A stretch of 64,000 nt of DNA. It comes from Chitinophaga pinensis (lineage in GTDB: Bacteria > Bacteroidota > Bacteroidia > UBA7662). Shown here piece by piece: positions 1 through 64,000 of this stretch. Below the pieces are notes generated by a model. That model worked only from the letters and a program-made list of their open reading frames with translations, ran no database searches and had not been told where the DNA came from. The stretch spans positions 101,937-165,936 of the forward strand of contig CAMCHJ010000002.1 of assembly GCA_945874665.1 (NCBI GenBank), in the 5' to 3' direction. A program made the position numbers and the translations under genes. Positions within the stretch are counted from its first letter, which is position 1, and each line of letters opens with the position of its first letter.

Positions 1-529
1 GGCCATCCACCTCGATCCGTTCAAAGGTCCGGCCAACGACATCCTTGAAGCTGCTACAGAAGCTATTAAGCGCTATAAATTTATAGATGGCAACAAGCAA
101 GTAGCAGGTGGCGCCAGTTACGGCGGGCATTTGGCAGGCTGGATGTTGGGCACCACCACCCATTTTAAATGTTTGATCAGTCATGCCGGCCTCATCAACA
201 GCTACTCGCAATGGGCTACCAGCGATGGCATTTTCCACCGCGAAATCAGTGCGGGCGGCGTGCCTTGGGGCGACAGTCGCGTGTGGACTGAGCAAAACCC
301 CATCTCCTTTTTGCCTGATTTTAAAACCCCAATCCTCTTAACCATTGGTGAAAAAGACTATCGGGTGCCCATCAACAACACCTTAGAGGCTTGGAGCATT
401 TTGCAGCGGCAAAAAATCCCTTCGCGTCTCGTTGTGTTCCCCAACGAAAACCACTGGGTGCAAGACGGCCGCAACCACGAGTTTTTTGTAAACGAGATGC
501 ATGCGTGGATTGCTAAGTGGCTAGAATAG
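1..529 (+). CDS. S9 family prolyl oligopeptidase, C-terminal end (5' cut by window)
   Basis: The reading frame is open from base 2 and ends at TAG 527-529; the start lies outside the window. What remains is the catalytic alpha/beta-hydrolase end of an S9 serine peptidase (prolyl oligopeptidase or dipeptidyl aminopeptidase type). The nucleophile motif GASYGGH has its Ser codon at 116-118. The Asp lies in GEKDYRVP and the His in NENHWV, in the spacing normal for the family. These enzymes cut short peptides, often after Pro or Ala, and in Bacteroidota are usually periplasmic. The exact subfamily and any signal peptide cannot be judged from this fragment. The next gene has its own promoter 15 bases downstream. 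Confidence 0.88.
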   Translation, partial: AIHLDPFKGPANDILEAATEAIKRYKFIDGNKQVAGGASYGGHLAGWMLGTTTHFKCLISHAGLINSYSQWATSDGIFHREISAGGVPWGDSRVWTEQNPISFLPDFKTPILLTIGEKDYRVPINNTLEAWSILQRQKIPSRLVVFPNENHWVQDGRNHEFFVNEMHAWIAKWLE

Positions 530-539
530 CTTAAATTTG
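510..539 (+). promoter_or_regulatory. Bacteroidota-type promoter for the small membrane protein gene
   Basis: TTG at 510-512, a 19-base gap, then TAAATTTG at 532-539 match the Bacteroidota -33 TTG and -7 TAnnTTTG elements. The ATG at 545 follows the -7 box by only five bases, so the transcript would be leaderless or nearly so. Confidence 0.6.
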
Positions 540-544
540 CAAGA

Positions 545-910
545 ATGATTGTTTCGTTTTTCAAAACCCCCAAGCACCAGCGCTTTAACTACGTACCGCG
601 GTATTACAATCCCGAGGAAGAGGAGCGGCAAGAGCGCCTGCGCAAGTCTCTCGGCGAAACTTTAACCGGCGACACCAGCGTAAAACGCATCCAGTTCAAG
701 CGGCAGATGGGCTACCAGGCGGCAGTCAAAAAATCGAACCTCAACATCATTTTCCTGATTTTTTTCATTTCAGGGCTCTTTTTCTTGATTTTCAATGCCC
801 TTATTTCGCTACCCACTGCAATACTGCTCATTGCCTTGCTTATTGTTTGGCGCACGGGCATGTTGACGCGTTTTTTCCAATTTTTCAAGCCCAAGCGGAG
901 GGGTAATTAG
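545..910 (+). CDS. Small membrane protein conserved next to mutL
   Basis: A 121-residue protein with no assignable function. The N-terminal half is charged and starts with an aromatic patch, FNYVPRYYNPEEEE. Two hydrophobic stretches (about residues 62-80 and 84-102) should cross the inner membrane, and the tail is basic (KPKRR). From memory, a protein of this shape with the same N-terminal FxYxPRYY patch sits beside mutL in many Bacteroidota and is sometimes mislabelled riboflavin synthase subunit beta; nothing here supports that enzyme. Its TAG stop shares one base with the GTG start of mutL, so the two are probably translated together. Confidence 0.7.
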   Translation: MIVSFFKTPKHQRFNYVPRYYNPEEEERQERLRKSLGETLTGDTSVKRIQFKRQMGYQAAVKKSNLNIIFLIFFISGLFFLIFNALISLPTAILLIALLIVWRTGMLTRFFQFFKPKRRGN

Positions 911-2769
911 TGGCCGATATTATTCAGTTACTTTCAGATGCCCTTGCCAACCAAATTGCGGCGGGCGAAGTGGTGCAACGGCCGGCTTCGGCAGTAAAAG
1001 AGCTGCTCGAAAACGCGGTAGATGCTGGTGCTGACGACATCCAGCTGGTGGTGAAAGATGCCGGCAAAACGCTCATCCAGGTAGTGGATAATGGTTGCGG
1101 GATGTCGGTAACCGATGCCCGGATGTGTTTCGAGCGCCATGCCACCTCCAAAATCAAGGACATCAACGACCTGTTTCGCATTCGCACCTTCGGCTTTAGG
1201 GGCGAAGCCATGGCTTCGATAGCTGCTGTGGCGCAGGTGGAGTTGCGTACGAGGCGTACAGAGGATGAACTCGGCACCCATTTACGCATTGAAGGCAGCA
1301 ATTACCTCGGACAAGAGCCAGCACAACTGCCCGCAGGCACCAATATTCTCATTAAAAACCTGTTTTACAACATCCCGGCAAGGCGTAATTTTTTAAAGAA
1401 AGACGACACTGAATTCCGCAACATCTGCGACGAATTTCTGCGCGTCGCCCTCTCTCAATCCAATTTACAACTCAGCTTGGTGCATAACAACAACGATGTG
1501 TACCGCTTGCGCCCCGGCAACCTCCGCCAGCGCATCGTGGGCATCATGGGCGATCAATTCAACACCAGCCTGGTGCCCGTCGACGAAAGTACCCCCATGC
1601 TCAAGGTCCACGGCTTCATCGGCAAACCCAATACCGCGCGCAAAAGCAAAGGCAACCAATATTTTTTCGTTAACAACCGCTATATCCGCGATCCTTACCT
1701 GCACCATGCCGTGATGGGCGCTTATGCCGGTTTATTGCCAGAAGGTGCACATCCCGCCTATTTCCTTTTTTTAGAACTCGACCCCAAAAAGGTAGATGTG
1801 AATGTGCATCCCACCAAAACAGAGGTGAAGTTTGAGGAAGAACAGGCCCTGTACGCCATTCTGCAGTCGGCCATCAAACGGGCCTTGAGTCAGTATAACG
1901 TGGCGCCTAGTTTAGATTTTGAGCGGGAAACGGGGCTCGACGGGCTCGACCTCAGTCCAAAGCCTACCGACCAAATCCGCCAACCGCAAATCAGCTTCAA
2001 TCCGCACTACAACCCGTTTAGCAATCCAGGCGGACAAGCACCCGCCGCCCCCAGCGGCAGCAGTGCGGGCAGCTACCCTGGCAGCGCCCCCAAACGCACT
2101 TCCACCGACGGCTGGCAAAATTTGTACGACATTGGCCAGGGCGACAGCGGAGCGGCAGGTCAACAGCTACCCCTTTTAAGCAGTGAAGAAACGCATCCCA
2201 CTTCCGAAAAACCCCTTTTTCAACTGCATCGAAGCTACATCGTTTCACAAATCAAAAGTGGCTTGCTGCTGATTGACCAGCAGGCCGCCCACGAGCGCAT
2301 TTTATACGAAAAATACCTCCAGCAACTCAGCAGCGGTAAAAGCGCCAGTCAACGATTGCTCTTCCCCGAGCCACTCGAGCTCAGCACCATCGAAGCGGGC
2401 ATGTTGCAGGAGCTGTGGGACGAGCTGACTCGCTCTGGCTTTGTGCTGCAACGTGAAAATGACTTGCATTATCAAATTCAAGGTGTCCCCACAGAGCTCG
2501 TTGCCAGCGATGCGGGACAGCTGCTGCGCAATATCCTCGACCAATACCGCCTAAACCAAACCCACGACCCCAAGGCCTTGCACGAGCAAATGGCCCGCAC
2601 CTTGGCCCATAACGGCGGCGTAAAAAGCGGCAAAATTCTCCAAAAAGCCGAAATGCAGCAGCTCATCGACGAGCTTTTTGCCTGCGAAAACCCCTATTAC
2701 ACCCCTGAAGGCAAACAAACGCTGCTTACCCTCACCCTAGAGGAAGTGATGCAGCGACTCAAAAACTAA
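910..2769 (+). CDS. mutL: DNA mismatch repair protein MutL
   Basis: MutL couples mismatch recognition by MutS to strand removal. The 619 residues match the usual length. The GHKL ATPase motifs are in order near the N-terminus: ELLENAVDAG, DNGCGM and GFRGEA. A Pro/Ser/Gly-rich linker (about 370-410) leads to the C-terminal dimerisation domain. GTG at 910 is the right start because DIIQLLSDALANQIAAGEVV is the normal N-terminus; it overlaps the upstream stop by one base. The metal-binding endonuclease motif DQHA(x)2E(x)4E reads DQQA-AH-E-RILY-E at 456-467, so the His is Gln, and the CPHGRP-like motif near the C-terminus is replaced by CENPYYTPEGK. Nicking activity is therefore uncertain. Confidence 0.96.
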   Translation: MADIIQLLSDALANQIAAGEVVQRPASAVKELLENAVDAGADDIQLVVKDAGKTLIQVVDNGCGMSVTDARMCFERHATSKIKDINDLFRIRTFGFRGEAMASIAAVAQVELRTRRTEDELGTHLRIEGSNYLGQEPAQLPAGTNILIKNLFYNIPARRNFLKKDDTEFRNICDEFLRVALSQSNLQLSLVHNNNDVYRLRPGNLRQRIVGIMGDQFNTSLVPVDESTPMLKVHGFIGKPNTARKSKGNQYFFVNNRYIRDPYLHHAVMGAYAGLLPEGAHPAYFLFLELDPKKVDVNVHPTKTEVKFEEEQALYAILQSAIKRALSQYNVAPSLDFERETGLDGLDLSPKPTDQIRQPQISFNPHYNPFSNPGGQAPAAPSGSSAGSYPGSAPKRTSTDGWQNLYDIGQGDSGAAGQQLPLLSSEETHPTSEKPLFQLHRSYIVSQIKSGLLLIDQQAAHERILYEKYLQQLSSGKSASQRLLFPEPLELSTIEAGMLQELWDELTRSGFVLQRENDLHYQIQGVPTELVASDAGQLLRNILDQYRLNQTHDPKALHEQMARTLAHNGGVKSGKILQKAEMQQLIDELFACENPYYTPEGKQTLLTLTLEEVMQRLKN

Positions 2770-2910
2770 ATTTGGTTGTACTAGACCAAAAATCAGCCCC
2801 TTAACCTGCAAAGCAGCTCATTTCTGAAACGATTGGCAGCTTTCTGCTGTTTAGCTTGTTTCGATCCAACTTCCCTCGTTTTCACCCATCTTAAAGCCGT
2901 AAAAAACGGA

Positions 2911-2918
2911 TATATTTG
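2911..2918 (+). promoter_or_regulatory. -7 promoter box before the first rhomboid gene
   Basis: TATATTTG fits the Bacteroidota -7 element TAnnTTTG and ends six bases before the ATG at 2925. No TTG lies at the expected -33 distance. The 2770-2910 stretch behind it holds only a weak hairpin right after mutL (2771-2776 with 2785-2790). Confidence 0.5.
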
Positions 2919-2924
2919 CACACT

Positions 2925-3650
2925 ATGAGTTCACAAATCAGTCCTGGTCGCTTCGATGTACTCCCCGTGGTGGTCAAAAACATCATCATTATCAACGGGC
3001 TTTTCTTTTTAGGCACTTATGTGTTGGGCAACAATTTTGGCACCGACCTGATCAAGATTTTCGGGCTCCGCTTTCCTGCCGCCTCCGAGTTTCAGCTTTG
3101 GCAGCCCGTTACCCACCTGTTTATGCACGGCAGCATCAACCACATCCTTTTCAATATGTTCTCGTTTTGGATGTTTGGCAGCCTGCTTGAAAATGTGTGG
3201 GGCGCAAAACGGTTCCTTAATTTTTACATCATCACAGGTTTTGGCGCAGCTTTTTTGCATTACCTGATCGTATATTTTTTAGAATTGCAGCCTTTACTCA
3301 CCAGCATTGACCTGCAAATAGCTACCGCCAGTGCCCCACAGCTCTCCTACCTTGAGCAATACCGCGAACAAATCCTCAACATGCCCAACATCATTGGCGC
3401 CAGTGGTGCGGTTGCTGGCATTTGGATCGCTTTTGCTTACCTCTTCCCCAACAGCACCCTGTATTTATTTTTCGCTTTCCCGGTGAAAGCCAAATACCTG
3501 GCGGCAGTTTACGTTTTGGTAGAGTTATACCAGGCATTGCAGTTTAATCCTAGCGACAATGTAGCCCACTTTGCCCACCTCGGCGGCATGCTGTTTGGCT
3601 TTTTGATTGTAAAGTTTTGGTACAACAACGATAGACTGAATTTTTACTAA
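2925..3650 (+). CDS. Rhomboid family intramembrane serine protease
   Basis: A polytopic inner-membrane protease of 241 residues. The catalytic dyad is visible: Ser160 in GASGAVAG and His218 in HFAHLGG. The upstream HGSINHILFNM segment is the usual rhomboid L1/TM2 His-Asn region. Such enzymes cut transmembrane helices of client proteins; the client here is unknown. I chose ATG 2925 rather than the TTG at 2916 because the -7 box overlaps the latter. Its stop overlaps the ATG of a second rhomboid gene by one base (TAATG). The mutL-rhomboid-rhomboid order is common in Bacteroidota. Confidence 0.92.
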   Translation: MSSQISPGRFDVLPVVVKNIIIINGLFFLGTYVLGNNFGTDLIKIFGLRFPAASEFQLWQPVTHLFMHGSINHILFNMFSFWMFGSLLENVWGAKRFLNFYIITGFGAAFLHYLIVYFLELQPLLTSIDLQIATASAPQLSYLEQYREQILNMPNIIGASGAVAGIWIAFAYLFPNSTLYLFFAFPVKAKYLAAVYVLVELYQALQFNPSDNVAHFAHLGGMLFGFLIVKFWYNNDRLNFY

Positions 3651-4585
3651 TGAGAGGCAATTCAATTCTCAACGATTTACGCAGCACCTTCACGCGCGAC
3701 AACAACAGCCTGAACCAGCTTATTTTGGTAAATGTGCTGGTGTTTTTAGTGCTGAGCGTGGTGGCGGTGATCGTGGCCCTCTTTCAACTCGAAGCCGGCT
3801 GGTACCTGCGCATCAGTCGCTACCTCGCCGTACCCGCTTCGCTGGGCAATTTGCTGTACAGGCCTTGGTCGTTGTTTACCTATATGTTTGTACACGCTGG
3901 CTTCTTCCATATTTTGTTTAACATGCTGTGGTTGTACTGGATTGGCCAAATTTTTCAGGAATACCTGGGCAGCAAAAAACTCGTGGCGGTGTATTTTTTA
4001 GGTGGATTGGCAGGTGCCTTTATGTACATCTTGGCCTTTAACATCTTCCCGCTGTTTCGCAACATCATCGACACCTCTTTTGCAGTTGGCGCCTCTGCTT
4101 CGGTACTGGCCGTGGTGGTAGGCGCGGCTACCTTGCTGCCTAATTTCACCATCCGTTTGTTTCTTTTTGGCAATGTGCCACTTAAATATTTGGCGCTGGC
4201 CATGGTCATCATCGACTTGTTAAGTGCCTCTGGCAGCAATGCAGGCGGTCATTTTGCACATTTAGGTGGAGCCGTTTTTGGCTTTGTGTACATTAAGCAG
4301 CTGCAGGCAGGTAGAGATTTAGGGTCGGGCTTTAACCGGATGGCGGACTGGTTGGTAACTACTTTTAAGCCTAGCAAAAAAAGCCGACTCAAAGTGAGTT
4401 ACAGAAATCCCAACCCATCGAAAGAAGCCACTGTAAAAACCGCCGCCACCAGCACTGCCGCCGCTACCCATCCTAAAGTACAACAAGAAAGCATTGACCG
4501 CATACTCGATAAGATTGCGCAAAAAGGCTACGACGGACTAAGCAAAGAAGAAAAAGAGCAGCTCTTTCGGGCCAGCAAACAATAA
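3650..4585 (+). CDS. Second rhomboid family protease with soluble C-terminal tail
   Basis: A 311-residue paralogue of the preceding protein. Its six or so membrane helices carry the Ser motif GASASVLAV and the His motif GGHFAHLGG, so both dyad residues are kept. After the last helix there is a basic cytoplasmic segment (KPSKKSRLKV), then a short helical C-terminal domain (RILDKIAQKGYDGLSKEEKE) that is typical of the Bacteroidota version and absent from the first rhomboid. TAATG coupling with the upstream gene and direct abutment with the next gene (stop 4583-4585, ATG 4586) indicate one operon. Confidence 0.92.
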   Translation: MRGNSILNDLRSTFTRDNNSLNQLILVNVLVFLVLSVVAVIVALFQLEAGWYLRISRYLAVPASLGNLLYRPWSLFTYMFVHAGFFHILFNMLWLYWIGQIFQEYLGSKKLVAVYFLGGLAGAFMYILAFNIFPLFRNIIDTSFAVGASASVLAVVVGAATLLPNFTIRLFLFGNVPLKYLALAMVIIDLLSASGSNAGGHFAHLGGAVFGFVYIKQLQAGRDLGSGFNRMADWLVTTFKPSKKSRLKVSYRNPNPSKEATVKTAATSTAAATHPKVQQESIDRILDKIAQKGYDGLSKEEKEQLFRASKQ

Positions 4586-5686
4586 ATGATGCAGCGCATA
4601 CTACGATTATTCCGCAATCTGGTATTCAGTTTTAACATACTGGCCGCGCTGCTTTCTATACTCGTGTACATAGCCCCTTATGTGCATCCCGAAACCTTTT
4701 GGCAAACGGTTTTTTTGCCGTACCTCTCCTTTCCCATGCTGCTGGTACACATCGGCTTTATGGTGTGGTGGTCGTTGGGGAGATCTAAAAAAGTGCTGGT
4801 TTCGCTCATCGCCATCGTTTTAGGCTGGCCGGTAAACAACGCCACCTTGCAGTGGAGTCCTGGCGCCAAAGCCGGTCCCAATGCCCTCAAAGTAATGAGC
4901 TACAACGTGGGTAATTTTAGGGAAGACGGCGAAAAAAAAGCAACGCACCAAAACATCCTCAGCATCATCGAAGCTGAACAACCGCATATCATTTGTTTTC
5001 AGGAGTACCAGAGCAAAAACCGCAAAACAGGCGATTTTTCCGACATCCTTTTTGACCAGCTGCAGTATCAGCAGGGCTACTTTGAGAAGGCAATTGGCAA
5101 TGCTGATTGGGGATTTTCGGGTTTGTCGATCTTCAGTAAATATCCCATCATCGCTAAAAATTACTTACCGTTTCAAAACGAACGTACTGTGAATGGTTGC
5201 ATTTATGTAGATGTATTGATGGGTAGCGATACGGTACGCATCATCAACATCCACCTGCAAACCAACCGCCTGCAACGCGAAGAACTCGAATATGTACGCG
5301 GCATTCAAGCCAATCCCGATGCCGAAAGTGGCAAAGGCATCCTCAAAATAATGGCAAAAATTAAAGGTGCCGCCCTCGCCCGCGCGAGCCAGGCCGAAAC
5401 CGTGGCCGCCCTCATCGACAGCACGCCTTACCCCATCATTTTGTGTGGCGATTTTAACGATTTGCCCGCTTCGTACGCTTACCACCAAGTAAAGGGGCAT
5501 CTACAGGATAGTTTTGTAAAAAAGGGCAACGGCACGGGCAAGACCTACGCCGGCGTTTTTCCCTCTTTTCGCATCGATCAGGTGTTTGTTGACCCCAGTT
5601 TTAAGGTCAAAACCCATCGTGTGATCAAAAAAAGGCACTCCGACCACTTTCCAGTGGTGGTGGCCATTGAACTTCCCCAACCATAG
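4586..5686 (+). CDS. Membrane-anchored endonuclease/exonuclease/phosphatase (EEP) family protein
   Basis: A 366-residue protein. Three hydrophobic N-terminal segments (about 10-90) anchor it in the membrane, and an EEP fold follows. The EEP signatures are present in order: SYNVGNFR (metal Asn), CFQEYQ (metal Glu), NIHLQTN (catalytic His region), CGDFNDLP (Asp and Asn) and a terminal HSDHFPV (Asp-His pair). The family cleaves phosphodiesters or phosphomonoesters in nucleic acids, phospholipids or inositol phosphates, and sequence alone does not choose between these. The gene follows the second rhomboid gene with no gap. Paired ATGs at 4586 and 4589 leave the exact start open by one codon. Confidence 0.88.
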   Translation: MMQRILRLFRNLVFSFNILAALLSILVYIAPYVHPETFWQTVFLPYLSFPMLLVHIGFMVWWSLGRSKKVLVSLIAIVLGWPVNNATLQWSPGAKAGPNALKVMSYNVGNFREDGEKKATHQNILSIIEAEQPHIICFQEYQSKNRKTGDFSDILFDQLQYQQGYFEKAIGNADWGFSGLSIFSKYPIIAKNYLPFQNERTVNGCIYVDVLMGSDTVRIINIHLQTNRLQREELEYVRGIQANPDAESGKGILKIMAKIKGAALARASQAETVAALIDSTPYPIILCGDFNDLPASYAYHQVKGHLQDSFVKKGNGTGKTYAGVFPSFRIDQVFVDPSFKVKTHRVIKKRHSDHFPVVVAIELPQP

Positions 5687-5697
5687 TTTTATATTTG
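5667..5697 (+). promoter_or_regulatory. cysS promoter
   Basis: TTG 5667-5669, a 20-base gap and TATATTTG 5690-5697 give a full Bacteroidota promoter inside and just after the end of the EEP gene. The cysS ATG at 5702 comes four bases after the box, so a leaderless mRNA is likely. Confidence 0.65.
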
Positions 5698-5701
5698 TCC
5701 T

Positions 5702-7177
5702 ATGCAGCCCGTTCTTCAGCTATACAACACCCTCAGTCGCACCAAAGAAATCTTTGAACCCATCACGCCCCCGCATGTGGGTTTGTATGTGTGCGGTCCT
5801 ACCGTGTACGGCGAAGCGCACCTCGGGCATGCCCGGCCTTACATTACCTTTGATGTGCTGCGGCGCTACCTCACCCATTTGGGCTACAAAGTGCGCTATG
5901 TGCGCAACATCACCGATGTGGGGCATTTAGAAAACGATGCCGACGCAGGTGAAGATAAAATTGCCAAAAAAGCACGTTTAGAGCAGCTAGAGCCCATGGA
6001 AGTGGTGGAGCTGTACACTGGCAGCTTCCACGCCAGCATGCGCGAGCTCAACAATTTGCCGCCGAGCATCGAGCCGCGGGCATCAGGACACATCATTGAG
6101 CAGCAGGCCATGATCAGCAAGCTCATCGAGCAGGGTTTTGCCTACGAATCGCAGGGCTCGGTGTATTTCGACATCAGCAGCTATTCGCAGCAATACGATT
6201 ATGGTACGCTGTCGGGACGGGTGGTGGAAGAATTACTGGCTGGGGCCGGCAATGAGCGGCGTACTTTGGAGGGGCAAGACGAAAAGCGGAACCCAGCAGA
6301 CTTCGCCCTCTGGAAAAAAGCACAACCTGAGCACATCATGCGCTGGCCGAGTCCTTGGAGCGATGGCTTCCCCGGCTGGCACATCGAATGTTCAGCTATG
6401 AGTGCCAAGTATTTGGGCGATTATTTCGACATCCACGGTGGCGGCATGGACCTCCTTTTTCCGCACCACGAAAGCGAAATCGCACAGTCGCAGGGCAGCT
6501 GCGGCCACCATCCTGTGAAATACTGGATGCACAATAATATGATCACCATCAACGGACAAAAAATGGGCAAGTCGCTGGGCAACTTCATCACCCTCAGCGA
6601 GCTGTTTAACGGCACCCACGCCAAGTTAACACAGGCCTACAGTCCCATGACCATCCGCTTTTTCATCCTCCAAGCCCACTACCGCAGCACGCTAGACTTC
6701 AGCAACGAAGCCCTGCAAGCCGTTGAAAAAGGCCTGAAGCGCTTTATGGAAGGTGTAAAAACGCTGCTGAGCGTGCAGCCCGGCAAAGAAAGCAGCTTCG
6801 CCGTCGACCCCCTCATTGCCAGCTACCACGAGGCCTTGTGCGACGACCTCAACACCCCCATCCTCATTGCGCAGCTCTACGAAACCATCTACCAAGGCAA
6901 TTTAATGGCCAGCGGCAAGGCCAGTTTAACAGCTGCCGACCTTCAAAATCTACAAGAGGCCGTTAAAACCATGGTTTTTGAGGTTTTGGGGATGAAAATC
7001 GAGGCGGAAGCAGCCACTGATAAGGTAGATGGACTGGTACAAATGTTGTTGCAGATGCGGGTGGATGCCAAAAACAACAAAGACTGGGCTACCAGCGACC
7101 GCATCCGCGACCAATTGGCGGCTTTGGGCATTCAAGTGAAAGACAGCAAAGAAGGCAGCAGCTGGAGTTTCAGCTAA
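5702..7177 (+). CDS. cysS: Cysteine--tRNA ligase
   Basis: A class I aminoacyl-tRNA synthetase that charges tRNA-Cys in the cytoplasm. The 491 residues are of normal length. Visible signatures are [15 protein letters not shown], with the zinc Cys and the HIGH box as HLGH (40-43), and the KMSKS loop as KMGKS (287-291) followed by LGNF. The WHIECSAM and [11 protein letters not shown] segments supply the other zinc ligands (Cys, His, Glu). The C-terminal DALR-type helical domain is complete. Its own promoter separates it from the upstream EEP gene, and the M28 gene follows after 11 bases, so these two may be cotranscribed. Confidence 0.97.
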
Positions 7178-7188
7178 GCGATACGACC

Positions 7189-8160
7189 ATGAAAAAACGC
7201 ATCCTCTTTGGTTTGCTGCTGCTGTTGGCAGTGGGGGCCTGCAAAAACGAATCGAGCGAAACGCAAGAAAAAGCGCCCGAACAGCCTGCCAAAGCCGTGG
7301 TTACGCACCCGCCTTTTAACGCCGACAGCGCCTATGCTTGGGTAGAAGCCCAGGTGAATTTTGGTCCACGCACCCCCGGCAGCGCTGCGCACGCTGCTTG
7401 TGCCGATTATTTGGTGAAGACCTTGCAGCGTTTTACGCCCGAGGTGCAGGTGCAAAGCGCTCCTATTAAGGCCCACGACGGCAAGACCTTCCAGCTCAAA
7501 AACATCATCGCAAGTTTTAATCCCACCCAAAAAAAGCGGGTGGTATTGGCAGCGCACTGGGATACCCGTCCGCGTGCCGACCAAGACACCGAGCGCACCA
7601 ACCAAGCCATCGATGGCGCCAACGACGGGGCTTCAGGCGTGGCGGTTTTGTTAGAGATGGCCCGCAACTTTGCCATTCAAGCGCCAAGTGTTGGCGTTGA
7701 CATTGTGCTGTTCGACCTCGAAGATTATGGCATTTCAGAGGTGGCCGATAGCTACTGTCTCGGTTCGCAATACTGGGCTGCCAATCCCCATAAAGCTGGC
7801 TACCGCGCCGAATACGGCATTTTGTACGATATGGTCGGCGGCAAAGACGCCCGTTTTTACATGGAAGGTTATTCGATGTACTACGCCCCGCACATCATGC
7901 GCAAGGTATGGAATGCCGCCCACGACCTCGGTTTTGGCAGCTTTTTCACCTTCCAGCAAAGCAATCCTATTACCGACGACCATTACTACGTAAACAAAAT
8001 CGCCGGCATCCCCATGATCGACATCATTGAGCACGACCCCACCTCGCCTACTGGCTTTGGTAAATACTGGCATACCCACGACGACGGTATGGAAGTGATC
8101 GACCGCGCTACTTTGCAGGCAGTGGGGCAGAGTACGTTGTGGGTGGTGTACCAAGAGTAA
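7189..8160 (+). CDS. M28 family lipoprotein, glutaminyl-cyclase-like
   Basis: A 323-residue envelope protein. The signal ends in a lipobox (LLLAVGAC), so the mature protein is a lipoprotein. The M28 fold shows AHWDTR, DGANDGASG, FDLEDYG, TDDHYYVN and WHTHDD. Having a single Glu in DLEDYG, rather than the EE pair of aminopeptidases, together with DDH and the late WHTHDD, is the pattern of glutaminyl cyclases. These enzymes turn N-terminal Gln into pyroglutamate, and Porphyromonas QC belongs to this type. The assignment to QC rather than aminopeptidase is an inference from motif pattern. It fits the many Gln+1 signal-peptidase products encoded in this window. Confidence 0.8.
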   Translation: MKKRILFGLLLLLAVGACKNESSETQEKAPEQPAKAVVTHPPFNADSAYAWVEAQVNFGPRTPGSAAHAACADYLVKTLQRFTPEVQVQSAPIKAHDGKTFQLKNIIASFNPTQKKRVVLAAHWDTRPRADQDTERTNQAIDGANDGASGVAVLLEMARNFAIQAPSVGVDIVLFDLEDYGISEVADSYCLGSQYWAANPHKAGYRAEYGILYDMVGGKDARFYMEGYSMYYAPHIMRKVWNAAHDLGFGSFFTFQQSNPITDDHYYVNKIAGIPMIDIIEHDPTSPTGFGKYWHTHDDGMEVIDRATLQAVGQSTLWVVYQE

Positions 8161-8210
8161 GACCGCGAGTCGAAGACGAGCGCTCTGTAAAGCGCGCGCA
8201 GCGCGCGGTC
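8161..8210. repeat. GC-rich palindromic intergenic element
   Basis: GACCGCG at 8161-8167 pairs with CGCGGTC at 8204-8210, and inner GCGC arms flank CTGTAAA, giving a roughly 50-base fold directly after the M28 stop. No T-run follows, so it is not a standard intrinsic terminator. It looks like a REP-type palindrome or a processing hairpin. Confidence 0.5.
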
Positions 8211-8223
8211 TCCAAATAATTGC

Positions 8224-8231
8224 TATTTTTG
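8224..8231 (+). promoter_or_regulatory. -7 promoter box of ftsK
   Basis: TATTTTTG fits TAnnTTTG and lies 18 bases before the ftsK ATG. The position where a -33 TTG would fall is taken by the GC-rich palindrome. Confidence 0.45.
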
Positions 8232-8249
8232 AGCAACCATACCCTCTCA

Positions 8250-10709
8250 ATGCGCAACGAGCCCAAAACAGCCAATCAACCGAAAAAAGAAGCTGCCAAA
8301 TCTACTGCCAAGCGTTTCGAAATGCCCAATTTCAGCGAAATGCTTAGCGGCAACAGCTTGCGAAACATCCTCGGCTTCAGCTTATTGCTTTTTACCACTT
8401 TGCTGGCGGTTTCGATGATTTCGTACCTCTTTACCTGGAAACACGACCAAAGTCAGGTCAGTGGCTCGGCTTGGAACTTCTTATTTAAAAGCAATGCCGA
8501 AGTTGACAATTGGCTCGGTCGTTTGGGCGCCTGGCTTTCGCACTCATTTGTATACAATGGCTTCGGACTTGCCTCGTTTTTGATTGTTTTTTTGTTGGTA
8601 ATCAGCACGCTGCGATTAATTTTTGCTGACTTTAAGGTTAACCTCCTCCGCCAATATTACCACAGCATATTGTTGCTCCTCAGCATCTCGATCAGCTTTG
8701 GCTACTTATTCAATCACCTCATCGGCTTGGCCTTTCCTTGGGGAGGCGAATTTGGCCTCTACCTCAGCCGCTGGCTCAGTGGTTTTGTGGGAAGTTTGGG
8801 TACGGGACTGCTGGTGCTGGTGTTTTGGGCGATTTATGTGACGGTAAGACTCAATATCAGCCTAAAACTGGCCGACATCCTACCAAATAAACAGGCAGCT
8901 GAACTAGATGCGGACGAAGCCCCGCAAGCCTCGGTGAATATTCAACGTACGGTGCGCCCACAGGCCGAAGAAATCAGTCCCACCATCGACCTCAACGATG
9001 ACTACGAGCTCGACGAAGACGAAGCCCCTTGGAGCGACGAAATGGAGCCGCATTTGGTAACACCCTCCCCCCAAACCCTTGAAATCACCCCAGCTGTTGA
9101 AGACACCGCGCCCAAGGGCCCTGCCCTCGAAATAGAAGAGGTGATTGAAGAGGACATCCTGGCCGAAGGTGGCGTAGTGCTCAACGAAAGTGAGTTGTAT
9201 GACCCTAAACTCGACCTTTCGAGCTACAAATACCCGCCCATCGACCTCCTCGTAGAGCACGGCAGCAGCAAAGTGCAAATCAACGCCGAGGAACTCGAGA
9301 AAAACAAAAACCAGATCATCGAAACCCTCGGGCATTACAACATCGAGATCGACAAAATCAGGGCAACGGTTGGTCCTACCGTTACCCTATACGAAATTGT
9401 GCCAGCAGCCGGGGTGCGCATTAGCAAAATCAAAAACCTCGAAGACGACATCGCCCTTTCGTTGGCCGCACTTGGCATCCGCATCATAGCGCCCATGCCA
9501 GGCAAAGGCACCATCGGCATTGAAGTGCCCAACCAGCACAAAGAAGTTGTGAGCATGCGCTCGCTGCTGGCCTCCGAAAAATTCGTAAACAGCGATATGG
9601 AACTGCCCGTGGCCCTCGGCAAAACCATCTCCAACGAAATTTTCATCACCGATTTAGCCAAGATGCCGCACTTGCTCATGGCCGGTGCTACGGGACAGGG
9701 CAAATCGGTCGGTCTCAACGCCATCCTCGTATCATTGCTCTACAAACGCCATCCTTCGGAGCTCAAATTTGTGTTGGTAGACCCCAAGAAGGTGGAGCTT
9801 TCCCTTTTTAAACACATTGAGCGGCACTTTTTGGCCAAGTTGCCGGGCACCGACGATGCCATCATTACCGATACCATGAAGGTGGTGGATACCATGAACT
9901 CGTTGTGTATTGAGATGGACAAGCGTTACGACTTGCTCAAAGAGGCGCAGGTGCGGAACCTCATGGAGTACAACGCCAAATTCCGCAAGCGCAAGCTCAA
10001 TCCGAACAACGGTCACCGCTTTTTGCCGTACATCGTGGTGGTGATCGACGAATTTGCCGACCTCATCATGACCGCCGGCAAGGAAATCGAAACCCCGATA
10101 GCCCGTTTGGCGCAGCTCGCCCGGGCCGTGGGTATTCACCTCATTGTGGCCACCCAGCGGCCGTCGGTGAACATCATCACGGGTACCATCAAAGCCAACT
10201 TCCCGGCGCGGATTGGCTTCAAGGTGAGCTCCAAAATCGACAGTCGCACCATCCTCGATTCCGGCGGTGCCGAGCAGTTGATTGGTCGGGGTGATATGCT
10301 TTTGTCGCTCGGCTCCAACCTCATCCGCCTGCAGTGCGCTTTTGTTGACACCCCCGAGGTGGAAGCCATTTGCGAATACATTGGCGGGCAGCGTGGCTAT
10401 CCCGATGCCTTCCTCCTGCCTGAGTACAGCAGCGGTGGCGACGAAGGTGGCGGCTTACGTGATTTAGACCCCAACGACCGCGACGCGCTTTTCGAAGATG
10501 CCGCCCGTGTGATTGTGCAAAACCAGCAAGGCAGCACCTCTTTGCTGCAGCGCCGCATGAAACTCGGCTACAACCGCGCCGGTCGTTTGATTGACCAGCT
10601 CGAAGCCGCTGGTGTGGTGGGCCCCTTCGAAGGCAGCAAGGCCCGTGAAGTTTTAATTCCCGACGAGTACGCTTTGGAACAGTTATTGAATAGAATGAAC
10701 GATAAGTAA
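8250..10709 (+). CDS. ftsK: DNA translocase FtsK
   Basis: A septal DNA pump that clears and aligns chromosome ends during division. The 819 residues hold about four N-terminal membrane helices (to about 200), an acidic linker (about 215-310) and the FtsK alpha domain. The RecA-like motor follows, with Walker A GATGQGKS and Walker B IVVVIDEFADL, then the C-terminal gamma winged helix (LLQRRMKLGYNRAGRLID) that reads polar sequences. ATG 8250 is preferred over the TTG at 8220, which lies before the -7 box. lolA follows after four bases, a usual Bacteroidota pairing. Confidence 0.96.
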   Translation: MRNEPKTANQPKKEAAKSTAKRFEMPNFSEMLSGNSLRNILGFSLLLFTTLLAVSMISYLFTWKHDQSQVSGSAWNFLFKSNAEVDNWLGRLGAWLSHSFVYNGFGLASFLIVFLLVISTLRLIFADFKVNLLRQYYHSILLLLSISISFGYLFNHLIGLAFPWGGEFGLYLSRWLSGFVGSLGTGLLVLVFWAIYVTVRLNISLKLADILPNKQAAELDADEAPQASVNIQRTVRPQAEEISPTIDLNDDYELDEDEAPWSDEMEPHLVTPSPQTLEITPAVEDTAPKGPALEIEEVIEEDILAEGGVVLNESELYDPKLDLSSYKYPPIDLLVEHGSSKVQINAEELEKNKNQIIETLGHYNIEIDKIRATVGPTVTLYEIVPAAGVRISKIKNLEDDIALSLAALGIRIIAPMPGKGTIGIEVPNQHKEVVSMRSLLASEKFVNSDMELPVALGKTISNEIFITDLAKMPHLLMAGATGQGKSVGLNAILVSLLYKRHPSELKFVLVDPKKVELSLFKHIERHFLAKLPGTDDAIITDTMKVVDTMNSLCIEMDKRYDLLKEAQVRNLMEYNAKFRKRKLNPNNGHRFLPYIVVVIDEFADLIMTAGKEIETPIARLAQLARAVGIHLIVATQRPSVNIITGTIKANFPARIGFKVSSKIDSRTILDSGGAEQLIGRGDMLLSLGSNLIRLQCAFVDTPEVEAICEYIGGQRGYPDAFLLPEYSSGGDEGGGLRDLDPNDRDALFEDAARVIVQNQQGSTSLLQRRMKLGYNRAGRLIDQLEAAGVVGPFEGSKAREVLIPDEYALEQLLNRMNDK

Positions 10710-10713
10710 ACAG

Positions 10714-11358
10714 ATGAAAAAATACCTCCTCGCCGCTACCCTCCTGCTGCTCGCTTTTGCGCCTGCTTGGGCCCAATCCGACGCTAAATCCAAAGGTATT
10801 CTCGGCAAAATGAGCGCTAACTACCGTACCTATACGAGTATGAGCGCCGATATCACCTTCACCATCGACAACCAAAAGGAGAAGATCAAGGAGGTACAGC
10901 AGGGTAAAATGCTTATCAAAGGCGGCAAATTTCGAATCGATTTTGGCGATCAGCTGCTCATGACCGACGGCAAAACGCTGTGGGGCTACCTCAAAGACAT
11001 GAAAGAGGTGACGGTAAGCGACTATGAGCCCGATCCTGATGAGCTTTCACCCACCACTGTTTTTACCATTTATGAGAAGGGATTTGATTCGTATTACGTA
11101 AACGCCAGTACCCTTGAAGGTGTGGCAGTACATACCATCGACCTTACCCCCACAGATAAAAGCAAGCCGTTTTTTAAGATTCGTTTGGTAGTAAACCAAG
11201 CTAAATTACAGATTTTGCAGGCGGTGGTGTTCGATAAAAGCGGAGCCAAGTACACCTATGTAATTAAGAACTTTATCCCCAACAAAGTGCTTACCGATGC
11301 CGATTTTGTGTTTAACAAAGCGAAGTTTCCGGGGGTTGAGGTGATTGATATGCGGTAA
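10714..11358 (+). CDS. lolA: Outer-membrane lipoprotein carrier LolA family protein
   Basis: A periplasmic carrier that takes lipoproteins from the inner to the outer membrane. The 214-residue precursor has a signal peptide cut after PAWA, leaving Gln at +1. The mature part has the LolA beta-barrel pattern (SADITFTI, GKMLIKGGKFRIDF, DGKTLWGYLKD). Four bases separate it from ftsK, the conserved neighbour in Bacteroidota. LolB is not seen, as expected for this phylum. The repeat-bearing gap starts after its stop. Confidence 0.88.
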   Translation: MKKYLLAATLLLLAFAPAWAQSDAKSKGILGKMSANYRTYTSMSADITFTIDNQKEKIKEVQQGKMLIKGGKFRIDFGDQLLMTDGKTLWGYLKDMKEVTVSDYEPDPDELSPTTVFTIYEKGFDSYYVNASTLEGVAVHTIDLTPTDKSKPFFKIRLVVNQAKLQILQAVVFDKSGAKYTYVIKNFIPNKVLTDADFVFNKAKFPGVEVIDMR

Positions 11359-11540
11359 ATTAGGTTAAACACGGCGGACGCGGAGGTCACAGAGATTTAT
11401 GATTTCTGATGGGCGATTTCTGATTTTAGATTAGTAACAAGCCTCCTACCGACACCCACTTAAAAAGACCATTAAACGCAGAATGTCCTACGCCAGTGCC
11501 TGCCCAATCTTTCAGCGAACCGCAGGTGACCGGTCTGTTA

Positions 11541-11634
11541 GTGAGCGTCCGCGATGGTCTATGAGCTAGGTCGAATGGCGGTCTGAAAAGTGAGCCAAAG
11601 GCAATGGTCCCTGAGCTCCATCGAAGGGCGATCT
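11541..11634. repeat. Two degenerate tandem copies of a ~45-base intergenic repeat
   Basis: Bases 11551-11584 and 11601-11634 match at 26 of 34 positions with a period of 50 bases, and both are preceded by GTGAGC. Copy two carries CCCTGAGCTCCATCGAAGGG, close to the widespread intergenic motif CCCTGAGC-N-TCGAAGGG. The rest of the gap (11359-11540) has no gene. It holds GGCGGACGCGGAGGTCACAG and a repeated GATTTCTGAT at 11401 and 11415. Confidence 0.65.
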
Positions 11635-11636
11635 AT

Positions 11637-12083
11637 CTACTCCTCTCTCTGCGATTCGCGCCGTAAGTCTTTGTCCTTGGTCGCCTCGCGCTTATCGTGC
11701 AACTTCTTACCACGCGCCAAAGAAATTTCCAACTTAGCAAAGCCGCGCTCGTTGATGTACAAACGTGTAACCACAATGGTGAGGCCTTTTTCTTTGGTAC
11801 GGTGCTCCAGCTTTTTGAGCTCTTGTCTGCTCAGCAGCAACACCCGCTCCCGCATGGGCTCGTGGTTGAGCCAGCTGGCCTCTTTGTACACACTGATGTG
11901 CAGGTTGCGCACCACCAACTTGCCACCCGTAAAAGTGCAGTAGGCATCGCCCAAATTAGCCTTCCCCTGGCGGATACTCTTGATCTCTGAGCCCATGAGG
12001 ATCATGCCCGCTTCAAATTTTTGAAGCAATTCGTACTCGAAGCCTGCCTTGCGGTTGTTGATATTGATGGGTGATCCTGCCAT
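11637..12083 (-). CDS. smpB: SsrA-binding protein SmpB
   Basis: A partner of tmRNA in rescuing stalled ribosomes. The 148 residues show the SmpB oligonucleotide-binding fold: NRKAGFEYELLQKFEAGM, GSEIKSIRQGKANLGDAYC, and the later KLEHRTKEKGLTIVVTRLYI. The basic C-terminal tail (GKKLHDKREATKDKDLRRE) enters the decoding channel. I chose ATG 12083 because the family starts just before INNRKA; a longer frame upstream runs through a terminator hairpin. A -7 box at 12093-12100 sits nine bases before the start. No ssrA gene is seen in the window. Confidence 0.95.
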   Translation of the reverse strand: MAGSPININNRKAGFEYELLQKFEAGMILMGSEIKSIRQGKANLGDAYCTFTGGKLVVRNLHISVYKEASWLNHEPMRERVLLLSRQELKKLEHRTKEKGLTIVVTRLYINERGFAKLEISLARGKKLHDKREATKDKDLRRESQREE

Positions 12084-12092
12084 ATGGGGCTG

Positions 12093-12100
12093 CAAAAATA
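12093..12100 (-). promoter_or_regulatory. -7 promoter box of smpB
   Basis: On the minus strand this reads TATTTTTG. It lies between the smpB start and the terminator of the upstream lipoprotein gene; no -33 TTG is present because the hairpin occupies that place. Confidence 0.5.
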
Positions 12101-12103
12101 ACG

Positions 12104-12136
12104 TAAAAAAAGGGCATCTTCTCGCGAAAATGCCCT
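12104..12136 (-). terminator. Intrinsic terminator after the lipoprotein gene
   Basis: Arms 12111-12117 (AGGGCAT) and 12130-12136 (ATGCCCT) pair, with an inner TTC-TCGC-GAA stem. On the minus strand a run of T (12104-12110) follows. Confidence 0.75.
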
Positions 12137-12155
12137 CCACAACTATTTTTAAACT

Positions 12156-12692
12156 TTAATCTTCGAGTTCGGCCAATTGCTCATCCACAATTTTAGCGAT
12201 GAGGTCCTTTTGCTTTTTACTCATTGATGTGCTGGCTTCATTCATGCGCTTCATGTGGCGGTAGAGGTCTTTTTTGTGTGCCTCCATGGCCACATAGTGA
12301 ATAAACTGACCGTTTTCTTTCTTGTATGTTGCCTGGTCGTGAACCACCGCATTGTTTAATTGGGTGTTGAGCACCTCGCGGTACAACTGCTCAAACGAGC
12401 GCTCCATGATTTCACGCTCACCAATTTCTTGGTTTTTGATGTATTGGTCGCCTACCGATTTGATGTTGGTTTGGACCGCCGATGCCAAGTTTTTGCGTGC
12501 CTCAAGCTGGGCTTTCTGTTTGGCAATGCTTAAGTCGGCACTGGTACCGCTGCCCGTACTGCGCCAGTAGCGGTTACTGCTCATGTATTTGGAGGCGGTG
12601 AAAGGCTCCTTGACTTTCTCGCCAATTTTGTTGCTCCTACAACCAACGGCCAGTCCCACTAGCAACATCAGCACTACAATTTGATTTTTCAT
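12156..12692 (-). CDS. Lipoprotein of unknown function
   Basis: A 178-residue precursor with a lipoprotein signal (LVGLAVGC). The mature protein is mostly helical and charged. Its segment SIAKQKAQLEARKNLASAVQ, followed by a long charged helix, resembles LPP20-type lipoproteins, in which such a helix precedes a small alpha/beta fold. I do not recognise a specific function. It is transcribed alone: a -7 box lies 54 bases upstream and a strong terminator lies on each side. Confidence 0.7.
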   Translation of the reverse strand: MKNQIVVLMLLVGLAVGCRSNKIGEKVKEPFTASKYMSSNRYWRSTGSGTSADLSIAKQKAQLEARKNLASAVQTNIKSVGDQYIKNQEIGEREIMERSFEQLYREVLNTQLNNAVVHDQATYKKENGQFIHYVAMEAHKKDLYRHMKRMNEASTSMSKKQKDLIAKIVDEQLAELED

Positions 12693-12746
12693 AAGGAAGG
12701 GTTTTGCTGCATGCCTTGCAAACTTTGTGCCGCAATATCAGCTTCT

Positions 12747-12754
12747 CAAATATA
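12747..12754 (-). promoter_or_regulatory. -7 promoter box of the lipoprotein gene
   Basis: Minus-strand TATATTTG, immediately after the terminator of the S46 peptidase gene. No TTG at the -33 distance. Confidence 0.5.
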
Positions 12755-12755
12755 T

Positions 12756-12793
12756 AAAAAAGCGGTTGCACTACGGGAGCACAACCGCTTTTT
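12756..12793 (-). terminator. Intrinsic terminator of the S46 peptidase gene
   Basis: A 12-bp stem (12757-12768 with 12782-12793, core AGCGGTTG/CAACCGCT) has a T-run on the minus strand and also A/T on the other side, so it may work both ways. Confidence 0.8.
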
Positions 12794-12813
12794 AAATGGA
12801 TAAAACAAGGTGC

Positions 12814-14979
12814 TTAGTACACCAGGTTCATTTCTTTTACCAAGTGACCAGCACCTGCGTATTTGTCGATAATAAACAATACGTAGCGGATGTCAACACT
12901 GATGGTGCGCTGCACGGCAGGATTGAACATCAAATCGCCAGTCATGCTTTCCCAGTTGCCATCGAAAGCCACGCCTACAAGCTCACCGCTGCCGTTGATT
13001 ACGGGACTACCAGAGTTACCACCGGTGATGTCGTTGGTAGAAAGGAAACAGGTATTGAGCATGTCTTCACTGCCATACTTGCCAAAATCTCTCTTCACCA
13101 ACAGTTCTTTCAACTTAGCTGAGACAATGAACTCCTCGTTACTTGGATCTTCTTTCTGCAAAATACCCTCGTGGGTAGTGAAAAACTTGTACTTCACCCC
13201 GTCTTTAGGATTGTAAGACTGCACATTGCCATAAGTTACACGCAAGGTGCTGTTGGCATCGGGCGCAAAATCGCGACTGCTCTCATAGGCCAACATGGCT
13301 GCCATCAACAGTTTGCGATTGGCATTCAGGTTGCCCGAGGCCGCTTGGTTTGCTGGTGCAACCACTTCGCTAAGGTGCTTCATGGCAGCAGTTGCAAGGC
13401 TCACACCCGCATCTTGATCTAAAGCTTTTTTGCTCGGCTTGTTTAAGAAGGCTTCCATGCGCTCTTTGGAGGTGAGCAGCGAGTTGCTGTATACGTTGGC
13501 AGCAATGGTGTTGATTTTGGCCTGCACATCGACACCCTTGGTTTTGGCCAATAACTCCTTGAAAAAGACGAGCTGTTTTTCGGCAGGCGTTTCGCGGTGG
13601 TACACCTGCATCATCGCTGCAAAAGCAGCTTGTTCTGTGCCAGCAAAGTACTCGGTGTACATGCCCTCTAGTTTCTCTTTGAGTTTAGTAGTGGCCTCGG
13701 TAACCTTGGCCGCATCAGGTTTCTTCTCTGCTAAAAGGCCCTTGAGCGCGCCAATTTGGTTGTTGAAACGGGCATAAGGCTGGTTTACAAAGGCAAAAAG
13801 GAAGTAGAGGTACTCGCGGTTAATAGGACCGAAGGTGGCCATGTCTTTGTTCATTTCAGCTAATACATTACCCCACTGTGCTTTGCGGTTCGCATCAGCA
13901 TCAATCCATTTTTGCAAACCGGCTTCGTAATCTGCCTTTTTCTCTACCAAACCACCATTGCGGAGGCCCAAGCTTTGACCGATGAAATACTTGTACGAAT
14001 TCATGCCAGAAGCATAGGTCGATGCCAAGGCAATACGCGTAGCTGCATCCGCATCCATACTTTTTTTGTAGGCCTGCATGCGCGCACCATACATATCAAT
14101 GATGGCTTGGTTGTAGTTGGTAAGGTTGCTGGCAAGGTTAGCGCTGGTTAAATAGCGATTGGTGGTGCCAGGATAGCCCATTACCATGGTATAGTCGCCT
14201 TCCTTTAGGCCTTTCATGCTCACTGGGAGCGAGTGCTTTGGCGTCAAAGGCACATTGTCGGCGGCATATTCTGCTGGTTTACCATCGGCACCTGTGTAAA
14301 TGCGGAGCATAGAGAAGTCACCGGTATGGCGCGGCCACATCCAGTTGTCGGTGTCGCCACCAAACTTACCAATGCTGCTCGACGGAGCACCTACCAAACG
14401 TACGTCTTTGTAAACAATGTAAACCGACAAAATGTACTGGTTACCATAAAAAATCGGTCGCACATCACCGGTGTAGCCGTCGCCTTCTTTGCCAGCTGCA
14501 TCCGCAATCTCTTTGGTGATTTTGGCAATGGCACCAGCTTTTTTGCTTTCTTCAACGCCTTCAATGGCTTGCATCACTTTGGCAGTCACATCTTCCATGC
14601 GTACCAAAATAGAGGCAGTTAAGCCTGGGTTGGTCAATTCCTCGCTCCTATTCATAGCCCAAAAGCCATTGGTGAGGTAATCTTTGTCGACCGAGCTGTG
14701 ATTCTGAATCAAATCATAGGCACAGTGGTGGTTGGTCATCAGCAAACCTTCCTTAGAAATGATTTCTGCCGTACAAAAACCGCCACCTAAACGCACAATA
14801 GCATCTTTCAAACTGGCTTGGTTGATGTTGTAGATGTCGTCGGCCGAAAGCTTCAAACCAGCATCGGTCATCTTACCGTGAATTTTAGCTACCTGGATGG
14901 GCAACCACATGCCTTCGTCGGCCATCACCGAACCAAAGCTCAAGCAAAGGGCGAGTAGGGAGAGTAAAATCTTTTTCAT
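12814..14979 (-). CDS. S46 family dipeptidyl-peptidase, DPP7-type
   Basis: A periplasmic or surface serine exopeptidase that removes dipeptides from peptide N-termini. The 721 residues start at ATG 14979, giving a clean signal peptide cut near SVMA-DEG. The triad is His85 in TNHHC, Asp about 221 in RHTGDFS and Ser656 in GGNSGSP. The specificity position 18 residues after the Ser is Gly674 (AFDGNWE). In Porphyromonas this position is Gly in DPP7 (hydrophobic P1) and Arg in DPP11 (acidic P1), so DPP7-like preference is predicted. The gene stands alone between terminators. The 14980-15160 stretch upstream shows no gene. Confidence 0.93.
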   Translation of the reverse strand: MKKILLSLLALCLSFGSVMADEGMWLPIQVAKIHGKMTDAGLKLSADDIYNINQASLKDAIVRLGGGFCTAEIISKEGLLMTNHHCAYDLIQNHSSVDKDYLTNGFWAMNRSEELTNPGLTASILVRMEDVTAKVMQAIEGVEESKKAGAIAKITKEIADAAGKEGDGYTGDVRPIFYGNQYILSVYIVYKDVRLVGAPSSSIGKFGGDTDNWMWPRHTGDFSMLRIYTGADGKPAEYAADNVPLTPKHSLPVSMKGLKEGDYTMVMGYPGTTNRYLTSANLASNLTNYNQAIIDMYGARMQAYKKSMDADAATRIALASTYASGMNSYKYFIGQSLGLRNGGLVEKKADYEAGLQKWIDADANRKAQWGNVLAEMNKDMATFGPINREYLYFLFAFVNQPYARFNNQIGALKGLLAEKKPDAAKVTEATTKLKEKLEGMYTEYFAGTEQAAFAAMMQVYHRETPAEKQLVFFKELLAKTKGVDVQAKINTIAANVYSNSLLTSKERMEAFLNKPSKKALDQDAGVSLATAAMKHLSEVVAPANQAASGNLNANRKLLMAAMLAYESSRDFAPDANSTLRVTYGNVQSYNPKDGVKYKFFTTHEGILQKEDPSNEEFIVSAKLKELLVKRDFGKYGSEDMLNTCFLSTNDITGGNSGSPVINGSGELVGVAFDGNWESMTGDLMFNPAVQRTISVDIRYVLFIIDKYAGAGHLVKEMNLVY

Positions 14980-15160
14980 TTGTGTTTTTATTAAGAGGCC
15001 TAAAAATAAGACGGATTTGCTTGTCATGTTGCTAAAAAAAGGTAAATAAAGCAACTTCAACTCCTGCTTTATTGAAAATGAAGTTGGTTTTAGGGCTGAG
15101 TGGCCATTTACTGGGACCGCGGGCAGGGTGACTCCCCTTTGCTGGCCGCAAAACAAATAC

Positions 15161-15190
15161 AAAAAAAGCCGCAGTCTGTTCAACTGCGGC
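15161..15190 (-). terminator. Intrinsic terminator of lpdA
   Basis: GCCGCAGT (15168-15175) pairs with ACTGCGGC (15183-15190); a seven-base T-run follows on the minus strand at 15161-15167. Confidence 0.82.
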
Positions 15191-15211
15191 GCTTCTTCAA
15201 ATTACGTGTTT

Positions 15212-16600
15212 TTACAAGTGAATGACCTCACCGTAGGCTGCAGCAGCTGCCTCCATGATGGCTTCGCTCATGGTTGGATGCGGATGCACTGCCTTGATCA
15301 TTTCGTGGCCAGTGGTTTCGAGCTTGCGCGCTACCACTATTTCAGCGATCATTTCGGTTACGTTGGCGCCAATCATGTGGGCACCAAGGAACTCGCCGTA
15401 TTTGGCATCAAAAATCACTTTTACGAAGCCGTCTTTGTGACCAGCGGCGCTCGCCTTGCCAGAAGCTGAAAACGGAAACTTGCCGATTTTGAGCTCGTAA
15501 CCGGCTTCTTTGGCTGCCTTTTCGGTCATGCCCACAGAAGCAATCTCCGGAGAGCAGTAGGTACAACCGGGAATGTTGCCGTAGTCGAGCGGCTCGGGGT
15601 GGTGACCAGCAATTTTTTCTACACAAATAATGCCTTCAGCGGAGGCTACGTGGGCTAAGGCTGGGCCTTTAACCACATCGCCAATGGCATAATAACCCGG
15701 CATATTGGTCTGGTAAAAATCGTTCACCAAAATTTTGCCTTTATCCGTAGCTATGCCTGTATCTTCCAATCCCAGTTTTTCGATGTTGGCTACCATGCCT
15801 GCTGCCGATAATACGATTTCGGCTTCTAGCGTAATTTCGCCGGTTGGGGTTTTTACCTTGATTTTACTGATGGCACCGCTCGTATCTACGCTTTCAACGC
15901 TTGAATTGGTATGGATGTCGATGCCAGCCTTTTTATAAATTTTCTCTAAGGCCTTCGATACATCCTCGTCCTCCACCGGCACAATGTTCGGCATAAACTC
16001 TACGATGGTTACCTTGGTACCCATGGCGTTGTATACATACGCAAACTCTACGCCAATGGCGCCCGAACCGATGATCAACATGCTCTTTGGCTGCTTCTCA
16101 AGACTCATCGCCTTGCGGTATTCGATTACCTTTTGGCCATCAATTTTAACGTTGGGCAGCTCGCGCGCACGACCACCAGTAGCGATGATGATGTGCTGTC
16201 CTGTTACTTCCGATACCTTGCCGTCGGCCGCAGTTACCTGCACCTTTTTGCCTGGCATCACCTTACCGCTGCCCATGAGGATGTCGACCTTGTTTTTCTT
16301 CATCAAAAAACCAACGCCTTTGCTCATGCCGTCGGCGATACCGCGACTGCGTTTGATGACTGCACCAAAATCGTGCTCCGCACCGCTTACATTGATACCA
16401 TAATCAGCAGCATGCTTGATATATTCAAAAACTTGTGCGCTCTTCAGCAGGGCTTTGGTTGGAATACAACCCCAGTTTAAACAAATACCGCCCATGGACT
16501 CACGTTCCACAACTGCTGTTTTAAGACCGAGTTGCGAGGCACGAATGGCGGCTACATAACCACCAGGACCTCCACCGATCACGATCACATCATAATTCAT
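15212..16600 (-). CDS. lpdA: Dihydrolipoyl dehydrogenase (E3)
   Basis: An FAD enzyme that reoxidises lipoyl groups of 2-oxo acid dehydrogenase complexes with NAD+. The 462 residues show the FAD-binding GGGPGG (9-14), the redox disulfide Cys40/Cys45 in GGICLNWGCIPTK, the NAD-binding IIGSGAIGVEFA, and the C-terminal dimer motif HPHPTMSEAIMEAA with the His-Glu pair. Other E1/E2 genes are not adjacent, so E3 is probably shared by several complexes. A terminator follows it. Confidence 0.96.
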   Translation of the reverse strand: MNYDVIVIGGGPGGYVAAIRASQLGLKTAVVERESMGGICLNWGCIPTKALLKSAQVFEYIKHAADYGINVSGAEHDFGAVIKRSRGIADGMSKGVGFLMKKNKVDILMGSGKVMPGKKVQVTAADGKVSEVTGQHIIIATGGRARELPNVKIDGQKVIEYRKAMSLEKQPKSMLIIGSGAIGVEFAYVYNAMGTKVTIVEFMPNIVPVEDEDVSKALEKIYKKAGIDIHTNSSVESVDTSGAISKIKVKTPTGEITLEAEIVLSAAGMVANIEKLGLEDTGIATDKGKILVNDFYQTNMPGYYAIGDVVKGPALAHVASAEGIICVEKIAGHHPEPLDYGNIPGCTYCSPEIASVGMTEKAAKEAGYELKIGKFPFSASGKASAAGHKDGFVKVIFDAKYGEFLGAHMIGANVTEMIAEIVVARKLETTGHEMIKAVHPHPTMSEAIMEAAAAAYGEVIHL

Positions 16601-16750
16601 ACGTATAACTATTTAAAACGGCTGCAAGATACGCCATTCGGCTGAAAAACTTAAGCTTTGACCGCTACAATCAAACCGTGTTGTATATTTTTTTGCTGAT
16701 GCTTTTGAGTTGGCACAAAAATTGACAAATCAGCACCAAACCTCAACGCC

Positions 16751-17128
16751 ATGAAAGCAACTTTACTCGTCCGTATTTTGCTCCTGATACTCATCAGCCT
16801 GCAATTAGGAATGCTCCTTAGCGTTAACGCACACGAGCAAAAGCCTCAGATTTCGGCCCCTTTGGCTGAAAAAAGCCGAATTCAGTTTAACATCTTCCCC
16901 AATCCAACCCACGGCGATGTGAGCCTGAGTTTTAATTTACAAAAGGCAGGTACCGTTAAAATCACCGTTTTCGACATGATTGGCCGCTCCGTAAGCGAGC
17001 AAAAAGAAGACTATTCCGCAGGCAGTCACCGCATCGATTTTAGCTTAAGTGGCCAAAATGCCGGCATCTACTTTGTGCAGGTTGACAGTCCCGACGGCAA
17101 AAACTCTAAAAAGCTCATTGTAAAATAA
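16751..17128 (+). CDS. Very small secreted protein made almost only of a T9SS type A sorting domain
   Basis: A 125-residue precursor. A long signal or membrane segment (about 5-28) ends near SVNA, then about 20 unremarkable residues lead into a full T9SS C-terminal sorting domain: FNIFPNPTHGDV, VFDMIGRSV, NAGIYFVQV and final KKLIVK. Normally this domain is the tail of a large cargo; here it is nearly the whole mature protein. It could be a free adaptor, a small surface protein or a remnant of a longer cargo gene. It lies divergent to lpdA and is followed by its own terminator. Confidence 0.82.
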   Translation: MKATLLVRILLLILISLQLGMLLSVNAHEQKPQISAPLAEKSRIQFNIFPNPTHGDVSLSFNLQKAGTVKITVFDMIGRSVSEQKEDYSAGSHRIDFSLSGQNAGIYFVQVDSPDGKNSKKLIVK

Positions 17129-17151
17129 CCGGGCAGCCATTAGCTCACCAA

Positions 17152-17178
17152 AACCGACCGAAAGTCGGTTTTTTTTAT
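17152..17178 (+). terminator. Intrinsic terminator after the small T9SS protein
   Basis: AACCGAC (17152-17158) pairs with GTCGGTT (17164-17170) over a CGAAA loop, followed by a T-run that reaches the stop of the convergent PAP2 gene. Confidence 0.85.
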
Positions 17179-17840
17179 TTTATGAGCAGTCCTTTGCGGT
17201 GCCACGCTGCCGGATGACGTAAATAAAAAGCATCCAGTGCAGCGGTAATCGTGAGTACTGTTAAAATGCCGAGCAGCGAACCTGCCAGCACATCACCATA
17301 AAAATGTTGGGCAATGTGAACCCTGGTATAAGCAATGAGCACTGCCGCCAAAAGCAAAGGCAGGCCCCAGCGTTTCTCCTTTAGCCGGAGTGCAAAAAAA
17401 CTAAACAAGGCAAAAACCGAGGCAGCGTGCCCCGATGGAAAGCTGTTGTGCGCATGCACCTTTACACCTTCGATGATGCGAATATTTACGCCTTTGGCCT
17501 GAAAATAAGCGAAAGGCCGCAACGCATCTTCAAATAACAACAACTTGCCCGTTTGGGTAAGCAACAGCACTGCGCCAAAACAAAGCAGCGCGGTGAGTGC
17601 CAAGCGATAATTAAAAAGCAGGAACACTAACAAGAACGCTAAAGCAAATAAGCCATCCCCCAAATGTGTTAGCCAAGGTGCCACGCCATCAGCAATGGGG
17701 TGTTGCCAGCGGTTCATTTCCAAAAAAAGTGGCTCTTTGCCTAAAGCCGCTAAAAAAAGCAAGCCCGACATTAAAAAAGCAGCATAAGCCAAATAAAAAG
17801 GCCTATTAGCGCTTATTAATTGTAAGAATTGCAGTCGCAT
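17175..17840 (-). CDS. PAP2 superfamily membrane phosphatase
   Basis: A 221-residue polytopic membrane protein. The three PAP2 catalytic motifs are present: K-x6-RP as KLLLFEDALRP, PSGH as SFPSGHAAS, and the R-x5-H-x3-D motif as RVHIAQHFYGD. Members dephosphorylate lipid phosphates such as undecaprenyl diphosphate, phosphatidylglycerol phosphate or lipid A; the substrate cannot be told here. The gene is 18 bases downstream of the CpcT-like gene on the same strand and may share its transcript. Confidence 0.92.
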   Translation of the reverse strand: MRLQFLQLISANRPFYLAYAAFLMSGLLFLAALGKEPLFLEMNRWQHPIADGVAPWLTHLGDGLFALAFLLVFLLFNYRLALTALLCFGAVLLLTQTGKLLLFEDALRPFAYFQAKGVNIRIIEGVKVHAHNSFPSGHAASVFALFSFFALRLKEKRWGLPLLLAAVLIAYTRVHIAQHFYGDVLAGSLLGILTVLTITAALDAFYLRHPAAWHRKGLLIK

Positions 17841-17858
17841 GAGAGCAGCAAATTTGTT

Positions 17859-18524
17859 TTATTTCTTATTCTTCGGTGAAGGTTTAGCTATTTCAGGCAC
17901 TTGACGCTTGAACTCAAATCCCTTACTGTCTTTGGCTGGTCCCCACATGATCTCATCATCCCATCCCATCCCGCGGTCAGCTCGCATCAGCTTGTCTTCA
18001 TACACATCTATCAAAGAAACCACATAACGTGCATTCTTTTTGCCATAACCACACTCCTTACCAATGGTAGATCCGGAGTATTTCTTTTCACCCTTTGCAC
18101 GGAAATAAACCGTGCATTCAAGCAGTCCATTGAGGTCGGTTTCTGGGTCTAATTCATCAAAAGGACGGGTGTTTTTATATTCGCCCTTGAAGCGCGCCAT
18201 GTCGCTCAAATTATAAATCGTAGCTTCAAATACGCCTGTTTGTCCATCAGTAAAACGATAAATCCGCTGACTTATGGTAAGTTTGTTTTTATCTACAAGC
18301 TCCTCATACATCCAAATGGCGTCGGTGTATAAATTTTCCCAGATGCGAACCACATAAGCTTCGGTGTAGGCTACCGAGCTATCGCGGCGGTGCTGCGCAC
18401 TGTTATCGTATTCGCCTTGATACCAAGCGGTGAGGGTGCGTAAGTCTTTAGAAAATCTCGGTGGTCCTGCCCAAACTGTGGTGGCGGTAAAAACTACAAA
18501 TAGCACGAGCGCTAGCTTCTTCAT
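17859..18524 (-). CDS. CpcT/CpeT-like secreted protein
   Basis: A 221-residue protein with a signal peptide cut near VWA-GPP. The mature part matches the CpcT/CpeT lipocalin-like fold: LTAWYQGEYDNSAQ at the front, CTVYFRAKGEKKYSGSTIGKEC with two Cys in the middle, and DRGMGWDDEIMWGP near the end. In cyanobacteria this family attaches bilins to phycobiliproteins. Bacteroidota homologues lack those partners and their role is unknown, so a lyase function should not be assumed. Confidence 0.72.
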   Translation of the reverse strand: MKKLALVLFVVFTATTVWAGPPRFSKDLRTLTAWYQGEYDNSAQHRRDSSVAYTEAYVVRIWENLYTDAIWMYEELVDKNKLTISQRIYRFTDGQTGVFEATIYNLSDMARFKGEYKNTRPFDELDPETDLNGLLECTVYFRAKGEKKYSGSTIGKECGYGKKNARYVVSLIDVYEDKLMRADRGMGWDDEIMWGPAKDSKGFEFKRQVPEIAKPSPKNKK

Positions 18525-18891
18525 TTTGGAGAAATTTTAACGTTAAACGAGTGTACTGTACAAAAAAGTGCACAGTGAATATTTCGAAAAATAGACCTTT
18601 TTGATGATATCGCCAAACCTGCGATTTATAAAAAGTGCCTTCCTAGCATCAGGGTGCTATTTAGGACTTAACGCTCTCATTTTCAACATACTAACAGGGT
18701 GTGTAAAACATGGGTTATTTTGTGGACAACCGCGGCTGATAGTTTGCAAAATTTGTAGAGTTGCTAGTCACCCCTGACGCCGCTTCGACCACACAGCTGA
18801 CGATTTGAGTTATTCGTTTGATGCTCAATGATTCAATGTCAATTCGGGGTAACTAGCTACCGGCAGCAGCCTAAAAAAATTAAGATATATA
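18525..18891. other. 367-base intergenic region upstream of nrdB
   Basis: No convincing gene or RNA is seen. A dyad near the CpcT-like start reads ACTGTACA at 18555-18562 and TGCACAGT at 18569-18576, seven of eight positions symmetrical. No full TAnnTTTG box and no clear NrdR-box pair were found before nrdB, although 7-mers such as TAGTTTG (18740-18746) are close to the -7 consensus. Confidence 0.5.
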
Positions 18892-19863
18892 ATGAAGACT
18901 GAACAACTCCTCCAGGAGAACAAGGACCGCTTTGTCCTTTTTCCGATCAAGCACAACGACATTTGGGACTTTTACAAAAAGGCTGAAGCGAGCTTTTGGA
19001 CAGCCGAAGAAATTGATTTGTCGGCAGACATCAGTGATTGGGAAAACAAGCTCTCAAATGACGAAAAGCACTTCGTAAAACATGTTTTGGCTTTTTTTGC
19101 GGCGAGCGACGGCATTGTAAACGAAAACCTGGCGGTACACTTCCTCAACGAGGTACAATACCCTGAGGCACGTTGTTTTTACGGTTTTCAGATCATGATG
19201 GAGAACATCCATTCGGAGACCTATTCGTTACTTATCGATACCTACATCAAAGATCCAGTAGAAAAGGACTTCCTTTTTAATGCCATGGAAAATTTGCCAA
19301 GCGTAAGCAAAAAGGCAGAATGGGCATTGCGATGGATCGACAACGGTAATTTCCTCGAGCGCTTGATTGCTTTTGCAGCCATAGAAGGCATTTTCTTCAG
19401 CGGTAGCTTCTGCAGCATTTTTTGGTTGAAGAAGCGGGGGTTGATGCCTGGCTTGACCTTCAGCAATGAGTTAATCAGTCGTGATGAAGGCCTCCACCGC
19501 GATTTTGCCTGCTTGCTTTACAACAAGTACATCGAGCACAAGCTCGATCCGGAGGTTATTTACAACATCATCAAAGACGCTGTAGAAATCGAAAAGGAGT
19601 TTGTAACCGATTCTTTGCCGGTACGTTTGATTGGTATGAACTCAGAATTAATGTGTCAGTACATTGAATATGTAGCTGACCATTTGTTGGGTACGCTCAA
19701 TTTGAAAAAGATTTACAACGCAACCAATCCTTTCGACTTCATGGAGCTTATTTCGATGGAGGGCAAGACCAATTTCTTCGAAAAGCGGGTGGGCGAGTAC
19801 AAGAAGGCGGGTGTTGGCGCCAACCGCGACAAGCAAATGTTTAGCACAGACGAAGATTTTTAA
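18892..19863 (+). CDS. nrdB: Class I ribonucleotide reductase, small (R2) subunit
   Basis: This subunit supplies the radical for reduction of ribonucleotides to deoxyribonucleotides. The 323 residues show the diiron ligands in [18 protein letters not shown] and [13 protein letters not shown], with the radical Tyr present in the last motif, so it is not a Tyr-less type. The extreme C-terminus MFSTDEDF is the tail that docks on the R1 subunit. The eukaryote-like motif style ([12 protein letters not shown]) is normal for Bacteroidota class Ia. nrdA follows 57 bases later in the same direction. Confidence 0.96.
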
Positions 19864-19920
19864 GCACCACCACCCTCATCAGTCCGATCACCATAACCGA
19901 ATCACCATAAAGCACAGCAC

Positions 19921-22317
19921 ATGTACGTAATCAAAAGAGACGGCCGCAGAGAGCCGGTAAAATTCGATAAAATCACCTCCCGCATTGAAAAGCTCTGTTA
20001 TGGCCTCAATGCTGAATATGTACACCCTATTGAAGTAGCTAAAAAAGTAATTAACGGCTTGTATGATGGTGTAACCACCAACAAACTCGATGATTTGGCG
20101 GCCGAAACGGCGGCCTCGTTGACGGCGATGCACCCCGATTATGCCATTTTGGCGGCCCGAATTGCTACCTCGAACTTGCACAAAGAAACCAAGAAGCTTT
20201 TCAGCGACACCATCCGCGATTTGTACGAGTACATTGACCCGGTAACAGGCCAAAATGCCTCGTTAATTGCTGACGATGTGATGGAGATTGTGCAGAAAAA
20301 TGCTGAGCAGCTCGATTCGGCCATCATTTACAGCCGGGATTTTGAGTACGACTACTTCGGTTTTAAGACCCTAGAGCGCTCGTATCTCCTAAAAATCAAC
20401 GGCAAAGTGGTGGAGCGTCCGCAGCACATGATCATGCGTGTATCGGTGGGCATCCACAAAGAAGACATCGCTTCGGCCATCCAAACCTACGAATTAATGA
20501 GTGAGCGCTGGTTTACACATGCCACGCCCACCCTCTTCAACGCCGGTACGCCAAAGCCACAGTTGTCGAGCTGCTTTTTGCTCAGCATGCAAGACGACAG
20601 CATCGATGGTATCTACAACACCCTCAAGCAAACCGCCAAAATCTCACAAAGTGCAGGCGGCATTGGCTTAAGCATCCACAACGTGCGTGCTACAGGGTCT
20701 TATATCAAGGGCACCAATGGTACATCGAATGGCATTGTGCCGATGTTACGCGTGTTTAACGATACGGCCCGTTACGTTGACCAAGGCGGTGGCAAGCGCA
20801 AAGGTTCTTTTGCCATCTACCTCGAGCCTTGGCATGCCGATGTATTCGATTTCCTCGATCTCAAGAAAAACCACGGCAAAGAAGAATCCCGCGCACGCGA
20901 CCTGTTTTACGCAATGTGGATTCCTGATTTGTTCATGAAACGCGTGGAAGCCAACGGCGACTGGAGTTTATTTTGTCCGAACGAAGCCCCCGGTTTATAC
21001 GAGTGTTGGGGCGACGAGTTCGAGCAATTGTACACCCGCTATGAACAAGAAGACCGCGCTCGCAAAACCATCAAAGCACAAGATTTATGGTTTGCCATTC
21101 TCGAGTCGCAGATCGAAACCGGCACGCCTTACATCCTCTACAAAGACGCTGCCAACCGCAAGAGTAACCAGCAAAACCTGGGTACCATCCGCTCAAGCAA
21201 TCTGTGCACCGAAATCATGGAGTACACCAGCAAAGATGAAGTAGCGGTTTGTAACCTTGCCTCCATCGCTTTGCCACGCTTTGTGAGTGCCGACAAAACT
21301 TTCGATCACCAGCGGTTGTACGACATCACTTACATCGTTACCAAAAACCTCAACAAGGTAATCGACATCAATTATTATCCGGTTCCTGAGGCACGCAATT
21401 CCAACATGCGTCACCGCCCCATCGGTATTGGTGTGCAAGGTTTGGCTGATGCCTTTATCATGCTGCGCTATGCATTCGATTCAGATGAGGCGCGCCAGTT
21501 GAATGCTGAGATATTTGAAACCATCTATTTTGCAGCCATGACGGCTTCGAAAGATTTGGCCATCGAAAACGGCGCTTACGAAAGCTACAAAGGTTCACCG
21601 GTATCGAAAGGCATTTTCCAATACGATATGTGGAATGTAACGCCGTCGAGTCGTTGGGACTGGCGCGCTTTGAAAGCCGAAGTAAAGAAGCACGGGGTAC
21701 GCAACAGTTTATTGCTAGCGCCAATGCCAACTGCCTCTACCAGCCAAATTTTGGGCAACAACGAGTGTTTTGAGCCTTACACCAGCAATATTTATAGTCG
21801 CCGGGTACTCAGTGGCGAGTTTGTGGTAGTAAACAAACATTTGCTCCGCGACTTGGTGGAAGCCGGAACATGGAGCATGGAACTCAAGAATAAAATTGTA
21901 GCGGCCAATGGCTCGGTACAAGACATCCCTGAGATTCCAGCCGACCTCAAAGAAATCTACAAAACAGCCTGGGAAATCAAACAAAAAACGGTGATTGACA
22001 TGGCGGCCGACCGCGGTGCTTACATCTGCCAAAGCCAAAGTATGAACATCTTTATGAGCGACGTGAATTTTGCGAAGCTCACCTCGATGCACTTCTACGC
22101 TTGGAAAGCCGGCCTCAAAACGGGTATGTATTACCTCCGCACCAAAGCAGCGGTAGGCGCGGTGAAGTTTACGATTGAAAAGCAAGCCGACGTGGCCTTG
22201 GAGCCCAAAGTAGCCATGGAAACAAGCGCAGCCACAGAAATCAGCAAAGATGAAGCCCTGTCGCAAATGGCCTGCTCACTCGACAATCCGGATGCTTGCG
22301 AAGCCTGCGGAAGCTAA
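19921..22317 (+). CDS. nrdA: Class I ribonucleotide reductase, large (R1) subunit
   Basis: The catalytic subunit, 798 residues. An N-terminal ATP-cone ([16 protein letters not shown]) gives dATP feedback control. The catalytic barrel has the active-site Cys pair in LSSCFLLS and VAVCNLAS and the thiyl Cys with its partners in SSNLCTEI. The C-terminus ends in the redox-active CEACGS, which passes electrons from thioredoxin or glutaredoxin. A short variable region separates the barrel from this tail. It is cotranscribed with nrdB and closed by a terminator. Confidence 0.97.
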
Positions 22318-22344
22318 GATTTTTTCCAATAAAGCATGTGTTGA

Positions 22345-22374
22345 ATGCCTCGGTCGCAAGATCGGGGCATTTTT
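22345..22374 (+). terminator. Intrinsic terminator of nrdBA
   Basis: An 11-bp stem with two G-U pairs (22345-22355 with 22360-22370), a GCAA tetraloop, then TTTT. Confidence 0.82.
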
Positions 22375-22416
22375 ATGCCGCCATGTGAGCGGATTAGAGA
22401 CTTTATAAAAAGGTCA

Positions 22417-22459
22417 AAAAAAAGAAAACCCCGAGCTTAAAGCATCGGGGTTTTCTTTT
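22417..22459 (-). terminator. Intrinsic terminator of the helicase gene
   Basis: Arms 22421-22434 and 22445-22458 (core AACCCCGA/TCGGGGTT) with a T-run on the minus strand. It may act in both directions. Confidence 0.85.
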
Positions 22460-22471
22460 GAGGTCTAACAG

Positions 22472-23776
22472 CTAGCTCTTAGGGCCTTGCTGCCGTGGAC
22501 GGTTGTGACCGCCTTGCCCCTTGCCACCGCCTTTTCTGAAAGGACGACGACCGCCACCGCCACCACCGCCGCCTGCGCGGGGGTTGTAGGCTGGAGCGGG
22601 ACCAAATTTCTCTGGAACAGCTACCCGCGGCACTTCTTTTTCAATGAGCTGTTCTATGGCTGCCAAGCGTCGCTGGTCTTTTTCGTTTACAAAAGTAATG
22701 GCCGTTCCCGTGCGCTCAGCGCGGGCCGTGCGACCAATGCGGTGTACGTAATCCTCTGCATCTGGCGGCGCATCGTAATTAATTACCAAGTCGATGCCAT
22801 CTACGTCGATACCGCGCGAAAGCACGTCGGTACCCACTAAAATGCGCAGCTTACTGGCTTTAAAATCGCGCATAATGTCTTCGCGCTCGGCCTGCTCCAA
22901 ATCGGAGTGGAAGGCTTTAGCGGGGATATGCATTTTGCGCAGGGTGTGGTTGAGTTCTTTGACTTTGTCTTTCGTTGAGCAAAACACCAAGATGGCCTTG
23001 TACTGCTCATCAGCTAAAATCTCTTTTAAAAGCGGCTCCTTCTGCTGGTCGTACACCAAATACACCTGCTGATTAATTTTTTCGGCAGGTTTACTGATCG
23101 AAAGGGTAATTTGCTCTGGTTCGTTTAAGATGGTAGAGGCAAGCTGCCGAATTTTGGGTGGCATGGTCGCCGAAAACATCAAAGTTTGACGCTTTTTAGG
23201 CAACATTGCCACAATGCGCATGATGTCGTCGAAAAAACCCATGTCGAGCATGCGGTCGGCTTCGTCGAGCACCAGGTGCTGTAGATTATCTAGCTTAAAA
23301 TTGCCTGAGCTTAAAAACGAAATGAGTCTGCCCGGGGTAGCAATAATAATATCAGCACCCGTGCGGAGGGCCTTCTGCTGCTGTTCCCACAAGGCGCCAT
23401 CTCCCCCGCCATAAATGGCGATGGAGTTCACCGAGGTATAATAGCTCAATCCTTCCACTTGCTGATCGATTTGCTGGGCCAGTTCCCGCGTTGGGGTAAG
23501 GATAAGCGTGTTGAGGTGGCGGTGGTCGGCATTTAAAATGCGGTCGATGATGGGCAACACAAAAGCGGCCGTTTTGCCGGTGCCGGTTTGGGCGCAAGCA
23601 ATGAGGTCTTTGCCATCTAAAATAACAGGAATGGCCTTTTCTTGAATGGGTGTTGGGTGTTTGAAGCCCATGACGTCAAGCCCGTCGAGCAAATCGTAAT
23701 CGAGCCCAAGCTCATCAAAAGTAATTCTTACTGGTTCGTCAGCCGCTGGGCTGGAAGGTGTGGGTGTTGTATTCAT
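22472..23776 (-). CDS. rhlE: DEAD-box RNA helicase, RhlE type
   Basis: An ATP-dependent RNA helicase of 434 residues. Motifs in order: Q motif TPIQEKAIP, I AQTGTGKT, Ia PTRELAQQ, TPGRL, II DEAD, III SAT, then VFCST, RGIDVDG and HRIGRTAR. The C-terminal 50 residues are Gly/Arg/Pro-rich (GGGGGGGRRPFRKGGGKG), an RNA-binding tail. Such helicases act in ribosome assembly and mRNA turnover. RhlE is the closest bacterial type by domain layout; the symbol is a family label rather than a proven orthology. Confidence 0.92.
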   Translation of the reverse strand: MNTTPTPSSPAADEPVRITFDELGLDYDLLDGLDVMGFKHPTPIQEKAIPVILDGKDLIACAQTGTGKTAAFVLPIIDRILNADHRHLNTLILTPTRELAQQIDQQVEGLSYYTSVNSIAIYGGGDGALWEQQQKALRTGADIIIATPGRLISFLSSGNFKLDNLQHLVLDEADRMLDMGFFDDIMRIVAMLPKKRQTLMFSATMPPKIRQLASTILNEPEQITLSISKPAEKINQQVYLVYDQQKEPLLKEILADEQYKAILVFCSTKDKVKELNHTLRKMHIPAKAFHSDLEQAEREDIMRDFKASKLRILVGTDVLSRGIDVDGIDLVINYDAPPDAEDYVHRIGRTARAERTGTAITFVNEKDQRRLAAIEQLIEKEVPRVAVPEKFGPAPAYNPRAGGGGGGGGRRPFRKGGGKGQGGHNRPRQQGPKS

Positions 23777-23815
23777 GCGTAATGTTCGAAAGATACAAAA
23801 TCTGCTCGAGCTATG

Positions 23816-25048
23816 CTATTCCTCAGGGGCAGTGGTAGCATCAGTCGCTGCACTCGAATCGCTTTCTGAGGCACTAGATGCCTCGCCAAATACCCGCTTG
23901 GTGCCTGCATACATGCTGTAGAGGCACAGGCGACTGTCGATGCGGCCGTTGTACAACGGAATGCGCCGGTCGGGTTTGAGTCCCACCTTGCTCAGCAGCT
24001 CTTGGTTGCCGGAAATGATGCCGACTTTCCAGCCCGGCAGTGATTTCTTCATCCATGTGCCAATTTCGGCGTAGGTAATCGACAAGGCCTCTACTTCCCC
24101 GAGGCGCTCGCCGTATTCGGGATTGAGCAGTACCCAACCTGTTGTTTCGGGTATGGCCAATTCGCTGTAATCGCCCGAGATGGTCTCCACCATATGTGCC
24201 ACACCTGCCTTTTCAGCATTTTGAAGCGCAAAACTGAGCATGCGCTTATCGCGGTCGTTGATAACAATCGGGTCCATCTCCACTTCTTGCACCGCATCTT
24301 CCAAATCGAGTACAGCCTCGAGGTAGGTGCGTTGTTCGAAGCCTTTGAGGAACATAAATCCGTAACGGCGGCGGTACAAGCCTGGGTAGCGGTTGGTGGC
24401 GATGCAAGCCGCCTCAATGGCGAGGGTGCCGGTGCCGCCCATGGGGTTAAGCAAGGGTAAATCGGGCGTCCAGCCGCTGGCCATCACCATGGCGGCTGCC
24501 AAAGACTCGAGCAACGGCGCTTTTCCAGGATGGAGTCGGTAGCCGTGCCGAGCAAGGGTTTCGCCAGAGGTATCGGCATATAAAATGGCTTCTTCACCCA
24601 CCCAGTAGAGGTGGATAACGGCTTTGTTGTGGTCGGGACCAGTATCAGGCCGCTTGCCGTTTTTGGCGCGCATGCGGTCTACAATCGCATCTTTAACCCG
24701 CAAATTAAGGAACATGGGATTGTTTACGCTCTCGTGCTTAACGATGGAGGTCACCGAAAAGTAGCAGTCTGCCGGCAACAACTCCTCGAATGGATATTTT
24801 ACCAAAGCCTCGTAAACATGGTCGGGATGCTCGGCAGGAAAAGTATGTAGTTTGTATAAAATCTGACTGGCGGTACGCAGCTTCATGTTTAAATGCATGG
24901 CATCGGTGGCGGTACCTTGCAGGGTAACGAAGCTTTCAGCTACGCGCTCAGGGGTGAAACCAAGGGTTTTGAGCTCTTGCTCTAGGAAAATGCCGAGTCG
25001 CTTGTAACAGCTAATGACCAGCTCGGAAGGTTGTTCGAAAATTGACAC
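23816..25048 (-). CDS. THUMP-domain RNA methyltransferase, RlmL-like, with altered catalytic motifs
   Basis: A 410-residue protein. The N-terminal THUMP-type RNA-binding region starts at ELVISCYKRLG, and a Rossmann methyltransferase with GKAPLLESLAAAMV follows. The family makes N2-methylguanosine in rRNA. The usual SAM motif D-P-M/F-C-G-S-G-T is NPMGGTGT here, and the catalytic NPPYGERLG is NPEYGERLGE. Both changes are read directly from the bases. The start is GTG 25048, needed to keep the THUMP strand, and lies five bases after a -7 box. The tail is Ser/Ala/Asp-rich. Activity on guanine N2 is uncertain. Confidence 0.85.
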   Translation of the reverse strand: MSIFEQPSELVISCYKRLGIFLEQELKTLGFTPERVAESFVTLQGTATDAMHLNMKLRTASQILYKLHTFPAEHPDHVYEALVKYPFEELLPADCYFSVTSIVKHESVNNPMFLNLRVKDAIVDRMRAKNGKRPDTGPDHNKAVIHLYWVGEEAILYADTSGETLARHGYRLHPGKAPLLESLAAAMVMASGWTPDLPLLNPMGGTGTLAIEAACIATNRYPGLYRRRYGFMFLKGFEQRTYLEAVLDLEDAVQEVEMDPIVINDRDKRMLSFALQNAEKAGVAHMVETISGDYSELAIPETTGWVLLNPEYGERLGEVEALSITYAEIGTWMKKSLPGWKVGIISGNQELLSKVGLKPDRRIPLYNGRIDSRLCLYSMYAGTKRVFGEASSASESDSSAATDATTAPEE

Positions 25049-25053
25049 GGCTG

Positions 25054-25061
25054 CAAAGTTA
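25054..25061 (-). promoter_or_regulatory. -7 promoter box of the methyltransferase gene
   Basis: Minus-strand TAACTTTG, five bases before the GTG start. No TTG at -33. A leaderless GTG start is implied. Confidence 0.5.
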
Positions 25062-25100
25062 CGTCAATTTGGCCAATTAACGCTTGATTTTGGCTTTGTT

Positions 25101-26192
25101 TCAGTGCCTGAGGAGTTTACCGTTGGGCGTACGGGCAAATTGTGGCTCAAAACGCAGACCGCGAATCATTTCGTGGGCAGGCAAATGCTCCTGCAACAAC
25201 ACTTGCCAGTGCGCTAAGGAAGCAGTTTCAGAGGTTTCAGCGCCTTCTAGCACCATTACGGGCACAGCGCCAAATTGTGGATGGCTTTGTTGGGAGATGT
25301 AAAAGGCTTGGTGCCGCAAGGGTGCGAGTGCAGGCAACCGGACTGCCAATTGCAACAATTTAGCTTCTAATTGCTCGGGATGGATTTTGTGGCCGCCGCT
25401 GTTGATCATGTGGTCGGCACGACCTAACCATCGGAAACTGCCGTTTAGCTCAAGTGCAATCACATCCTGACTTTGCAACCAGCGGTATTGGGTGGCGGCA
25501 CCCCAAGCTCGCAAACAGCCAGACGCATCGCTTTCTACTAATGTGCCTGGCAAAGGCATATACGCCGCTTCAAAAACGGGATGAAGCTGGCGCAAGGCTA
25601 AGTGACTCACGGTTTCGGTCATGCCAAAGCCCTGCCAAAGCTGCTGCACACCAAGTTGGGGTAAGAGAGCCATCAAGTCTGGATTTAAATCACTACCGCC
25701 GAGCAATAAAGTACCCAATGCTTCGGTGTTGGCGTTTGCTTGTAGCATGGCAAAAAGCTGGGCGGGCACCAAAGGCGTAAAGTTAAAGTGCTGCTCAGGA
25801 AACAGCAGGTCGGGCCGCTGCGTGGGCGCAGCCGTGTACAAATTTAAACCGCTCACCAATGCACGTACCACCATCATTTTCCCGGCAATAAAATCGGCAC
25901 TTAAGCACAGTAAAGCCTTTTCGCCGGCTGAAAAGCCAAAATGTAAGGCAGTGAGCTGGGCACTGGCAATCATTTGGTCGCGGCTGAGTTTAATGGCTTT
26001 AGGCCGACCAGTAGAGCCAGAGGTATGCGCCACAATGGGGTCAGCGGTACCGAACCAGGCTTGCAAAAAGGACTGCACAGGTGTTGGAACGCCCAATTGT
26101 TGCAGGTCGGCGGTAGATTGGTTTGATGCCAATGCCTTGGCATCAAACCAATAACCATGTAGCCAAATGCCTTTTACAGTGCTGGGCATCAT
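25101..26192 (-). CDS. menE: o-Succinylbenzoate--CoA ligase (MenE), AMP-binding enzyme
   Basis: Activates o-succinylbenzoate with ATP and CoA in menaquinone synthesis. The 363 residues are short for an acyl-CoA ligase but fit compact Bacteroidota MenE. Adenylation motifs: HTSGSTGRPKAIKLS, WQGFGMTETVSHLA, GRADHMINSGGHKI, and the C-terminal Lys in RTPNGKLL. The start at ATG 26192 overlaps the stop of the upstream AAA/DUF4143 gene as ATGA. A frame open further upstream to 26726 lies inside that gene and is not real. Codons 14-26 carry a perfect 16-bp inverted repeat. Identity as MenE rests partly on the menA-menC context. Confidence 0.88.
   Translation of the reverse strand: MMPSTVKGIWLHGYWFDAKALASNQSTADLQQLGVPTPVQSFLQAWFGTADPIVAHTSGSTGRPKAIKLSRDQMIASAQLTALHFGFSAGEKALLCLSADFIAGKMMVVRALVSGLNLYTAAPTQRPDLLFPEQHFNFTPLVPAQLFAMLQANANTEALGTLLLGGSDLNPDLMALLPQLGVQQLWQGFGMTETVSHLALRQLHPVFEAAYMPLPGTLVESDASGCLRAWGAATQYRWLQSQDVIALELNGSFRWLGRADHMINSGGHKIHPEQLEAKLLQLAVRLPALAPLRHQAFYISQQSHPQFGAVPVMVLEGAETSETASLAHWQVLLQEHLPAHEMIRGLRFEPQFARTPNGKLLRH
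26117..26152 (-). repeat. Perfect 16-bp inverted repeat inside the start of menE
   Basis: Bases 26117-26132 and 26137-26152 are exact reverse complements around TGCC. In the mRNA this hairpin spans nucleotides 41-76 of menE and encodes WFDAKALASNQ. Confidence 0.9.
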
Positions 26193-26785
26193 TCGAACAA
26201 TTTGCTTACGTCCATCTTCAAAAAATCTTGCCAGCGCAAGCCACCATCGCCTACCAAAAGCTGGCGGTGCGGCTTGAACTGCTTTGCAAACAATTCCATG
26301 CCCTTTTGGTTGCGATCGGCAGTCGATTTTACCTCGATACTCACGAGTTTTTGTCCTTTTTCGATCACAAAATCCACTTCCGCCTGTCCATCCCGCCAAT
26401 AATATACCTGATAATTGTGCAGGAAAGATTGGTTGAGCAGGTAGGCGCCCACGGCCGACTCCACCCAGCGGCCCCAAAGCGCAGGCTGCTTGCGGGTGTC
26501 GCGGAAGTACCCACCGAAGAGGGCGCTGTGCAAAGCGGTATTGTGCGCCCGGATCACTTCCCACTGGCTTTTGAGCCAATTGGCATCGGAGGCGGCTTCG
26601 CCGTCGGCTGCTGCAAAATGTGTTGGACCTTCCCATTGCGCTAAAATTTGACGAATGGTGGTGGTTTTGCCGACTTGGCGCGGACCAAAAATCACTTGAA
26701 TGAACTTTCGAGGAAGGCTCAAACACGTGCTAAGCAGCTCGAAATGTGGCCGTTTAATCATAATTTCAAATTTACTCAATGCCAT
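26189..26785 (-). CDS. Shortened AAA/DUF4143 ATP-binding protein with internal deletion
   Basis: A 198-residue product. Residues about 10-75 are the start of an AAA_14-type ATPase with Walker A GPRQVGKTTT. The sequence then passes directly into the DUF4143 domain: LWGRWVESAVGAYLL, then WRDGQAEVDFVI and SIEVKSTAD, which resemble a PD-(D/E)xK nuclease core. Full-length family members are nearly twice as long. Walker B, the sensor part and the linker winged helix are missing, so ATP hydrolysis is unlikely. The frame is intact, so this is either an in-frame deletion relic or a reduced working form. It lies between menC and menE and overlaps the menE start as ATGA. Confidence 0.8.
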   Translation of the reverse strand: MALSKFEIMIKRPHFELLSTCLSLPRKFIQVIFGPRQVGKTTTIRQILAQWEGPTHFAAADGEAASDANWLKSQWEVIRAHNTALHSALFGGYFRDTRKQPALWGRWVESAVGAYLLNQSFLHNYQVYYWRDGQAEVDFVIEKGQKLVSIEVKSTADRNQKGMELFAKQFKPHRQLLVGDGGLRWQDFLKMDVSKLFE

Positions 26786-26838
26786 AAGTATTTTTACTCA
26801 TTCAACTGAGTAATCTTTACTCAATACATTGAGTAAAG
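26771..26838. promoter_or_regulatory. Array of TGAGTAA half-sites at the start of the AAA/DUF4143 gene
   Basis: Five copies of TGAGTAA or its complement occur in 68 bases. CTTTACTCA (26815-26823) and TGAGTAAAG (26830-26838) form a perfect 9-bp dyad with six spacer bases. TACTCA (26795-26800) and TGAGTA (26807-26812) form a second, also with six spacer bases. A fifth half-site at 26771-26778 lies inside codons 3-5. Equivalent sites repeat every 22-23 bases, about two helical turns. This looks like an operator for a dimeric regulator. Confidence 0.6.
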
Positions 26839-26879
26839 ATTTAATTTGTTGATAAAGAATTACTTAAGTTGAATATAAG

Positions 26880-27956
26880 CTATAAATTATCTTGTAAGTC
26901 AACTAAATCCCAAGGATGTTTAGCCGGTAGATACTGTAAAGCGCCCGCTTCGATGTAGAGCGGAGATGCGAAATTGTTAGTGTACAGCGCTCCGGTACCC
27001 AAACCCTGCGGCAGCTCGTTGTGGAGCGTGGCGGTCCACTGCGCAATGGCATTCAAACCAATATTCGATTCAAGTGCAGAAGTCACCCACCAGCGGATGC
27101 CTCGCGCTTCTGCGGCTGCTATCCATTGCTCAGCTGCCTCGAAGCCACCCAGCAAAGTAGGCTTGAGGATGATGTAGGGTGGTTTGATTTGATTCAACAC
27201 TTCTTCTATTTCTTCGAGACTGGTATTGCCAATGAGTTCTTCGTCGAGGGCAATAGGTAAAGGACTCTCTGCGCAAAGCTGGGCCATGAGGGCAGATTGT
27301 CCTGCCTTAATCGGTTGTTCAATGCTGTGCAGTTCAAAAGCTGCCAATTGTTGAAGCTTCCAAAGGGCATCATTTGGAGCAAAGGCGCCGTTGGCATCCA
27401 CACGCAACTCTAAATCTTGCGCGCTAAACTCGCTTCTTAAGGCCTTTAAGATGGCCAATTCGGCTTCAAAATCTATCGCCCCCACTTTGAGCTTGAGGCA
27501 GCGAAAGCCTTGGGCTAGTTTCTGGGTGATTTGTTCTTTCATAAAACCGGCCGACCCCATCCAAATGAGTCCGTTAATGGCCTGAGGCGCGCCTTTCAAA
27601 GTAAAATCGCTTTCAAAAAGAAGTCTTTTGCCCCCCTGCACATAATCGCGCAAGGCCATTTCAAAGCCAAAGCGCATGGCCGGGTAAAAAAGCAGCGATT
27701 CATCAAAAGTAGCCCACTCAGCCTGGTTAAATTGCTCACAAAGTCGTTGCAAACGGGTGCCAAAATCAGGTCGGTCGTCGAAACTCAAGCCAGCTAAAGG
27801 ACCACATTCACCGAGTCCTTGCATGCCATTTTCATCTTCCAAAACCAACATCCAGCTGATTTTGCTATGGAGCACGCCGCGCGAAGTACCCGCAGGCTGT
27901 TTAAAATCGAGGCGGTAGGGAAAACAGCGCGCGCTGAGTTTTTCTGGGATAAGCAT
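26880..27956 (-). CDS. menC: o-Succinylbenzoate synthase (MenC), enolase superfamily
   Basis: Dehydrates SHCHC to o-succinylbenzoate in menaquinone synthesis. The 358 residues contain the superfamily set: the catalytic KxK as CLKLKVG, metal ligands in ELRVDANGAF (Asp), LHSIEQP (Glu) and IALDEEL (Asp), and the second catalytic Lys in YIILKPTLLGG. Its ATG shares one base with the menA stop (TGATG), so the two are coupled. Enolase-superfamily epimerases look similar, but the menA-menC-menE context settles the call. Confidence 0.92.
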   Translation of the reverse strand: MLIPEKLSARCFPYRLDFKQPAGTSRGVLHSKISWMLVLEDENGMQGLGECGPLAGLSFDDRPDFGTRLQRLCEQFNQAEWATFDESLLFYPAMRFGFEMALRDYVQGGKRLLFESDFTLKGAPQAINGLIWMGSAGFMKEQITQKLAQGFRCLKLKVGAIDFEAELAILKALRSEFSAQDLELRVDANGAFAPNDALWKLQQLAAFELHSIEQPIKAGQSALMAQLCAESPLPIALDEELIGNTSLEEIEEVLNQIKPPYIILKPTLLGGFEAAEQWIAAAEARGIRWWVTSALESNIGLNAIAQWTATLHNELPQGLGTGALYTNNFASPLYIEAGALQYLPAKHPWDLVDLQDNL

Positions 27957-28852
27957 CAGGCCATGGCATTTACAACTAGCAACAAAAGGGCAAAAAGCAG
28001 GGTATTGATGGCAGTGCGTTTTAAAAAGGGATCGTAATCGGTCGCCACCTTCACTTTTCTGATTTTATAAAGATTGAGGAGGAGCCAGCTGCCGGCCACC
28101 ACCCAGCCGAGGTGCAGTTGCAGCGACTGCCCGCGGGCATAGTACAGCAAAGCCAACAAAGCCGTAAGCACCAATAAAGTATGGTAGCGTACTGCTGCTT
28201 GGGCACCAAAGCGAACAGGAATGGTGCGCTTGCCTGCACGGGCGTCGCTTTCGCGGTCGCGCATGTTATTGAGATTGAGTACCGCCACTGATAAAAGCCC
28301 CATGCCCAAGGCCGGCAACAGCAAATCAGCCTGCAAACGCTGGGCGTGCAGGTAGTAGGTACCCAAAACCGCTATCAAACCAAAAAACAGCAGCACAGAA
28401 ACATCACCGAGACCTGCATAACCATACGGATTGCGGCCGGCAGTGTACTTTACCGCTGCTGCAATGGCGGCCAAGCCAAGCAAAAAAAGTGCTAAAAAAG
28501 GCAGTGTAAAGCCACCGAAAGCGACCCACAGCAGCGCCACACCTGCTGCCAGGGCAAACAGCGCAAATACCCACATGGCTTTTTTCATGGCTGCTGGAGC
28601 AATGGTACCGGAGGCTACCATGCGATCTGGACCAACCCTACCCGCCAAATCTGCGCCATTTTCAAAATCGCCAAAATCGTTAGCTAAATTACTCAAAATC
28701 TGTAAAAAGACAGCTGCGAGCACGGCAAGCACGCTCACTGGCCAGCTGTGTGCGCCATGCAAGGCCGCCAAACCGCAACCAAGCAGTATCGAAGCCGTGG
28801 CCAAAGGCAAGGTGCGCAAGCGGAAGGCAATGAGCCAAGGTTTTATTTTCAT
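27956..28852 (-). CDS. menA: 1,4-Dihydroxy-2-naphthoate polyprenyltransferase (MenA)
   Basis: An integral membrane UbiA-family enzyme that prenylates the naphthoquinol ring. The 298 residues hold about eight membrane segments. The two Asp-rich prenyl diphosphate sites are NLANDFGDFENGAD and NNMRDRESDARAGK. GPDRMVASG after the first site is the usual MenA extension. It is the first gene of the men unit here; menD, menB and menF are not in the window. The upstream neighbour is divergent. Confidence 0.94.
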   Translation of the reverse strand: MKIKPWLIAFRLRTLPLATASILLGCGLAALHGAHSWPVSVLAVLAAVFLQILSNLANDFGDFENGADLAGRVGPDRMVASGTIAPAAMKKAMWVFALFALAAGVALLWVAFGGFTLPFLALFLLGLAAIAAAVKYTAGRNPYGYAGLGDVSVLLFFGLIAVLGTYYLHAQRLQADLLLPALGMGLLSVAVLNLNNMRDRESDARAGKRTIPVRFGAQAAVRYHTLLVLTALLALLYYARGQSLQLHLGWVVAGSWLLLNLYKIRKVKVATDYDPFLKRTAINTLLFALLLLVVNAMA

Positions 28853-28952
28853 GATAAAAAGCTGCGGCGAATTTCGCTAAAAAGTGGGTAAAAGAGGCTA
28901 TTTGCTTTAAATCTAGAAGCAATCACATATTTGATGCCTTATAATCTAGGTT

Positions 28953-28981
28953 TTGAACATCTGGATAAGTACTTATATTTG
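28953..28981 (+). promoter_or_regulatory. Promoter of the T9SS-sorted secreted protein gene
   Basis: TTG 28953-28955, 18-base gap, TATATTTG 28974-28981; the ATG follows 14 bases later at 28996. Confidence 0.55.
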
Positions 28982-28995
28982 AAGAAAAAAAAGAA

Positions 28996-30021
28996 ATGAC
29001 TAAAATCTCTTCTTTCCTCCTGCTCACCATCCTTGCTTTGAGCACACCGAGTTGGGCACAAAAAGCCCCTTCCAAGCTTAAAGGAAGGGCCTCTACGGAG
29101 CAAATCAGTCAGTTTTATTACACCTTTACCCAGTTAACAGCTAGCTATGCACCATTGGTCAATCCCATTTCTTTAACGGGTGGTGTAACTTGGGATGATC
29201 CTTCCTTGCCGATTACAACTACTTTTCCCGTTGTGATCAATGGCGTTACCTTAGATATTGTCGGCGTTGAAGGCTTAGGGGCTACGATTATTGGCGGGGC
29301 TCTTTCAAATCCAAATACAATCTACTTGGCCGCTCCGTTTGAAGCAGATGTTATTGACCGTGGATACGATAGCTCCATCAGCCTTTCGCCTATCAGTTAT
29401 AAAATAGAAGGCCCCACTGGCAGTAGGATTTTGAAAATCGAATGGAAAGAGGTGGGCTCTTATGGGGAATACGATTTAACCGGGGGCATACTAACGAATT
29501 ACATGAGCTTTCAGGCTTGGATTTATGAAGGCACCAATGTGATTGAATACCGTTATGGCGCAAATACCATCACCAATAGCCCCTTGTTTTACGACGGAGA
29601 AACTGGGCCGTACATCGGCTTCGCAACAGAAACAGGAGCTAACCTTACATCAAACTTGCTAAGTGGTCCTGTTGCCAGCCCTACACTTGTGCTTACCGAA
29701 CAGGCTGTGATAGGCACCCCTGCCAATGGCACCGTGTACCGCTTTACGCCTGTTGGAGGCACTGGTAGTTCGGTGGCAGAGCAGCACTTACGTCAAACCC
29801 TCACCGTTTTTCCTAACCCAGCCTCGGATATCCTGCAATTGCAATTGAAAAACCAGGTAGCCGAAGCCCAGGTTCGGCTGTACGACCTCAGCGGTCGCGA
29901 AGTAAAACGCGTTCAGCTTACTGAAATGCAAACCACACTCGACATCAGCGATTTGGCGGCCGGTATGTACAACCTGCGCATGGAAGGCGTAGCGGGCAGC
30001 TTGAAAGTCATCAAAAAATAA
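28996..30021 (+). CDS. Secreted beta-sandwich protein with T9SS type A sorting domain
   Basis: A 341-residue precursor. The signal peptide is cut after PSWA, leaving Gln at +1. The central part (about 30-255) is beta-rich, with aromatic, Gly-rich strands such as FYYTFTQLTASYAPL, ILKIEWKEVGSYGEYD and AWIYEGTNVIEYRYG. I recognise this pattern from other Bacteroidota surface proteins but know no function for it. The last 75 residues are the T9SS sorting domain (VFPNPASDILQLQL, LYDLSGREVKRV, AAGMYNLRM). It has its own promoter and a terminator. Confidence 0.85.
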   Translation: MTKISSFLLLTILALSTPSWAQKAPSKLKGRASTEQISQFYYTFTQLTASYAPLVNPISLTGGVTWDDPSLPITTTFPVVINGVTLDIVGVEGLGATIIGGALSNPNTIYLAAPFEADVIDRGYDSSISLSPISYKIEGPTGSRILKIEWKEVGSYGEYDLTGGILTNYMSFQAWIYEGTNVIEYRYGANTITNSPLFYDGETGPYIGFATETGANLTSNLLSGPVASPTLVLTEQAVIGTPANGTVYRFTPVGGTGSSVAEQHLRQTLTVFPNPASDILQLQLKNQVAEAQVRLYDLSGREVKRVQLTEMQTTLDISDLAAGMYNLRMEGVAGSLKVIKK

Positions 30022-30036
30022 AATAAAATCCGCTTC

Positions 30037-30073
30037 ACAAACAGCCATCCTCTGGGTGGCTGTTTGTATTTTA
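30037..30073 (+). terminator. Hairpin terminator after the T9SS cargo gene
   Basis: A 14-bp stem, ACAAACAGCCATCC (30037-30050) with its partner at 30054-30067 (one G-U pair), three-base loop, followed by ATTTTAG. The T-run is short. The next start codon is at 30083. Confidence 0.72.
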
Positions 30074-30082
30074 GTCCTACCC

Positions 30083-31174
30083 ATGGCTGATTTTGTTTTA
30101 AAAGATGCTTTCGCCCCTGCTTTCGTTGCCAAAGTAGCGCAGGCTTGCAAAAGGCTGCAAATAAGTTTTGACGAGCGTGCTTTTTTAGAAGCAGCTTTGC
30201 CTGAAAACTGGACTGAGTTCTCCCTCAAAGCGCGCATGCGGCATTTAAGTCTGCAGCTAGGCAGGCATCTGCAAGGCGATTATCCCGAGCAATTACAAGT
30301 GATTGTGGCGCTGGCACCCCAGTTCAACAGTCTGGCCGGCATGCTTTTCCCCGATTTTGTAGAAGTGCACGGTCAAGCCGACCCCGACCTTTCCATTCCC
30401 GCCCTCGCCCAGCTCACCCAGCATTTTAGCTCCGAATTTGCCGTGCGGCCCTTTTTGCAGCAGCACCCGGAGCGCATGTTGCAGCAGCATTTGGCTTGGG
30501 CAGAACATCCGAATGAACATGTACGGCGACTGGCCAGCGAAGGCATACGGCCGCGACTGCCTTGGGGGCAAGATGTGGCCTGGGTCAAAAAAGATCCCGC
30601 CAAAGTGCTGCCGATCTTAGAAAAACTCCGCAATGATCCCTCCGAATATGTGCGGCGCTCGGTGGCCAATAACCTCAACGACATCAGTAAATCGCATCCC
30701 GAGCTTGTGCTGGAACTCGCCCTACGCTGGGTGGGCCATGCTGCCACCACCGATGCCCTGCTCAAACATGCCTTGCGCGGTTTACTTAAAAAGGGCCATC
30801 CCCAAGCCTTGCAGCTTTTTGGTTTTGCGGGAGACCTGGCTTTTGAGCTTTCAACTGTGTTAATCAGTCCTAAGAACTTAGCCATCGGACAAAAAATCAG
30901 CTTTGCCTTTGAGCTGCAACACCTCGGTCTACACCCCGCCAAATACCGCCTTGAATACCTGCTGCACTACGTAAAAATGAATGGCAGTCTGAGTCCTAAA
31001 GTCTTTCAAATTGCCGAAAAAACGCTACTGCCTGGCGAAAAATGGCTACTCCAACGGCAGCACAGCTTCGAAGAGCGTACCACCCGCAAGCACCAGCCGG
31101 GCCTGCATCAGTGGCAATTGCAGGTAAACGGACAGCTGCAGGGACTGCATCCCATTACCCTGTTAGCCAAATAA
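30083..31174 (+). CDS. DNA alkylation repair protein, AlkD-like (HEAT repeats)
   Basis: A 363-residue cytoplasmic protein, all helical, with HEAT-like repeats. Segments such as HPNEHVRRLASEGIRPRLPW and NDPSEYVRRSVANNLNDISK are typical of the AlkC/AlkD DNA glycosylase superfamily, which removes bulky or positively charged alkylated bases. The second half after about 250 has fewer recognisable repeats. I start at ATG 30083 because an earlier start at 30056 lies inside the preceding terminator hairpin. Which alkyl lesions it repairs is not visible. Confidence 0.85.
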   Translation: MADFVLKDAFAPAFVAKVAQACKRLQISFDERAFLEAALPENWTEFSLKARMRHLSLQLGRHLQGDYPEQLQVIVALAPQFNSLAGMLFPDFVEVHGQADPDLSIPALAQLTQHFSSEFAVRPFLQQHPERMLQQHLAWAEHPNEHVRRLASEGIRPRLPWGQDVAWVKKDPAKVLPILEKLRNDPSEYVRRSVANNLNDISKSHPELVLELALRWVGHAATTDALLKHALRGLLKKGHPQALQLFGFAGDLAFELSTVLISPKNLAIGQKISFAFELQHLGLHPAKYRLEYLLHYVKMNGSLSPKVFQIAEKTLLPGEKWLLQRQHSFEERTTRKHQPGLHQWQLQVNGQLQGLHPITLLAK

Positions 31175-31239
31175 CCCCATCCTCAGCTTTCTTTAGAAGC
31201 ACCACCTCTTTTCTCCCGATTTATTCGGATTTTTGCGCC

Positions 31240-33150
31240 ATGAATATTTTATCGGTAGAAAAGCTGGCCAAGAGTTTTGGCGACAGGTTTTTATTCAAAG
31301 ACCTTTCTTTCGGCTTAAACCAAGGACAAAAAGTGGCGCTTGTAGGCTTAAACGGCACTGGCAAAAGCACCCTGATGCGCATCATTGCAGGCAAAGAAAC
31401 CGCAGACAGTGGCAATTTCAGCATCCGCAGCGATGTGCGCACAGCCTACCTCGAGCAAGAGCCGCTGATGGGCGAAACCGCCAGCGTAAACGACACCATT
31501 TTTGCCAGCGAACATGCCGATGTGCAGCTGCTACGCCGCTATTACCAGCTCATTAGCAAAGACGACCTTACCGAAACTGAGCAAGAAAGCATGCACGAAC
31601 TCATCATGGAGATTGATGGAAGGCAGCTTTGGGACTATGAGCAGCAGGTAAAACAAATATTGAGCGAGCTTGGCATCACCCAGTTCGATCAGCCGGTGCA
31701 CAAGCTTTCGGGCGGACAGCGCAAGCGGGTGGCCATTGCCCAGGCTTTGGTGAGCAAACCTGAGTTAATACTTATGGACGAGCCCACCAACCACCTCGAC
31801 CTCGAGCTCATTGAGTGGCTGGAGCATTACCTCAGCACCCAGCGGATTACCGTTTTAATGATTACCCACGACCGCTACTTCTTAGAGAGCGTTTGTAATG
31901 AAATATTTGAGCTCAACCGCGGCAAAATGTACCGCCATGCCGGCAGCTATGCTGATTTTGTAGAGAACAAAACCATTCGCGAAGAGATTGCAGCCGTGGA
32001 TGCCGACAAAGCGCGTAACCTCATGCGCAAAGAATTAGAGTGGATGCGGCGCCAACCCAAGGCCCGTGGCACCAAGTCGAAAGCCCGGGTGGAGAACTTT
32101 TACAAATTAGAAGAAAAAGCCAAAGGTCCTTCGGTGCAAGGCCAAATAGAACTCGATGTGGCTGGTAAACGCCTCGGCGGCAAAGTACTCGAGCTGTCGT
32201 ACCTCCAGAAAAAATTCGGAGAGCACACCATCCTTGACGATTTCAGCTACATATTTACCCGCACCGACCGCATTGGCGTAGTGGGCAAAAATGGTGTTGG
32301 TAAAAGCACCTTCCTCAACTTAATTGCGGGACTGCAGCGGCCCGACGGGGGTAAGATTGACAAAGGCGACAATACCACCATTGGCTACTACACCCAGCAG
32401 GAACTGCAGTTTGTGCCTGGTCAAACCGTTATCGACTTGGTAAAAGCCCGTGCCGAGATCATCAAGCTATCGGATGGCCGGGAGCTCAGCGCCTCCAATT
32501 TCCTAAACCGCTTTTTGTTTCCGCCCAAGCAGCAGCACGACCTGGTGAGCAAGCTCAGCGGTGGCGAAAAGCGCCGTTTGCAGCTCCTATTGGTGCTGAT
32601 GCAGGGCCCCAACTTCCTCATCCTCGACGAGCCCACCAACGACCTCGACCTGGAAACCTTGAATGTAATTGAAGAGTTTTTGGATGAATTTCAAGGTTGT
32701 TTAGTATTGGTGTCGCACGACCGTTATTTCATGGACCGCCTTGTTGACCACCTTTTTGTGTTTGAGGGAGAAGGTCAAATCCGTGACTTCCCTGGTAATT
32801 ATACCGATTACCGCGAATCGCTGAAACTCGCTAAGAGTGTGCAAAAGCAAGCTGCAGCAGAGCAATCTGCCGTTGAGCCGGTTGTAAAGGTCAAAGTTGC
32901 GGCACCCGTTGCTCCTAAAGTAGAGGCCGCCGCCAAACGCAAGCCTTCCTTCCAAGAAAAAAAGGAGTTTGAACAGCTCGAACTGCGCATTGCCGAATTA
33001 CACCAAAAAATAGAGGCGCTCGAAAAACAACTCAGTGCCGGTGAAGGCAATGCCGAAGATTATGCGCGCTGGGGCCGCGAGCTCACCAACAGCCGGGAGC
33101 AACTCGATGCAGCCGAACTACGCTGGTTAGATTTGTCTGAATTGATGTAA
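31240..33150 (+). CDS. ABC-F family ATPase (Uup/EttA-like)
   Basis: A soluble, duplicated ABC ATPase of 636 residues with no membrane domain, acting on ribosomes. The first cassette has GLNGTGKST, LSGGQRKRVAIAQAL and LILMDEPTNHLD; the second has GKNGVGKST, LSGGEKRRLQLLLVL and LILDEPTNDLD. Between them is the basic interdomain linker (EWMRRQPKARGTKSKARVEN). The C-terminus is a Lys/Ala/Val-rich spacer and a coiled coil (about 560-630), as in Uup. ATG 31240 gives the canonical MNILSVEKL start. Its stop directly abuts the stop of the convergent lipocalin gene. Confidence 0.93.
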   Translation: MNILSVEKLAKSFGDRFLFKDLSFGLNQGQKVALVGLNGTGKSTLMRIIAGKETADSGNFSIRSDVRTAYLEQEPLMGETASVNDTIFASEHADVQLLRRYYQLISKDDLTETEQESMHELIMEIDGRQLWDYEQQVKQILSELGITQFDQPVHKLSGGQRKRVAIAQALVSKPELILMDEPTNHLDLELIEWLEHYLSTQRITVLMITHDRYFLESVCNEIFELNRGKMYRHAGSYADFVENKTIREEIAAVDADKARNLMRKELEWMRRQPKARGTKSKARVENFYKLEEKAKGPSVQGQIELDVAGKRLGGKVLELSYLQKKFGEHTILDDFSYIFTRTDRIGVVGKNGVGKSTFLNLIAGLQRPDGGKIDKGDNTTIGYYTQQELQFVPGQTVIDLVKARAEIIKLSDGRELSASNFLNRFLFPPKQQHDLVSKLSGGEKRRLQLLLVLMQGPNFLILDEPTNDLDLETLNVIEEFLDEFQGCLVLVSHDRYFMDRLVDHLFVFEGEGQIRDFPGNYTDYRESLKLAKSVQKQAAAEQSAVEPVVKVKVAAPVAPKVEAAAKRKPSFQEKKEFEQLELRIAELHQKIEALEKQLSAGEGNAEDYARWGRELTNSREQLDAAELRWLDLSELM

Positions 33151-33669
33151 TTAACGGTGCACGGTGCGGTTGAGTCGACTCACGTCAAAACCCAAATCGG
33201 TAGCCTTTAGCACCAATGCGTTGAATTGCTCTGGTGCCATCTGCTGCTCGCGGCATAAAATCCAGAGGTATTCGCGGCTGGGGGTGCCTACCAAGGCATA
33301 CTGGTAATCGATGGTATCGAGCGCCAAAATGTGGTAAGGCGCGCTAAAGAGCTTAAAAAACTTCACTCGGAGCTTGCTGGTGCTGCCCTCCGACTCAGGG
33401 TAGGCCTTGCCTGTAATGTCTTTCACCTTGCCATTGGTGCTGTCGATACAGTGGTTATATACCTCTATTTCACCCTCCTTTAACGTGTATTGCGCGTAAG
33501 TGTTGGTACAATTTTTCTGTGGGCGCAGCGGAAAAGAAGCAATTTCGTACCAGCGACCTTGATAGCGCTCCAAATCCACAAAATCTACTACCGGCAGGGG
33601 CGGATGGCTACTACAACCTTGTATTAAGGAAAACAAAATACCTAAAACGATGATTTGCTGCTGCTTCAT
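33151..33669 (-). CDS. Bacterial lipocalin (Blc-like lipoprotein)
   Basis: A 172-residue precursor, membrane-anchored through the signal SLIQGC. The lipocalin GxW motif is present as YQGRWYEIASFP, followed by NCTNTYAQY and, near the end, YQYALVGTPSREYLWILCRE, all characteristic of Blc. Blc proteins bind lysophospholipids or fatty acids at the outer membrane. The start is ATG 33669, just before the signal peptide; a -7 box TAGCTTTG lies 29 bases upstream. No spacer lies between its stop and that of the ABC-F gene. Confidence 0.92.
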   Translation of the reverse strand: MKQQQIIVLGILFSLIQGCSSHPPLPVVDFVDLERYQGRWYEIASFPLRPQKNCTNTYAQYTLKEGEIEVYNHCIDSTNGKVKDITGKAYPESEGSTSKLRVKFFKLFSAPYHILALDTIDYQYALVGTPSREYLWILCREQQMAPEQFNALVLKATDLGFDVSRLNRTVHR

Positions 33670-33698
33670 AAAAAAAGACACCCATTTGAGGCACCTTA

Positions 33699-33706
33699 CA
33701 AAGCTA
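33699..33706 (-). promoter_or_regulatory. -7 promoter box of the lipocalin gene
   Basis: Minus-strand TAGCTTTG; no TTG at the normal -33 spacing. Confidence 0.4.
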
Positions 33707-33844
33707 GTCAATAAAGTAGGCATGCCGTTAGTTTTCAGAAAAAACTGAGGTCTAGCACCTTAACTACATAATTTTTAGCAGGTGCAACATCAGATTTACT
33801 GATTTTTTGCTATCATTGGAGTTACAATTCAACCAAGTTCGAAG

Positions 33845-36832
33845 ATGAAATTAGTTTTTACCATCTTTATTAGCGCAGTACTGTTGGCTTTCGGGCAAGC
33901 AGCTCATGCCCACAATGAAGCCGCCGAAATTCGTTATGTGCAGCAGTACCAGGCCTATGACGCCCCTTGGCAGCAGGAGCTGAAAGTGCTGACCCATTGG
34001 CAGCAATTTAGTCAACGGCACCCCTCTTGGCATGTGATTTTTAACGAGGGCAACAGCAAGCCCCACCGTGCCTATGGCAATGCAATCGCCGTTGGTGGTG
34101 CAGATGTGATGGCCCGCACTTGGCAGTTTATGGCCCAACATTTAGAAGGATTTAACATTCCTGCTGGTGATCTCGAGCTCGTAAACACCCACAGTTCTGC
34201 GAAATACGATTTTGTAAATTTCAGGCAGCTGTACCAGGGACTCGAAATTATTAACAGCCGACTGACGCTTAAATTCACCAAAAATGGCGAAGTAATTTTG
34301 TTTGGATTAGATGTTTTTAACGACATCAACCTCAGCACAATCCCTGCCATCGGCGAGCAGCAAGCCATTTTACTTGCGCAAGCAGGCTTACACAACGTTA
34401 CTGGCAGCAGCGCAACGCCACAACTCAAAGTACTGGCCATTCCCGGCAACCGCACCTACAACTTCAAACTAGTACGTGAAATTTTTATTGATGGCGTAGA
34501 CCACGAAAACGTGCCTGAGCGCTGGGAGGTTTTGGTAGATGCGCAAACAGGCGAACTGCTCTCGCGTCGCAATTTGGTGGTAAACATCAGTGCTCCAGAA
34601 AGTCAAACCACCAACACTAACGGACCAGAAGCCAATGGCAACCTCACCCTCAAAGGCACTATTTTTCCGGTGCATCCATTTCTGCCGAATGCGTTGGTAA
34701 ATCTCCCGCACTTGCAGTTTAGCGTCAATGGAACGACTTATTTCACCGATGCAAACGGCATTTATGATTTGGGCATCAACAATTTGCCCCAAACCGGCAC
34801 CTTTCCTTTGCAAGGCCGCTGGTCGCGCGTGGTGCATGGCAATTCAGGCATGACCACCCCCTCATTTACACTTTTGGTTGATTCATTGCGCGACAGTATC
34901 CACTATGATGGACGCGGCACTACGCCAGCCATCAACAGCATTCGGCACCTCAGCGCCTATTACCATACTTCCTTGGTGCACGATTATATGAAATCGGTAA
35001 TGCCCAACTTCACCGCGCTTGACATACCGCTCACAACCCGCGTAGACCGTACTGATGGTACCTGTAATGCCTTTTTCAATGGCAACTCCATCAACTTTTA
35101 TACCACCGCTGGAGGTTGCAATGCACTATCCATGGTGGCCGACGTGGTGTATCACGAATATGGGCATGCCATCACCAATTATTTTTACAGCTCTTTAGGA
35201 CAAAACTTCCAAAACGGGGGGATGGGCGAAGGTTACAGTGACATTTTTGCCATTACCCTTAACAACGACCCTGTACTAGGCATTGGTTTTAGCGCCACCA
35301 ATCCGAATACATCCATCCGTCGCTACGACATCAACCCTAAAATTTTCCCACAAAATTTAGTAGGACAAGTGCATGCTGATGGCGAGATCATTTGTGGTGC
35401 TTGGTATCGCACTGCTCAAAACATTGGCAACGAAGATACCATGATGGCCATATTAGGTGAATCCATGTATGGTTTAGCCAACGCGCCTAATGGTCAAGAA
35501 GGCTCATTATACACGGATATTTTAATTGATGCCATCCAGGCCGACGACAACGACAACAACTTAAGCAACGGCACCCCGCATTTTAGCCAAATTGTAAATG
35601 CCTTTGCCTTTCACGGAATCAGCTTGCTTTCGAATGTCAATTTCACTTTCACACCGGTAGCCGATGCCAATCAAAACCAACCCATCAACATAGCTACCAA
35701 TATCGTAGTAGCTCCGCCTTTTGATGTTTTTGTGAGTGGTGCTAAAGTAATTTACAGACTCAACAATGCCCCAATGGCCAGCAGCGATACCATCCTGCTC
35801 ACCGCCGCAGGTGGTAATAATTACACTGGCAGCATTCCTGCGCAGCCGCGAGGCACTGTGATCCGGTATTTTGCAGCAGTAACAGACCATGGTGGTAATT
35901 TGGGCGCTACCCAACCTGCCTATGCGACTGACGCTGCTAGTTCTAATTTACACTTCAACATACTTGTTGGTTTCTCAGAATACCAGAGCAATACTTTTGA
36001 AGTTGCTGCCGATGATAATTTATTTACGGTAGGCTGGGGTGCAGACAATGCCACCAGTGGCATTTGGGAATTTGGGGTTTCCATTCCGTCTTATGCCCAA
36101 AACGGCATTCCTGCCAGCATTGTACAACCCGGCACCAATGCCACGCCTGGAGGAACACGTGCTGCCTTCACCCAAAACGCCAGCTCGCCAAACGATCCCA
36201 TAGGTACTGCTGATGTAGATGGCGGGCGCACCACCCTATTCACTCCCGTTTACGACATGAGCATGTACGTTGACCCTGTAATCAGCTACAGCCGTTGGTT
36301 CACCAATGAAATGGGTTCCAATCCCAGCACCAAAAATTTTGATGTGTTTATGACCAACAACGGTGGTGCCACTTGGCTTTTGGTTGAACGCACACGCCGA
36401 AGTGATCGTAGCTGGCGCAGAAATGTGGTACGTGTTGCCGACCTCATGCCACCCACTTCAACGGTACAACTGCGTTTTGTAGCACAAGACCCAAATCCTG
36501 GCGCTATCGTAGAAGCCGCCATCGACGACATCCGCATTTTCGACTTGGTACCTGCCACGAATACTGCCGCTGTTGCTAATCAGCTTACGCTTTTGGCTTA
36601 TCCAAATCCAGCCTCACGCGATTTGAACCTGCGATTTGAGCTCGAAAGCAGCGATGGCGTGCAGATTAGTCTGAGAAACACCCTCGGTCAAATCGTTTAC
36701 CAAAAAACCGAAAAGCTCGATGCTGGCCTGCAGCAGCTACAACTACCCGTAGCCGATTTAGCACGTGGCATGTATATTTTAGAAGTTCGCGGCACACAAC
36801 AAACCGCTTACGAAAACGTGATCTTAAAATAA
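33845..36832 (+). CDS. Large secreted M36 (fungalysin-like) metalloprotease with T9SS sorting domain
   Basis: A 995-residue zinc endopeptidase precursor. A signal peptide (1-23) is followed by an FTP/PepSY propeptide (about 60-250) that keeps the enzyme inactive, and an insert with a carboxypeptidase-regulatory-like fold (about 260-310). The M36 catalytic domain has HEYGH at 437-441 and the third zinc ligand Glu462 in GEGYSDIFA. Downstream is a beta-sandwich of MAM-like look (about 710-900) and then the T9SS type A sorting domain (AYPNPASRDLNLRF, LRNTLGQIVYQ, ARGMYILEV). It is probably exported across the outer membrane and attached to or released from the surface for protein degradation. Confidence 0.92.
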   Translation: MKLVFTIFISAVLLAFGQAAHAHNEAAEIRYVQQYQAYDAPWQQELKVLTHWQQFSQRHPSWHVIFNEGNSKPHRAYGNAIAVGGADVMARTWQFMAQHLEGFNIPAGDLELVNTHSSAKYDFVNFRQLYQGLEIINSRLTLKFTKNGEVILFGLDVFNDINLSTIPAIGEQQAILLAQAGLHNVTGSSATPQLKVLAIPGNRTYNFKLVREIFIDGVDHENVPERWEVLVDAQTGELLSRRNLVVNISAPESQTTNTNGPEANGNLTLKGTIFPVHPFLPNALVNLPHLQFSVNGTTYFTDANGIYDLGINNLPQTGTFPLQGRWSRVVHGNSGMTTPSFTLLVDSLRDSIHYDGRGTTPAINSIRHLSAYYHTSLVHDYMKSVMPNFTALDIPLTTRVDRTDGTCNAFFNGNSINFYTTAGGCNALSMVADVVYHEYGHAITNYFYSSLGQNFQNGGMGEGYSDIFAITLNNDPVLGIGFSATNPNTSIRRYDINPKIFPQNLVGQVHADGEIICGAWYRTAQNIGNEDTMMAILGESMYGLANAPNGQEGSLYTDILIDAIQADDNDNNLSNGTPHFSQIVNAFAFHGISLLSNVNFTFTPVADANQNQPINIATNIVVAPPFDVFVSGAKVIYRLNNAPMASSDTILLTAAGGNNYTGSIPAQPRGTVIRYFAAVTDHGGNLGATQPAYATDAASSNLHFNILVGFSEYQSNTFEVAADDNLFTVGWGADNATSGIWEFGVSIPSYAQNGIPASIVQPGTNATPGGTRAAFTQNASSPNDPIGTADVDGGRTTLFTPVYDMSMYVDPVISYSRWFTNEMGSNPSTKNFDVFMTNNGGATWLLVERTRRSDRSWRRNVVRVADLMPPTSTVQLRFVAQDPNPGAIVEAAIDDIRIFDLVPATNTAAVANQLTLLAYPNPASRDLNLRFELESSDGVQISLRNTLGQIVYQKTEKLDAGLQQLQLPVADLARGMYILEVRGTQQTAYENVILK

Positions 36833-36852
36833 AATCAACCATGTTGGGCGTT

Positions 36853-36899
36853 AAAGCGCTTGCCTAAGGAAAAAAAGCCTGTGGCAAGCGCTTTTGCTT
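36853..36899 (+). terminator. Terminator of the M36 protease gene
   Basis: AAAGCGCTTGCC (36853-36864) pairs with GGCAAGCGCTTT (36883-36894), with an inner AGG/CCT pair, followed by a T-rich stretch. The pheT -7 box begins seven bases later. Confidence 0.82.
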
Positions 36900-36900
36900 T

Positions 36901-36908
36901 TAACTTTG
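36901..36908 (+). promoter_or_regulatory. -7 promoter box of pheT
   Basis: TAACTTTG, 21 bases before the pheT ATG. The -33 position falls in the terminator arm. Confidence 0.5.
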
Positions 36909-36929
36909 CAAGCTGAACACCCTATTTAT

Positions 36930-39341
36930 ATGAAAATATCCTACAATTGGCTGCTTACCTACCTCGAAAAGCCAGTAGCTCTTGATACGCTCAGTGCTGG
37001 TCTCACCGAAATTGGCCTAGAAGTAGATGGTATAGAAAAAATCGGTCACGACGAGCAGGCTTTAGCCGGACTTGTTGTAGGGGAAGTGCTCAGTTGCGAG
37101 CAGCACCCAAATGCTGATAAACTCAAGTGCACTGTGGTAACTACCGACGGCGCCAACCGCCTGCCGATTGTTTGCGGTGCGCCTAATGTGGCGGCTGGAC
37201 AAAAAGTAGTGGTGGCCATGGTTGGCTGTACCCTCCAGCCTTTGGGCGGTGAAAGTTTCACCATCAAAAAAGCAAAAATCCGTGGCGAAGTAAGTGAAGG
37301 CATGCTCTGCGCCGAAGATGAAATCGGCATTGGCGAAAGTCACGATGGCATCATTGTGCTCCCCGCCGAAACCCTTGTAGGCACAGCGGTGGCTGCCATT
37401 TTTGGGGGCGAGCAAGACTATCAAATCGAAATCGGCCTTACTCCCAACCGCACCGATGCCATATCGCATTACGGTGTAGCCCGCGACATTGCTGCTTACC
37501 TGCGCATTGGCCGCAAGTTCCCGAAGCTCACCGAGCCTACTGCGGCAGTACAAACCCAAGAAGTACGCATCCAAGTCGATAACCCTGCAGCTTGCAGTCG
37601 CCTTGCCGGTATCTGCATCAGCGGTGTAAAGCTGGCACCTTCGCCCGAGTGGCTGCAGCAGCGGTTGCAAAGCATTGGCAGCAAGCCCATCAACAATGTA
37701 GTGGATATTACCAATTTTGTAATGTTTGAGCTAGGACAGCCACTACATGCTTACGATTTGCGCAAAATCAAAGGCAATACCATCATCGTTCGCAGTGCTG
37801 AGGCGAATGAAAAAATTACTTTGCTCGACAAAAAAGCTTACCAGCTTAGTCCCGCCAATCTCCTCATTTGCAATGCCGAAGAAGCCATGGGCGTAGCGGG
37901 TGTGATGGGCGGCTTAAACGACTCCATTGCCCCCGACACCACTGATATTTTTATCGAAAGTGCACATTTCGACGCAGCCGTCATACGGAAATCAGCGCGT
38001 TTACTGGGCATCAAAAGCGACGCCAGCTACCGTTTCGAGCGCGGCACCGATCCTGAAATGGTACTTCCTGCCTTGCAGCGCGCAGTAAATCTCATTTTAG
38101 AGCTGGCTGGAGGACAAGTAAGTAGCGCGCTCGTGGATGTGGCCAGCACCGTAGCTGTGCCCAAGCGCCTGCACCTGCTTTACAGCAATTTTGACCGCAT
38201 AATAGGCAAAAAAATCAAGCGAGCAGAAATCCGTGACATCTTGAACCGGCTCGATTTCAACATCGAATATGACTATTCTGAAGGCCTACAGGTGGTGGCT
38301 CCCAATTACCGCGTAGATGTAACCCGAGAAATCGACGTCATCGAAGAAGTATTGCGCATTCACGGTCTCAACAACATTCCACTTGGCGCCGCTGTCCATT
38401 ACGAGGTAGGTTACCCAAAGCGTGGCGACAAAAACGATTGGCAGCAAACCATCAGCACCCAATTGGTAGGCAGCGGCTTCTCCGAAACCATGAGTTTATC
38501 GTTCATCAGCAACGAAGAGCTGGCGCTTATTCCTGGTTTTGAAGGAAAAGAGATTCGCGTGCTCAATCCTGTTAACGAACAAGTGCCGGTTTTGCGACCA
38601 AGTTTGCTCTTCAGCGGCTTACAAAATATTGCGCACAACATCAACCGCCGGCAACTCGACCTTCAATTTTTTGAATTCGGGAAGATTTACTTCAAGCACC
38701 AAAAAAGCCGTAAAGAACAAGACCAGCTAGGGCTTTTTATTACTGGTAACCAGCAAGCAGAAAGTTGGTATGGTAAGGCTACCAAGGCTGATTTGTCCCA
38801 GTTGCATGCCCATGTGCGCAATTTACTGCGCCGCATCGGTTGTTTCGACGCCATGGAAGTAGGTGAAGGCACCCATCCTTGTTTAATCAAGCAGCTCCAA
38901 TACAATTTCGCAGGTAAGCCGGTGGTATATTTAGGCCAAGTAACCCCTGGAATCTGCAAGCACTACGACATCAAGCAGGAAGTGTGGTTTGCCACCATCG
39001 ACTGGCAGCAGCTTTTGCAGGCCCGTGCCACCAAAATACGTTTCCAGGAGCTCCCGAAGTACCCATCGATGCGCCGCGACCTCGCTTTGGTGATTACGAC
39101 CGACCTCAAATACCAAGCTTTAGAACAAGCGGCGCGCAACACTGCTGGCAAATTACTCAAGGAGGTAAACCTCTTCGACGTGTACGAAGGCGATAAGCTT
39201 GGTGCTGGCAAGCGTTCATACGCCATGAGTTTTGTTTTTAACGCGGAAGAAAAGACACTCACCGACCAAGAAGTAGACGCCGTGATGCAGAAATTAATCA
39301 TTAACTTTGAAAAATCTTTAGGTGCCATTGTGCGTCAATAA
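36930..39341 (+). CDS. pheT: Phenylalanine--tRNA ligase beta subunit
   Basis: The large subunit of the (alpha beta)2 enzyme that charges tRNA-Phe. The 803 residues begin with the canonical MKISYNWL. An OB-fold tRNA-binding domain (about 40-155: EVLSCEQHPNADKLKCTVV, VCGAPNVAAGQ) comes next. Then follow the B3/B4 editing region, B5 and the catalytic-like core, and a C-terminal anticodon-binding ferredoxin fold (PKYPSMRRDLALVI). ATG 36930 is preferred over a TTG at 36894 inside the terminator. pheS is not nearby, which is usual in Bacteroidota. A coiled-coil protein and zapA follow. Confidence 0.96.
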   Translation: MKISYNWLLTYLEKPVALDTLSAGLTEIGLEVDGIEKIGHDEQALAGLVVGEVLSCEQHPNADKLKCTVVTTDGANRLPIVCGAPNVAAGQKVVVAMVGCTLQPLGGESFTIKKAKIRGEVSEGMLCAEDEIGIGESHDGIIVLPAETLVGTAVAAIFGGEQDYQIEIGLTPNRTDAISHYGVARDIAAYLRIGRKFPKLTEPTAAVQTQEVRIQVDNPAACSRLAGICISGVKLAPSPEWLQQRLQSIGSKPINNVVDITNFVMFELGQPLHAYDLRKIKGNTIIVRSAEANEKITLLDKKAYQLSPANLLICNAEEAMGVAGVMGGLNDSIAPDTTDIFIESAHFDAAVIRKSARLLGIKSDASYRFERGTDPEMVLPALQRAVNLILELAGGQVSSALVDVASTVAVPKRLHLLYSNFDRIIGKKIKRAEIRDILNRLDFNIEYDYSEGLQVVAPNYRVDVTREIDVIEEVLRIHGLNNIPLGAAVHYEVGYPKRGDKNDWQQTISTQLVGSGFSETMSLSFISNEELALIPGFEGKEIRVLNPVNEQVPVLRPSLLFSGLQNIAHNINRRQLDLQFFEFGKIYFKHQKSRKEQDQLGLFITGNQQAESWYGKATKADLSQLHAHVRNLLRRIGCFDAMEVGEGTHPCLIKQLQYNFAGKPVVYLGQVTPGICKHYDIKQEVWFATIDWQQLLQARATKIRFQELPKYPSMRRDLALVITTDLKYQALEQAARNTAGKLLKEVNLFDVYEGDKLGAGKRSYAMSFVFNAEEKTLTDQEVDAVMQKLIINFEKSLGAIVRQ

Positions 39342-39347
39342 TCAGGG

Positions 39348-39641
39348 ATGGAAAAAACGATTGTTCAACAACTAAACGCCATTAAACAGAAGCTGGAGCG
39401 CTTTTCTCGCAAAATGCAACAGTTATCTGGCGAAAATCAGCAGTTGAAAGACCGTTTGGCCATGGCTCAGCAGCAAAAAGCTGAGCTACAGCAGCAGCTC
39501 GAAGTATTGGAATCACAGAAAAAAATCCTGAAAATTGCTAAAGGACTCGAACACGACCCCAAGGCAAAGCAGGAGGCAAAGCTAAAGGTGAATGAGTTCA
39601 TTAAAGAAATCGATAAGTGTATTGCTCTGTTGCAAGACTAA
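39348..39641 (+). CDS. Small coiled-coil protein between pheT and zapA
   Basis: A 97-residue protein predicted as almost entirely coiled coil: long Gln/Leu/Glu heptads (QLSGENQQLKDRLAMAQQQK) end in a Lys-rich helix and a short tail with one Cys. It has no signal peptide. Its size, shape and position before zapA invite comparison with ZapB-like division proteins, but that is only context. It starts six bases after pheT and is 27 bases ahead of zapA, so it belongs to the same transcript. Confidence 0.75.
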   Translation: MEKTIVQQLNAIKQKLERFSRKMQQLSGENQQLKDRLAMAQQQKAELQQQLEVLESQKKILKIAKGLEHDPKAKQEAKLKVNEFIKEIDKCIALLQD

Positions 39642-39668
39642 GTAAAAGCAGGAAATCGGTTGAGAACC

Positions 39669-39956
39669 ATGGAAAATAAGCATCTTAATATCAAGATAGG
39701 CGACAGAGAATACCCGGTGGTAGTACCGGCATCCGACGAACCACGGGTTCGGGAGGCCGAGCAATTGATTAATTCGAAGCTCAAGGAGTTCAAAGCCTTG
39801 TACCCAGGAGCCGATAAAACCGATCATGCAACTATGACTGCCTTTTTTCTAGCCAACGCATTATTGTCTGTTGATACCAGCACCGAAAGCAACCAGCTCG
39901 AAGTGCGGGCAGCCATCCAAGAGCTCAACGAGCTGCTGGATACCATCAGCGTATAA
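39669..39956 (+). CDS. zapA: Cell division protein ZapA
   Basis: A 95-residue cytoplasmic protein that cross-links FtsZ filaments. The N-terminal strand pair (LNIKIGDREYPVVVPASDEP) and the helix REAEQLINSKLKEFK match ZapA, and a C-terminal coiled coil follows. ATG 39669 is used; a TTG three codons earlier is less likely. It lies in the conserved pheT-coiled coil-zapA-rny block. Confidence 0.85.
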   Translation: MENKHLNIKIGDREYPVVVPASDEPRVREAEQLINSKLKEFKALYPGADKTDHATMTAFFLANALLSVDTSTESNQLEVRAAIQELNELLDTISV

Positions 39957-40015
39957 CCATGTTCACAACCATTCTGCCTCACGATAGCTGCGACCGGGCC
40001 TAAAAACAACCCGTA

Positions 40016-41572
40016 ATGCTAACAACAATCATCATAGGCGCTGTGGCGCTTTTAGGTGGCGTAGGTTTAGGGAGAGTGCTCCTGATGCCTACCGTCAACA
40101 AACAAAAAGAAGAGGCCGAAAAAGAAGCTGGCCGCATCCTCAAAGAAGCTGAATTGCGAGCCGAAGGCATCCGCAAAGAAAAAGAACTCCAAGCCAAAGA
40201 GCGGTTTTTGCAACTGCGTGGTCAGCACGACGACGAGACCAACAGGCGTAACCAGGGTGTTATCCAAAAGGAAAATGCTTTGAAGCAAAAAGAGCAGAGT
40301 TTGAACCAAAAAATCGAACAAACTGCTCGCAAAGAAGCAGAGCTAGATTCGAGCAAAGAGAACCTCACGCGTCAGCTTGAAATATTAGAGCAGCGCAAAG
40401 AAGAGATGGCGAAGGCGCACCAAAGCACCGTAAAAGCGCTCGAAAAAATCGCCAACCTCACTGCCGACGAAGCCAAGCAGCAGCTCATTGAGCAGCTCAA
40501 GGGCGAGGCGAAGAGTCAGGCCATGGCCCAAATCAAAGAAATTGTAGACGAAGCCAAAATGCAGGCCAACAAAGAGGCCAAAAAGGTGGTCATTGAAAGC
40601 ATTCAGCGTACGGCAACCGAGCACGCCATTGAAAATGCCATTTCCGTGTTTCCTATCAAAAACGACGATGTGAAAGGCCAGATCATTGGTCGCGAAGGCC
40701 GAAACATACGTGCCTTTGAAGCGGCTACTGGCGTAGAACTCATTGTAGATGACACACCTGAAGCCATCATCCTGTCGTGCTTTGACCCGTTGCGCCGTGA
40801 AATTGCCCGCGTGGCCTTGCACCGCTTGGTAACCGATGGTCGTATTCACCCCGCTCGTATTGAAGAAGTGGTGGCCAAGACCAAAAAGCAAATCGAAGAA
40901 GAAATTGTAGAAATTGGTGAGCGTACCTGTATCGATTTGGGCATTCATGGTTTGCACCCCGAGCTCGTTCGTTTAGTGGGTAAGATGCGCTACCGCTCTT
41001 CTTACGGTCAAAACCTGCTCCAACACAGCCGTGAAGTAGCCAATCTTTGTGCTACCATGGCGGCTGAGCTCGGACTAAATGCCAAGCTTGCGAAACGTGC
41101 TGGCTTGCTCCACGACATAGGCAAGGTGCCAGATGACAATCCGGAAATTCCACATGCCATTCTAGGTATGCAAATCGCCGAGCGCTGCAAAGAACATCCG
41201 ATTATATGCAATGCGATTGGTGCTCACCACGATGAAATTGAGATGACCGACCCTATTTCGGCCATCGTTCAGGCTTGTGACGCCGTATCAGGTGCCCGTC
41301 CAGGTGCCCGCCGAGAAGTAATCGAGGGCTACATCAAGCGCTTAAAGGACCTCGAAAACCTTGCTGTATCGTACCAAGGCGTAGAAAAAGCCTTTGCCAT
41401 TCAGGCAGGCCGTGAACTCCGCGTGATTGTAGAATCAGAAAAAATCACAGACGATGCTGCCGAGCTCATGTCGGTTGATATTTCGCAGCGCATCCAAAAT
41501 GAGATGCAATATCCGGGTCAAATCAAAGTAACAGTGATCCGAGAGAAGCGCGCTATCGCTTACGCCAAATAA
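40016..41572 (+). CDS. rny: Ribonuclease Y
   Basis: A membrane-tethered endoribonuclease that starts mRNA decay. The 518 residues contain an N-terminal membrane helix (2-24), a long charged coiled coil (about 25-200), a KH RNA-binding domain ([19 protein letters not shown]) and an HD metal domain ([13 protein letters not shown], then GAHHDEIEM). All key residues are kept and the length is normal. It ends the pheT operon and has a clear terminator. Confidence 0.96.
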
Positions 41573-41576
41573 ACGA

Positions 41577-41612
41577 ACCGATGCCTTCCGTAACAGAGGG
41601 CATCGGTCTTTT
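41577..41612 (+). terminator. Intrinsic terminator after rny
   Basis: ACCGATGCC (41577-41585) pairs with GGCATCGGT (41599-41607), followed by CTTTT. Confidence 0.82.
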
Positions 41613-41621
41613 AATGCATGC

Positions 41622-41894
41622 ACGTACTCATTCATTGTAAACAACACCCGCATACCCACGCTTAAATACGGGCGTACAGAACGCGAAATTTGGCACCAAG
41701 GCGCAGCATTGGTAAAAATGGGGCATCAGGTGAGCTATAGCAGCTGGTTACAAATGACCATTTGCCGCCACATGACCGAGGCCTATTTGCAATTATTCGA
41801 AAAAGTAATGAATGGCGAAGCACTCAATCCAGCACCCCCACGCACCTTGGCTACTGAAATACCGCGCCTGCTCCCTTATCAAGATTTGGTGTAG
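41622..41894 (+). pseudogene. Remnant of a family 4-type glycosyltransferase with internal deletion
   Basis: One frame from about 41622 to TAG 41892-41894 reads like the two ends of a glycosyltransferase joined together. The first part, FIVNNTRIPTLKYGRTEREI and then ALVKMGHQVSY, matches the N-terminus of GT4 enzymes (usually VNNT-P-KYGGTERVIW...LVKMGH-V). The second part, HMTEAYLQLFEKVMNGEAL, resembles a GT C-terminal helix. The middle 200-300 residues are gone. No start codon precedes the frame; it runs back into the rny terminator without an ATG. The end overlaps the purM 3' end by 16 bases. It is most likely a decaying relic. Confidence 0.65.
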
Positions 41895-43054
41895 CAGAAG
41901 CTGCCGTAAGGCGTGTGCAGTTGCACGCTGGCCTCAGCAGCGGCCTCAACCCGCCCAACGATCTGGGCTTCCACGCCAAAACTCCGCGAAATATCCATCA
42001 CTTCCTGCGCGTGTGCCGCTGGTAAATACACCTCCATGCGGTGACCCATGTTAAAAACCTGGTACATTTCTTTGTAATCTGTTTGCGACTCTTCACGAAT
42101 CATTTCAAACAAAGGCGGTACAGGGAAGAAATTGTCTTTAACCACGCTCAATCCTTCAATAAAATGCAATACCTTGGTTTGCGCGCCACCTGAGCAATGT
42201 ACTAAGCCATGAATCTGTGGGCGCAGCTGCTGCAACACCTTTTGCAATACAGGAGCATAGGTACGTGTTGGCGACAATACCAACTTACCTGCGTCTAGCG
42301 GTGTGCCAGCTACGGCATCTGTTAACTGGCGACTGCCGGCATATACCAAAGCCGCGTCGATGCCTTGGTCGTAGGTTTCTGGATAGCGATTAGCCACCAT
42401 TTTATTAAACACATCGTGGCGTGCAGAGGTGAGGCCGTTAGACCCCATGCCGCCATTGTAGCTTTGCTCGTAACTGGCTTGACCATAAGACGCCAGTCCT
42501 ACAATCACATCACCAGCCTGTATGCGGTCGTTACTCACTACATCAGCACGGCGCATGCGAGCCGTAACTGTTGAATCAACCACCACTGTGCGTACCAAAT
42601 CACCTAAATCGGCTGTTTCGCCTCCGCCAAAATGAATGTGTACCCCATGCGCGGCCATCTCTTCAATAAACTCTTGAGTACCTGAAATCAAGGCGCTGAT
42701 CACCTCACCCGGTACCAAACGTTTGTTACGGCCAATGGTAGACGACAATAAAAAGTCAGTTGTGGCACCCACACACAATAAATCATCAATGTTCATCACC
42801 ACAGCATCTATGGCAATGCCTTTCCAAACACTTAAATCCCCTGTTTCTTTCCAATAGGCATAGGCAAGTGAAGACTTCGTACCAGCGCCATCGGCATGTA
42901 TGATGTTGCACCAATCGGGGTCATTACCCAAAAAATCAGGCAAAATCTTGCAAAAAGCCCTCGGAAAAAGCCCTTTATCGAGCTTGGCAATGGCTTTGTG
43001 TACGTCCTCTTTGGCGGCAGATACGCCCCGATCGTTGTATTTCGACTGACTCAT
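41879..43054 (-). CDS. purM: Phosphoribosylformylglycinamidine cyclo-ligase (AIR synthase)
   Basis: Closes the imidazole ring in purine synthesis, using ATP. The 391 residues fit the longer Bacteroidota PurM. Visible signatures are YNDRGVSAAKEDVHKAI at the start, HADGAGTKSSLAY, AIDAVVMNIDDLLCVGA, HFGGGETADL and a late VHCSGGAQTK with FNMGHRMEV. ATG 43054 is chosen since the family starts just before YNDRGV. A -7 box at 43076-43083 lies inside the porE terminator hairpin. No other pur genes are adjacent. Confidence 0.93.
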   Translation of the reverse strand: MSQSKYNDRGVSAAKEDVHKAIAKLDKGLFPRAFCKILPDFLGNDPDWCNIIHADGAGTKSSLAYAYWKETGDLSVWKGIAIDAVVMNIDDLLCVGATTDFLLSSTIGRNKRLVPGEVISALISGTQEFIEEMAAHGVHIHFGGGETADLGDLVRTVVVDSTVTARMRRADVVSNDRIQAGDVIVGLASYGQASYEQSYNGGMGSNGLTSARHDVFNKMVANRYPETYDQGIDAALVYAGSRQLTDAVAGTPLDAGKLVLSPTRTYAPVLQKVLQQLRPQIHGLVHCSGGAQTKVLHFIEGLSVVKDNFFPVPPLFEMIREESQTDYKEMYQVFNMGHRMEVYLPAAHAQEVMDISRSFGVEAQIVGRVEAAAEASVQLHTPYGSFCYTKS

Positions 43055-43061
43055 GATAGGC

Positions 43062-43094
43062 AAAAAAAGAAAGGGCAAAGTTACTTGCCCTTTC
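43062..43094 (-). terminator. Intrinsic terminator of the porE-like gene
   Basis: GAAAGGGCAA (43069-43078) pairs with TTGCCCTTTC (43085-43094); a T-run follows on the minus strand. Confidence 0.83.
43076..43083 (-). promoter_or_regulatory. -7 promoter box of purM within a terminator loop
   Basis: Minus-strand TAACTTTG, 21 bases before the purM ATG and lying in the loop and one arm of the porE terminator. Confidence 0.45.
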
Positions 43095-43112
43095 CTTTAT
43101 TTTCGAATGTGA

Positions 43113-45086
43113 TTATTCTTTTCTTGGATCTGTGAAGATTTGATCGGTGTCCTCTTCCTCCTGACCTGTTACGCGGCGGTATTTGATAATGCCCTTAAAG
43201 TCAGTTGACAACACTTTAAATGTGGTACGGCGGTTCAATTGGTGCTCTTCATCAGAGCATTTTACGCCGTTTGAACATTGGTTCAACAGTTGCGTTTCAC
43301 CATAACCCTTCGCTTGCAGACGAGCACTGTCTATTCCATTCTCAATGAGATAGTCTACCACCGACTGGGCACGACGCTGCGAGAGTTCCAGGTTATATTC
43401 ATCCGAACCTCGCGAGTCGGTATGCGAATTAATAGCAATAATTAGGTTCTCCGATTTCTTCATCATGTCGATGAGTACTTTGAGATTTCCCTTGGACTCT
43501 GGCGTTAAATCAGCGCTGTTAAAGGCATACAAGATATCGTTCAGGGTTATCTCCTCGATAGGAACGAGCTTCAAAGGAATGTTGATCACAAAATCTTTTG
43601 AATCATCCATCCCCTTTGTGCTTACTGAGGTGTCTGCTCCGAAATAATCCTTGCGCACCACCTCAATGCGGTATGCCAAGCCTTCGCGCAAGCGGAAAGT
43701 GTACATGCCCTTGTTATCGGTAATGGACTCAATGTAGCTGCTGTCTTCCATAACCAGCTTCACCTCAGCACCTGAAAGTGGGCGACGGGTACTGTCGTCG
43801 TATACCATACCACTCAAGTTAAACTGCAGTGGCGTAAGCACCCACTGCCAAATGTCATCACTTCCACGACCACCAGGACGATTGGTACTCAAAAAACCTT
43901 TGTCTTTGCGCACATTAGCGATAAAAGCAAAGTCATCTGCACCCGAGTTAATCGGGTATTTCAAGTTTACCGGCTGCTCCCATTCGGTGCCTGTACCTGT
44001 TGCCATAAATACGTCTAATCCACCCATTCCAGGATGTCCATCAGAAGCAAAATAAATGGTATTATCATCCTCGTGGATGTAAGGAAACATTTCATCAAAC
44101 TCAGTATTGATTGCCGGGCCCAAATTGATAGGGGCGTCCCACTCATTGCCACGCGCTTTATTCATAAACCAAAGGTCCTTGCCACCAAATCCACCTTCTG
44201 CATTATCGGCAACGAAATAGAGCTTTTTCTGGTCTTGTGAAAGACTTGGCTGGCCAACGTTAACTGTATCTCCAAAAATTTTAACCAGCTCGGCTTGACT
44301 CCATTTCGTGCCAGCCTTACGCGCCATAAAAATCTTACATTCACCAGATTTACTGCTGCACCTGGTAAAGTACATGATGGTTCCCGTTCTATTCACGGTG
44401 GCTGTACCCTCATTAAAGGCAGTATTCACATCGCCGTCAATTACTTGCAATTTGCTCCACTTACCTCTGCGATCCACTGTGCTTTCGAATAAATCGCTAA
44501 AATCTTCACCAATACGACCGTACACCTTTTTTCCAGTAGCATCTTCACGTGTAGAACTCAAAATCACACCGTTGTTCTTATACAATGCCAAGGCATAATC
44601 AGATTGACGCGAGTTAAACACCCGCATATTGTTCACTTCGTAACGAGAAGGGGTATTCATCCACGTTTTGGCCAGCTTGCACGACTCCATTAGCCATTTG
44701 GCGCGGGAATCAGTAGGGTTCAAACCCAAATAAGTATTGTATTGCTCAATGGCGTCATCATATTTTTCCATACCTCGCAGAACGCTGGCATAATTCAAAT
44801 ATAATTCCGGCTCTCCATAACCAGCTTTAACCGCACGCTCGTACCAGCTTTCAGCCAACTTATTATCATTCATCAAACGATAACATTCACCCACTTTAAA
44901 AGTGGCTAATGCCTTCTTTTCTTTACTCTTGATGGCTTTTTTGTAGCTATCAATAGCCAGAAAATAGTTCTCCAAAGCAAATGCCTTATCGCCACTTCCC
45001 ATTTGGGCAAACGATCTTACAGGAGAAAAGGCTAGGAAGCCTAAAAACAAAATTGATAGAGAAATGCTTTTCAAAGATAGCCGCAT
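43113..45086 (-). CDS. PorE-like OmpA-family protein (T9SS periplasmic component)
   Basis: A 657-residue protein with the domain order known for Porphyromonas PorE. A signal peptide (cut after RSFA, Gln at +1) is followed by TPR repeats (about 20-130: DKAFALENYFLAIDSYKKAI), a WD40/PD40-like propeller (about 150-420: FVADNAEGGFGGKDLWF, YFASDGHPGMGGLDVFM), a carboxypeptidase-regulatory-like domain (about 425-510) and a C-terminal OmpA peptidoglycan-binding domain (NSHTDSRGSDEYNLELSQRR). PorE links the T9SS ring to peptidoglycan. ATG 45086 gives the best signal peptide; ATG 45107 is also possible. A minus-strand TACTTTG at 45114-45120 is one base short of a -7 box. Gliding-linked OmpA paralogues share this layout, so orthology is not proven. 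Confidence 0.85.
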   Translation of the reverse strand: MRLSLKSISLSILFLGFLAFSPVRSFAQMGSGDKAFALENYFLAIDSYKKAIKSKEKKALATFKVGECYRLMNDNKLAESWYERAVKAGYGEPELYLNYASVLRGMEKYDDAIEQYNTYLGLNPTDSRAKWLMESCKLAKTWMNTPSRYEVNNMRVFNSRQSDYALALYKNNGVILSSTREDATGKKVYGRIGEDFSDLFESTVDRRGKWSKLQVIDGDVNTAFNEGTATVNRTGTIMYFTRCSSKSGECKIFMARKAGTKWSQAELVKIFGDTVNVGQPSLSQDQKKLYFVADNAEGGFGGKDLWFMNKARGNEWDAPINLGPAINTEFDEMFPYIHEDDNTIYFASDGHPGMGGLDVFMATGTGTEWEQPVNLKYPINSGADDFAFIANVRKDKGFLSTNRPGGRGSDDIWQWVLTPLQFNLSGMVYDDSTRRPLSGAEVKLVMEDSSYIESITDNKGMYTFRLREGLAYRIEVVRKDYFGADTSVSTKGMDDSKDFVINIPLKLVPIEEITLNDILYAFNSADLTPESKGNLKVLIDMMKKSENLIIAINSHTDSRGSDEYNLELSQRRAQSVVDYLIENGIDSARLQAKGYGETQLLNQCSNGVKCSDEEHQLNRRTTFKVLSTDFKGIIKYRRVTGQEEEDTDQIFTDPRKE

Positions 45087-45203
45087 GCTTGAGCAGTTAA
45101 TATTCATACATACCAAAGTAAACGATTTATATGCAAATTGACAAGATAGGAGAGCAAATCAAGGTAGAAAAGATTGTTAGAGATTTACAAAAACCTCATT
45201 TCA

Positions 45204-45234
45204 TAAAAAAAGACGTGCGAGTGGCACGTCTTTT
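45204..45234 (-). terminator. Terminator of the bamA-skp operon
   Basis: An 11-bp stem, AAAAGACGTGC (45208-45218) with GCACGTCTTTT (45224-45234), with T-runs on both sides; it ends the minus-strand operon. Confidence 0.87.
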
Positions 45235-45254
45235 CTTTTGATTTTAATTCCGTT

Positions 45255-45788
45255 TTAATTCTTAACCGGTGGTTTTACACCCGTGAGGTTTAGTTTTTTC
45301 TTCACCGATTCCATAATGTCATCTGAATCTTGCTGGTACAACAATGTGCCGCCGCTGGTATCAAAGATGTAGCTAAACTTCCCTTCTTTGGCCACTTCTT
45401 TGATGGCATTTTCAGCCTTTTCAAAAACTGGACTGTACAGCTCTTCTTTACGCTTTGCAATGTCCTGCTGAGCACGCTGCTGGAAATTGTCGATGTTGGT
45501 TTGCAAGTCCTGAACCTCTTTGGCGCGGTACTCACGAATAGACTCTGACCAGCTGGCCTGCTTAGATTGAAAATCACCATATTTAGTCTGTAATTCGCCT
45601 AACATAGCTTGAAGTTGAACATTTAAATCTTCGGTGTATTTGCGAAGACTGTCGTCAGCTACTTTGGTTTCTGGCATCATGCCTACCAATTCTGATGAAT
45701 TGATGTGACCCAATTTAACTTGTGCAAACGCAGTGTTGCCTAGCATAACGGCCAGTACAATCAGTGCTACTTTTTTGAAAATTGACAT
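45255..45788 (-). CDS. OmpH/Skp-family periplasmic chaperone (second copy)
   Basis: A 177-residue precursor with signal cut after NTAFA and Gln at +1. The mature protein starts VKLGHINSSELV, followed by the two long Skp helices rich in Lys/Gln/Glu, and a terminal KLNLTGVKPP. Skp holds unfolded outer-membrane proteins in the periplasm. It lies 11 bases downstream of a paralogue and in the bamA operon, which fits that role. Two tandem Skp genes after bamA are the usual Bacteroidota arrangement. Confidence 0.92.
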   Translation of the reverse strand: MSIFKKVALIVLAVMLGNTAFAQVKLGHINSSELVGMMPETKVADDSLRKYTEDLNVQLQAMLGELQTKYGDFQSKQASWSESIREYRAKEVQDLQTNIDNFQQRAQQDIAKRKEELYSPVFEKAENAIKEVAKEGKFSYIFDTSGGTLLYQQDSDDIMESVKKKLNLTGVKPPVKN

Positions 45789-45799
45789 TTGACTTAGTT

Positions 45800-46396
45800 T
45801 TATTTAGTTCCTGGTTTTGGTCTTGTTGTAGGCGATGACGGCGTTCCCGCATTGCCTGTTGATCGGTTGGTTTTTTTTGCTACTCCCATGGCTTCGAGCA
45901 CTTCATCGCTTTTATCGAGACGGCTATTGGCGTAAAGCATGGTAAACTCTCCCGCGTGGTCAAAAATAATGTCATATCCTTTATCTCGTGCATATTTTTG
46001 AACAGCTTCGTAAATCTTATCTTGAATTGGCTTGATCAGCTCTTTTTGTTTGGTAAAAAGCTCTCCTTCAAAGCCAAATCGCTTGCGTTGTAATTCATCA
46101 ATCTCTTTTTCTTTCTTACTAATTTCTTCTTCCCTTTCCTTGCGCATTTTTTCGGTCATCAACACCTGCTCTGCCTTGTAGGCGCGGTACATGCGATCCA
46201 CTTCTTTGCGCTTTTCTGCCAACTCCTTCGACCATTGCTCAGCCACCACATCCAATTGATTTTGAGCTGCGGCATATTCTGGCATTTCTCCCAAAATATA
46301 CTCACTGTCGATGTACGCAAAACGTTGCGCCAAAGCCGGCAAACTCCCAATCAGACTAAAAAGCGTGCCAAAAATTAATATTTTAACCAATCGCAT
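45800..46396 (-). CDS. OmpH/Skp-family periplasmic chaperone (first copy)
   Basis: A 198-residue precursor with signal cut after PALA and Gln at +1. The mature start RFAYIDSEYILGEMPEYAAAQ is the classical OmpH strand and helix, then a Lys/Glu-rich coiled coil (about 60-120), and YDIIFDHAGEFTMLYANSRLD forms the return strand. A Thr/Ser/Pro-rich tail of about 20 residues is extra. Only two bases separate it from the bamA stop. Confidence 0.92.
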   Translation of the reverse strand: MRLVKILIFGTLFSLIGSLPALAQRFAYIDSEYILGEMPEYAAAQNQLDVVAEQWSKELAEKRKEVDRMYRAYKAEQVLMTEKMRKEREEEISKKEKEIDELQRKRFGFEGELFTKQKELIKPIQDKIYEAVQKYARDKGYDIIFDHAGEFTMLYANSRLDKSDEVLEAMGVAKKTNRSTGNAGTPSSPTTRPKPGTK

Positions 46397-46398
46397 GC

Positions 46399-48888
46399 TT
46401 AAAAGTTTTGTCCAATAGAGATGTGGATGTTGCCCTTATTCGCGTTGTCAAGTCCAGGAACACGGTCAAAGCCATAGCCCCAATCCACCCCAAGCAAACC
46501 AAACATCGGTAAAAATACCCGAACACCTGCGCCTGCTGAGCGGAAATTGTTGAAAGGCTCAAACTCACGCACCTTCAAAAAGCTATTTCCGGCTTCTAAG
46601 AAGCTGGTCACAAAAATGGTTGCGCTCGGATTCAAGGTGATTGGATATCGCAGTTCCATGGTATACTTCTGGAAAGCGGTTGCTCCCAACACCTGGGTGC
46701 CTGCTCGCGGCGTTAGAGAGTTGTTTTGATACCCGCGCAGACCTATTAATTCACGGTCATCGAGGTTGAAGCCCATAATGCCATCGCCACCCACATAATA
46801 ACGACCAAAAGGAATGTTGCCATAATTAGGGTCAAAATTCGCCATGAATCCAAACTGCACACGGGTCATGAGCACCAAATCGCCTACAAGCTTCAAGTAG
46901 TACTGTGAATCAAAGCGCCACTTATGATATTCAACCCACTTAAATTTTTCTTCAGCAGGCAAATCGGCAAAATTCCTGCGACCTAGCAAACTGTAAGGTG
47001 GTGTAATCTGCAAGGTCATGGTGACACTAGATCCAGAGCGCGGATAAATAGGCTGATCTATGCTGTTACGGGATAAGGTCTCTTTTATAAAGAAGTTATT
47101 GGACGTGCCATTTGGCAAAAACACAGTGGCTTGGTTGTTATTTAAAACAAACTGCTGATAGTTGATAGAGTGGATCAAGGTAAAAAAGTCGTCCGGTACT
47201 GTCAACCGCTTGCCTAAACTTACACTTACACCATTGATGGTTATAGACTCCCGACGTTGGTCGTTGCGCGTTAAGCCATTTGACTGGATGGAAGTGTACG
47301 CACTTACCGTAAGCGCATTGGGTTTTTTGCCACCCAACCAGGGCTCTGTGAAGGAGATGTTGTAAGACTGAAAGAAGCGGCCATTCGACTGCATGCGAAT
47401 ACTGGCCCGCTGTCCATCACCCGAAGGCACTGGTTGCCACGCTTCCTTTTGAAAGAATTTACGGGCACTGAAATTATTAAGCACTAATCCTAACGACCCT
47501 ACGACTTGGCCTGCTCCCCAGCCACCCGACAGCTCCACTTGGTCGTTCGACCTTTCTACTACACTGTACGCAATATCTACCGTGCCATCAGCAGGATTTG
47601 GTGTAGGTACCACTCCTATTTGTTCAGGATCAAAGTAGCCGAGCTGACTCAATTCCCGCGTGGTACGAATGATGTCGCTGCGACTGAATTTCTGTCCCGG
47701 ACGTGTGCGCAGCTCTCGAATAATCACATGATCACTCGTTTTTTCATTTCCCGAAACCGAAATTTTATTGATAATGGCCTGTGAACCTTCATAAATACGG
47801 ATTTCCAAATCAATCGAATCCCCCTCCACCTTCGTTTCTACCGGGTTTATGTTGAAGAACAAATAACCATTGTCCATGTACAAACTCGAAATATCCTGGC
47901 CATTCGGGTCAATTTGCAAGCGTGTGTCTAACGTCTCTTTGTTATATATAGCCCCCTTATCAATAGCCAACACCTTCGCCAACACAGAATCTGTGTACAA
48001 AGTATTGCCCATAAAGCGAATATCTCTAAAGTAATATTTCTTGCCCTCTTCTAACAAAATGGCAATACCAATGCGATTATCTGCATTTCGGTAAATCGAA
48101 TCTTTCACAATGCGCGCATCTCGATAGCCCTCCGTTTGGTACTTGGCCATGAGCTTCATTTTGTCTTCTTCGTACTTTTCTTCCAAGTACTTGGCGTTTC
48201 TAAAAATATTCCACTTTTGGTATTCTTTCGTGCCTTTCAGTTGCTTTTTGACCTTTTGAGTGGTTAAAGCCACATTTCCTTGGATATTTATTTCGCCAAT
48301 CTTGACTTTTTTACCCGGATTTACCGTCACCCGCATGATCACCGTATTCAACATATTGGTGTCGGGTTGTTCAGTCAACTCTATTTTCACATCCCAAAAG
48401 CCTTTTTCCGTGTAAAAATCACGTACAATACCTTCGGTAGTAACCTTCATGTTTTCGGTTACAATTTTGCCTCTGTATACTTTCAGCTGTTCGTTGATAT
48501 CGTCAACCTGTCCTTTTTTAAGGTTCCGGCTGAAGGTAAAACGCGATAAACGTGGCTTCTCTTCCAGTTCGTAGGTGAGAAAAATGGTTTCACCTTCTAC
48601 CCGATCTACCAAAATGCGGACATCGCCAAAAAGCCCTTGTTTCCATAAATTTTGGATTGCTTTGGAGAATTTTTCGCCGGGCACAACTACTTTTTCGCCT
48701 ACACGAAGACCCGAAAGCATGATTAAAACCTCTTTGTCGAGGAATTGCGTACCCGTTACTTGAACACCGCCGATGGTATATTCTTTGGGATTTTTATAAT
48801 CCACCTCAAATCCACCCATGGTTTGTCCAACAGCAAACACAGGCGTTAAGAAAAGTAAGAAAAGAAGGAAACGCTGATTCAAAGACAT
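46399..48888 (-). CDS. bamA: Outer-membrane protein assembly factor BamA
   Basis: The 829-residue core of the outer-membrane beta-barrel insertase. The signal peptide is cut near VFAVG, Gln at +1. About five POTRA domains (30-430) are followed by a 16-strand Omp85 barrel, with the conserved PRSGSSVTMTLQ strand and a late FLPMFGLLGVDWGYGFD. It ends ISIGQNF, with the terminal Phe recognised in barrel insertion. Its ATG shares one base with the uppS stop (TAATG). The neighbours skp, uppS and porG agree. Confidence 0.95.
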   Translation of the reverse strand: MSLNQRFLLFLLFLTPVFAVGQTMGGFEVDYKNPKEYTIGGVQVTGTQFLDKEVLIMLSGLRVGEKVVVPGEKFSKAIQNLWKQGLFGDVRILVDRVEGETIFLTYELEEKPRLSRFTFSRNLKKGQVDDINEQLKVYRGKIVTENMKVTTEGIVRDFYTEKGFWDVKIELTEQPDTNMLNTVIMRVTVNPGKKVKIGEINIQGNVALTTQKVKKQLKGTKEYQKWNIFRNAKYLEEKYEEDKMKLMAKYQTEGYRDARIVKDSIYRNADNRIGIAILLEEGKKYYFRDIRFMGNTLYTDSVLAKVLAIDKGAIYNKETLDTRLQIDPNGQDISSLYMDNGYLFFNINPVETKVEGDSIDLEIRIYEGSQAIINKISVSGNEKTSDHVIIRELRTRPGQKFSRSDIIRTTRELSQLGYFDPEQIGVVPTPNPADGTVDIAYSVVERSNDQVELSGGWGAGQVVGSLGLVLNNFSARKFFQKEAWQPVPSGDGQRASIRMQSNGRFFQSYNISFTEPWLGGKKPNALTVSAYTSIQSNGLTRNDQRRESITINGVSVSLGKRLTVPDDFFTLIHSINYQQFVLNNNQATVFLPNGTSNNFFIKETLSRNSIDQPIYPRSGSSVTMTLQITPPYSLLGRRNFADLPAEEKFKWVEYHKWRFDSQYYLKLVGDLVLMTRVQFGFMANFDPNYGNIPFGRYYVGGDGIMGFNLDDRELIGLRGYQNNSLTPRAGTQVLGATAFQKYTMELRYPITLNPSATIFVTSFLEAGNSFLKVREFEPFNNFRSAGAGVRVFLPMFGLLGVDWGYGFDRVPGLDNANKGNIHISIGQNF

Positions 48889-49634
48889 TAGCTAATTCGG
48901 ATTTGGTCACTAGTCTTGCCAAAACGGCGTTCCCTACCCTGATAGTCTATGATCGCCTGATAAAGATCATCTTTCTCAAAATCAGGCCAAAAAGTTTCGG
49001 TAAAATAGAGTTCTGTGTAGGCCAGCTGCCACAGTAAAAAATTGGAGATGCGTTTTTCGCCACTGGTGCGAATGAGTAGTTCCGGATCTGGAATATCGGC
49101 AGTTATCAAACGCTTGCTGATGAGGTCTTCTGTGATTTCATCGATGCTCAAATCCCCTGACTTCACGTCTGCGGCGATGGCTTGCACGCTTTTCACCAAT
49201 TCCCAACGTGATGAATAGCTGAGCGCCAGATTCAATTGCAGTCCGTCGTTGTTTTTAGTGGTATCGATGGTTTCTTGCAGCTGTTGGCGACAAGCGGCAG
49301 GCAACATGCTCAGCTCACCAAAAGCCACCAACCGGATTTTGTTTTTCATCAATGTATCGGTTTCGGCCCGGATGGTGGCTACCAATAGCTCCATCAGCGC
49401 GTTGACCTCTTGTTCGGGACGTGACCAATTTTCTGTCGAAAAAGTATACAGCGTCAAATGCTTGATGCCCAATTCTGCGCAAGCTTCGGCGGTATTGCGC
49501 ACGGCTTGCACGCCATGTTGGTGACCAAAGATGCGGTGTTTGCCCTGACTGTTCGCCCAGCGGCCATTCCCGTCCATGATTACAGCAATATGCTGCGGAA
49601 GCCGTTCCGTATCAATTAAATCCCGTAAAGACAT
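48888..49634 (-). CDS. uppS: Isoprenyl transferase (undecaprenyl diphosphate synthase)
   Basis: Makes the C55 carrier lipid for peptidoglycan and polysaccharide export. The 248 residues start at ATG 49634; a TTG seven codons earlier is unlikely. Motifs: HIAVIMDGNGRWA with catalytic Asp21, FGHQHGVQAV, LTLYTFSTENW, and RTSGEKRISNFLLWQLAYTE near the end. The length is normal for cis-prenyltransferases. It is coupled to bamA downstream. Confidence 0.96.
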   Translation of the reverse strand: MSLRDLIDTERLPQHIAVIMDGNGRWANSQGKHRIFGHQHGVQAVRNTAEACAELGIKHLTLYTFSTENWSRPEQEVNALMELLVATIRAETDTLMKNKIRLVAFGELSMLPAACRQQLQETIDTTKNNDGLQLNLALSYSSRWELVKSVQAIAADVKSGDLSIDEITEDLISKRLITADIPDPELLIRTSGEKRISNFLLWQLAYTELYFTETFWPDFEKDDLYQAIIDYQGRERRFGKTSDQIRIS

Positions 49635-49657
49635 TTGCTTTAATGTAAAAGGCAAAA

Positions 49658-50500
49658 TTACCTAAATCGAGGACATCTCCCCGAATTAATTGTAAAAATG
49701 TAACTTACCCCTGCATACCAGTAAGCATCGTTAAAAGTGCTGATGCCTCGTTGGCTAAACGGCTCTCGCAGGGGAATGCCCAACTCACCTGAGCGATCCG
49801 ACAAACGTGCGGCAATTTCACCGCGCTCAGCCAGCATTAAATCATAACCAGCGTAGTTTTTACTTACATCATCCAAGTAATCGGTAAGAGCATATCGGCC
49901 GCTTAATTCAAAGGTAAGACTATGGAATTTGTAAAAATTCCAGCGGTAACCAATACCAAAGGGAATGCTAAGCGCAATCAAACTGTACCGATCAGTATCC
50001 GGAAATGCATCTAACCCCTGCCCTTCTGTTCCTAAAGGCTGCAATTCTACCTTTTTGCCATCGATGATGGCAGTAGGATTAAAGCGAAAACGCGCCAGGC
50101 CAGCAAAAACGAAAGGCGTGTGGTTGTATTTGTGGTGACCTGTGATGTATTTAAAGAAGTTAAACTCTGCTGTTACAGCAAGTTCTGAAATGTAGGTATC
50201 AAAACTGAGGTTACGCTCTCTCTGCCACTGGTTTGTAGCATTGGCATCGCTGGCACTGACCGAGGTAGTCAGGTAACCTGCCCGGAAGCCCCAATAGGGA
50301 TTCAGGTTGTATTTAAACCAGATACCGCCACCTGACTTGGATGGGCTCGGTAGTGGCAGAAGTAAGAAGTTCACATTGGGCTGAAGATCACCAACATAAC
50401 CTGAAGCACCAAAAGTGGCACCAAAGTCGTAAATCTGAGCCTTAACATCTTGCAAGGCTGTGGCTGTAACCACCAGGCAAAGGAGGATCAGTTTTTTCAT
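49658..50500 (-). CDS. PorG-like outer-membrane protein (DUF6089), second copy
   Basis: A 280-residue beta-barrel protein. The signal is cut near QDVKA, leaving Gln at +1 (QIYDFGATFGASGYVGDLQP). Alternating aromatic strands such as WGFRAGYLTTSVSAS and FTFELSGRY-type segments suggest an eight-stranded barrel, and the family segment TEGQGLDAFPDTDRYSL is present. PorG is the outer-membrane anchor of the T9SS PorKN ring in Porphyromonas, where it also lies next to uppS-bamA-skp. ATG 50500 overlaps the stop of the upstream paralogue as ATGA. Confidence 0.85.
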   Translation of the reverse strand: MKKLILLCLVVTATALQDVKAQIYDFGATFGASGYVGDLQPNVNFLLLPLPSPSKSGGGIWFKYNLNPYWGFRAGYLTTSVSASDANATNQWQRERNLSFDTYISELAVTAEFNFFKYITGHHKYNHTPFVFAGLARFRFNPTAIIDGKKVELQPLGTEGQGLDAFPDTDRYSLIALSIPFGIGYRWNFYKFHSLTFELSGRYALTDYLDDVSKNYAGYDLMLAERGEIAARLSDRSGELGIPLREPFSQRGISTFNDAYWYAGVSYIFTINSGRCPRFR

Positions 50501-51324
50501 TTCCAACGTGGACAAGTTTTCTTAAACACAACATAACTCACGGAGAAACCTACAAAGAGAAAAGCATCGTCATTACGTGGAGCACCGCGAAAAGTACCCG
50601 GTTGCGCTGGCGCCAAACCACTGGAGAGTTCTTGTCTTCGATCAGCCAAGGCCACCGCCAAAGGACCTCTGTTTGCGGCCAAAATATCGCTGTTTACATA
50701 AAAACCGCTCACATCATCTAAATAATCGGTAAAGGTAACGCGATAACCTACCTCAAAGCTCATCCGCCAATACTTATTCAAAACCCAACGTAAACCCGCT
50801 CCAACTGGCAGCCCAAGCTGCGTTAACGAATACACTTCCGCATCAGGATATTCCAACAAACCTTGTCCTTCGGTGCTCAAAGGCTTCAAATCGTACCATT
50901 CGCCACCAATCTCAGCTTTCGGATTAAATCTAAACAAGTTAACGCCACCAAAAAGATAGGGAGTTGTTTTAAAATCATTACGGCGGTGGCCTATTTGCCT
51001 CAAATTAACCTCAAAAACACCGGTAAATTCTACCACATCACTTCTAAAGCTCAGATTTCTGAGGTCAGCCACCAAGCCTGGGGCATTGTCAGCGCCCGCA
51101 ATGCGTGCCCAATTCACATCTGCTCGAACGCTCCACCAAGGATTGAGGTGTCGACGAATGTGTACTCCGCCGCCGTATCTAGCACTGTTAAGAAAGGTTG
51201 TAGCATTGTTTAAATCACCAAAATAGCTTGTTCCAAACCCATTAAAACCATATTCCAAGCGTTGGGCCTGTGATTGACAAGCAAAAAATAGGAGCAAGAA
51301 TAGACTTGCAAAAAATTTAGACAT
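50497..51324 (-). CDS. PorG-like outer-membrane protein (DUF6089), first copy
   Basis: A 275-residue paralogue of the next gene. The signal is cut after QSQA, Gln at +1 (QRLEYGFNGFGTSYFGDLNN). Shared features are the early Y-F-GDLN/GDLQP turn, the TEGQGLLEYPDAEVYSLTQL segment, the DYLDDVSGFYVN turn, and a C-terminal CPRWK against CPRFR in the second copy. Two tandem copies instead of one is unusual; which of them serves the T9SS cannot be told. It lies downstream of nadK after a 134-base gap without a terminator. Confidence 0.85.
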   Translation of the reverse strand: MSKFFASLFLLLFFACQSQAQRLEYGFNGFGTSYFGDLNNATTFLNSARYGGGVHIRRHLNPWWSVRADVNWARIAGADNAPGLVADLRNLSFRSDVVEFTGVFEVNLRQIGHRRNDFKTTPYLFGGVNLFRFNPKAEIGGEWYDLKPLSTEGQGLLEYPDAEVYSLTQLGLPVGAGLRWVLNKYWRMSFEVGYRVTFTDYLDDVSGFYVNSDILAANRGPLAVALADRRQELSSGLAPAQPGTFRGAPRNDDAFLFVGFSVSYVVFKKTCPRWK

Positions 51325-51458
51325 GAAGCAATTTTTGTGCTAAAGTGATTTTTTGTGGCTCTTTAAAAAACGAATATAAGAGTAACAAATTGGATTTTAG
51401 CCCATTTGTACACAAAATAGGTGTCTTTTCTTTGAATAGCGCCTAAAATGAGACGAAA

Positions 51459-52334
51459 TCAATTGCGTTTGTCGATGCCCCAGAGCAATTTGCTACGCAA
51501 AGTACGCAAGTGGGTACTGTCGTTGAGGCGTACGAGTAAAAAGTCGAAAGGGTTGCGATTGATTTCTATTTTCACATGGCTATCGATGTTTGCTGTCCGC
51601 GAATCGAGCGAAAGTAAAAACTGATCGCCCATGCCTTCCACTTCAAAACTCAGCACGCTGTTGTCGGGCACAACCACCGGGCGCACATTGAGGTTATGGG
51701 GCGCTACAGGGGTAATAACAAAGGCAGGACTCTCGGGCAAAATAATCGGCCCACCGCAACTGATCGAATAACCAGTTGAACCCGTTGGGGTAGCCACCAC
51801 CAAGCCATCGGCATAATAACTGTTCAACAGTTCGCCATTGATAAAGGCCTTGATTTTAATCATCGAGGCAATGTCTTTTTTATGGATGGCGAATTCGTTG
51901 AGTGCAAAATTTTCACCTTCAAACAACTTTGGCGTGGTGGTGAGCCGCACCATGCTGCGTTTTTCGACAGTATAATTACCAAGAAGCAAGTGATCTACGG
52001 CTTCTTTGACCTTAGAAGGCGCCACAGAGGTCAAAAAACCCAGCCGGCCAAAATTAATACCTAATACGGGAATGCCCCGCTCACGCACCCAACTTACGGC
52101 ATCAAGCAAGGTGCCATCTCCTCCTATGGTTACAAAAAAGTCGAGCCCTGAATCAAGGTCTTTTTCAGCACTAAACAGGGGGAAATCGACTTCTCTACCA
52201 GCGGCCCGGAGACATGCGGCGATGGGCTCGTAAATCATCACCTCCGCCTTGGCCTTGCTAAATGCCTCCAAAAGCTTCAGCAGGTTTTCCTGCTGCTCGT
52301 CCACTATCGAACGACCGTAAATTGCTATTCGCAT
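51459..52334 (-). CDS. nadK: NAD kinase
   Basis: Phosphorylates NAD+ to NADP+. The 291 residues carry the diagnostic GGDGT at 71-75, then GINFGRLGFLT, NEFAIHK and ADGLVVATPTGSTGYS, all typical of the family. It lies three bases downstream of the CBS gene, as in many Bacteroidota, so the pair is coexpressed. The start is ATG 52334. Confidence 0.95.
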   Translation of the reverse strand: MRIAIYGRSIVDEQQENLLKLLEAFSKAKAEVMIYEPIAACLRAAGREVDFPLFSAEKDLDSGLDFFVTIGGDGTLLDAVSWVRERGIPVLGINFGRLGFLTSVAPSKVKEAVDHLLLGNYTVEKRSMVRLTTTPKLFEGENFALNEFAIHKKDIASMIKIKAFINGELLNSYYADGLVVATPTGSTGYSISCGGPIILPESPAFVITPVAPHNLNVRPVVVPDNSVLSFEVEGMGDQFLLSLDSRTANIDSHVKIEINRNPFDFLLVRLNDSTHLRTLRSKLLWGIDKRN

Positions 52335-52337
52335 GTG

Positions 52338-53000
52338 CTAAATATCGAGGTAACGCATCAAAGCATCATAGCGCTCGGTGTAAAAATCACTGAGATGCGA
52401 TTGGTGATTGAAGCTATGGATGCGGTAACCAAATCGCTCAAAGGTAGCCATTACATAGGTAAGGTCCACCAAATTGAGTTTAAGATGTATAAGCATGTAT
52501 TCGGGCTCGTCGTCGGCACTGAGCCTGAGGTTGATGATAATGCCATTATTTGACTCGGCGATGCGGGCGATTTCTGAAAGCGAATAATTGTTATGCGCTA
52601 CTTTAAGTGTGAGTAGCCCCCCTGGCTGCGTAACCACACTTTGGGTTGCCAACCAGCCCGCCAAATCATGCACTTGCACCGTGCCTAGGTAAAAATCTTC
52701 TTCATCCAACACCGGTACAGCCGTGGTTTGGTCTTCTTGGAAGAGGTGCAAAAGCTGGATAAAAGGGTCGTTGTTGCGTACAGAAATGTCTTTCCACTCG
52801 GATTTGAAGCTTTCGAGTGTATTGTCCTGCTCTTGATCTTCCAGCATTTCGTAGCGTACGAGGCCGAGCAACCGCTGGTCATTATCAACGATAGGCAAAT
52901 CAAAGAGCCGCGACTCAAGCATGCGATCCATGGCAAAGGCCACTGCGTCGCTCGGTTTGAGCAGGGGTACGAGTGAAAGTTGAATTTCGCTAACGATCAT
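52338..53000 (-). CDS. CBS-domain protein with C-terminal ACT-like region
   Basis: A 220-residue cytoplasmic protein. Two CBS repeats (about 10-60 and 65-125; DLPIVDNDQRLLGLVRYEML and TAVPVLDEEDFYLGTVQV) form a Bateman module that binds adenosine nucleotides. The C-terminal 80 residues are ACT-like (YSLSEIARIAESNNGIIINL), as in AcuB-type proteins. Its pairing with nadK suggests nucleotide sensing, but no partner is proven. Confidence 0.85.
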   Translation of the reverse strand: MIVSEIQLSLVPLLKPSDAVAFAMDRMLESRLFDLPIVDNDQRLLGLVRYEMLEDQEQDNTLESFKSEWKDISVRNNDPFIQLLHLFQEDQTTAVPVLDEEDFYLGTVQVHDLAGWLATQSVVTQPGGLLTLKVAHNNYSLSEIARIAESNNGIIINLRLSADDEPEYMLIHLKLNLVDLTYVMATFERFGYRIHSFNHQSHLSDFYTERYDALMRYLDI

Positions 53001-53018
53001 GGGTTGTAAACAGCCATA

Positions 53019-53038
53019 CCGTTGAATTTGTTCAACGG
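53019..53038. repeat. Perfect 8-bp hairpin spanning the pabA stop codon
   Basis: CCGTTGAA (53019-53026) and TTCAACGG (53031-53038) with a TTTG loop. The TGA of the pabA/trpG gene (53032-53034) is inside one arm. No T-run follows on either strand. Confidence 0.6.
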
Positions 53039-53622
53039 CCTGTTGCCGTGTTCAAAGATAGGACATTGTGCTCGACAAAAGCAGCAATGAGTTGCTGACC
53101 GCTAGGGGTTAGCACCGATTCAGGATGAAACTGCAGTCCCATCAAAGGCAGGGTTTTATGCCGAAACGCCATCAAACAACCATCTTTACTGTGTGCTAAA
53201 GGCAGTAATTCCTCAGGCAACTCTTGCAAAACAAGCGAATGATAACGCATCACTTCTAGATAGCGGCCAGTGGTAGCAAACCAAGGATCAACCTTAGTGG
53301 TGATTTTCGATACCTTGCCATGCATTGGCTTTGGTGCCTGCACCAACTGAGCGCCAAAATGCATACCGATGGCCTGATGCCCCAAACAAATGCCGAGCAT
53401 CGGCAATGTTTCGGCATGGAAAGCGATAAAATCGAGCAGCCAGCCGGCTTCCTTTGGGGTGCATGGCCCTGGCGAAAGCACAGCAGCATCTACTCCTGGC
53501 GTTTTCCAATCGAAATTGGGGTCGTCGTTGCGTACCACTATACACTCCGCTCCTGCCAATTGCAACTGATGTAGGAGGTTAAATGTAAAAGAGTCGTAAT
53601 TATCGATGAGTAGCACTTTCAT
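53032..53622 (-). CDS. Class I glutamine amidotransferase, PabA/TrpG family
   Basis: The glutaminase subunit (196 residues) of aminodeoxychorismate or anthranilate synthase; it supplies ammonia to the chorismate-using partner. The triad is Cys79 in GICLGHQ, with His and Glu in QFHPES near the C-terminus. DNYDSFTFNLLHQL at the N-terminus and RYHSLVL in the middle are standard. The synthase subunit is not adjacent, so PabA and TrpG cannot be separated; many bacteria use one protein for both. Its ATG overlaps the cvpA stop as ATGA. Confidence 0.92.
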   Translation of the reverse strand: MKVLLIDNYDSFTFNLLHQLQLAGAECIVVRNDDPNFDWKTPGVDAAVLSPGPCTPKEAGWLLDFIAFHAETLPMLGICLGHQAIGMHFGAQLVQAPKPMHGKVSKITTKVDPWFATTGRYLEVMRYHSLVLQELPEELLPLAHSKDGCLMAFRHKTLPLMGLQFHPESVLTPSGQQLIAAFVEHNVLSLNTATGR

Positions 53623-54170
53623 AGATTCCCTGTTTCTTTTGGCGTTATGAGTTTGTCAAATAAGCCGTCAATTTCGCCTAAAACATCACCTAATGCCGGT
53701 AATACGGCCGTCCCCCAATCTAAAAGCTGCTGTGTGTATGCGGTTGTGTGTGCGTACAACGCGCTTTCGTATTTCGTATTGGGATCGATAAGCTGCACTT
53801 GGTCTACCAACCACAGCAGCAAGCCTGCGGCAAAACCGAGTTGTAAAAAGCCGAAAACAGCGCCAGCGAGCCGGTTCAAGAGTCCCAATGCCACCGCTTT
53901 AAACAGCCTGTCTAGGAGCTTGCCGAGCAACAAAATGCCCACCAACACCAGCACAAAAACCGTCAAAAATCCTAAAAAAGGCAGCCAAGCCGTTTGCAAG
54001 TCAAATTGCTCCTTCCAAAAACTAGCTACCCGATGCATCATGTGAAAGCCTAAAAACAAGGCTAAATACAGGGCAAAAAAGGAAGTCACGGATACCGCAA
54101 AGCCCTTCATGGCACCCCTAATGGCTCCCAGAATCAAAAAAACAGCAATCAAATAGTCAAGCCAATTCAC
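53619..54170 (-). CDS. CvpA family membrane protein
   Basis: A 183-residue inner-membrane protein with four hydrophobic segments (about 3-30, 35-50, 63-85, 98-120). It starts MNWLDYLIAVFLILGAIRGA-like, which matches the CvpA N-terminus, and ends in an amphipathic helix. CvpA is tied to colicin V production and envelope stress resistance in enterobacteria; the molecular role is unknown. The start is GTG 54170, sharing one base with the upstream stop (TAGTG). Confidence 0.88.
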   Translation of the reverse strand: MNWLDYLIAVFLILGAIRGAMKGFAVSVTSFFALYLALFLGFHMMHRVASFWKEQFDLQTAWLPFLGFLTVFVLVLVGILLLGKLLDRLFKAVALGLLNRLAGAVFGFLQLGFAAGLLLWLVDQVQLIDPNTKYESALYAHTTAYTQQLLDWGTAVLPALGDVLGEIDGLFDKLITPKETGNL

Positions 54171-54619
54171 TATGCGCCCAATAGGTTTTTGATGGTATCG
54201 GCAATGGCTTTGTTGTCGGTTTTACCCCCTAATTTTTGGATCGCCACAGGCATCACCTTTTTTAAATCGGCCATGCCTTGTGCGCCGAGCTCCTGGATGA
54301 TGGCAGCAATCTCTTTTTTGAGCGTTTCAGGGTCCATTTGCGCAGGTAAAAAGCCCTCAATCACCTCCAGTTCTTCTTTTTCGATTTGAAATAAATCATC
54401 CCTGCCCTGCTCTTGGTAAATGGCCATGCTGTCGCGGCGCTGTTTGACCAATTTCTGTAAAATTTGTACACTTTTGGCCTCGTCAATCAACGCACCTACT
54501 TTTTCGGTTTGAGCTAATAAAATAGCCGATTTAATGGCTCGCAGGCCACGCAAACGGGCTTGGTTTTTTTGTTTCATCGCCTCTTTGATGGCGTCGTTGA
54601 TGGTTAGAGAGAGGTCCAT
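54170..54619 (-). CDS. GatB/YqeY-domain protein
   Basis: A 149-residue cytoplasmic helical protein. It matches the stand-alone YqeY family: MKQKNQARLRGLRAIKSAIL, EQGRDDLFQIEKEELEVIEGFLP and KVMPVAIQKLGGKTDNKAIA. The same fold forms the tail of GatB, where it contacts tRNA, but the stand-alone role is not established. It heads the run yqeY-cvpA-pabA-CBS-nadK, whose members overlap or lie within 31 bases of each other. Confidence 0.92.
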   Translation of the reverse strand: MDLSLTINDAIKEAMKQKNQARLRGLRAIKSAILLAQTEKVGALIDEAKSVQILQKLVKQRRDSMAIYQEQGRDDLFQIEKEELEVIEGFLPAQMDPETLKKEIAAIIQELGAQGMADLKKVMPVAIQKLGGKTDNKAIADTIKNLLGA

Positions 54620-54663
54620 TGCTGATTTTTGCCTAAAATTACATGAAATAAAGCCATTTAGCT

Positions 54664-55071
54664 ATGCGATTTTGTTTTCTGCTTTTGTGGATGAGTGCAT
54701 TTTGGTTACCAACGCAGGCCCAAGTAAGCACTCAAAAAGCCCATCAATTGTACGGCACGGCCTCCTTTTACCACGATAAATTTGAGGGAAGGAGAACAGC
54801 CAGCGGCGCTATTTTTAGACAAGATAGTCTCACCGCCGCCCACAAAAGCCTGCCCCTCGGCACCCGGGTTATAGTAACCAATCGCGAAAAAACCCTGAAG
54901 GTGGAGGTGGTTATCAACGATCGAATGTCGCACCGCTCGCCGCATATCATCGATTTGAGTAAAAAAGCTGCCCTCCAGCTGGGCATTGGTCGCCAAGGCT
55001 TTGCCTGGGTGAGCATAGATATGGTTCCTAAATTGCCGCTGCCCAATCCTTCGCCAGCGCCAGTCCCCTAA
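54664..55071 (+). CDS. RlpA-like double-psi beta-barrel protein
   Basis: A 135-residue secreted protein. The signal is cut after PTQA, Gln at +1. The RlpA double-psi barrel is complete: YGTASFYHDKFEGRRTASG, TAAHKSLPLGTRVIVTN, and NDRMSHRSPHIIDLSKKAA where NDRGP-type residues normally stand. A Pro-rich tail ends the protein; there is no SPOR domain. RlpA of Pseudomonas cuts peptidoglycan strands lacking stem peptides. Whether this one cleaves is not shown. It diverges from yqeY. Confidence 0.88.
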   Translation: MRFCFLLLWMSAFWLPTQAQVSTQKAHQLYGTASFYHDKFEGRRTASGAIFRQDSLTAAHKSLPLGTRVIVTNREKTLKVEVVINDRMSHRSPHIIDLSKKAALQLGIGRQGFAWVSIDMVPKLPLPNPSPAPVP

Positions 55072-55086
55072 TGCAGCCCAAGCGGT

Positions 55087-56055
55087 TTAATCGGCCTCTG
55101 GTCGTCCTATAAAATTACCCTGCCGGTATCTGAGGGTTTCGGCGCTTTGCAGCAAACTATCTACCAAGACCATGGGTGCATCAATTAAAGTATTTAAGTC
55201 GGGCTGCCCCGCTTCCACCCAAGCCGAATACCAATAACTACCTACCGCTAAAATAGACTCCCGCAAACGCCGCTCTACCATGCCGTTGAGCTTGCTGTTG
55301 TACACAGCTGCATAAGTACGGCTGTAGGTTTTTACTTGTCTGTTGCCCCGCGGCTCAAGCACTTGCCAGTCGGCTTCAGGTACGGTGTGCCGCGTTTCCA
55401 TTTCCATGCGGAACACGGTATCCACGGCAGCGGCACTTTGTAGCACCACTTCCCAAATGCGGTACAAGGGACTTTCGATCAAGGGGGCGGGACCAACAAT
55501 GTAGTCGTAGTCCTCATTAAAAATCTCCGGAATACGCGATTCCAGCAGGCCGTGGATGCCATGCTGGCCCGTTAACTGTCCGTTGTAATTTAAAGTAGTG
55601 TGCAAGGGTACATGTGCATCGGCAATATAATGCCCCAATTCGGCAGCCACCTTGAGGATGCGCTGCTTATCCCGCTCCTTGTACGCCTCTACCAATCGGT
55701 AATACATCCACTGCACCTGCCAAGGCACAATGCCGTAGGCCTTGAGCGTATCCTCTGAATATTTGTCTACCGCTTCCTGCCAGCGGCGGGGTAGACTATC
55801 GAATGGATGGGTGCCATAACTGTCTAAGTCGATGTAATGCCGTGGCGCCTCCTCCGGATCGCTCGTTCTGCGTTTGTCGGGATCCACGGCATGCTCCGTT
55901 AAATAATCGAGGTGAAAGCGAAAAAACGGAAACAGCTCTTCCGGCAAAGTAAAAACAGCCACCCTATTTACTTGCTGATGCGCCCAAAACCCCCAGCTCC
56001 CCGCTTCTGGCAAAACACAACCCCAGCACAGCAGCAGCAGCAACCACTTCTTCAT
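55087..56055 (-). CDS. Zinc-dependent phospholipase C / S1-P1 nuclease-like protein
   Basis: A 322-residue exported enzyme. After the signal peptide the mature chain probably starts at the Trp in GSWGFWAH; an N-terminal Trp that binds zinc is typical of this superfamily. Further zinc ligands are in RHYIDLD, ELGHYIADAHVPLH and GQHGIHGLLES. The superfamily includes phospholipase C and single-strand nucleases, and the motif HYIADAHVPLHTT followed by QLTGQHGIH is the Bacteroidota type of uncertain substrate. A -7 box lies four bases before the ATG. Confidence 0.82.
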   Translation of the reverse strand: MKKWLLLLLCWGCVLPEAGSWGFWAHQQVNRVAVFTLPEELFPFFRFHLDYLTEHAVDPDKRRTSDPEEAPRHYIDLDSYGTHPFDSLPRRWQEAVDKYSEDTLKAYGIVPWQVQWMYYRLVEAYKERDKQRILKVAAELGHYIADAHVPLHTTLNYNGQLTGQHGIHGLLESRIPEIFNEDYDYIVGPAPLIESPLYRIWEVVLQSAAAVDTVFRMEMETRHTVPEADWQVLEPRGNRQVKTYSRTYAAVYNSKLNGMVERRLRESILAVGSYWYSAWVEAGQPDLNTLIDAPMVLVDSLLQSAETLRYRQGNFIGRPEAD

Positions 56056-56059
56056 CTTT

Positions 56060-56067
56060 CAAAAATA
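56060..56067 (-). promoter_or_regulatory. -7 promoter box of the phospholipase C-like gene
   Basis: Minus-strand TATTTTTG, four bases before the ATG at 56055; no -33 TTG seen. Confidence 0.48.
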
Positions 56068-56125
56068 AGCAGTAGTGCCTCGCCAGCCTACGGGAAATCA
56101 CCCAAATTATCCACCGCTAAAAACG

Positions 56126-56146
56126 AAAAAACCGGCACATGGCCGG
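56126..56146 (-). terminator. Intrinsic terminator after the haem c lipoprotein gene
   Basis: CCGGC (56132-56136) and GCCGG (56142-56146) with a T-run on the minus strand at 56126-56131. Confidence 0.68.
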
Positions 56147-56167
56147 CTCCTTTACTTGTATAAATGC

Positions 56168-56599
56168 TTATGATTCCTGAAAACGCAATTTGTTGATGCG
56201 CTTGATAGGGCCTGGACAAAAATCCTCGTGACAGCTTACGCATTGGGTTAACATGGCGTTGTAACTGTCCTTGTTTGAAGCTTTCAGCAGGTCTTCGAAA
56301 GCCCTTTTAAAGTCTTCATTGTGCTCATAAAATACCTTCACCAAAACCGTAGAATCGGTTGGCTCGAGCTCATGAAATTCCATGAAGCGGTAAAAAGATG
56401 AATCTAGCGCCTCCCCAGCCTCCACTTTGCCACGCATGGCACTGCTTTGTTCGTAGATGGCGCGCATCATGAGGGCCATGGGCTTGGCCTCTTCCACTTG
56501 CGACTTGGCAGGTTTGCTTGTCGTGGCTTTTTGGGTTTCGGTTTGACTGCAAGCTACGAGGAGTAGCACGGCCGTCAATGCCAATAAAAATGGCTTCAT
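56168..56599 (-). CDS. Lipoprotein with one haem c site (cytochrome c'-like)
   Basis: A 143-residue precursor with lipobox LLVAC. The mature part is helical and ends with one haem-attachment motif CVSCH followed by EDFCPGPIKRINKL. A CxxCH at the C-terminal end of a small helical domain is the cytochrome c' layout, though the family cannot be fixed. The ATG shares one base with the stop of the DUF4920 gene (TAATG), so both lipoproteins are made together. Role unknown; electron transfer or gas binding are options. Confidence 0.8.
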   Translation of the reverse strand: MKPFLLALTAVLLLVACSQTETQKATTSKPAKSQVEEAKPMALMMRAIYEQSSAMRGKVEAGEALDSSFYRFMEFHELEPTDSTVLVKVFYEHNEDFKRAFEDLLKASNKDSYNAMLTQCVSCHEDFCPGPIKRINKLRFQES

Positions 56600-57075
56600 T
56601 ATTTTAAAATCACACCACGAGCCTCAAAAACCAATTCCTTGGTTCCTTCAGTGATGGCTTCAATTTCTGCCTTCGACTTACCAGCATCTTCAGCATAATG
56701 ACGCAGCGACTCCAACGACGTTTCTTCGATCATGGCCAAGCCATCGAGCACTACCTCGCGGCCAGAAGCATCTTTGGGCACAAAAAAAGCATAGTCCTTA
56801 AAGGTGATGCGCATTTTTTCGCCATTCCCCAGATCCAGCTTCATCCAACAACCCTTCTTTTGACAAACTTCCTCAATGGTGCCTACTATTTTCATTTCCT
56901 TTTCGGTAGCATCTCCCATCAATGCCACGAGCTGAGTAGCAGGAACAGCATTTTCTTCGGTAATTTCATCACCATAATACTGGAACTCAACTGCTTCAAC
57001 TGCAACAGTCTCTTTAGGTGCTTGGTTACAAGACAAGGCGCCAAAAACGAGGGCCAAAAGGAAAAGTTTTTTCAT
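56599..57075 (-). CDS. DUF4920 lipoprotein
   Basis: A 158-residue precursor with lipobox FGALSC. The mature protein has the DUF4920 OB-like pattern: VGTIEEVCQKKGCWMKLDL, with two conserved Cys, then ITFKDYAFFVPKDASGREVVLDG. The function is unknown; the Cys pair near CQKKGCW suggests metal or redox chemistry. ATG 57075 is used because it precedes the lipoprotein signal. It is coupled to the haem c lipoprotein. Confidence 0.85.
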   Translation of the reverse strand: MKKLFLLALVFGALSCNQAPKETVAVEAVEFQYYGDEITEENAVPATQLVALMGDATEKEMKIVGTIEEVCQKKGCWMKLDLGNGEKMRITFKDYAFFVPKDASGREVVLDGLAMIEETSLESLRHYAEDAGKSKAEIEAITEGTKELVFEARGVILK

Positions 57076-57095
57076 TTTTAAATGGATTAACATCA

Positions 57096-57103
57096 CAAAT
57101 TTA
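57096..57103 (-). promoter_or_regulatory. -7 promoter box of the DUF4920-cytochrome pair
   Basis: Minus-strand TAAATTTG, 20 bases before the ATG at 57075; no TTG at the -33 spacing. Confidence 0.48.
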
Positions 57104-57165
57104 AACAATTCAAGAGGAAAATAGGATGTTTGCATATAAACTTTATGAAAATCACGGGCATAGGG

Positions 57166-57195
57166 TTGTGAATTAGAAAAGAGTATCTATATTTG
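57166..57195 (+). promoter_or_regulatory. Promoter of rpsT
   Basis: TTG 57166-57168, 19-base gap, TATATTTG 57188-57195. The leader to the ATG at 57231 is about 30 bases. Confidence 0.7.
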
Positions 57196-57230
57196 CACTC
57201 CCGTTTTCAGGCAAAGAGAAACATAGAAAA

Positions 57231-57485
57231 ATGGCAAACCATAAATCAGCTTTAAAGAGAATCCGTCAGACCGCTGTGAGGCGCCTGCGCAACCGTTATC
57301 AGTTAAAAACTACCAAGACGATGATTAAGCGTCTGAAGGCTGCCGTTAATAAGCAGGATGCGGAAAAAATGTTCCCAGATGTAATTTCACGCATCGATAA
57401 ACTCGCGAAGAAGAATATCATTCATCGCAACAAGGCTGCTCACCAGAAGTCAAAATTGGCTCGAATGGTGAACACTTTGTCTTGA
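57231..57485 (+). CDS. rpsT: 30S ribosomal protein S20
   Basis: An 84-residue basic helical protein that binds 16S rRNA early in 30S assembly. It starts ANHKSALKRIRQTAVRRLRN and ends NKAAHQKSKLARMVN, both diagnostic. It has its own strong promoter and an intrinsic terminator, so it is monocistronic. Confidence 0.97.
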   Translation: MANHKSALKRIRQTAVRRLRNRYQLKTTKTMIKRLKAAVNKQDAEKMFPDVISRIDKLAKKNIIHRNKAAHQKSKLARMVNTLS

Positions 57486-57513
57486 ATTGCGCAATAGTTT
57501 TCAAAAAACATCG

Positions 57514-57543
57514 AAGGTTCAGCTAATTAGCTGGACCTTTTTT
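57514..57543 (+). terminator. Intrinsic terminator of rpsT
   Basis: An 11-bp stem with one G-U pair (57514-57524 with 57529-57539), AATT loop and T-run. Confidence 0.87.
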
Positions 57544-57554
57544 ATTTTAGGGTC

Positions 57555-58277
57555 ATGGAAAACGATGTACATGACTTTGGCCAAGCCCGCGCCATCAAAC
57601 AGTGGGCAACAGCCGATCGGCCCCGCGAAAAATTTATTGCCTTAGGGCGAGAGACATTGAGTGATGCCGAGTTATTGGCCATTTTACTCGGACATGGTTA
57701 CAAAGCGGTATCGGCGGTAGAATTGGCACGGCGGCTCTTGCAGCGTTTTGATAACGACCTTGGCAAATTGGCCAGGTGCAATTTACAAGAGATCACCCAA
57801 GTAAAAGGCATTGGTGTAGCCAAGGGCCTGACCATTGCCGCGGCCATGGAGCTTGGGCGCAGGCGAAAAAATGTGCAGCAAGAAACCAGGACATACAAGG
57901 ATTCAGCAAGTATTTATAATGACTTCAGGCATTTATTTGAAGACCTGCTTCACGAGGAATTTAGGATTTTACTGCTCACCCGATCGCTTCGGCTGATTGC
58001 CGAAAAACGTATCAGCATTGGAGGCATCAACAATACAATTGCCGATCCAAAAAAAATATTGCGCGAAATGATCTTGTATCAGGCCAGTTTGGTGGTGCTC
58101 ATGCACAACCACCCTTCCGGAAATTTGGTGCCGAGTGAGCCCGACCGGGACATTACGCGGCGTTTGTCCTATTTAGCAAAGCAACTCGATAGCAAAATAG
58201 CTGATCATCTCATTTTTACCAATGATGGCTATTATAGTTTTTCTGACGAAGGGGAGCAGAGTTTACTCGCCGCATGA
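57555..58277 (+). CDS. radC: RadC-family JAB/MPN domain protein
   Basis: A 240-residue protein. An N-terminal helix-hairpin-helix part (LARCNLQEITQVKGIGVAKG) leads to a JAMM metal motif, HNHPSGNLVPSEPD, with its upstream Glu in LHEEFRILLL. Although named RadC, a role in DNA repair is not proven for this family. It lies 12 bases after the rpsT terminator; no clear promoter box is seen. Confidence 0.92.
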   Translation: MENDVHDFGQARAIKQWATADRPREKFIALGRETLSDAELLAILLGHGYKAVSAVELARRLLQRFDNDLGKLARCNLQEITQVKGIGVAKGLTIAAAMELGRRRKNVQQETRTYKDSASIYNDFRHLFEDLLHEEFRILLLTRSLRLIAEKRISIGGINNTIADPKKILREMILYQASLVVLMHNHPSGNLVPSEPDRDITRRLSYLAKQLDSKIADHLIFTNDGYYSFSDEGEQSLLAA

Positions 58278-58295
58278 ACGAATTCGAGCGTTTAG

Positions 58296-58326
58296 TTGCA
58301 TTTTGCCTGCTGAGCTCGTATATTTG
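58296..58326 (+). promoter_or_regulatory. Promoter of the 223-residue T9SS cargo gene
   Basis: TTG 58296-58298, 20-base gap, TATATTTG 58319-58326; ATG at 58346. Confidence 0.65.
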
Positions 58327-58345
58327 ATATTGGAATAACCTCAGT

Positions 58346-59017
58346 ATGAAGAAAATTTTACTTGCTTGCTTTTTGATATTGTCTGCGTGGTCGGCACAGG
58401 CTCAAATTGTATTGCTTAGCGCTGATACCGTTTACACGTCTGGTCCTGCTTCAGAATTTGAAATTGTAGCTTACGCCAATGTGCGTAACACAAACGAAAG
58501 TCCTGTTAACATGCGCTGGGTAAAACTCAATAATCAAGCAACTACTGGCTGGTTAAGTACTATTTGTGATGTAAACCTCTGCTATCCTGACAATGTAGAC
58601 AGCGCTGATTTCACCTTAGCGGGCAACAGCATAGGCAATGTGGATGGGCACTTTTACCCCAATAACATCGTAGGCTCGGGTACAATGCGTGTACGCATTT
58701 ATCAAATTTCAAATCCAAGCAACAGTGTCATTGTAACCTTCATAGGCAGTACTACTGGTGTTTCGGTAAATCAGTTGAGTAAGCCCACTTTAAAAGTTTA
58801 CCCTGTTCCTACCGATAATTATTTGTTTTTAGAAACAACGGCCTCGTTCGAAAATGCCGACATCGAAATTTATAACATGATTGGCAAGCGCGTGGCGCAA
58901 TTTAGAAGCAGTGCTATGAAAAGCCGGGTGAGTGTTGGGCACTTACCAAAAGGCCAGTACATCATACGGTTGAACAATGGTCGCGATGTGCTTACAAAGC
59001 ACTTCACCAAAAACTAG
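58346..59017 (+). CDS. Small secreted protein with T9SS type A sorting domain
   Basis: A 223-residue precursor with signal cut after WSAQA, Gln at +1. The middle domain (about 25-140) is beta-rich and holds a close Cys pair in TICDVNLCYPD, then DSADFTLAGNSIGNVDG and VRIYQISNPSNSVIVTF. I have seen this domain in other Bacteroidota secreted proteins, but its function is unknown. The last 75 residues are the sorting domain (KVYPVPTDNYLFL, IYNMIGKRVAQF, PKGQYIIRL). It is convergent with gldH. Confidence 0.85.
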   Translation: MKKILLACFLILSAWSAQAQIVLLSADTVYTSGPASEFEIVAYANVRNTNESPVNMRWVKLNNQATTGWLSTICDVNLCYPDNVDSADFTLAGNSIGNVDGHFYPNNIVGSGTMRVRIYQISNPSNSVIVTFIGSTTGVSVNQLSKPTLKVYPVPTDNYLFLETTASFENADIEIYNMIGKRVAQFRSSAMKSRVSVGHLPKGQYIIRLNNGRDVLTKHFTKN

Positions 59018-59059
59018 AAGCCCATCGTTTCAGCTTGCTTTCTGAACCGTTTAAATGTA

Positions 59060-59085
59060 AAAGAGCCCGTTTTCACGGGCTCTTG
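59060..59085. terminator. Bidirectional terminator between the T9SS cargo gene and gldH
   Basis: AAGAGCCCGT (59061-59070) and ACGGGCTCTT (59075-59084) with a TTTC loop; it lies between convergent genes. Confidence 0.78.
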
Positions 59086-59104
59086 TTGTTTCTACTGCTT
59101 GCTT

Positions 59105-59569
59105 CTATTTCGCTTTTTCAACGCGCAAGCCCACATCGTGGATGCCCAAGAGCGGATTAACACGCATATGCTGTTCCAATTCGAAGCGGTAGGTGCCGAG
59201 TTCTTTAAACTGAATGCCCTCTTTAAAAGGCACTTGGTATTCAACAATATCTCCTAAGCCGCTGCCAAGCCACTTTCCGTCGGCTGCAGTTAATTGAAAG
59301 CTCACGCGCGACAAGCTACTATCGCCAGATGGACTTACTACTTTAACCCGCAAGTACAAATTTTGCCATTCGTAATTGCCGGCATGACGCAGGTTGAGGT
59401 ACACGTCACACAGCGAGCTGGTGTCGGTAATATTTACCTCTACTGTTTTGATATCAGTATAGGCCCAAGCCTTACCTGCCACGGGGTAAAACACATCTGT
59501 GATGGGTTTATCGTCGCAGGATTGCAGCAGGGCGCCACTTAAAAGCACTATCCAGAACCGCTTTTTCAT
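59105..59569 (-). CDS. gldH: Gliding motility lipoprotein GldH
   Basis: A 154-residue precursor with lipoprotein signal LLQSC. The pattern fits GldH: NLRHAGNYEWQNLYLRVKV, DGKWLGSGLGDI, GTYRFELEQHMR and the end GIHDVGLRVEK. In Flavobacterium GldH is needed for gliding and is linked to the T9SS. Presence does not prove gliding in this organism. The ATG overlaps the ricT stop as ATGA, and gldH-ricT-holB is a known Bacteroidota order. Confidence 0.92.
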   Translation of the reverse strand: MKKRFWIVLLSGALLQSCDDKPITDVFYPVAGKAWAYTDIKTVEVNITDTSSLCDVYLNLRHAGNYEWQNLYLRVKVVSPSGDSSLSRVSFQLTAADGKWLGSGLGDIVEYQVPFKEGIQFKELGTYRFELEQHMRVNPLLGIHDVGLRVEKAK

Positions 59570-61167
59570 GAGGCAGGGTTGGCAGTATCGGGCCGAGGGC
59601 CACGCGGTGGTCTTCTGCGATTACGATTACGATTGTTATTGCGGTTGGCGCTGCCTTCGCCTCGTGGTTCAGAAGCAGCTGCAGCTCCTTCTGGCCGGAC
59701 TTCACCTTCGGGACGAGGTCCACGGTCGGGCCTTGGTCCACGGTCGGGGCGGGCTTGACCGCCTTCTGGCCTGAGTTCGCGCTCTGGCCGAACTTCTGCC
59801 TCGGGGCGTGGTGTGCGTTCTGCACGTGGCTCACCATCGGGGCGTGGCCCACGATCTGGACGCGGGCCTCGATCTCGGTTACGGTCGTTGCGATTGCGGT
59901 CGTTGCGGTCGCCACGCGGCTGTTGTGGATTTACAGCAGCTTTGTCTGCACCACCTTCAGCAGTGCCGCTGGCTGCAGCAGGGCTGTTACGCCCGTCGTT
60001 GCGATTGCGATCACCACCACGACCTTGTGGTTTTTTCTTGTTTTTATTGCCAGACCTTCGATTTGCATCAAATCGGTCTAGTTTATCCTCATTGTGTACC
60101 TCAAAATCTGGCTCTGCATACGCATCTGATTCAATTTCGAGCACCAGGGCCTCTAATGTAGCGGGCTTCACTCCGTCTTTGTTCATGGCACGTACTTCTA
60201 CGGCCTGCTCAATCGACAAAGGCACCGCATTTAAATCCACAAACTCACCTGGCTTGCCTTGGATTTGATACCACATTTGCCGCTTAAAAATGTCGGTTTT
60301 CACCAATTCGTAGGTAGCCGATTCGGTATGAAGCGTTTTAGCATCCTTCGGAAAGGCCTGCAGTGCGTCCATATATGTTTCTAACTCGTAATTTAAACAG
60401 CACTTCAAGCGCCCACACTGTCCTGCCAACTTGGCCGGATTCAACGATAAATTTTGATAGCGTGCTGCTGACGTAGAAACTGATTTAAAATCGGTTAACC
60501 AAGTACTGCAACACAACTCCCGGCCACAAACGCCCAAACCACCAATACGCGCAGCTTCCTGTCGCGCACCAATTTGGCGCATTTCTACGCGGGTTTTAAA
60601 TTGTTCGGCCAGCATGCGAATGAGTTCGCGGAAATCCACGCGCTCCTCGGCGGTATAATAAAATATAATTTTCGACCGATCGGCCTGAAACTCCACATCC
60701 GTTAGCTTCATATTGAGCTTGATGCTTTTGATGACTTCGCGGGCTCGGAACGACACTTCGGCCTCCTGCTCACGCATTTCAGTCAACTTCTGCAAGTCTT
60801 GCTCCGTAGCTTTACGGTATATTTTGCGGATGGCAGGATCTTCCTCCTGTACCCGGCGGCGCTTCATCTGAAGGCGAACTAACTCGCCTTTGAGGGTCAC
60901 CTGACCTACATCGTGGCCATGTTGAGCTTCTGCCACCACCCAGTCGTTCTGATACAGATCGAGCTGGTTGATGTTTCTAAAGAACTCTTTGCGATTACTT
61001 TTAAACCGCACTTCAACATATTCATATGCCTTTTGCCCCCAGGGAAGCTCCAAATTTGAAAGCCAATCATGGACATTCAATCGGTTACAACCCCCACTGG
61101 CGCAATGGCCTTTATCACCACAACCGGTCGGTGAACATCCTCCACTACTACAACTTCCACATCCCAT
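59566..61167 (-). CDS. ricT: PSP1-domain protein RicT with long basic low-complexity tail
   Basis: A 533-residue protein. A Cys/Gly-rich N-terminus (MGCGSCSSGGCSPTGCG) precedes the PSP1 domain (about 45-270) with the Cys sets GLGVCGRELCCSTW and GQCGRLKCCLNYE, which can hold an iron-sulfur cluster with RicA/RicF in Bacillus. From about 365 the tail is Arg/Pro/Asp/Gly/Asn repeats (RPDRGPRPD-type), likely RNA-binding and disordered. In Bacillus the Ric complex affects RNA maturation by RNase Y, and rny is also in this window. ATG 61167 is chosen; a second ATG four codons upstream is possible. Confidence 0.88.
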   Translation of the reverse strand: MGCGSCSSGGCSPTGCGDKGHCASGGCNRLNVHDWLSNLELPWGQKAYEYVEVRFKSNRKEFFRNINQLDLYQNDWVVAEAQHGHDVGQVTLKGELVRLQMKRRRVQEEDPAIRKIYRKATEQDLQKLTEMREQEAEVSFRAREVIKSIKLNMKLTDVEFQADRSKIIFYYTAEERVDFRELIRMLAEQFKTRVEMRQIGARQEAARIGGLGVCGRELCCSTWLTDFKSVSTSAARYQNLSLNPAKLAGQCGRLKCCLNYELETYMDALQAFPKDAKTLHTESATYELVKTDIFKRQMWYQIQGKPGEFVDLNAVPLSIEQAVEVRAMNKDGVKPATLEALVLEIESDAYAEPDFEVHNEDKLDRFDANRRSGNKNKKKPQGRGGDRNRNDGRNSPAAASGTAEGGADKAAVNPQQPRGDRNDRNRNDRNRDRGPRPDRGPRPDGEPRAERTPRPEAEVRPERELRPEGGQARPDRGPRPDRGPRPEGEVRPEGAAAASEPRGEGSANRNNNRNRNRRRPPRGPRPDTANPAS

Positions 61168-61190
61168 AATGGTGTACAACGTTTAATTTT

Positions 61191-61198
61191 CAAATATA
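61191..61198 (-). promoter_or_regulatory. -7 promoter box of ricT-gldH
   Basis: Minus-strand TATATTTG, 23 bases before the ricT ATG and downstream of the holB stop; no -33 TTG seen. Confidence 0.5.
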
Positions 61199-61224
61199 AG
61201 AACAAAAAGCCGCGAACGGTTGGC

Positions 61225-62370
61225 TTATGCGTTTACCGTTGCTACTTTCTTTGCATTGGCCAAGAGGCGCTCCGACTCATTGGCCAAATTGTGAAACACG
61301 AGCCGCGCGTTGGCATTGCGTTCAATGTAGTAGCTGCCCTCATTAAAAATGCGGTTGAATTCACTCACATTTTGCTCGTTAATGAAGGCCGAAAACTTGG
61401 TCACAAAGTCTAACTCAGCCCCTTTTAAACGCAGCAACTTGGCCGACCCAAAGCGCATCAAAAAGCATTCGCGTAAAATATGAAGGCCATATTGCAACAA
61501 GTTTTTCTGCCCTTCTCTACCCAATTCATTCGTTTTCTCTATCCATTCTAAGATTTCAGTCCCCCTCCCAGCAAAAGTTAGTCGCATAAAATCCATAAAC
61601 AACTGTTCGTTGATGCTCACTTCATGACCCAGCATTTCGCGGGCCAAGCGGGCATTGCCTTCCGAAAGCATGGCTACGCTTTGAGCCGTTTTTGGATCGA
61701 GTTCAAACTGATTTTCGAGGTGCATAGCGAGGTCTTCCACCAGCAACCGCGGCACTTTTACTAGCTGGGTACGCGAGCTGATGGTACTCAACAACATCTC
61801 TTGTCGCTCCGCCACCAATATAAACAAAGTGTTTTGTGGCGGTTCTTCAATGATTTTGAGGAGTACATTGCCTGCATCCCGCAAATATTCAGGCAGCCAC
61901 ATGATAAGCACCTTAAATCCTGCTTCAAACGGCGCCAATCCGAGCTTCGAAATAATATCGTAACACTCAAATTTGCTGATATTGCCCTGTTTGTTTTCTG
62001 CCCCATGCGCCACCATCCAGTCGTTGTACGACATATAAGGATCGGCCAAAAAAGCCTCCCGAAAATCCTTCATGTGTGCGGCACAGATGTTTTTTTCAGC
62101 GTCCGTGCCTTTGTTTACAATGGGAAAGGAAAAGTGTAAATCGGGGTGGATGAGTTTGTTGTACTTTTGGCATGACGAGCAAATACCGCAAGAATCCTCT
62201 TCTGAAGGCGATTTGCAGTTCAAATACTGCGCATAAGCGATGGCCAAAGGCAGTTTCCCCGAACCTTCAGGTCCCAAAAACAGCTGTGCATGACTTACCC
62301 GACCTTCTTTAATGGTGTGGATGAGTTGCTGCTTGAGGCCCTGCTGCCCAATGATGTCGGCGAATTTCAC
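61225..62370 (-). CDS. holB: DNA polymerase III delta' subunit (clamp loader)
   Basis: A clamp-loader ATPase-fold subunit of 381 residues. The N-terminus FADIIGQQGLKQQLIHTIKE is typical; the P-loop reads GPEGSGKLP. The zinc module CGICSSCQKYNKLIHPDLHF and the sensor region VLLKIIEEPPQNTLFIL are present. The C-terminal 180 residues are the helical collar. GTG 62370 is the start. It lies 28 bases downstream of the YheT-type gene. Confidence 0.93.
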   Translation of the reverse strand: MKFADIIGQQGLKQQLIHTIKEGRVSHAQLFLGPEGSGKLPLAIAYAQYLNCKSPSEEDSCGICSSCQKYNKLIHPDLHFSFPIVNKGTDAEKNICAAHMKDFREAFLADPYMSYNDWMVAHGAENKQGNISKFECYDIISKLGLAPFEAGFKVLIMWLPEYLRDAGNVLLKIIEEPPQNTLFILVAERQEMLLSTISSRTQLVKVPRLLVEDLAMHLENQFELDPKTAQSVAMLSEGNARLAREMLGHEVSINEQLFMDFMRLTFAGRGTEILEWIEKTNELGREGQKNLLQYGLHILRECFLMRFGSAKLLRLKGAELDFVTKFSAFINEQNVSEFNRIFNEGSYYIERNANARLVFHNLANESERLLANAKKVATVNA

Positions 62371-62398
62371 TTTGTAAATTTCCTTAAAAATAGGTTAT

Positions 62399-63379
62399 TC
62401 AGGGAGATGGATTTGAACAAGTAATACACAGTGCGTTTAAAAAATCAACTACCCGTTGCTCGGCATAGCTGTATGCTTTTCCTTTTACCGTAAAACCCAC
62501 ATGCCCACCCGAGGCCGTAACTTCGAGCTTCAACTTCCGAAAAGGCCCTTTTGGATAGCATGAAGGCGGTAAAAAAGGATCGTTTGCTGCCTGAAGTAGC
62601 AGGGTTGGCACGGCAATGTCGTTTAATACAAATAGACTGCTGGCTTTGGCATAGTAGTCGTTGGCATCTTTAAAACCGTGCAAAGGCGCCGTGAAAAACT
62701 CATCGAATTGCCTTAAATTATTAGTTTTTGCCAGTAAATCAAGCTGGAAATATGTGGGGAAAAGCGCTGCCTTGGCAGCTACTTTGGCTTTGAGGGATTT
62801 TAAAAAATTGAGGGTGTACGGCTTTGCCGCAGGACGTGTGAGGTAATCGGAGCCCGCTGCCAAATCGAGCGGTACCGAGATGGCTACTGCGCCACTTACA
62901 GCCGCAGGTAGCCTTTCGCCTTGTTCGCCGAGCCAGCGCATCACCAAATTACCACCTAAACTAAATCCAACTAAAAAAAGGGGCTGAGACCGCAGTTTTT
63001 GGGCAAAATCAACCACCGTTTGCAAGTCGTAAGTAGCCCCACTATGGTAAAAAATGGGCTTTTTATTCAGCCGTGTGCCGCAGCCGCGGTAACTCCAAGC
63101 CAGCACTTCGTAGCCCGCTTGCAATAAGGCTGCTACCATCCCCAAAATGTAGGGCCGGCGCGCATGGCCTTCTAATCCGTGGCAAACAACCACCAGTCCT
63201 TTCGATGCCTCCAATGCATAATAATCGTACGCCAATTCATCTCCATCTGGCGTTGGCAACCAATTAGAACTTGGCTCCTGCGTTAACAACACCTTTCTAA
63301 AAAACGACGGCCAAATGGTTTGTAGGTGCCCTCCTACCAGCCATCTTGGGGGTTCAAACGCGTTGGTTTCGGTTAGCAT
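62399..63379 (-). CDS. YheT-family alpha/beta hydrolase
   Basis: A 326-residue cytoplasmic hydrolase. The signature GGHLQTIWPSF stands at the front; the nucleophile elbow is GFSLGGN, the acid is probably Asp in AANDPFLPP and the His is in GGHVGF. YheT-type proteins are esterases of unknown natural substrate. ATG 63379 gives the family N-terminus; the frame is open upstream to 63589 but overlaps the divergent thioredoxin-like gene. Confidence 0.9.
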   Translation of the reverse strand: MLTETNAFEPPRWLVGGHLQTIWPSFFRKVLLTQEPSSNWLPTPDGDELAYDYYALEASKGLVVVCHGLEGHARRPYILGMVAALLQAGYEVLAWSYRGCGTRLNKKPIFYHSGATYDLQTVVDFAQKLRSQPLFLVGFSLGGNLVMRWLGEQGERLPAAVSGAVAISVPLDLAAGSDYLTRPAAKPYTLNFLKSLKAKVAAKAALFPTYFQLDLLAKTNNLRQFDEFFTAPLHGFKDANDYYAKASSLFVLNDIAVPTLLLQAANDPFLPPSCYPKGPFRKLKLEVTASGGHVGFTVKGKAYSYAEQRVVDFLNALCITCSNPSP

Positions 63380-63427
63380 CTTTTTTAGGAACTGTTTGCA
63401 GCTTGCATTTGTAAGATAGGCATCATT

Positions 63428-64000
63428 ATGGACACAATCAATAAAAGCCACATTGCACCGAGTTTGTTGGCCACCGCTTACACCTACGCGCGCTACCGAA
63501 GTACGATTGATAGTTTGCTCGCAGTGCAAAAAACCACGGGGAGCAACCATGCTGAGGACATGCTTCAGCACACCCGCATGAACGTGCAACGGATGAAGCG
63601 TTTAGACAAAACCGCACAACTCCAGCCTGATCTCTTGGCACACCTGAAAGGCATAACCCAAGCCCAAACTTGGCTCGTAATCAGCGAAGCTTGGTGTGGG
63701 GATGCGGCTCAAAATCTGCCTTACCTGCAGCTAGTAGCAGCGGCCAGCGAAAAAATAGAGCTCAAAATCGTGTTGCGCGATGAGCACTTGGAGCTCATTG
63801 ACCGGTTTTTAACTGCTGGAGGTCGCTCTATTCCAAAACTCATCCTGCTCCATGCCGATACCCATGCAGTTTTGGCAGATTGGGGGCCAAGACCTGCTGC
63901 TGCACAAACCCTCTACCTAGACTTAAAGGCACAACAGCTGCCTTACATGGAGGCGAGCACGCAGTTGCACAAGTGGTATGCCGACAATAAAGGTTTAGAC
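63428..64000 (+). CDS. Thioredoxin-fold protein with single-Cys WCGD motif (3' cut by window)
   Basis: A partial frame of 191 codons from ATG 63428 to the window end without a stop. The motif SEAWCGDAAQNLPYL replaces the usual CxxC by a single Cys, which is typical of a Bacteroidota group annotated as thioredoxin family protein. The following GGRSIPKLILLH contains the cis-Pro loop. With one Cys it is unlikely to be a general disulfide reductase; the role is unknown. It is divergent to the YheT-type gene with a 48-base gap, where TGCATTTG is close to a -7 box. Confidence 0.85.
   Translation, partial: MDTINKSHIAPSLLATAYTYARYRSTIDSLLAVQKTTGSNHAEDMLQHTRMNVQRMKRLDKTAQLQPDLLAHLKGITQAQTWLVISEAWCGDAAQNLPYLQLVAAASEKIELKIVLRDEHLELIDRFLTAGGRSIPKLILLHADTHAVLADWGPRPAAAQTLYLDLKAQQLPYMEASTQLHKWYADNKGLD

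Follow-up and report, generated by a model that had tools for sequence, protein, structure and literature searches.

The window analyzed here, a stretch of 64,000 nucleotides from Chitinophaga pinensis, includes a tandem array of TGAGTAA half-sites located upstream of an AAA_14/DUF4143 gene. We propose that the array serves this gene as its cognate operator, which the gene's own product would read and through which it would repress the gene. We consider this reading likely (probability of roughly 0.72); there are no binding or repression data for this subfamily. The computed results are the array, its conservation, its specificity for one gene subfamily, its position on the promoter box, the way it covaries with the protein, and the deletion within the window gene.

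The array and the gene remnant in the window

Five exact TGAGTAA half-sites were located at positions 26772-26778(-), 26794-26800(-), 26807-26813(+), 26817-26823(-), and 26830-26836(+). A previous sequence-only reading had counted five half-sites in 68 bp, and both the positions and the shuffling controls confirmed the claim. When the window was subjected to 200 dinucleotide shuffles, the highest TGAGTAA count per 68 bp was one in 192 cases and two in the remaining 8, versus five in the real sequence. This clustering far exceeds chance. The dyads formed by these half-sites number three in the window and four in G001 and G002, which belong to the same genus. A difference of one 23-bp unit within a genus could suggest a chance or functionless tandem duplication. 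However, none of the shuffles exceeded two half-sites, the spacers vary among dyads while the half-sites are retained, and the array is conserved across phyla, so that this explanation is all but excluded.

The three dyads follow each other with a pitch of 22-23 bp, and all of them are 5′ of the gene. Dyad 1 (26812-26841, minus strand), which was compared with the dyads found 5′ of orthologues, is a 30-bp near-perfect palindrome, AATCTTTACTCAAT-AC-ATTGAGTAAAGATT, with 14-bp arms, a 2-nt center, and core half-sites at 26817-26823 and 26830-26836. Dyad 2 (26794-26813, minus strand) has the structure TTACTCA-N6-TGAGTAA with 7-bp arms. Dyad 3 (26772-26791, minus strand) combines the exact half-site at 26772-26778 with a degenerate partner, ATACTTA, at 26785-26791; a degenerate TACTT is found at the location of this partner in G001 and G002. 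The previous descriptions of a perfect 9-bp dyad at 26815-26838 and a 6-bp dyad at 26795-26812 held in part, the real dyads 1 and 2 being larger. The claim that the fifth half-site lies within codons 3-5 of the AAA/DUF4143 gene failed. This half-site is one half of the third dyad. The proposed location of all sites on one face of the helix also held in part: the 22-23 bp spacing is correct, and the phasing is only rough, each unit drifting by ~35-70 degrees if a turn takes 10.5 bp. The genome contains the exact dyad at one locus only, i.e., this gene. A Bacteroidota-type -7 promoter box, TAAATTTG (TAnnTTTG), at 26767-26774 (minus strand) overlaps the last half-site.

The open reading frame as first called, 26189-26785(-), begins too far 5′. 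The orthologues carry an in-frame stop codon (the TAA of TGAGTAA) where codons 3-5 had been placed, and their MIKRP start is conserved; the fifth half-site is therefore 5′ of the gene. The gene thus delimited occupies 26189-26761 (minus strand), with its ATG (MIKRP) at 26761, and encodes a 190-aa remnant of an AAA_14-winged helix-PD-(D/E)XK protein (DUF4143, PDC-S01). With respect to the 389-aa orthologue, 199 codons (597 bp) are deleted with the frame kept. The junction was located at 26543-26547 (minus strand) by a blastn alignment to the coding sequence of G001 and by model m3c80c2ef49d6. The deleted segment corresponds to orthologue residues ~73-271, which include Walker B, the sensor region, and the winged helix. 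The remnant keeps the Walker A motif GPRQVGKT (26663-26686, minus strand), identified in the sequence and with core residues invariant in alignment A1. It also keeps the PD-(D/E)XK motif EVD...IEVK (26327-26380, minus strand), supported by the alignment, the structure model, and the sequence; E327-x-D329 and E342-x-K344 are invariant across alignment A1 and present in the remnant. With Walker A present, Walker B gone, and an AAA_14 score of 25.5 bits, below the cut-off of 27, the window copy is not an intact ATPase. Since the protein has lost both the winged helix and Walker B, the array in the window is likely to be a conserved operator that has been orphaned.

The upstream neighbor is a menC-like gene (26880-27956, minus strand; Pfam MR_MLE_C and MenC_N), which is found beside menE in relatives without the unit. 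On the other side is a menE-like AMP-binding ligase gene (25101-26189, minus strand), the ATG of which (26189-26187) overlaps the remnant's stop codon. A type II toxin-antitoxin system, i.e., a two-gene operon with a small antitoxin, was considered and rejected, the neighbors being the menC-like and menE-like genes. A separate 36-bp self-complementary stretch with a GGTTTGATGCCAAGGCATTGGCATCAAACC core was observed at 26117-26152, early in the menE-like gene; it was not seen in the G001 orthologue.

Conservation in the subfamily and palindromes across the family

A scan for the exact dyad across 395 genomes of Bacteroidia produced matches in 26, versus about 8 for a reversed-pattern control. 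The matching loci lie at subfamily genes, remnants, or orphan arrays in 19 of the 26 cases: 14 are directly 5′ of a subfamily gene (13 full-length genes and the window remnant), three (L046, L051, and L053) are beside just the gene's last 35-53 codons, and two (L040 and L048) are orphan two-dyad arrays. The other seven are lone dyads, mostly within coding sequences, in a number that chance predicts. No second regulon for the motif was seen among the 395 genomes. The L046, L051, and L053 loci look like similar deletion derivatives. In L038 (G053), dyad clusters recur every 285 bp 5′ of the gene (positions 1470-2091), like a longer unit that was duplicated.

A profile search identified 22 full-length members of the subfamily with scores of 535-722 bits, the next family scoring below 120 bits, and dyads or near variants were found 5′ of all 22 and of the G002 gene. 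When up to 3 mismatches in 14 positions were allowed, the upstream dyad was present in 23 of 23 sampled Bacteroidia subfamily genes, 0 of 132 other DUF4143 genes, and 10 of 920 shuffles. Addition of the window, B. finegoldii, Collinsella, and a fecal phage scaffold brought the count to 27 of 27. The 51 dyads of these 27 genes have the consensus TTTACTCA-RTRYAY-TGAGTAAA and a pitch of 22 in 17 cases and 23 in 7. The plasmid gene from Collinsella (Actinomycetota), which shares 41% protein identity, has ATACTCAgtatacTGAGTGAttTTACTCAgtatacTGAGTAT and keeps the array with a 22-bp pitch. Thermus oshimai has TTTTACTAGcttgatCTAGTAAAA, in which the half-site is the symmetrical variant CTAGTAA and the N6 spacer is unchanged.

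The sequence-only reading had suggested a cooperative operator, possibly autoregulatory, for an unidentified regulator, and had set as checks the enrichment of the motif 5′ of related genes and its conservation in close relatives. Both were found (23/23 versus 0/132 for the enrichment), and they support the operator inference. The array is, with strong support, a conserved operator that is probably autoregulatory, and the likely regulator is now the encoded AAA-winged helix-PD-(D/E)XK protein itself; binding and cooperativity are only inferred, as there are no binding data. Alternatively, an unrelated host transcription factor could read the array, because many operators have regulators encoded elsewhere and the array is also present in phage-like contigs without the gene. 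This possibility is very unlikely: the window genome has the motif at this gene and nowhere else, the same array exists in Actinomycetota, the palindromes vary with the protein, and the 395 genomes show no further regulon.

At the corresponding position, other DUF4143 subfamilies have palindromes that differ from this one and are often perfect, such as TTTTTGACAAATACGGAATCtGATTCCGTATTTGTCAAAAA in L210. The inverted-repeat scan of 120-nt regions upstream of 155 DUF4143 genes gave a score of at least 10 in 64.5% of them, versus 3.2% of shuffles, 5.3% of regions -400 to -280, and 0% of gene interiors. The median distance between the palindrome end and the start codon is 10 nt. DUF4143 genes in the Moraxella plasmid pMBO-1 and in a Ruegeria plasmid also carry an upstream palindrome. 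Similarity in the last 70 nt upstream tracks protein identity (Mantel r 0.325; maximum of 300 permutations, 0.092); the DNA farther upstream gave r 0.015, with little similarity even in pairs that are at least 70% identical. Direct repeats occur in some family members, and others lack a clear palindrome in these 120 nt; both count against the self-operator reading. In five loci that lack a single long palindrome (L227, L247, L261, L277, and L284), its position is taken by tandem direct repeats of ~20-23 bp. In most sampled genes of the family, a palindrome of the gene's own immediately precedes the start codon, and it is probable, by inference, that each protein reads and controls its own gene. 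Stated more strongly, the AAA-nuclease family, which is very large, carries private palindromes that co-diversify with the proteins, whereas binding, repression, and mobility are inferred.

The predicted reader and the proposed mechanism

The sequence TAnnTTTG was found within 60 nt 5′ of 64% of the 155 DUF4143 genes versus 4% far upstream. As judged by this consensus, the palindromes overlap the genes' own -7 promoter box; the promoters have not been mapped experimentally. Among palindromes with a nearby -7 box, 51 of 67 cover the zone 5′ of the box and, therefore, are probably not fully transcribed. This observation argues against the possibility that the inverted repeats are leader RNA hairpins that control translation or termination. 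The repeats are near the start codon and able to pair, and some are 3′ of the stop codon. However, an Rfam search gave no match, and an array with a fixed pitch of 22-23 bp suits protein binding, making RNA hairpins a very improbable explanation.

A confident AlphaFold2 model of an orthologue (18 sequences; pLDDT 87.5, pTM 0.88) predicts three domains, which were assigned from secondary structure and motifs as AAA+, winged helix, and PD-(D/E)XK-like. The winged helix in the model comprises helices 200-212 and 220-227, the recognition helix 233-245, and wing strands. The top Foldseek match was 2QEN, and other AAA+/winged-helix proteins were also matched, including the Orc1/Cdc6-DNA complexes 2v1u and 2qby; a search by sequence found no relatives in the PDB. 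The half-site varies together with the predicted recognition helix in a few cases. In the genes with the half-site TGCGTAA (L078 and L343), GNTATL opens this helix, while their relatives with TGAGTAA (L077 and L341) have GNT[V/T]TL; L077, with GNTVTL, is 88% identical. In Thermus, where the half-site is CTAGTAA, ERGNT replaces DAGNT. The A-to-C change in the half-site accompanies a change in the predicted recognition helix, but this is no more than suggestive: it rests on one event in two close relatives plus Thermus, and the proteins also differ elsewhere. The evidence that the encoded protein reads the array is thus indirect, consisting of covariation and the presence of a winged helix, and binding is inferred.

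In the mechanism that we propose, the winged helix of the full-length protein would bind the TTACTCA-N6-TGAGTAA dyads. Each dyad would hold one dimer, and the dimers would lie side by side at the 22-23 bp pitch and cover the gene's own -7 box. The bound protein would repress its promoter until its ATP or oligomeric state changes, e.g., in response to foreign DNA. Other branches of the family would act likewise on their own palindromes. Binding, repression, cooperativity, and the inducer are all inferred. Further observations weigh against a self-operator. The palindrome is also found 3′ of the stop codon in about 12% of the genes, which a simple operator does not need. Phage-like contigs carry arrays without the gene, and therefore another reader of the site may exist. 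Finally, with its winged helix deleted, the window protein has lost the domain through which it would act.

Possible mobility, viral arrays, and relation to known systems

A different interpretation is that the palindromes are the recognized ends of a mobile single-gene unit and act as an operator only secondarily, much as happens in insertion elements where the ends and the promoter overlap. The AAA+/winged helix/PD-(D/E)XK protein would then move or copy a palindrome-ORF-(palindrome) block. This version is compatible with the operator reading, and we rate it as less likely than not. We compared 17 palindrome-bearing pairs whose proteins are at least 80% identical. Their DNA identity, 0.69-0.96 between the palindrome and the start codon, drops to 0.45-0.67 immediately beyond the palindrome, in most cases about what unrelated DNA shows (mean 0.47), and there is another drop 3′ of the stop codon. 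When G170 is compared with G251 and G028, an identity of 88-89% spans from palindrome to palindrome between unrelated flanks. The same palindrome occurs again 3′ of the stop codon in 18 of 152 genes, versus 0.3% for mismatched pairs. Remnants in three genomes keep the array and the gene's last 35-53 codons, two genomes have orphan arrays, and the presence of the subfamily gene is patchy and crosses phyla. Furthermore, four relatives (G004, G005, G009, and G011) have menC directly beside menE, which indicates an insertion of the unit between these two genes in the genus of the window. The menC-menE join in G005 is an ATGA overlap, and the AAA gene stop and the menE start overlap likewise in G001.

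The empty menC-menE site in these relatives is too diverged to define exact ends. Several points argue against mobility. Neither a target-site duplication nor an exact empty site was found between near-identical genomes; searches at the genus level and in Thermus and Agrobacterium plasmids identified only over-diverged or rearranged relatives. Most members have no second palindrome nearby, no known transposase domain was found, and a homology edge is also expected at the last selected base of any transferred gene. Considering the sharp homology edges, the palindromes after the stop codon, and the remnants, the palindrome-ORF unit may move as a block, but a mechanism of transposition has not been shown. 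In L402 (G170; positions 1448-2659), a phage/integron-type tyrosine recombinase gene adjoins the DUF4143 unit, which is flanked by palindromes on both sides.

The three-half-site array TTACTCA-N6-TGAGTAA-N2-TTACTCA was found in at least 120 viral-contig stretches (L089-L208), while the reversed control produced none. Although linkers of 2-4 nt were allowed in the search, all viral arrays have a 2-nt linker and a 22-bp pitch. The stretches form 14 unrelated groups by shared 31-mers, the largest with 103, and 118 of the 120 arrays lie outside any ORF of at least 100 aa. No gene for the AAA protein is present in the array-bearing viral stretches examined. A host search with the main phage group gave only distant portal and terminase matches. 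In this group, the array is one module of a long mosaic of differing short palindromes. In L103, L128, and L141, the array lies where a small ORF meets another gene, which in L141 is that of the terminase large subunit, and the half-sites make the gene ends. The idea that the mosaics collect operators of many DUF4143 subfamilies was dropped, except for one TTTGACAAATTCGGAA match, because the enrichment over controls was weak (37 shared 14-mers versus 21, 13, and 29); two other DUF4143 operators had no match in viral contigs. The viral arrays remain unexplained. The phages may be exploiting the host protein, titrating it, or serving as its target; alternatively, the site may be common to this protein and a different regulator.

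The full-length orthologue matches PADLOC model PDLC04791 (PDC-S01) with E=7.8e-174, and the Pfam families DUF4143 and AAA_14 with 83.9 and 78.2 bits. The family is therefore PDC-S01, a very common candidate phage defense whose anti-phage activity is untested. PMC12988326 counts 29,494 cases in bacteria and 9,986 in archaea, places PDC-S01 fourth in abundance among prokaryotic defense systems, and describes most such candidates as still awaiting validation. The architecture agrees with that report, an ATPase fused to a PD-(D/E)XK domain; the window copy differs in being a deleted remnant. The sections of PMC12988326 that bear on PDC-S01 mention no operator or palindrome, and no papers on DUF4143 palindromes were found in the literature searched, from which most subscription journals were outside scope. 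A family member in T. thermophilus HB27, TT_P0211, was 6.6-fold upregulated when a plasmid was carried, only with Argonaute present (PMC4406477).

Other systems resemble this one in part. Archaeal Orc1/Cdc6 proteins, matched by Foldseek on origin DNA, also combine AAA+ and winged-helix domains, and their origin boxes likewise place dyads beside the gene. However, the DUF4143 protein has an extra PD-(D/E)XK domain, there is no sign of origin function, and the palindromes are on a promoter. Plasmid Rep-iteron systems and tandem-operator autorepressors have repeats with a 22-23 bp pitch beside the gene of the likely reader. In contrast to Rep-iteron systems, no replication-protein family was matched here, the half-sites alternate as dyads, and the domain make-up is different. 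RAYT/REP and IS200/IS605-type elements offer the analogy of a gene with cognate palindromes, a mobile-looking distribution, and remnants, but here Pfam detects no HUH/Y1 transposase domain and the palindrome is not dispersed, the exact dyad being at one locus. Tn7 TnsA/TnsC also pairs a PD-(D/E)XK nuclease with an AAA+ ATPase, whereas here both are in one polypeptide without a transposase partner.

A bolder reading, which we regard as possible, is that PDC-S01 genes are self-contained mobile units in which one protein recognizes a palindrome that is both operator and element end, that every subfamily has evolved a private version of it, and that phages carry the TTACTCA array because it engages the host protein, whether to decoy it, to silence it, or as its target. 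On the preferred reading, as a cognate operator, the private palindrome that precedes most of the family's genes predicts which DNA each protein targets, and function, regulation, and mobility become directly testable. The phage-borne arrays are a concrete place to seek phage-host conflict, and the findings raise the question of whether PDC-S01 genes are defense genes, selfish mobile units, or both.
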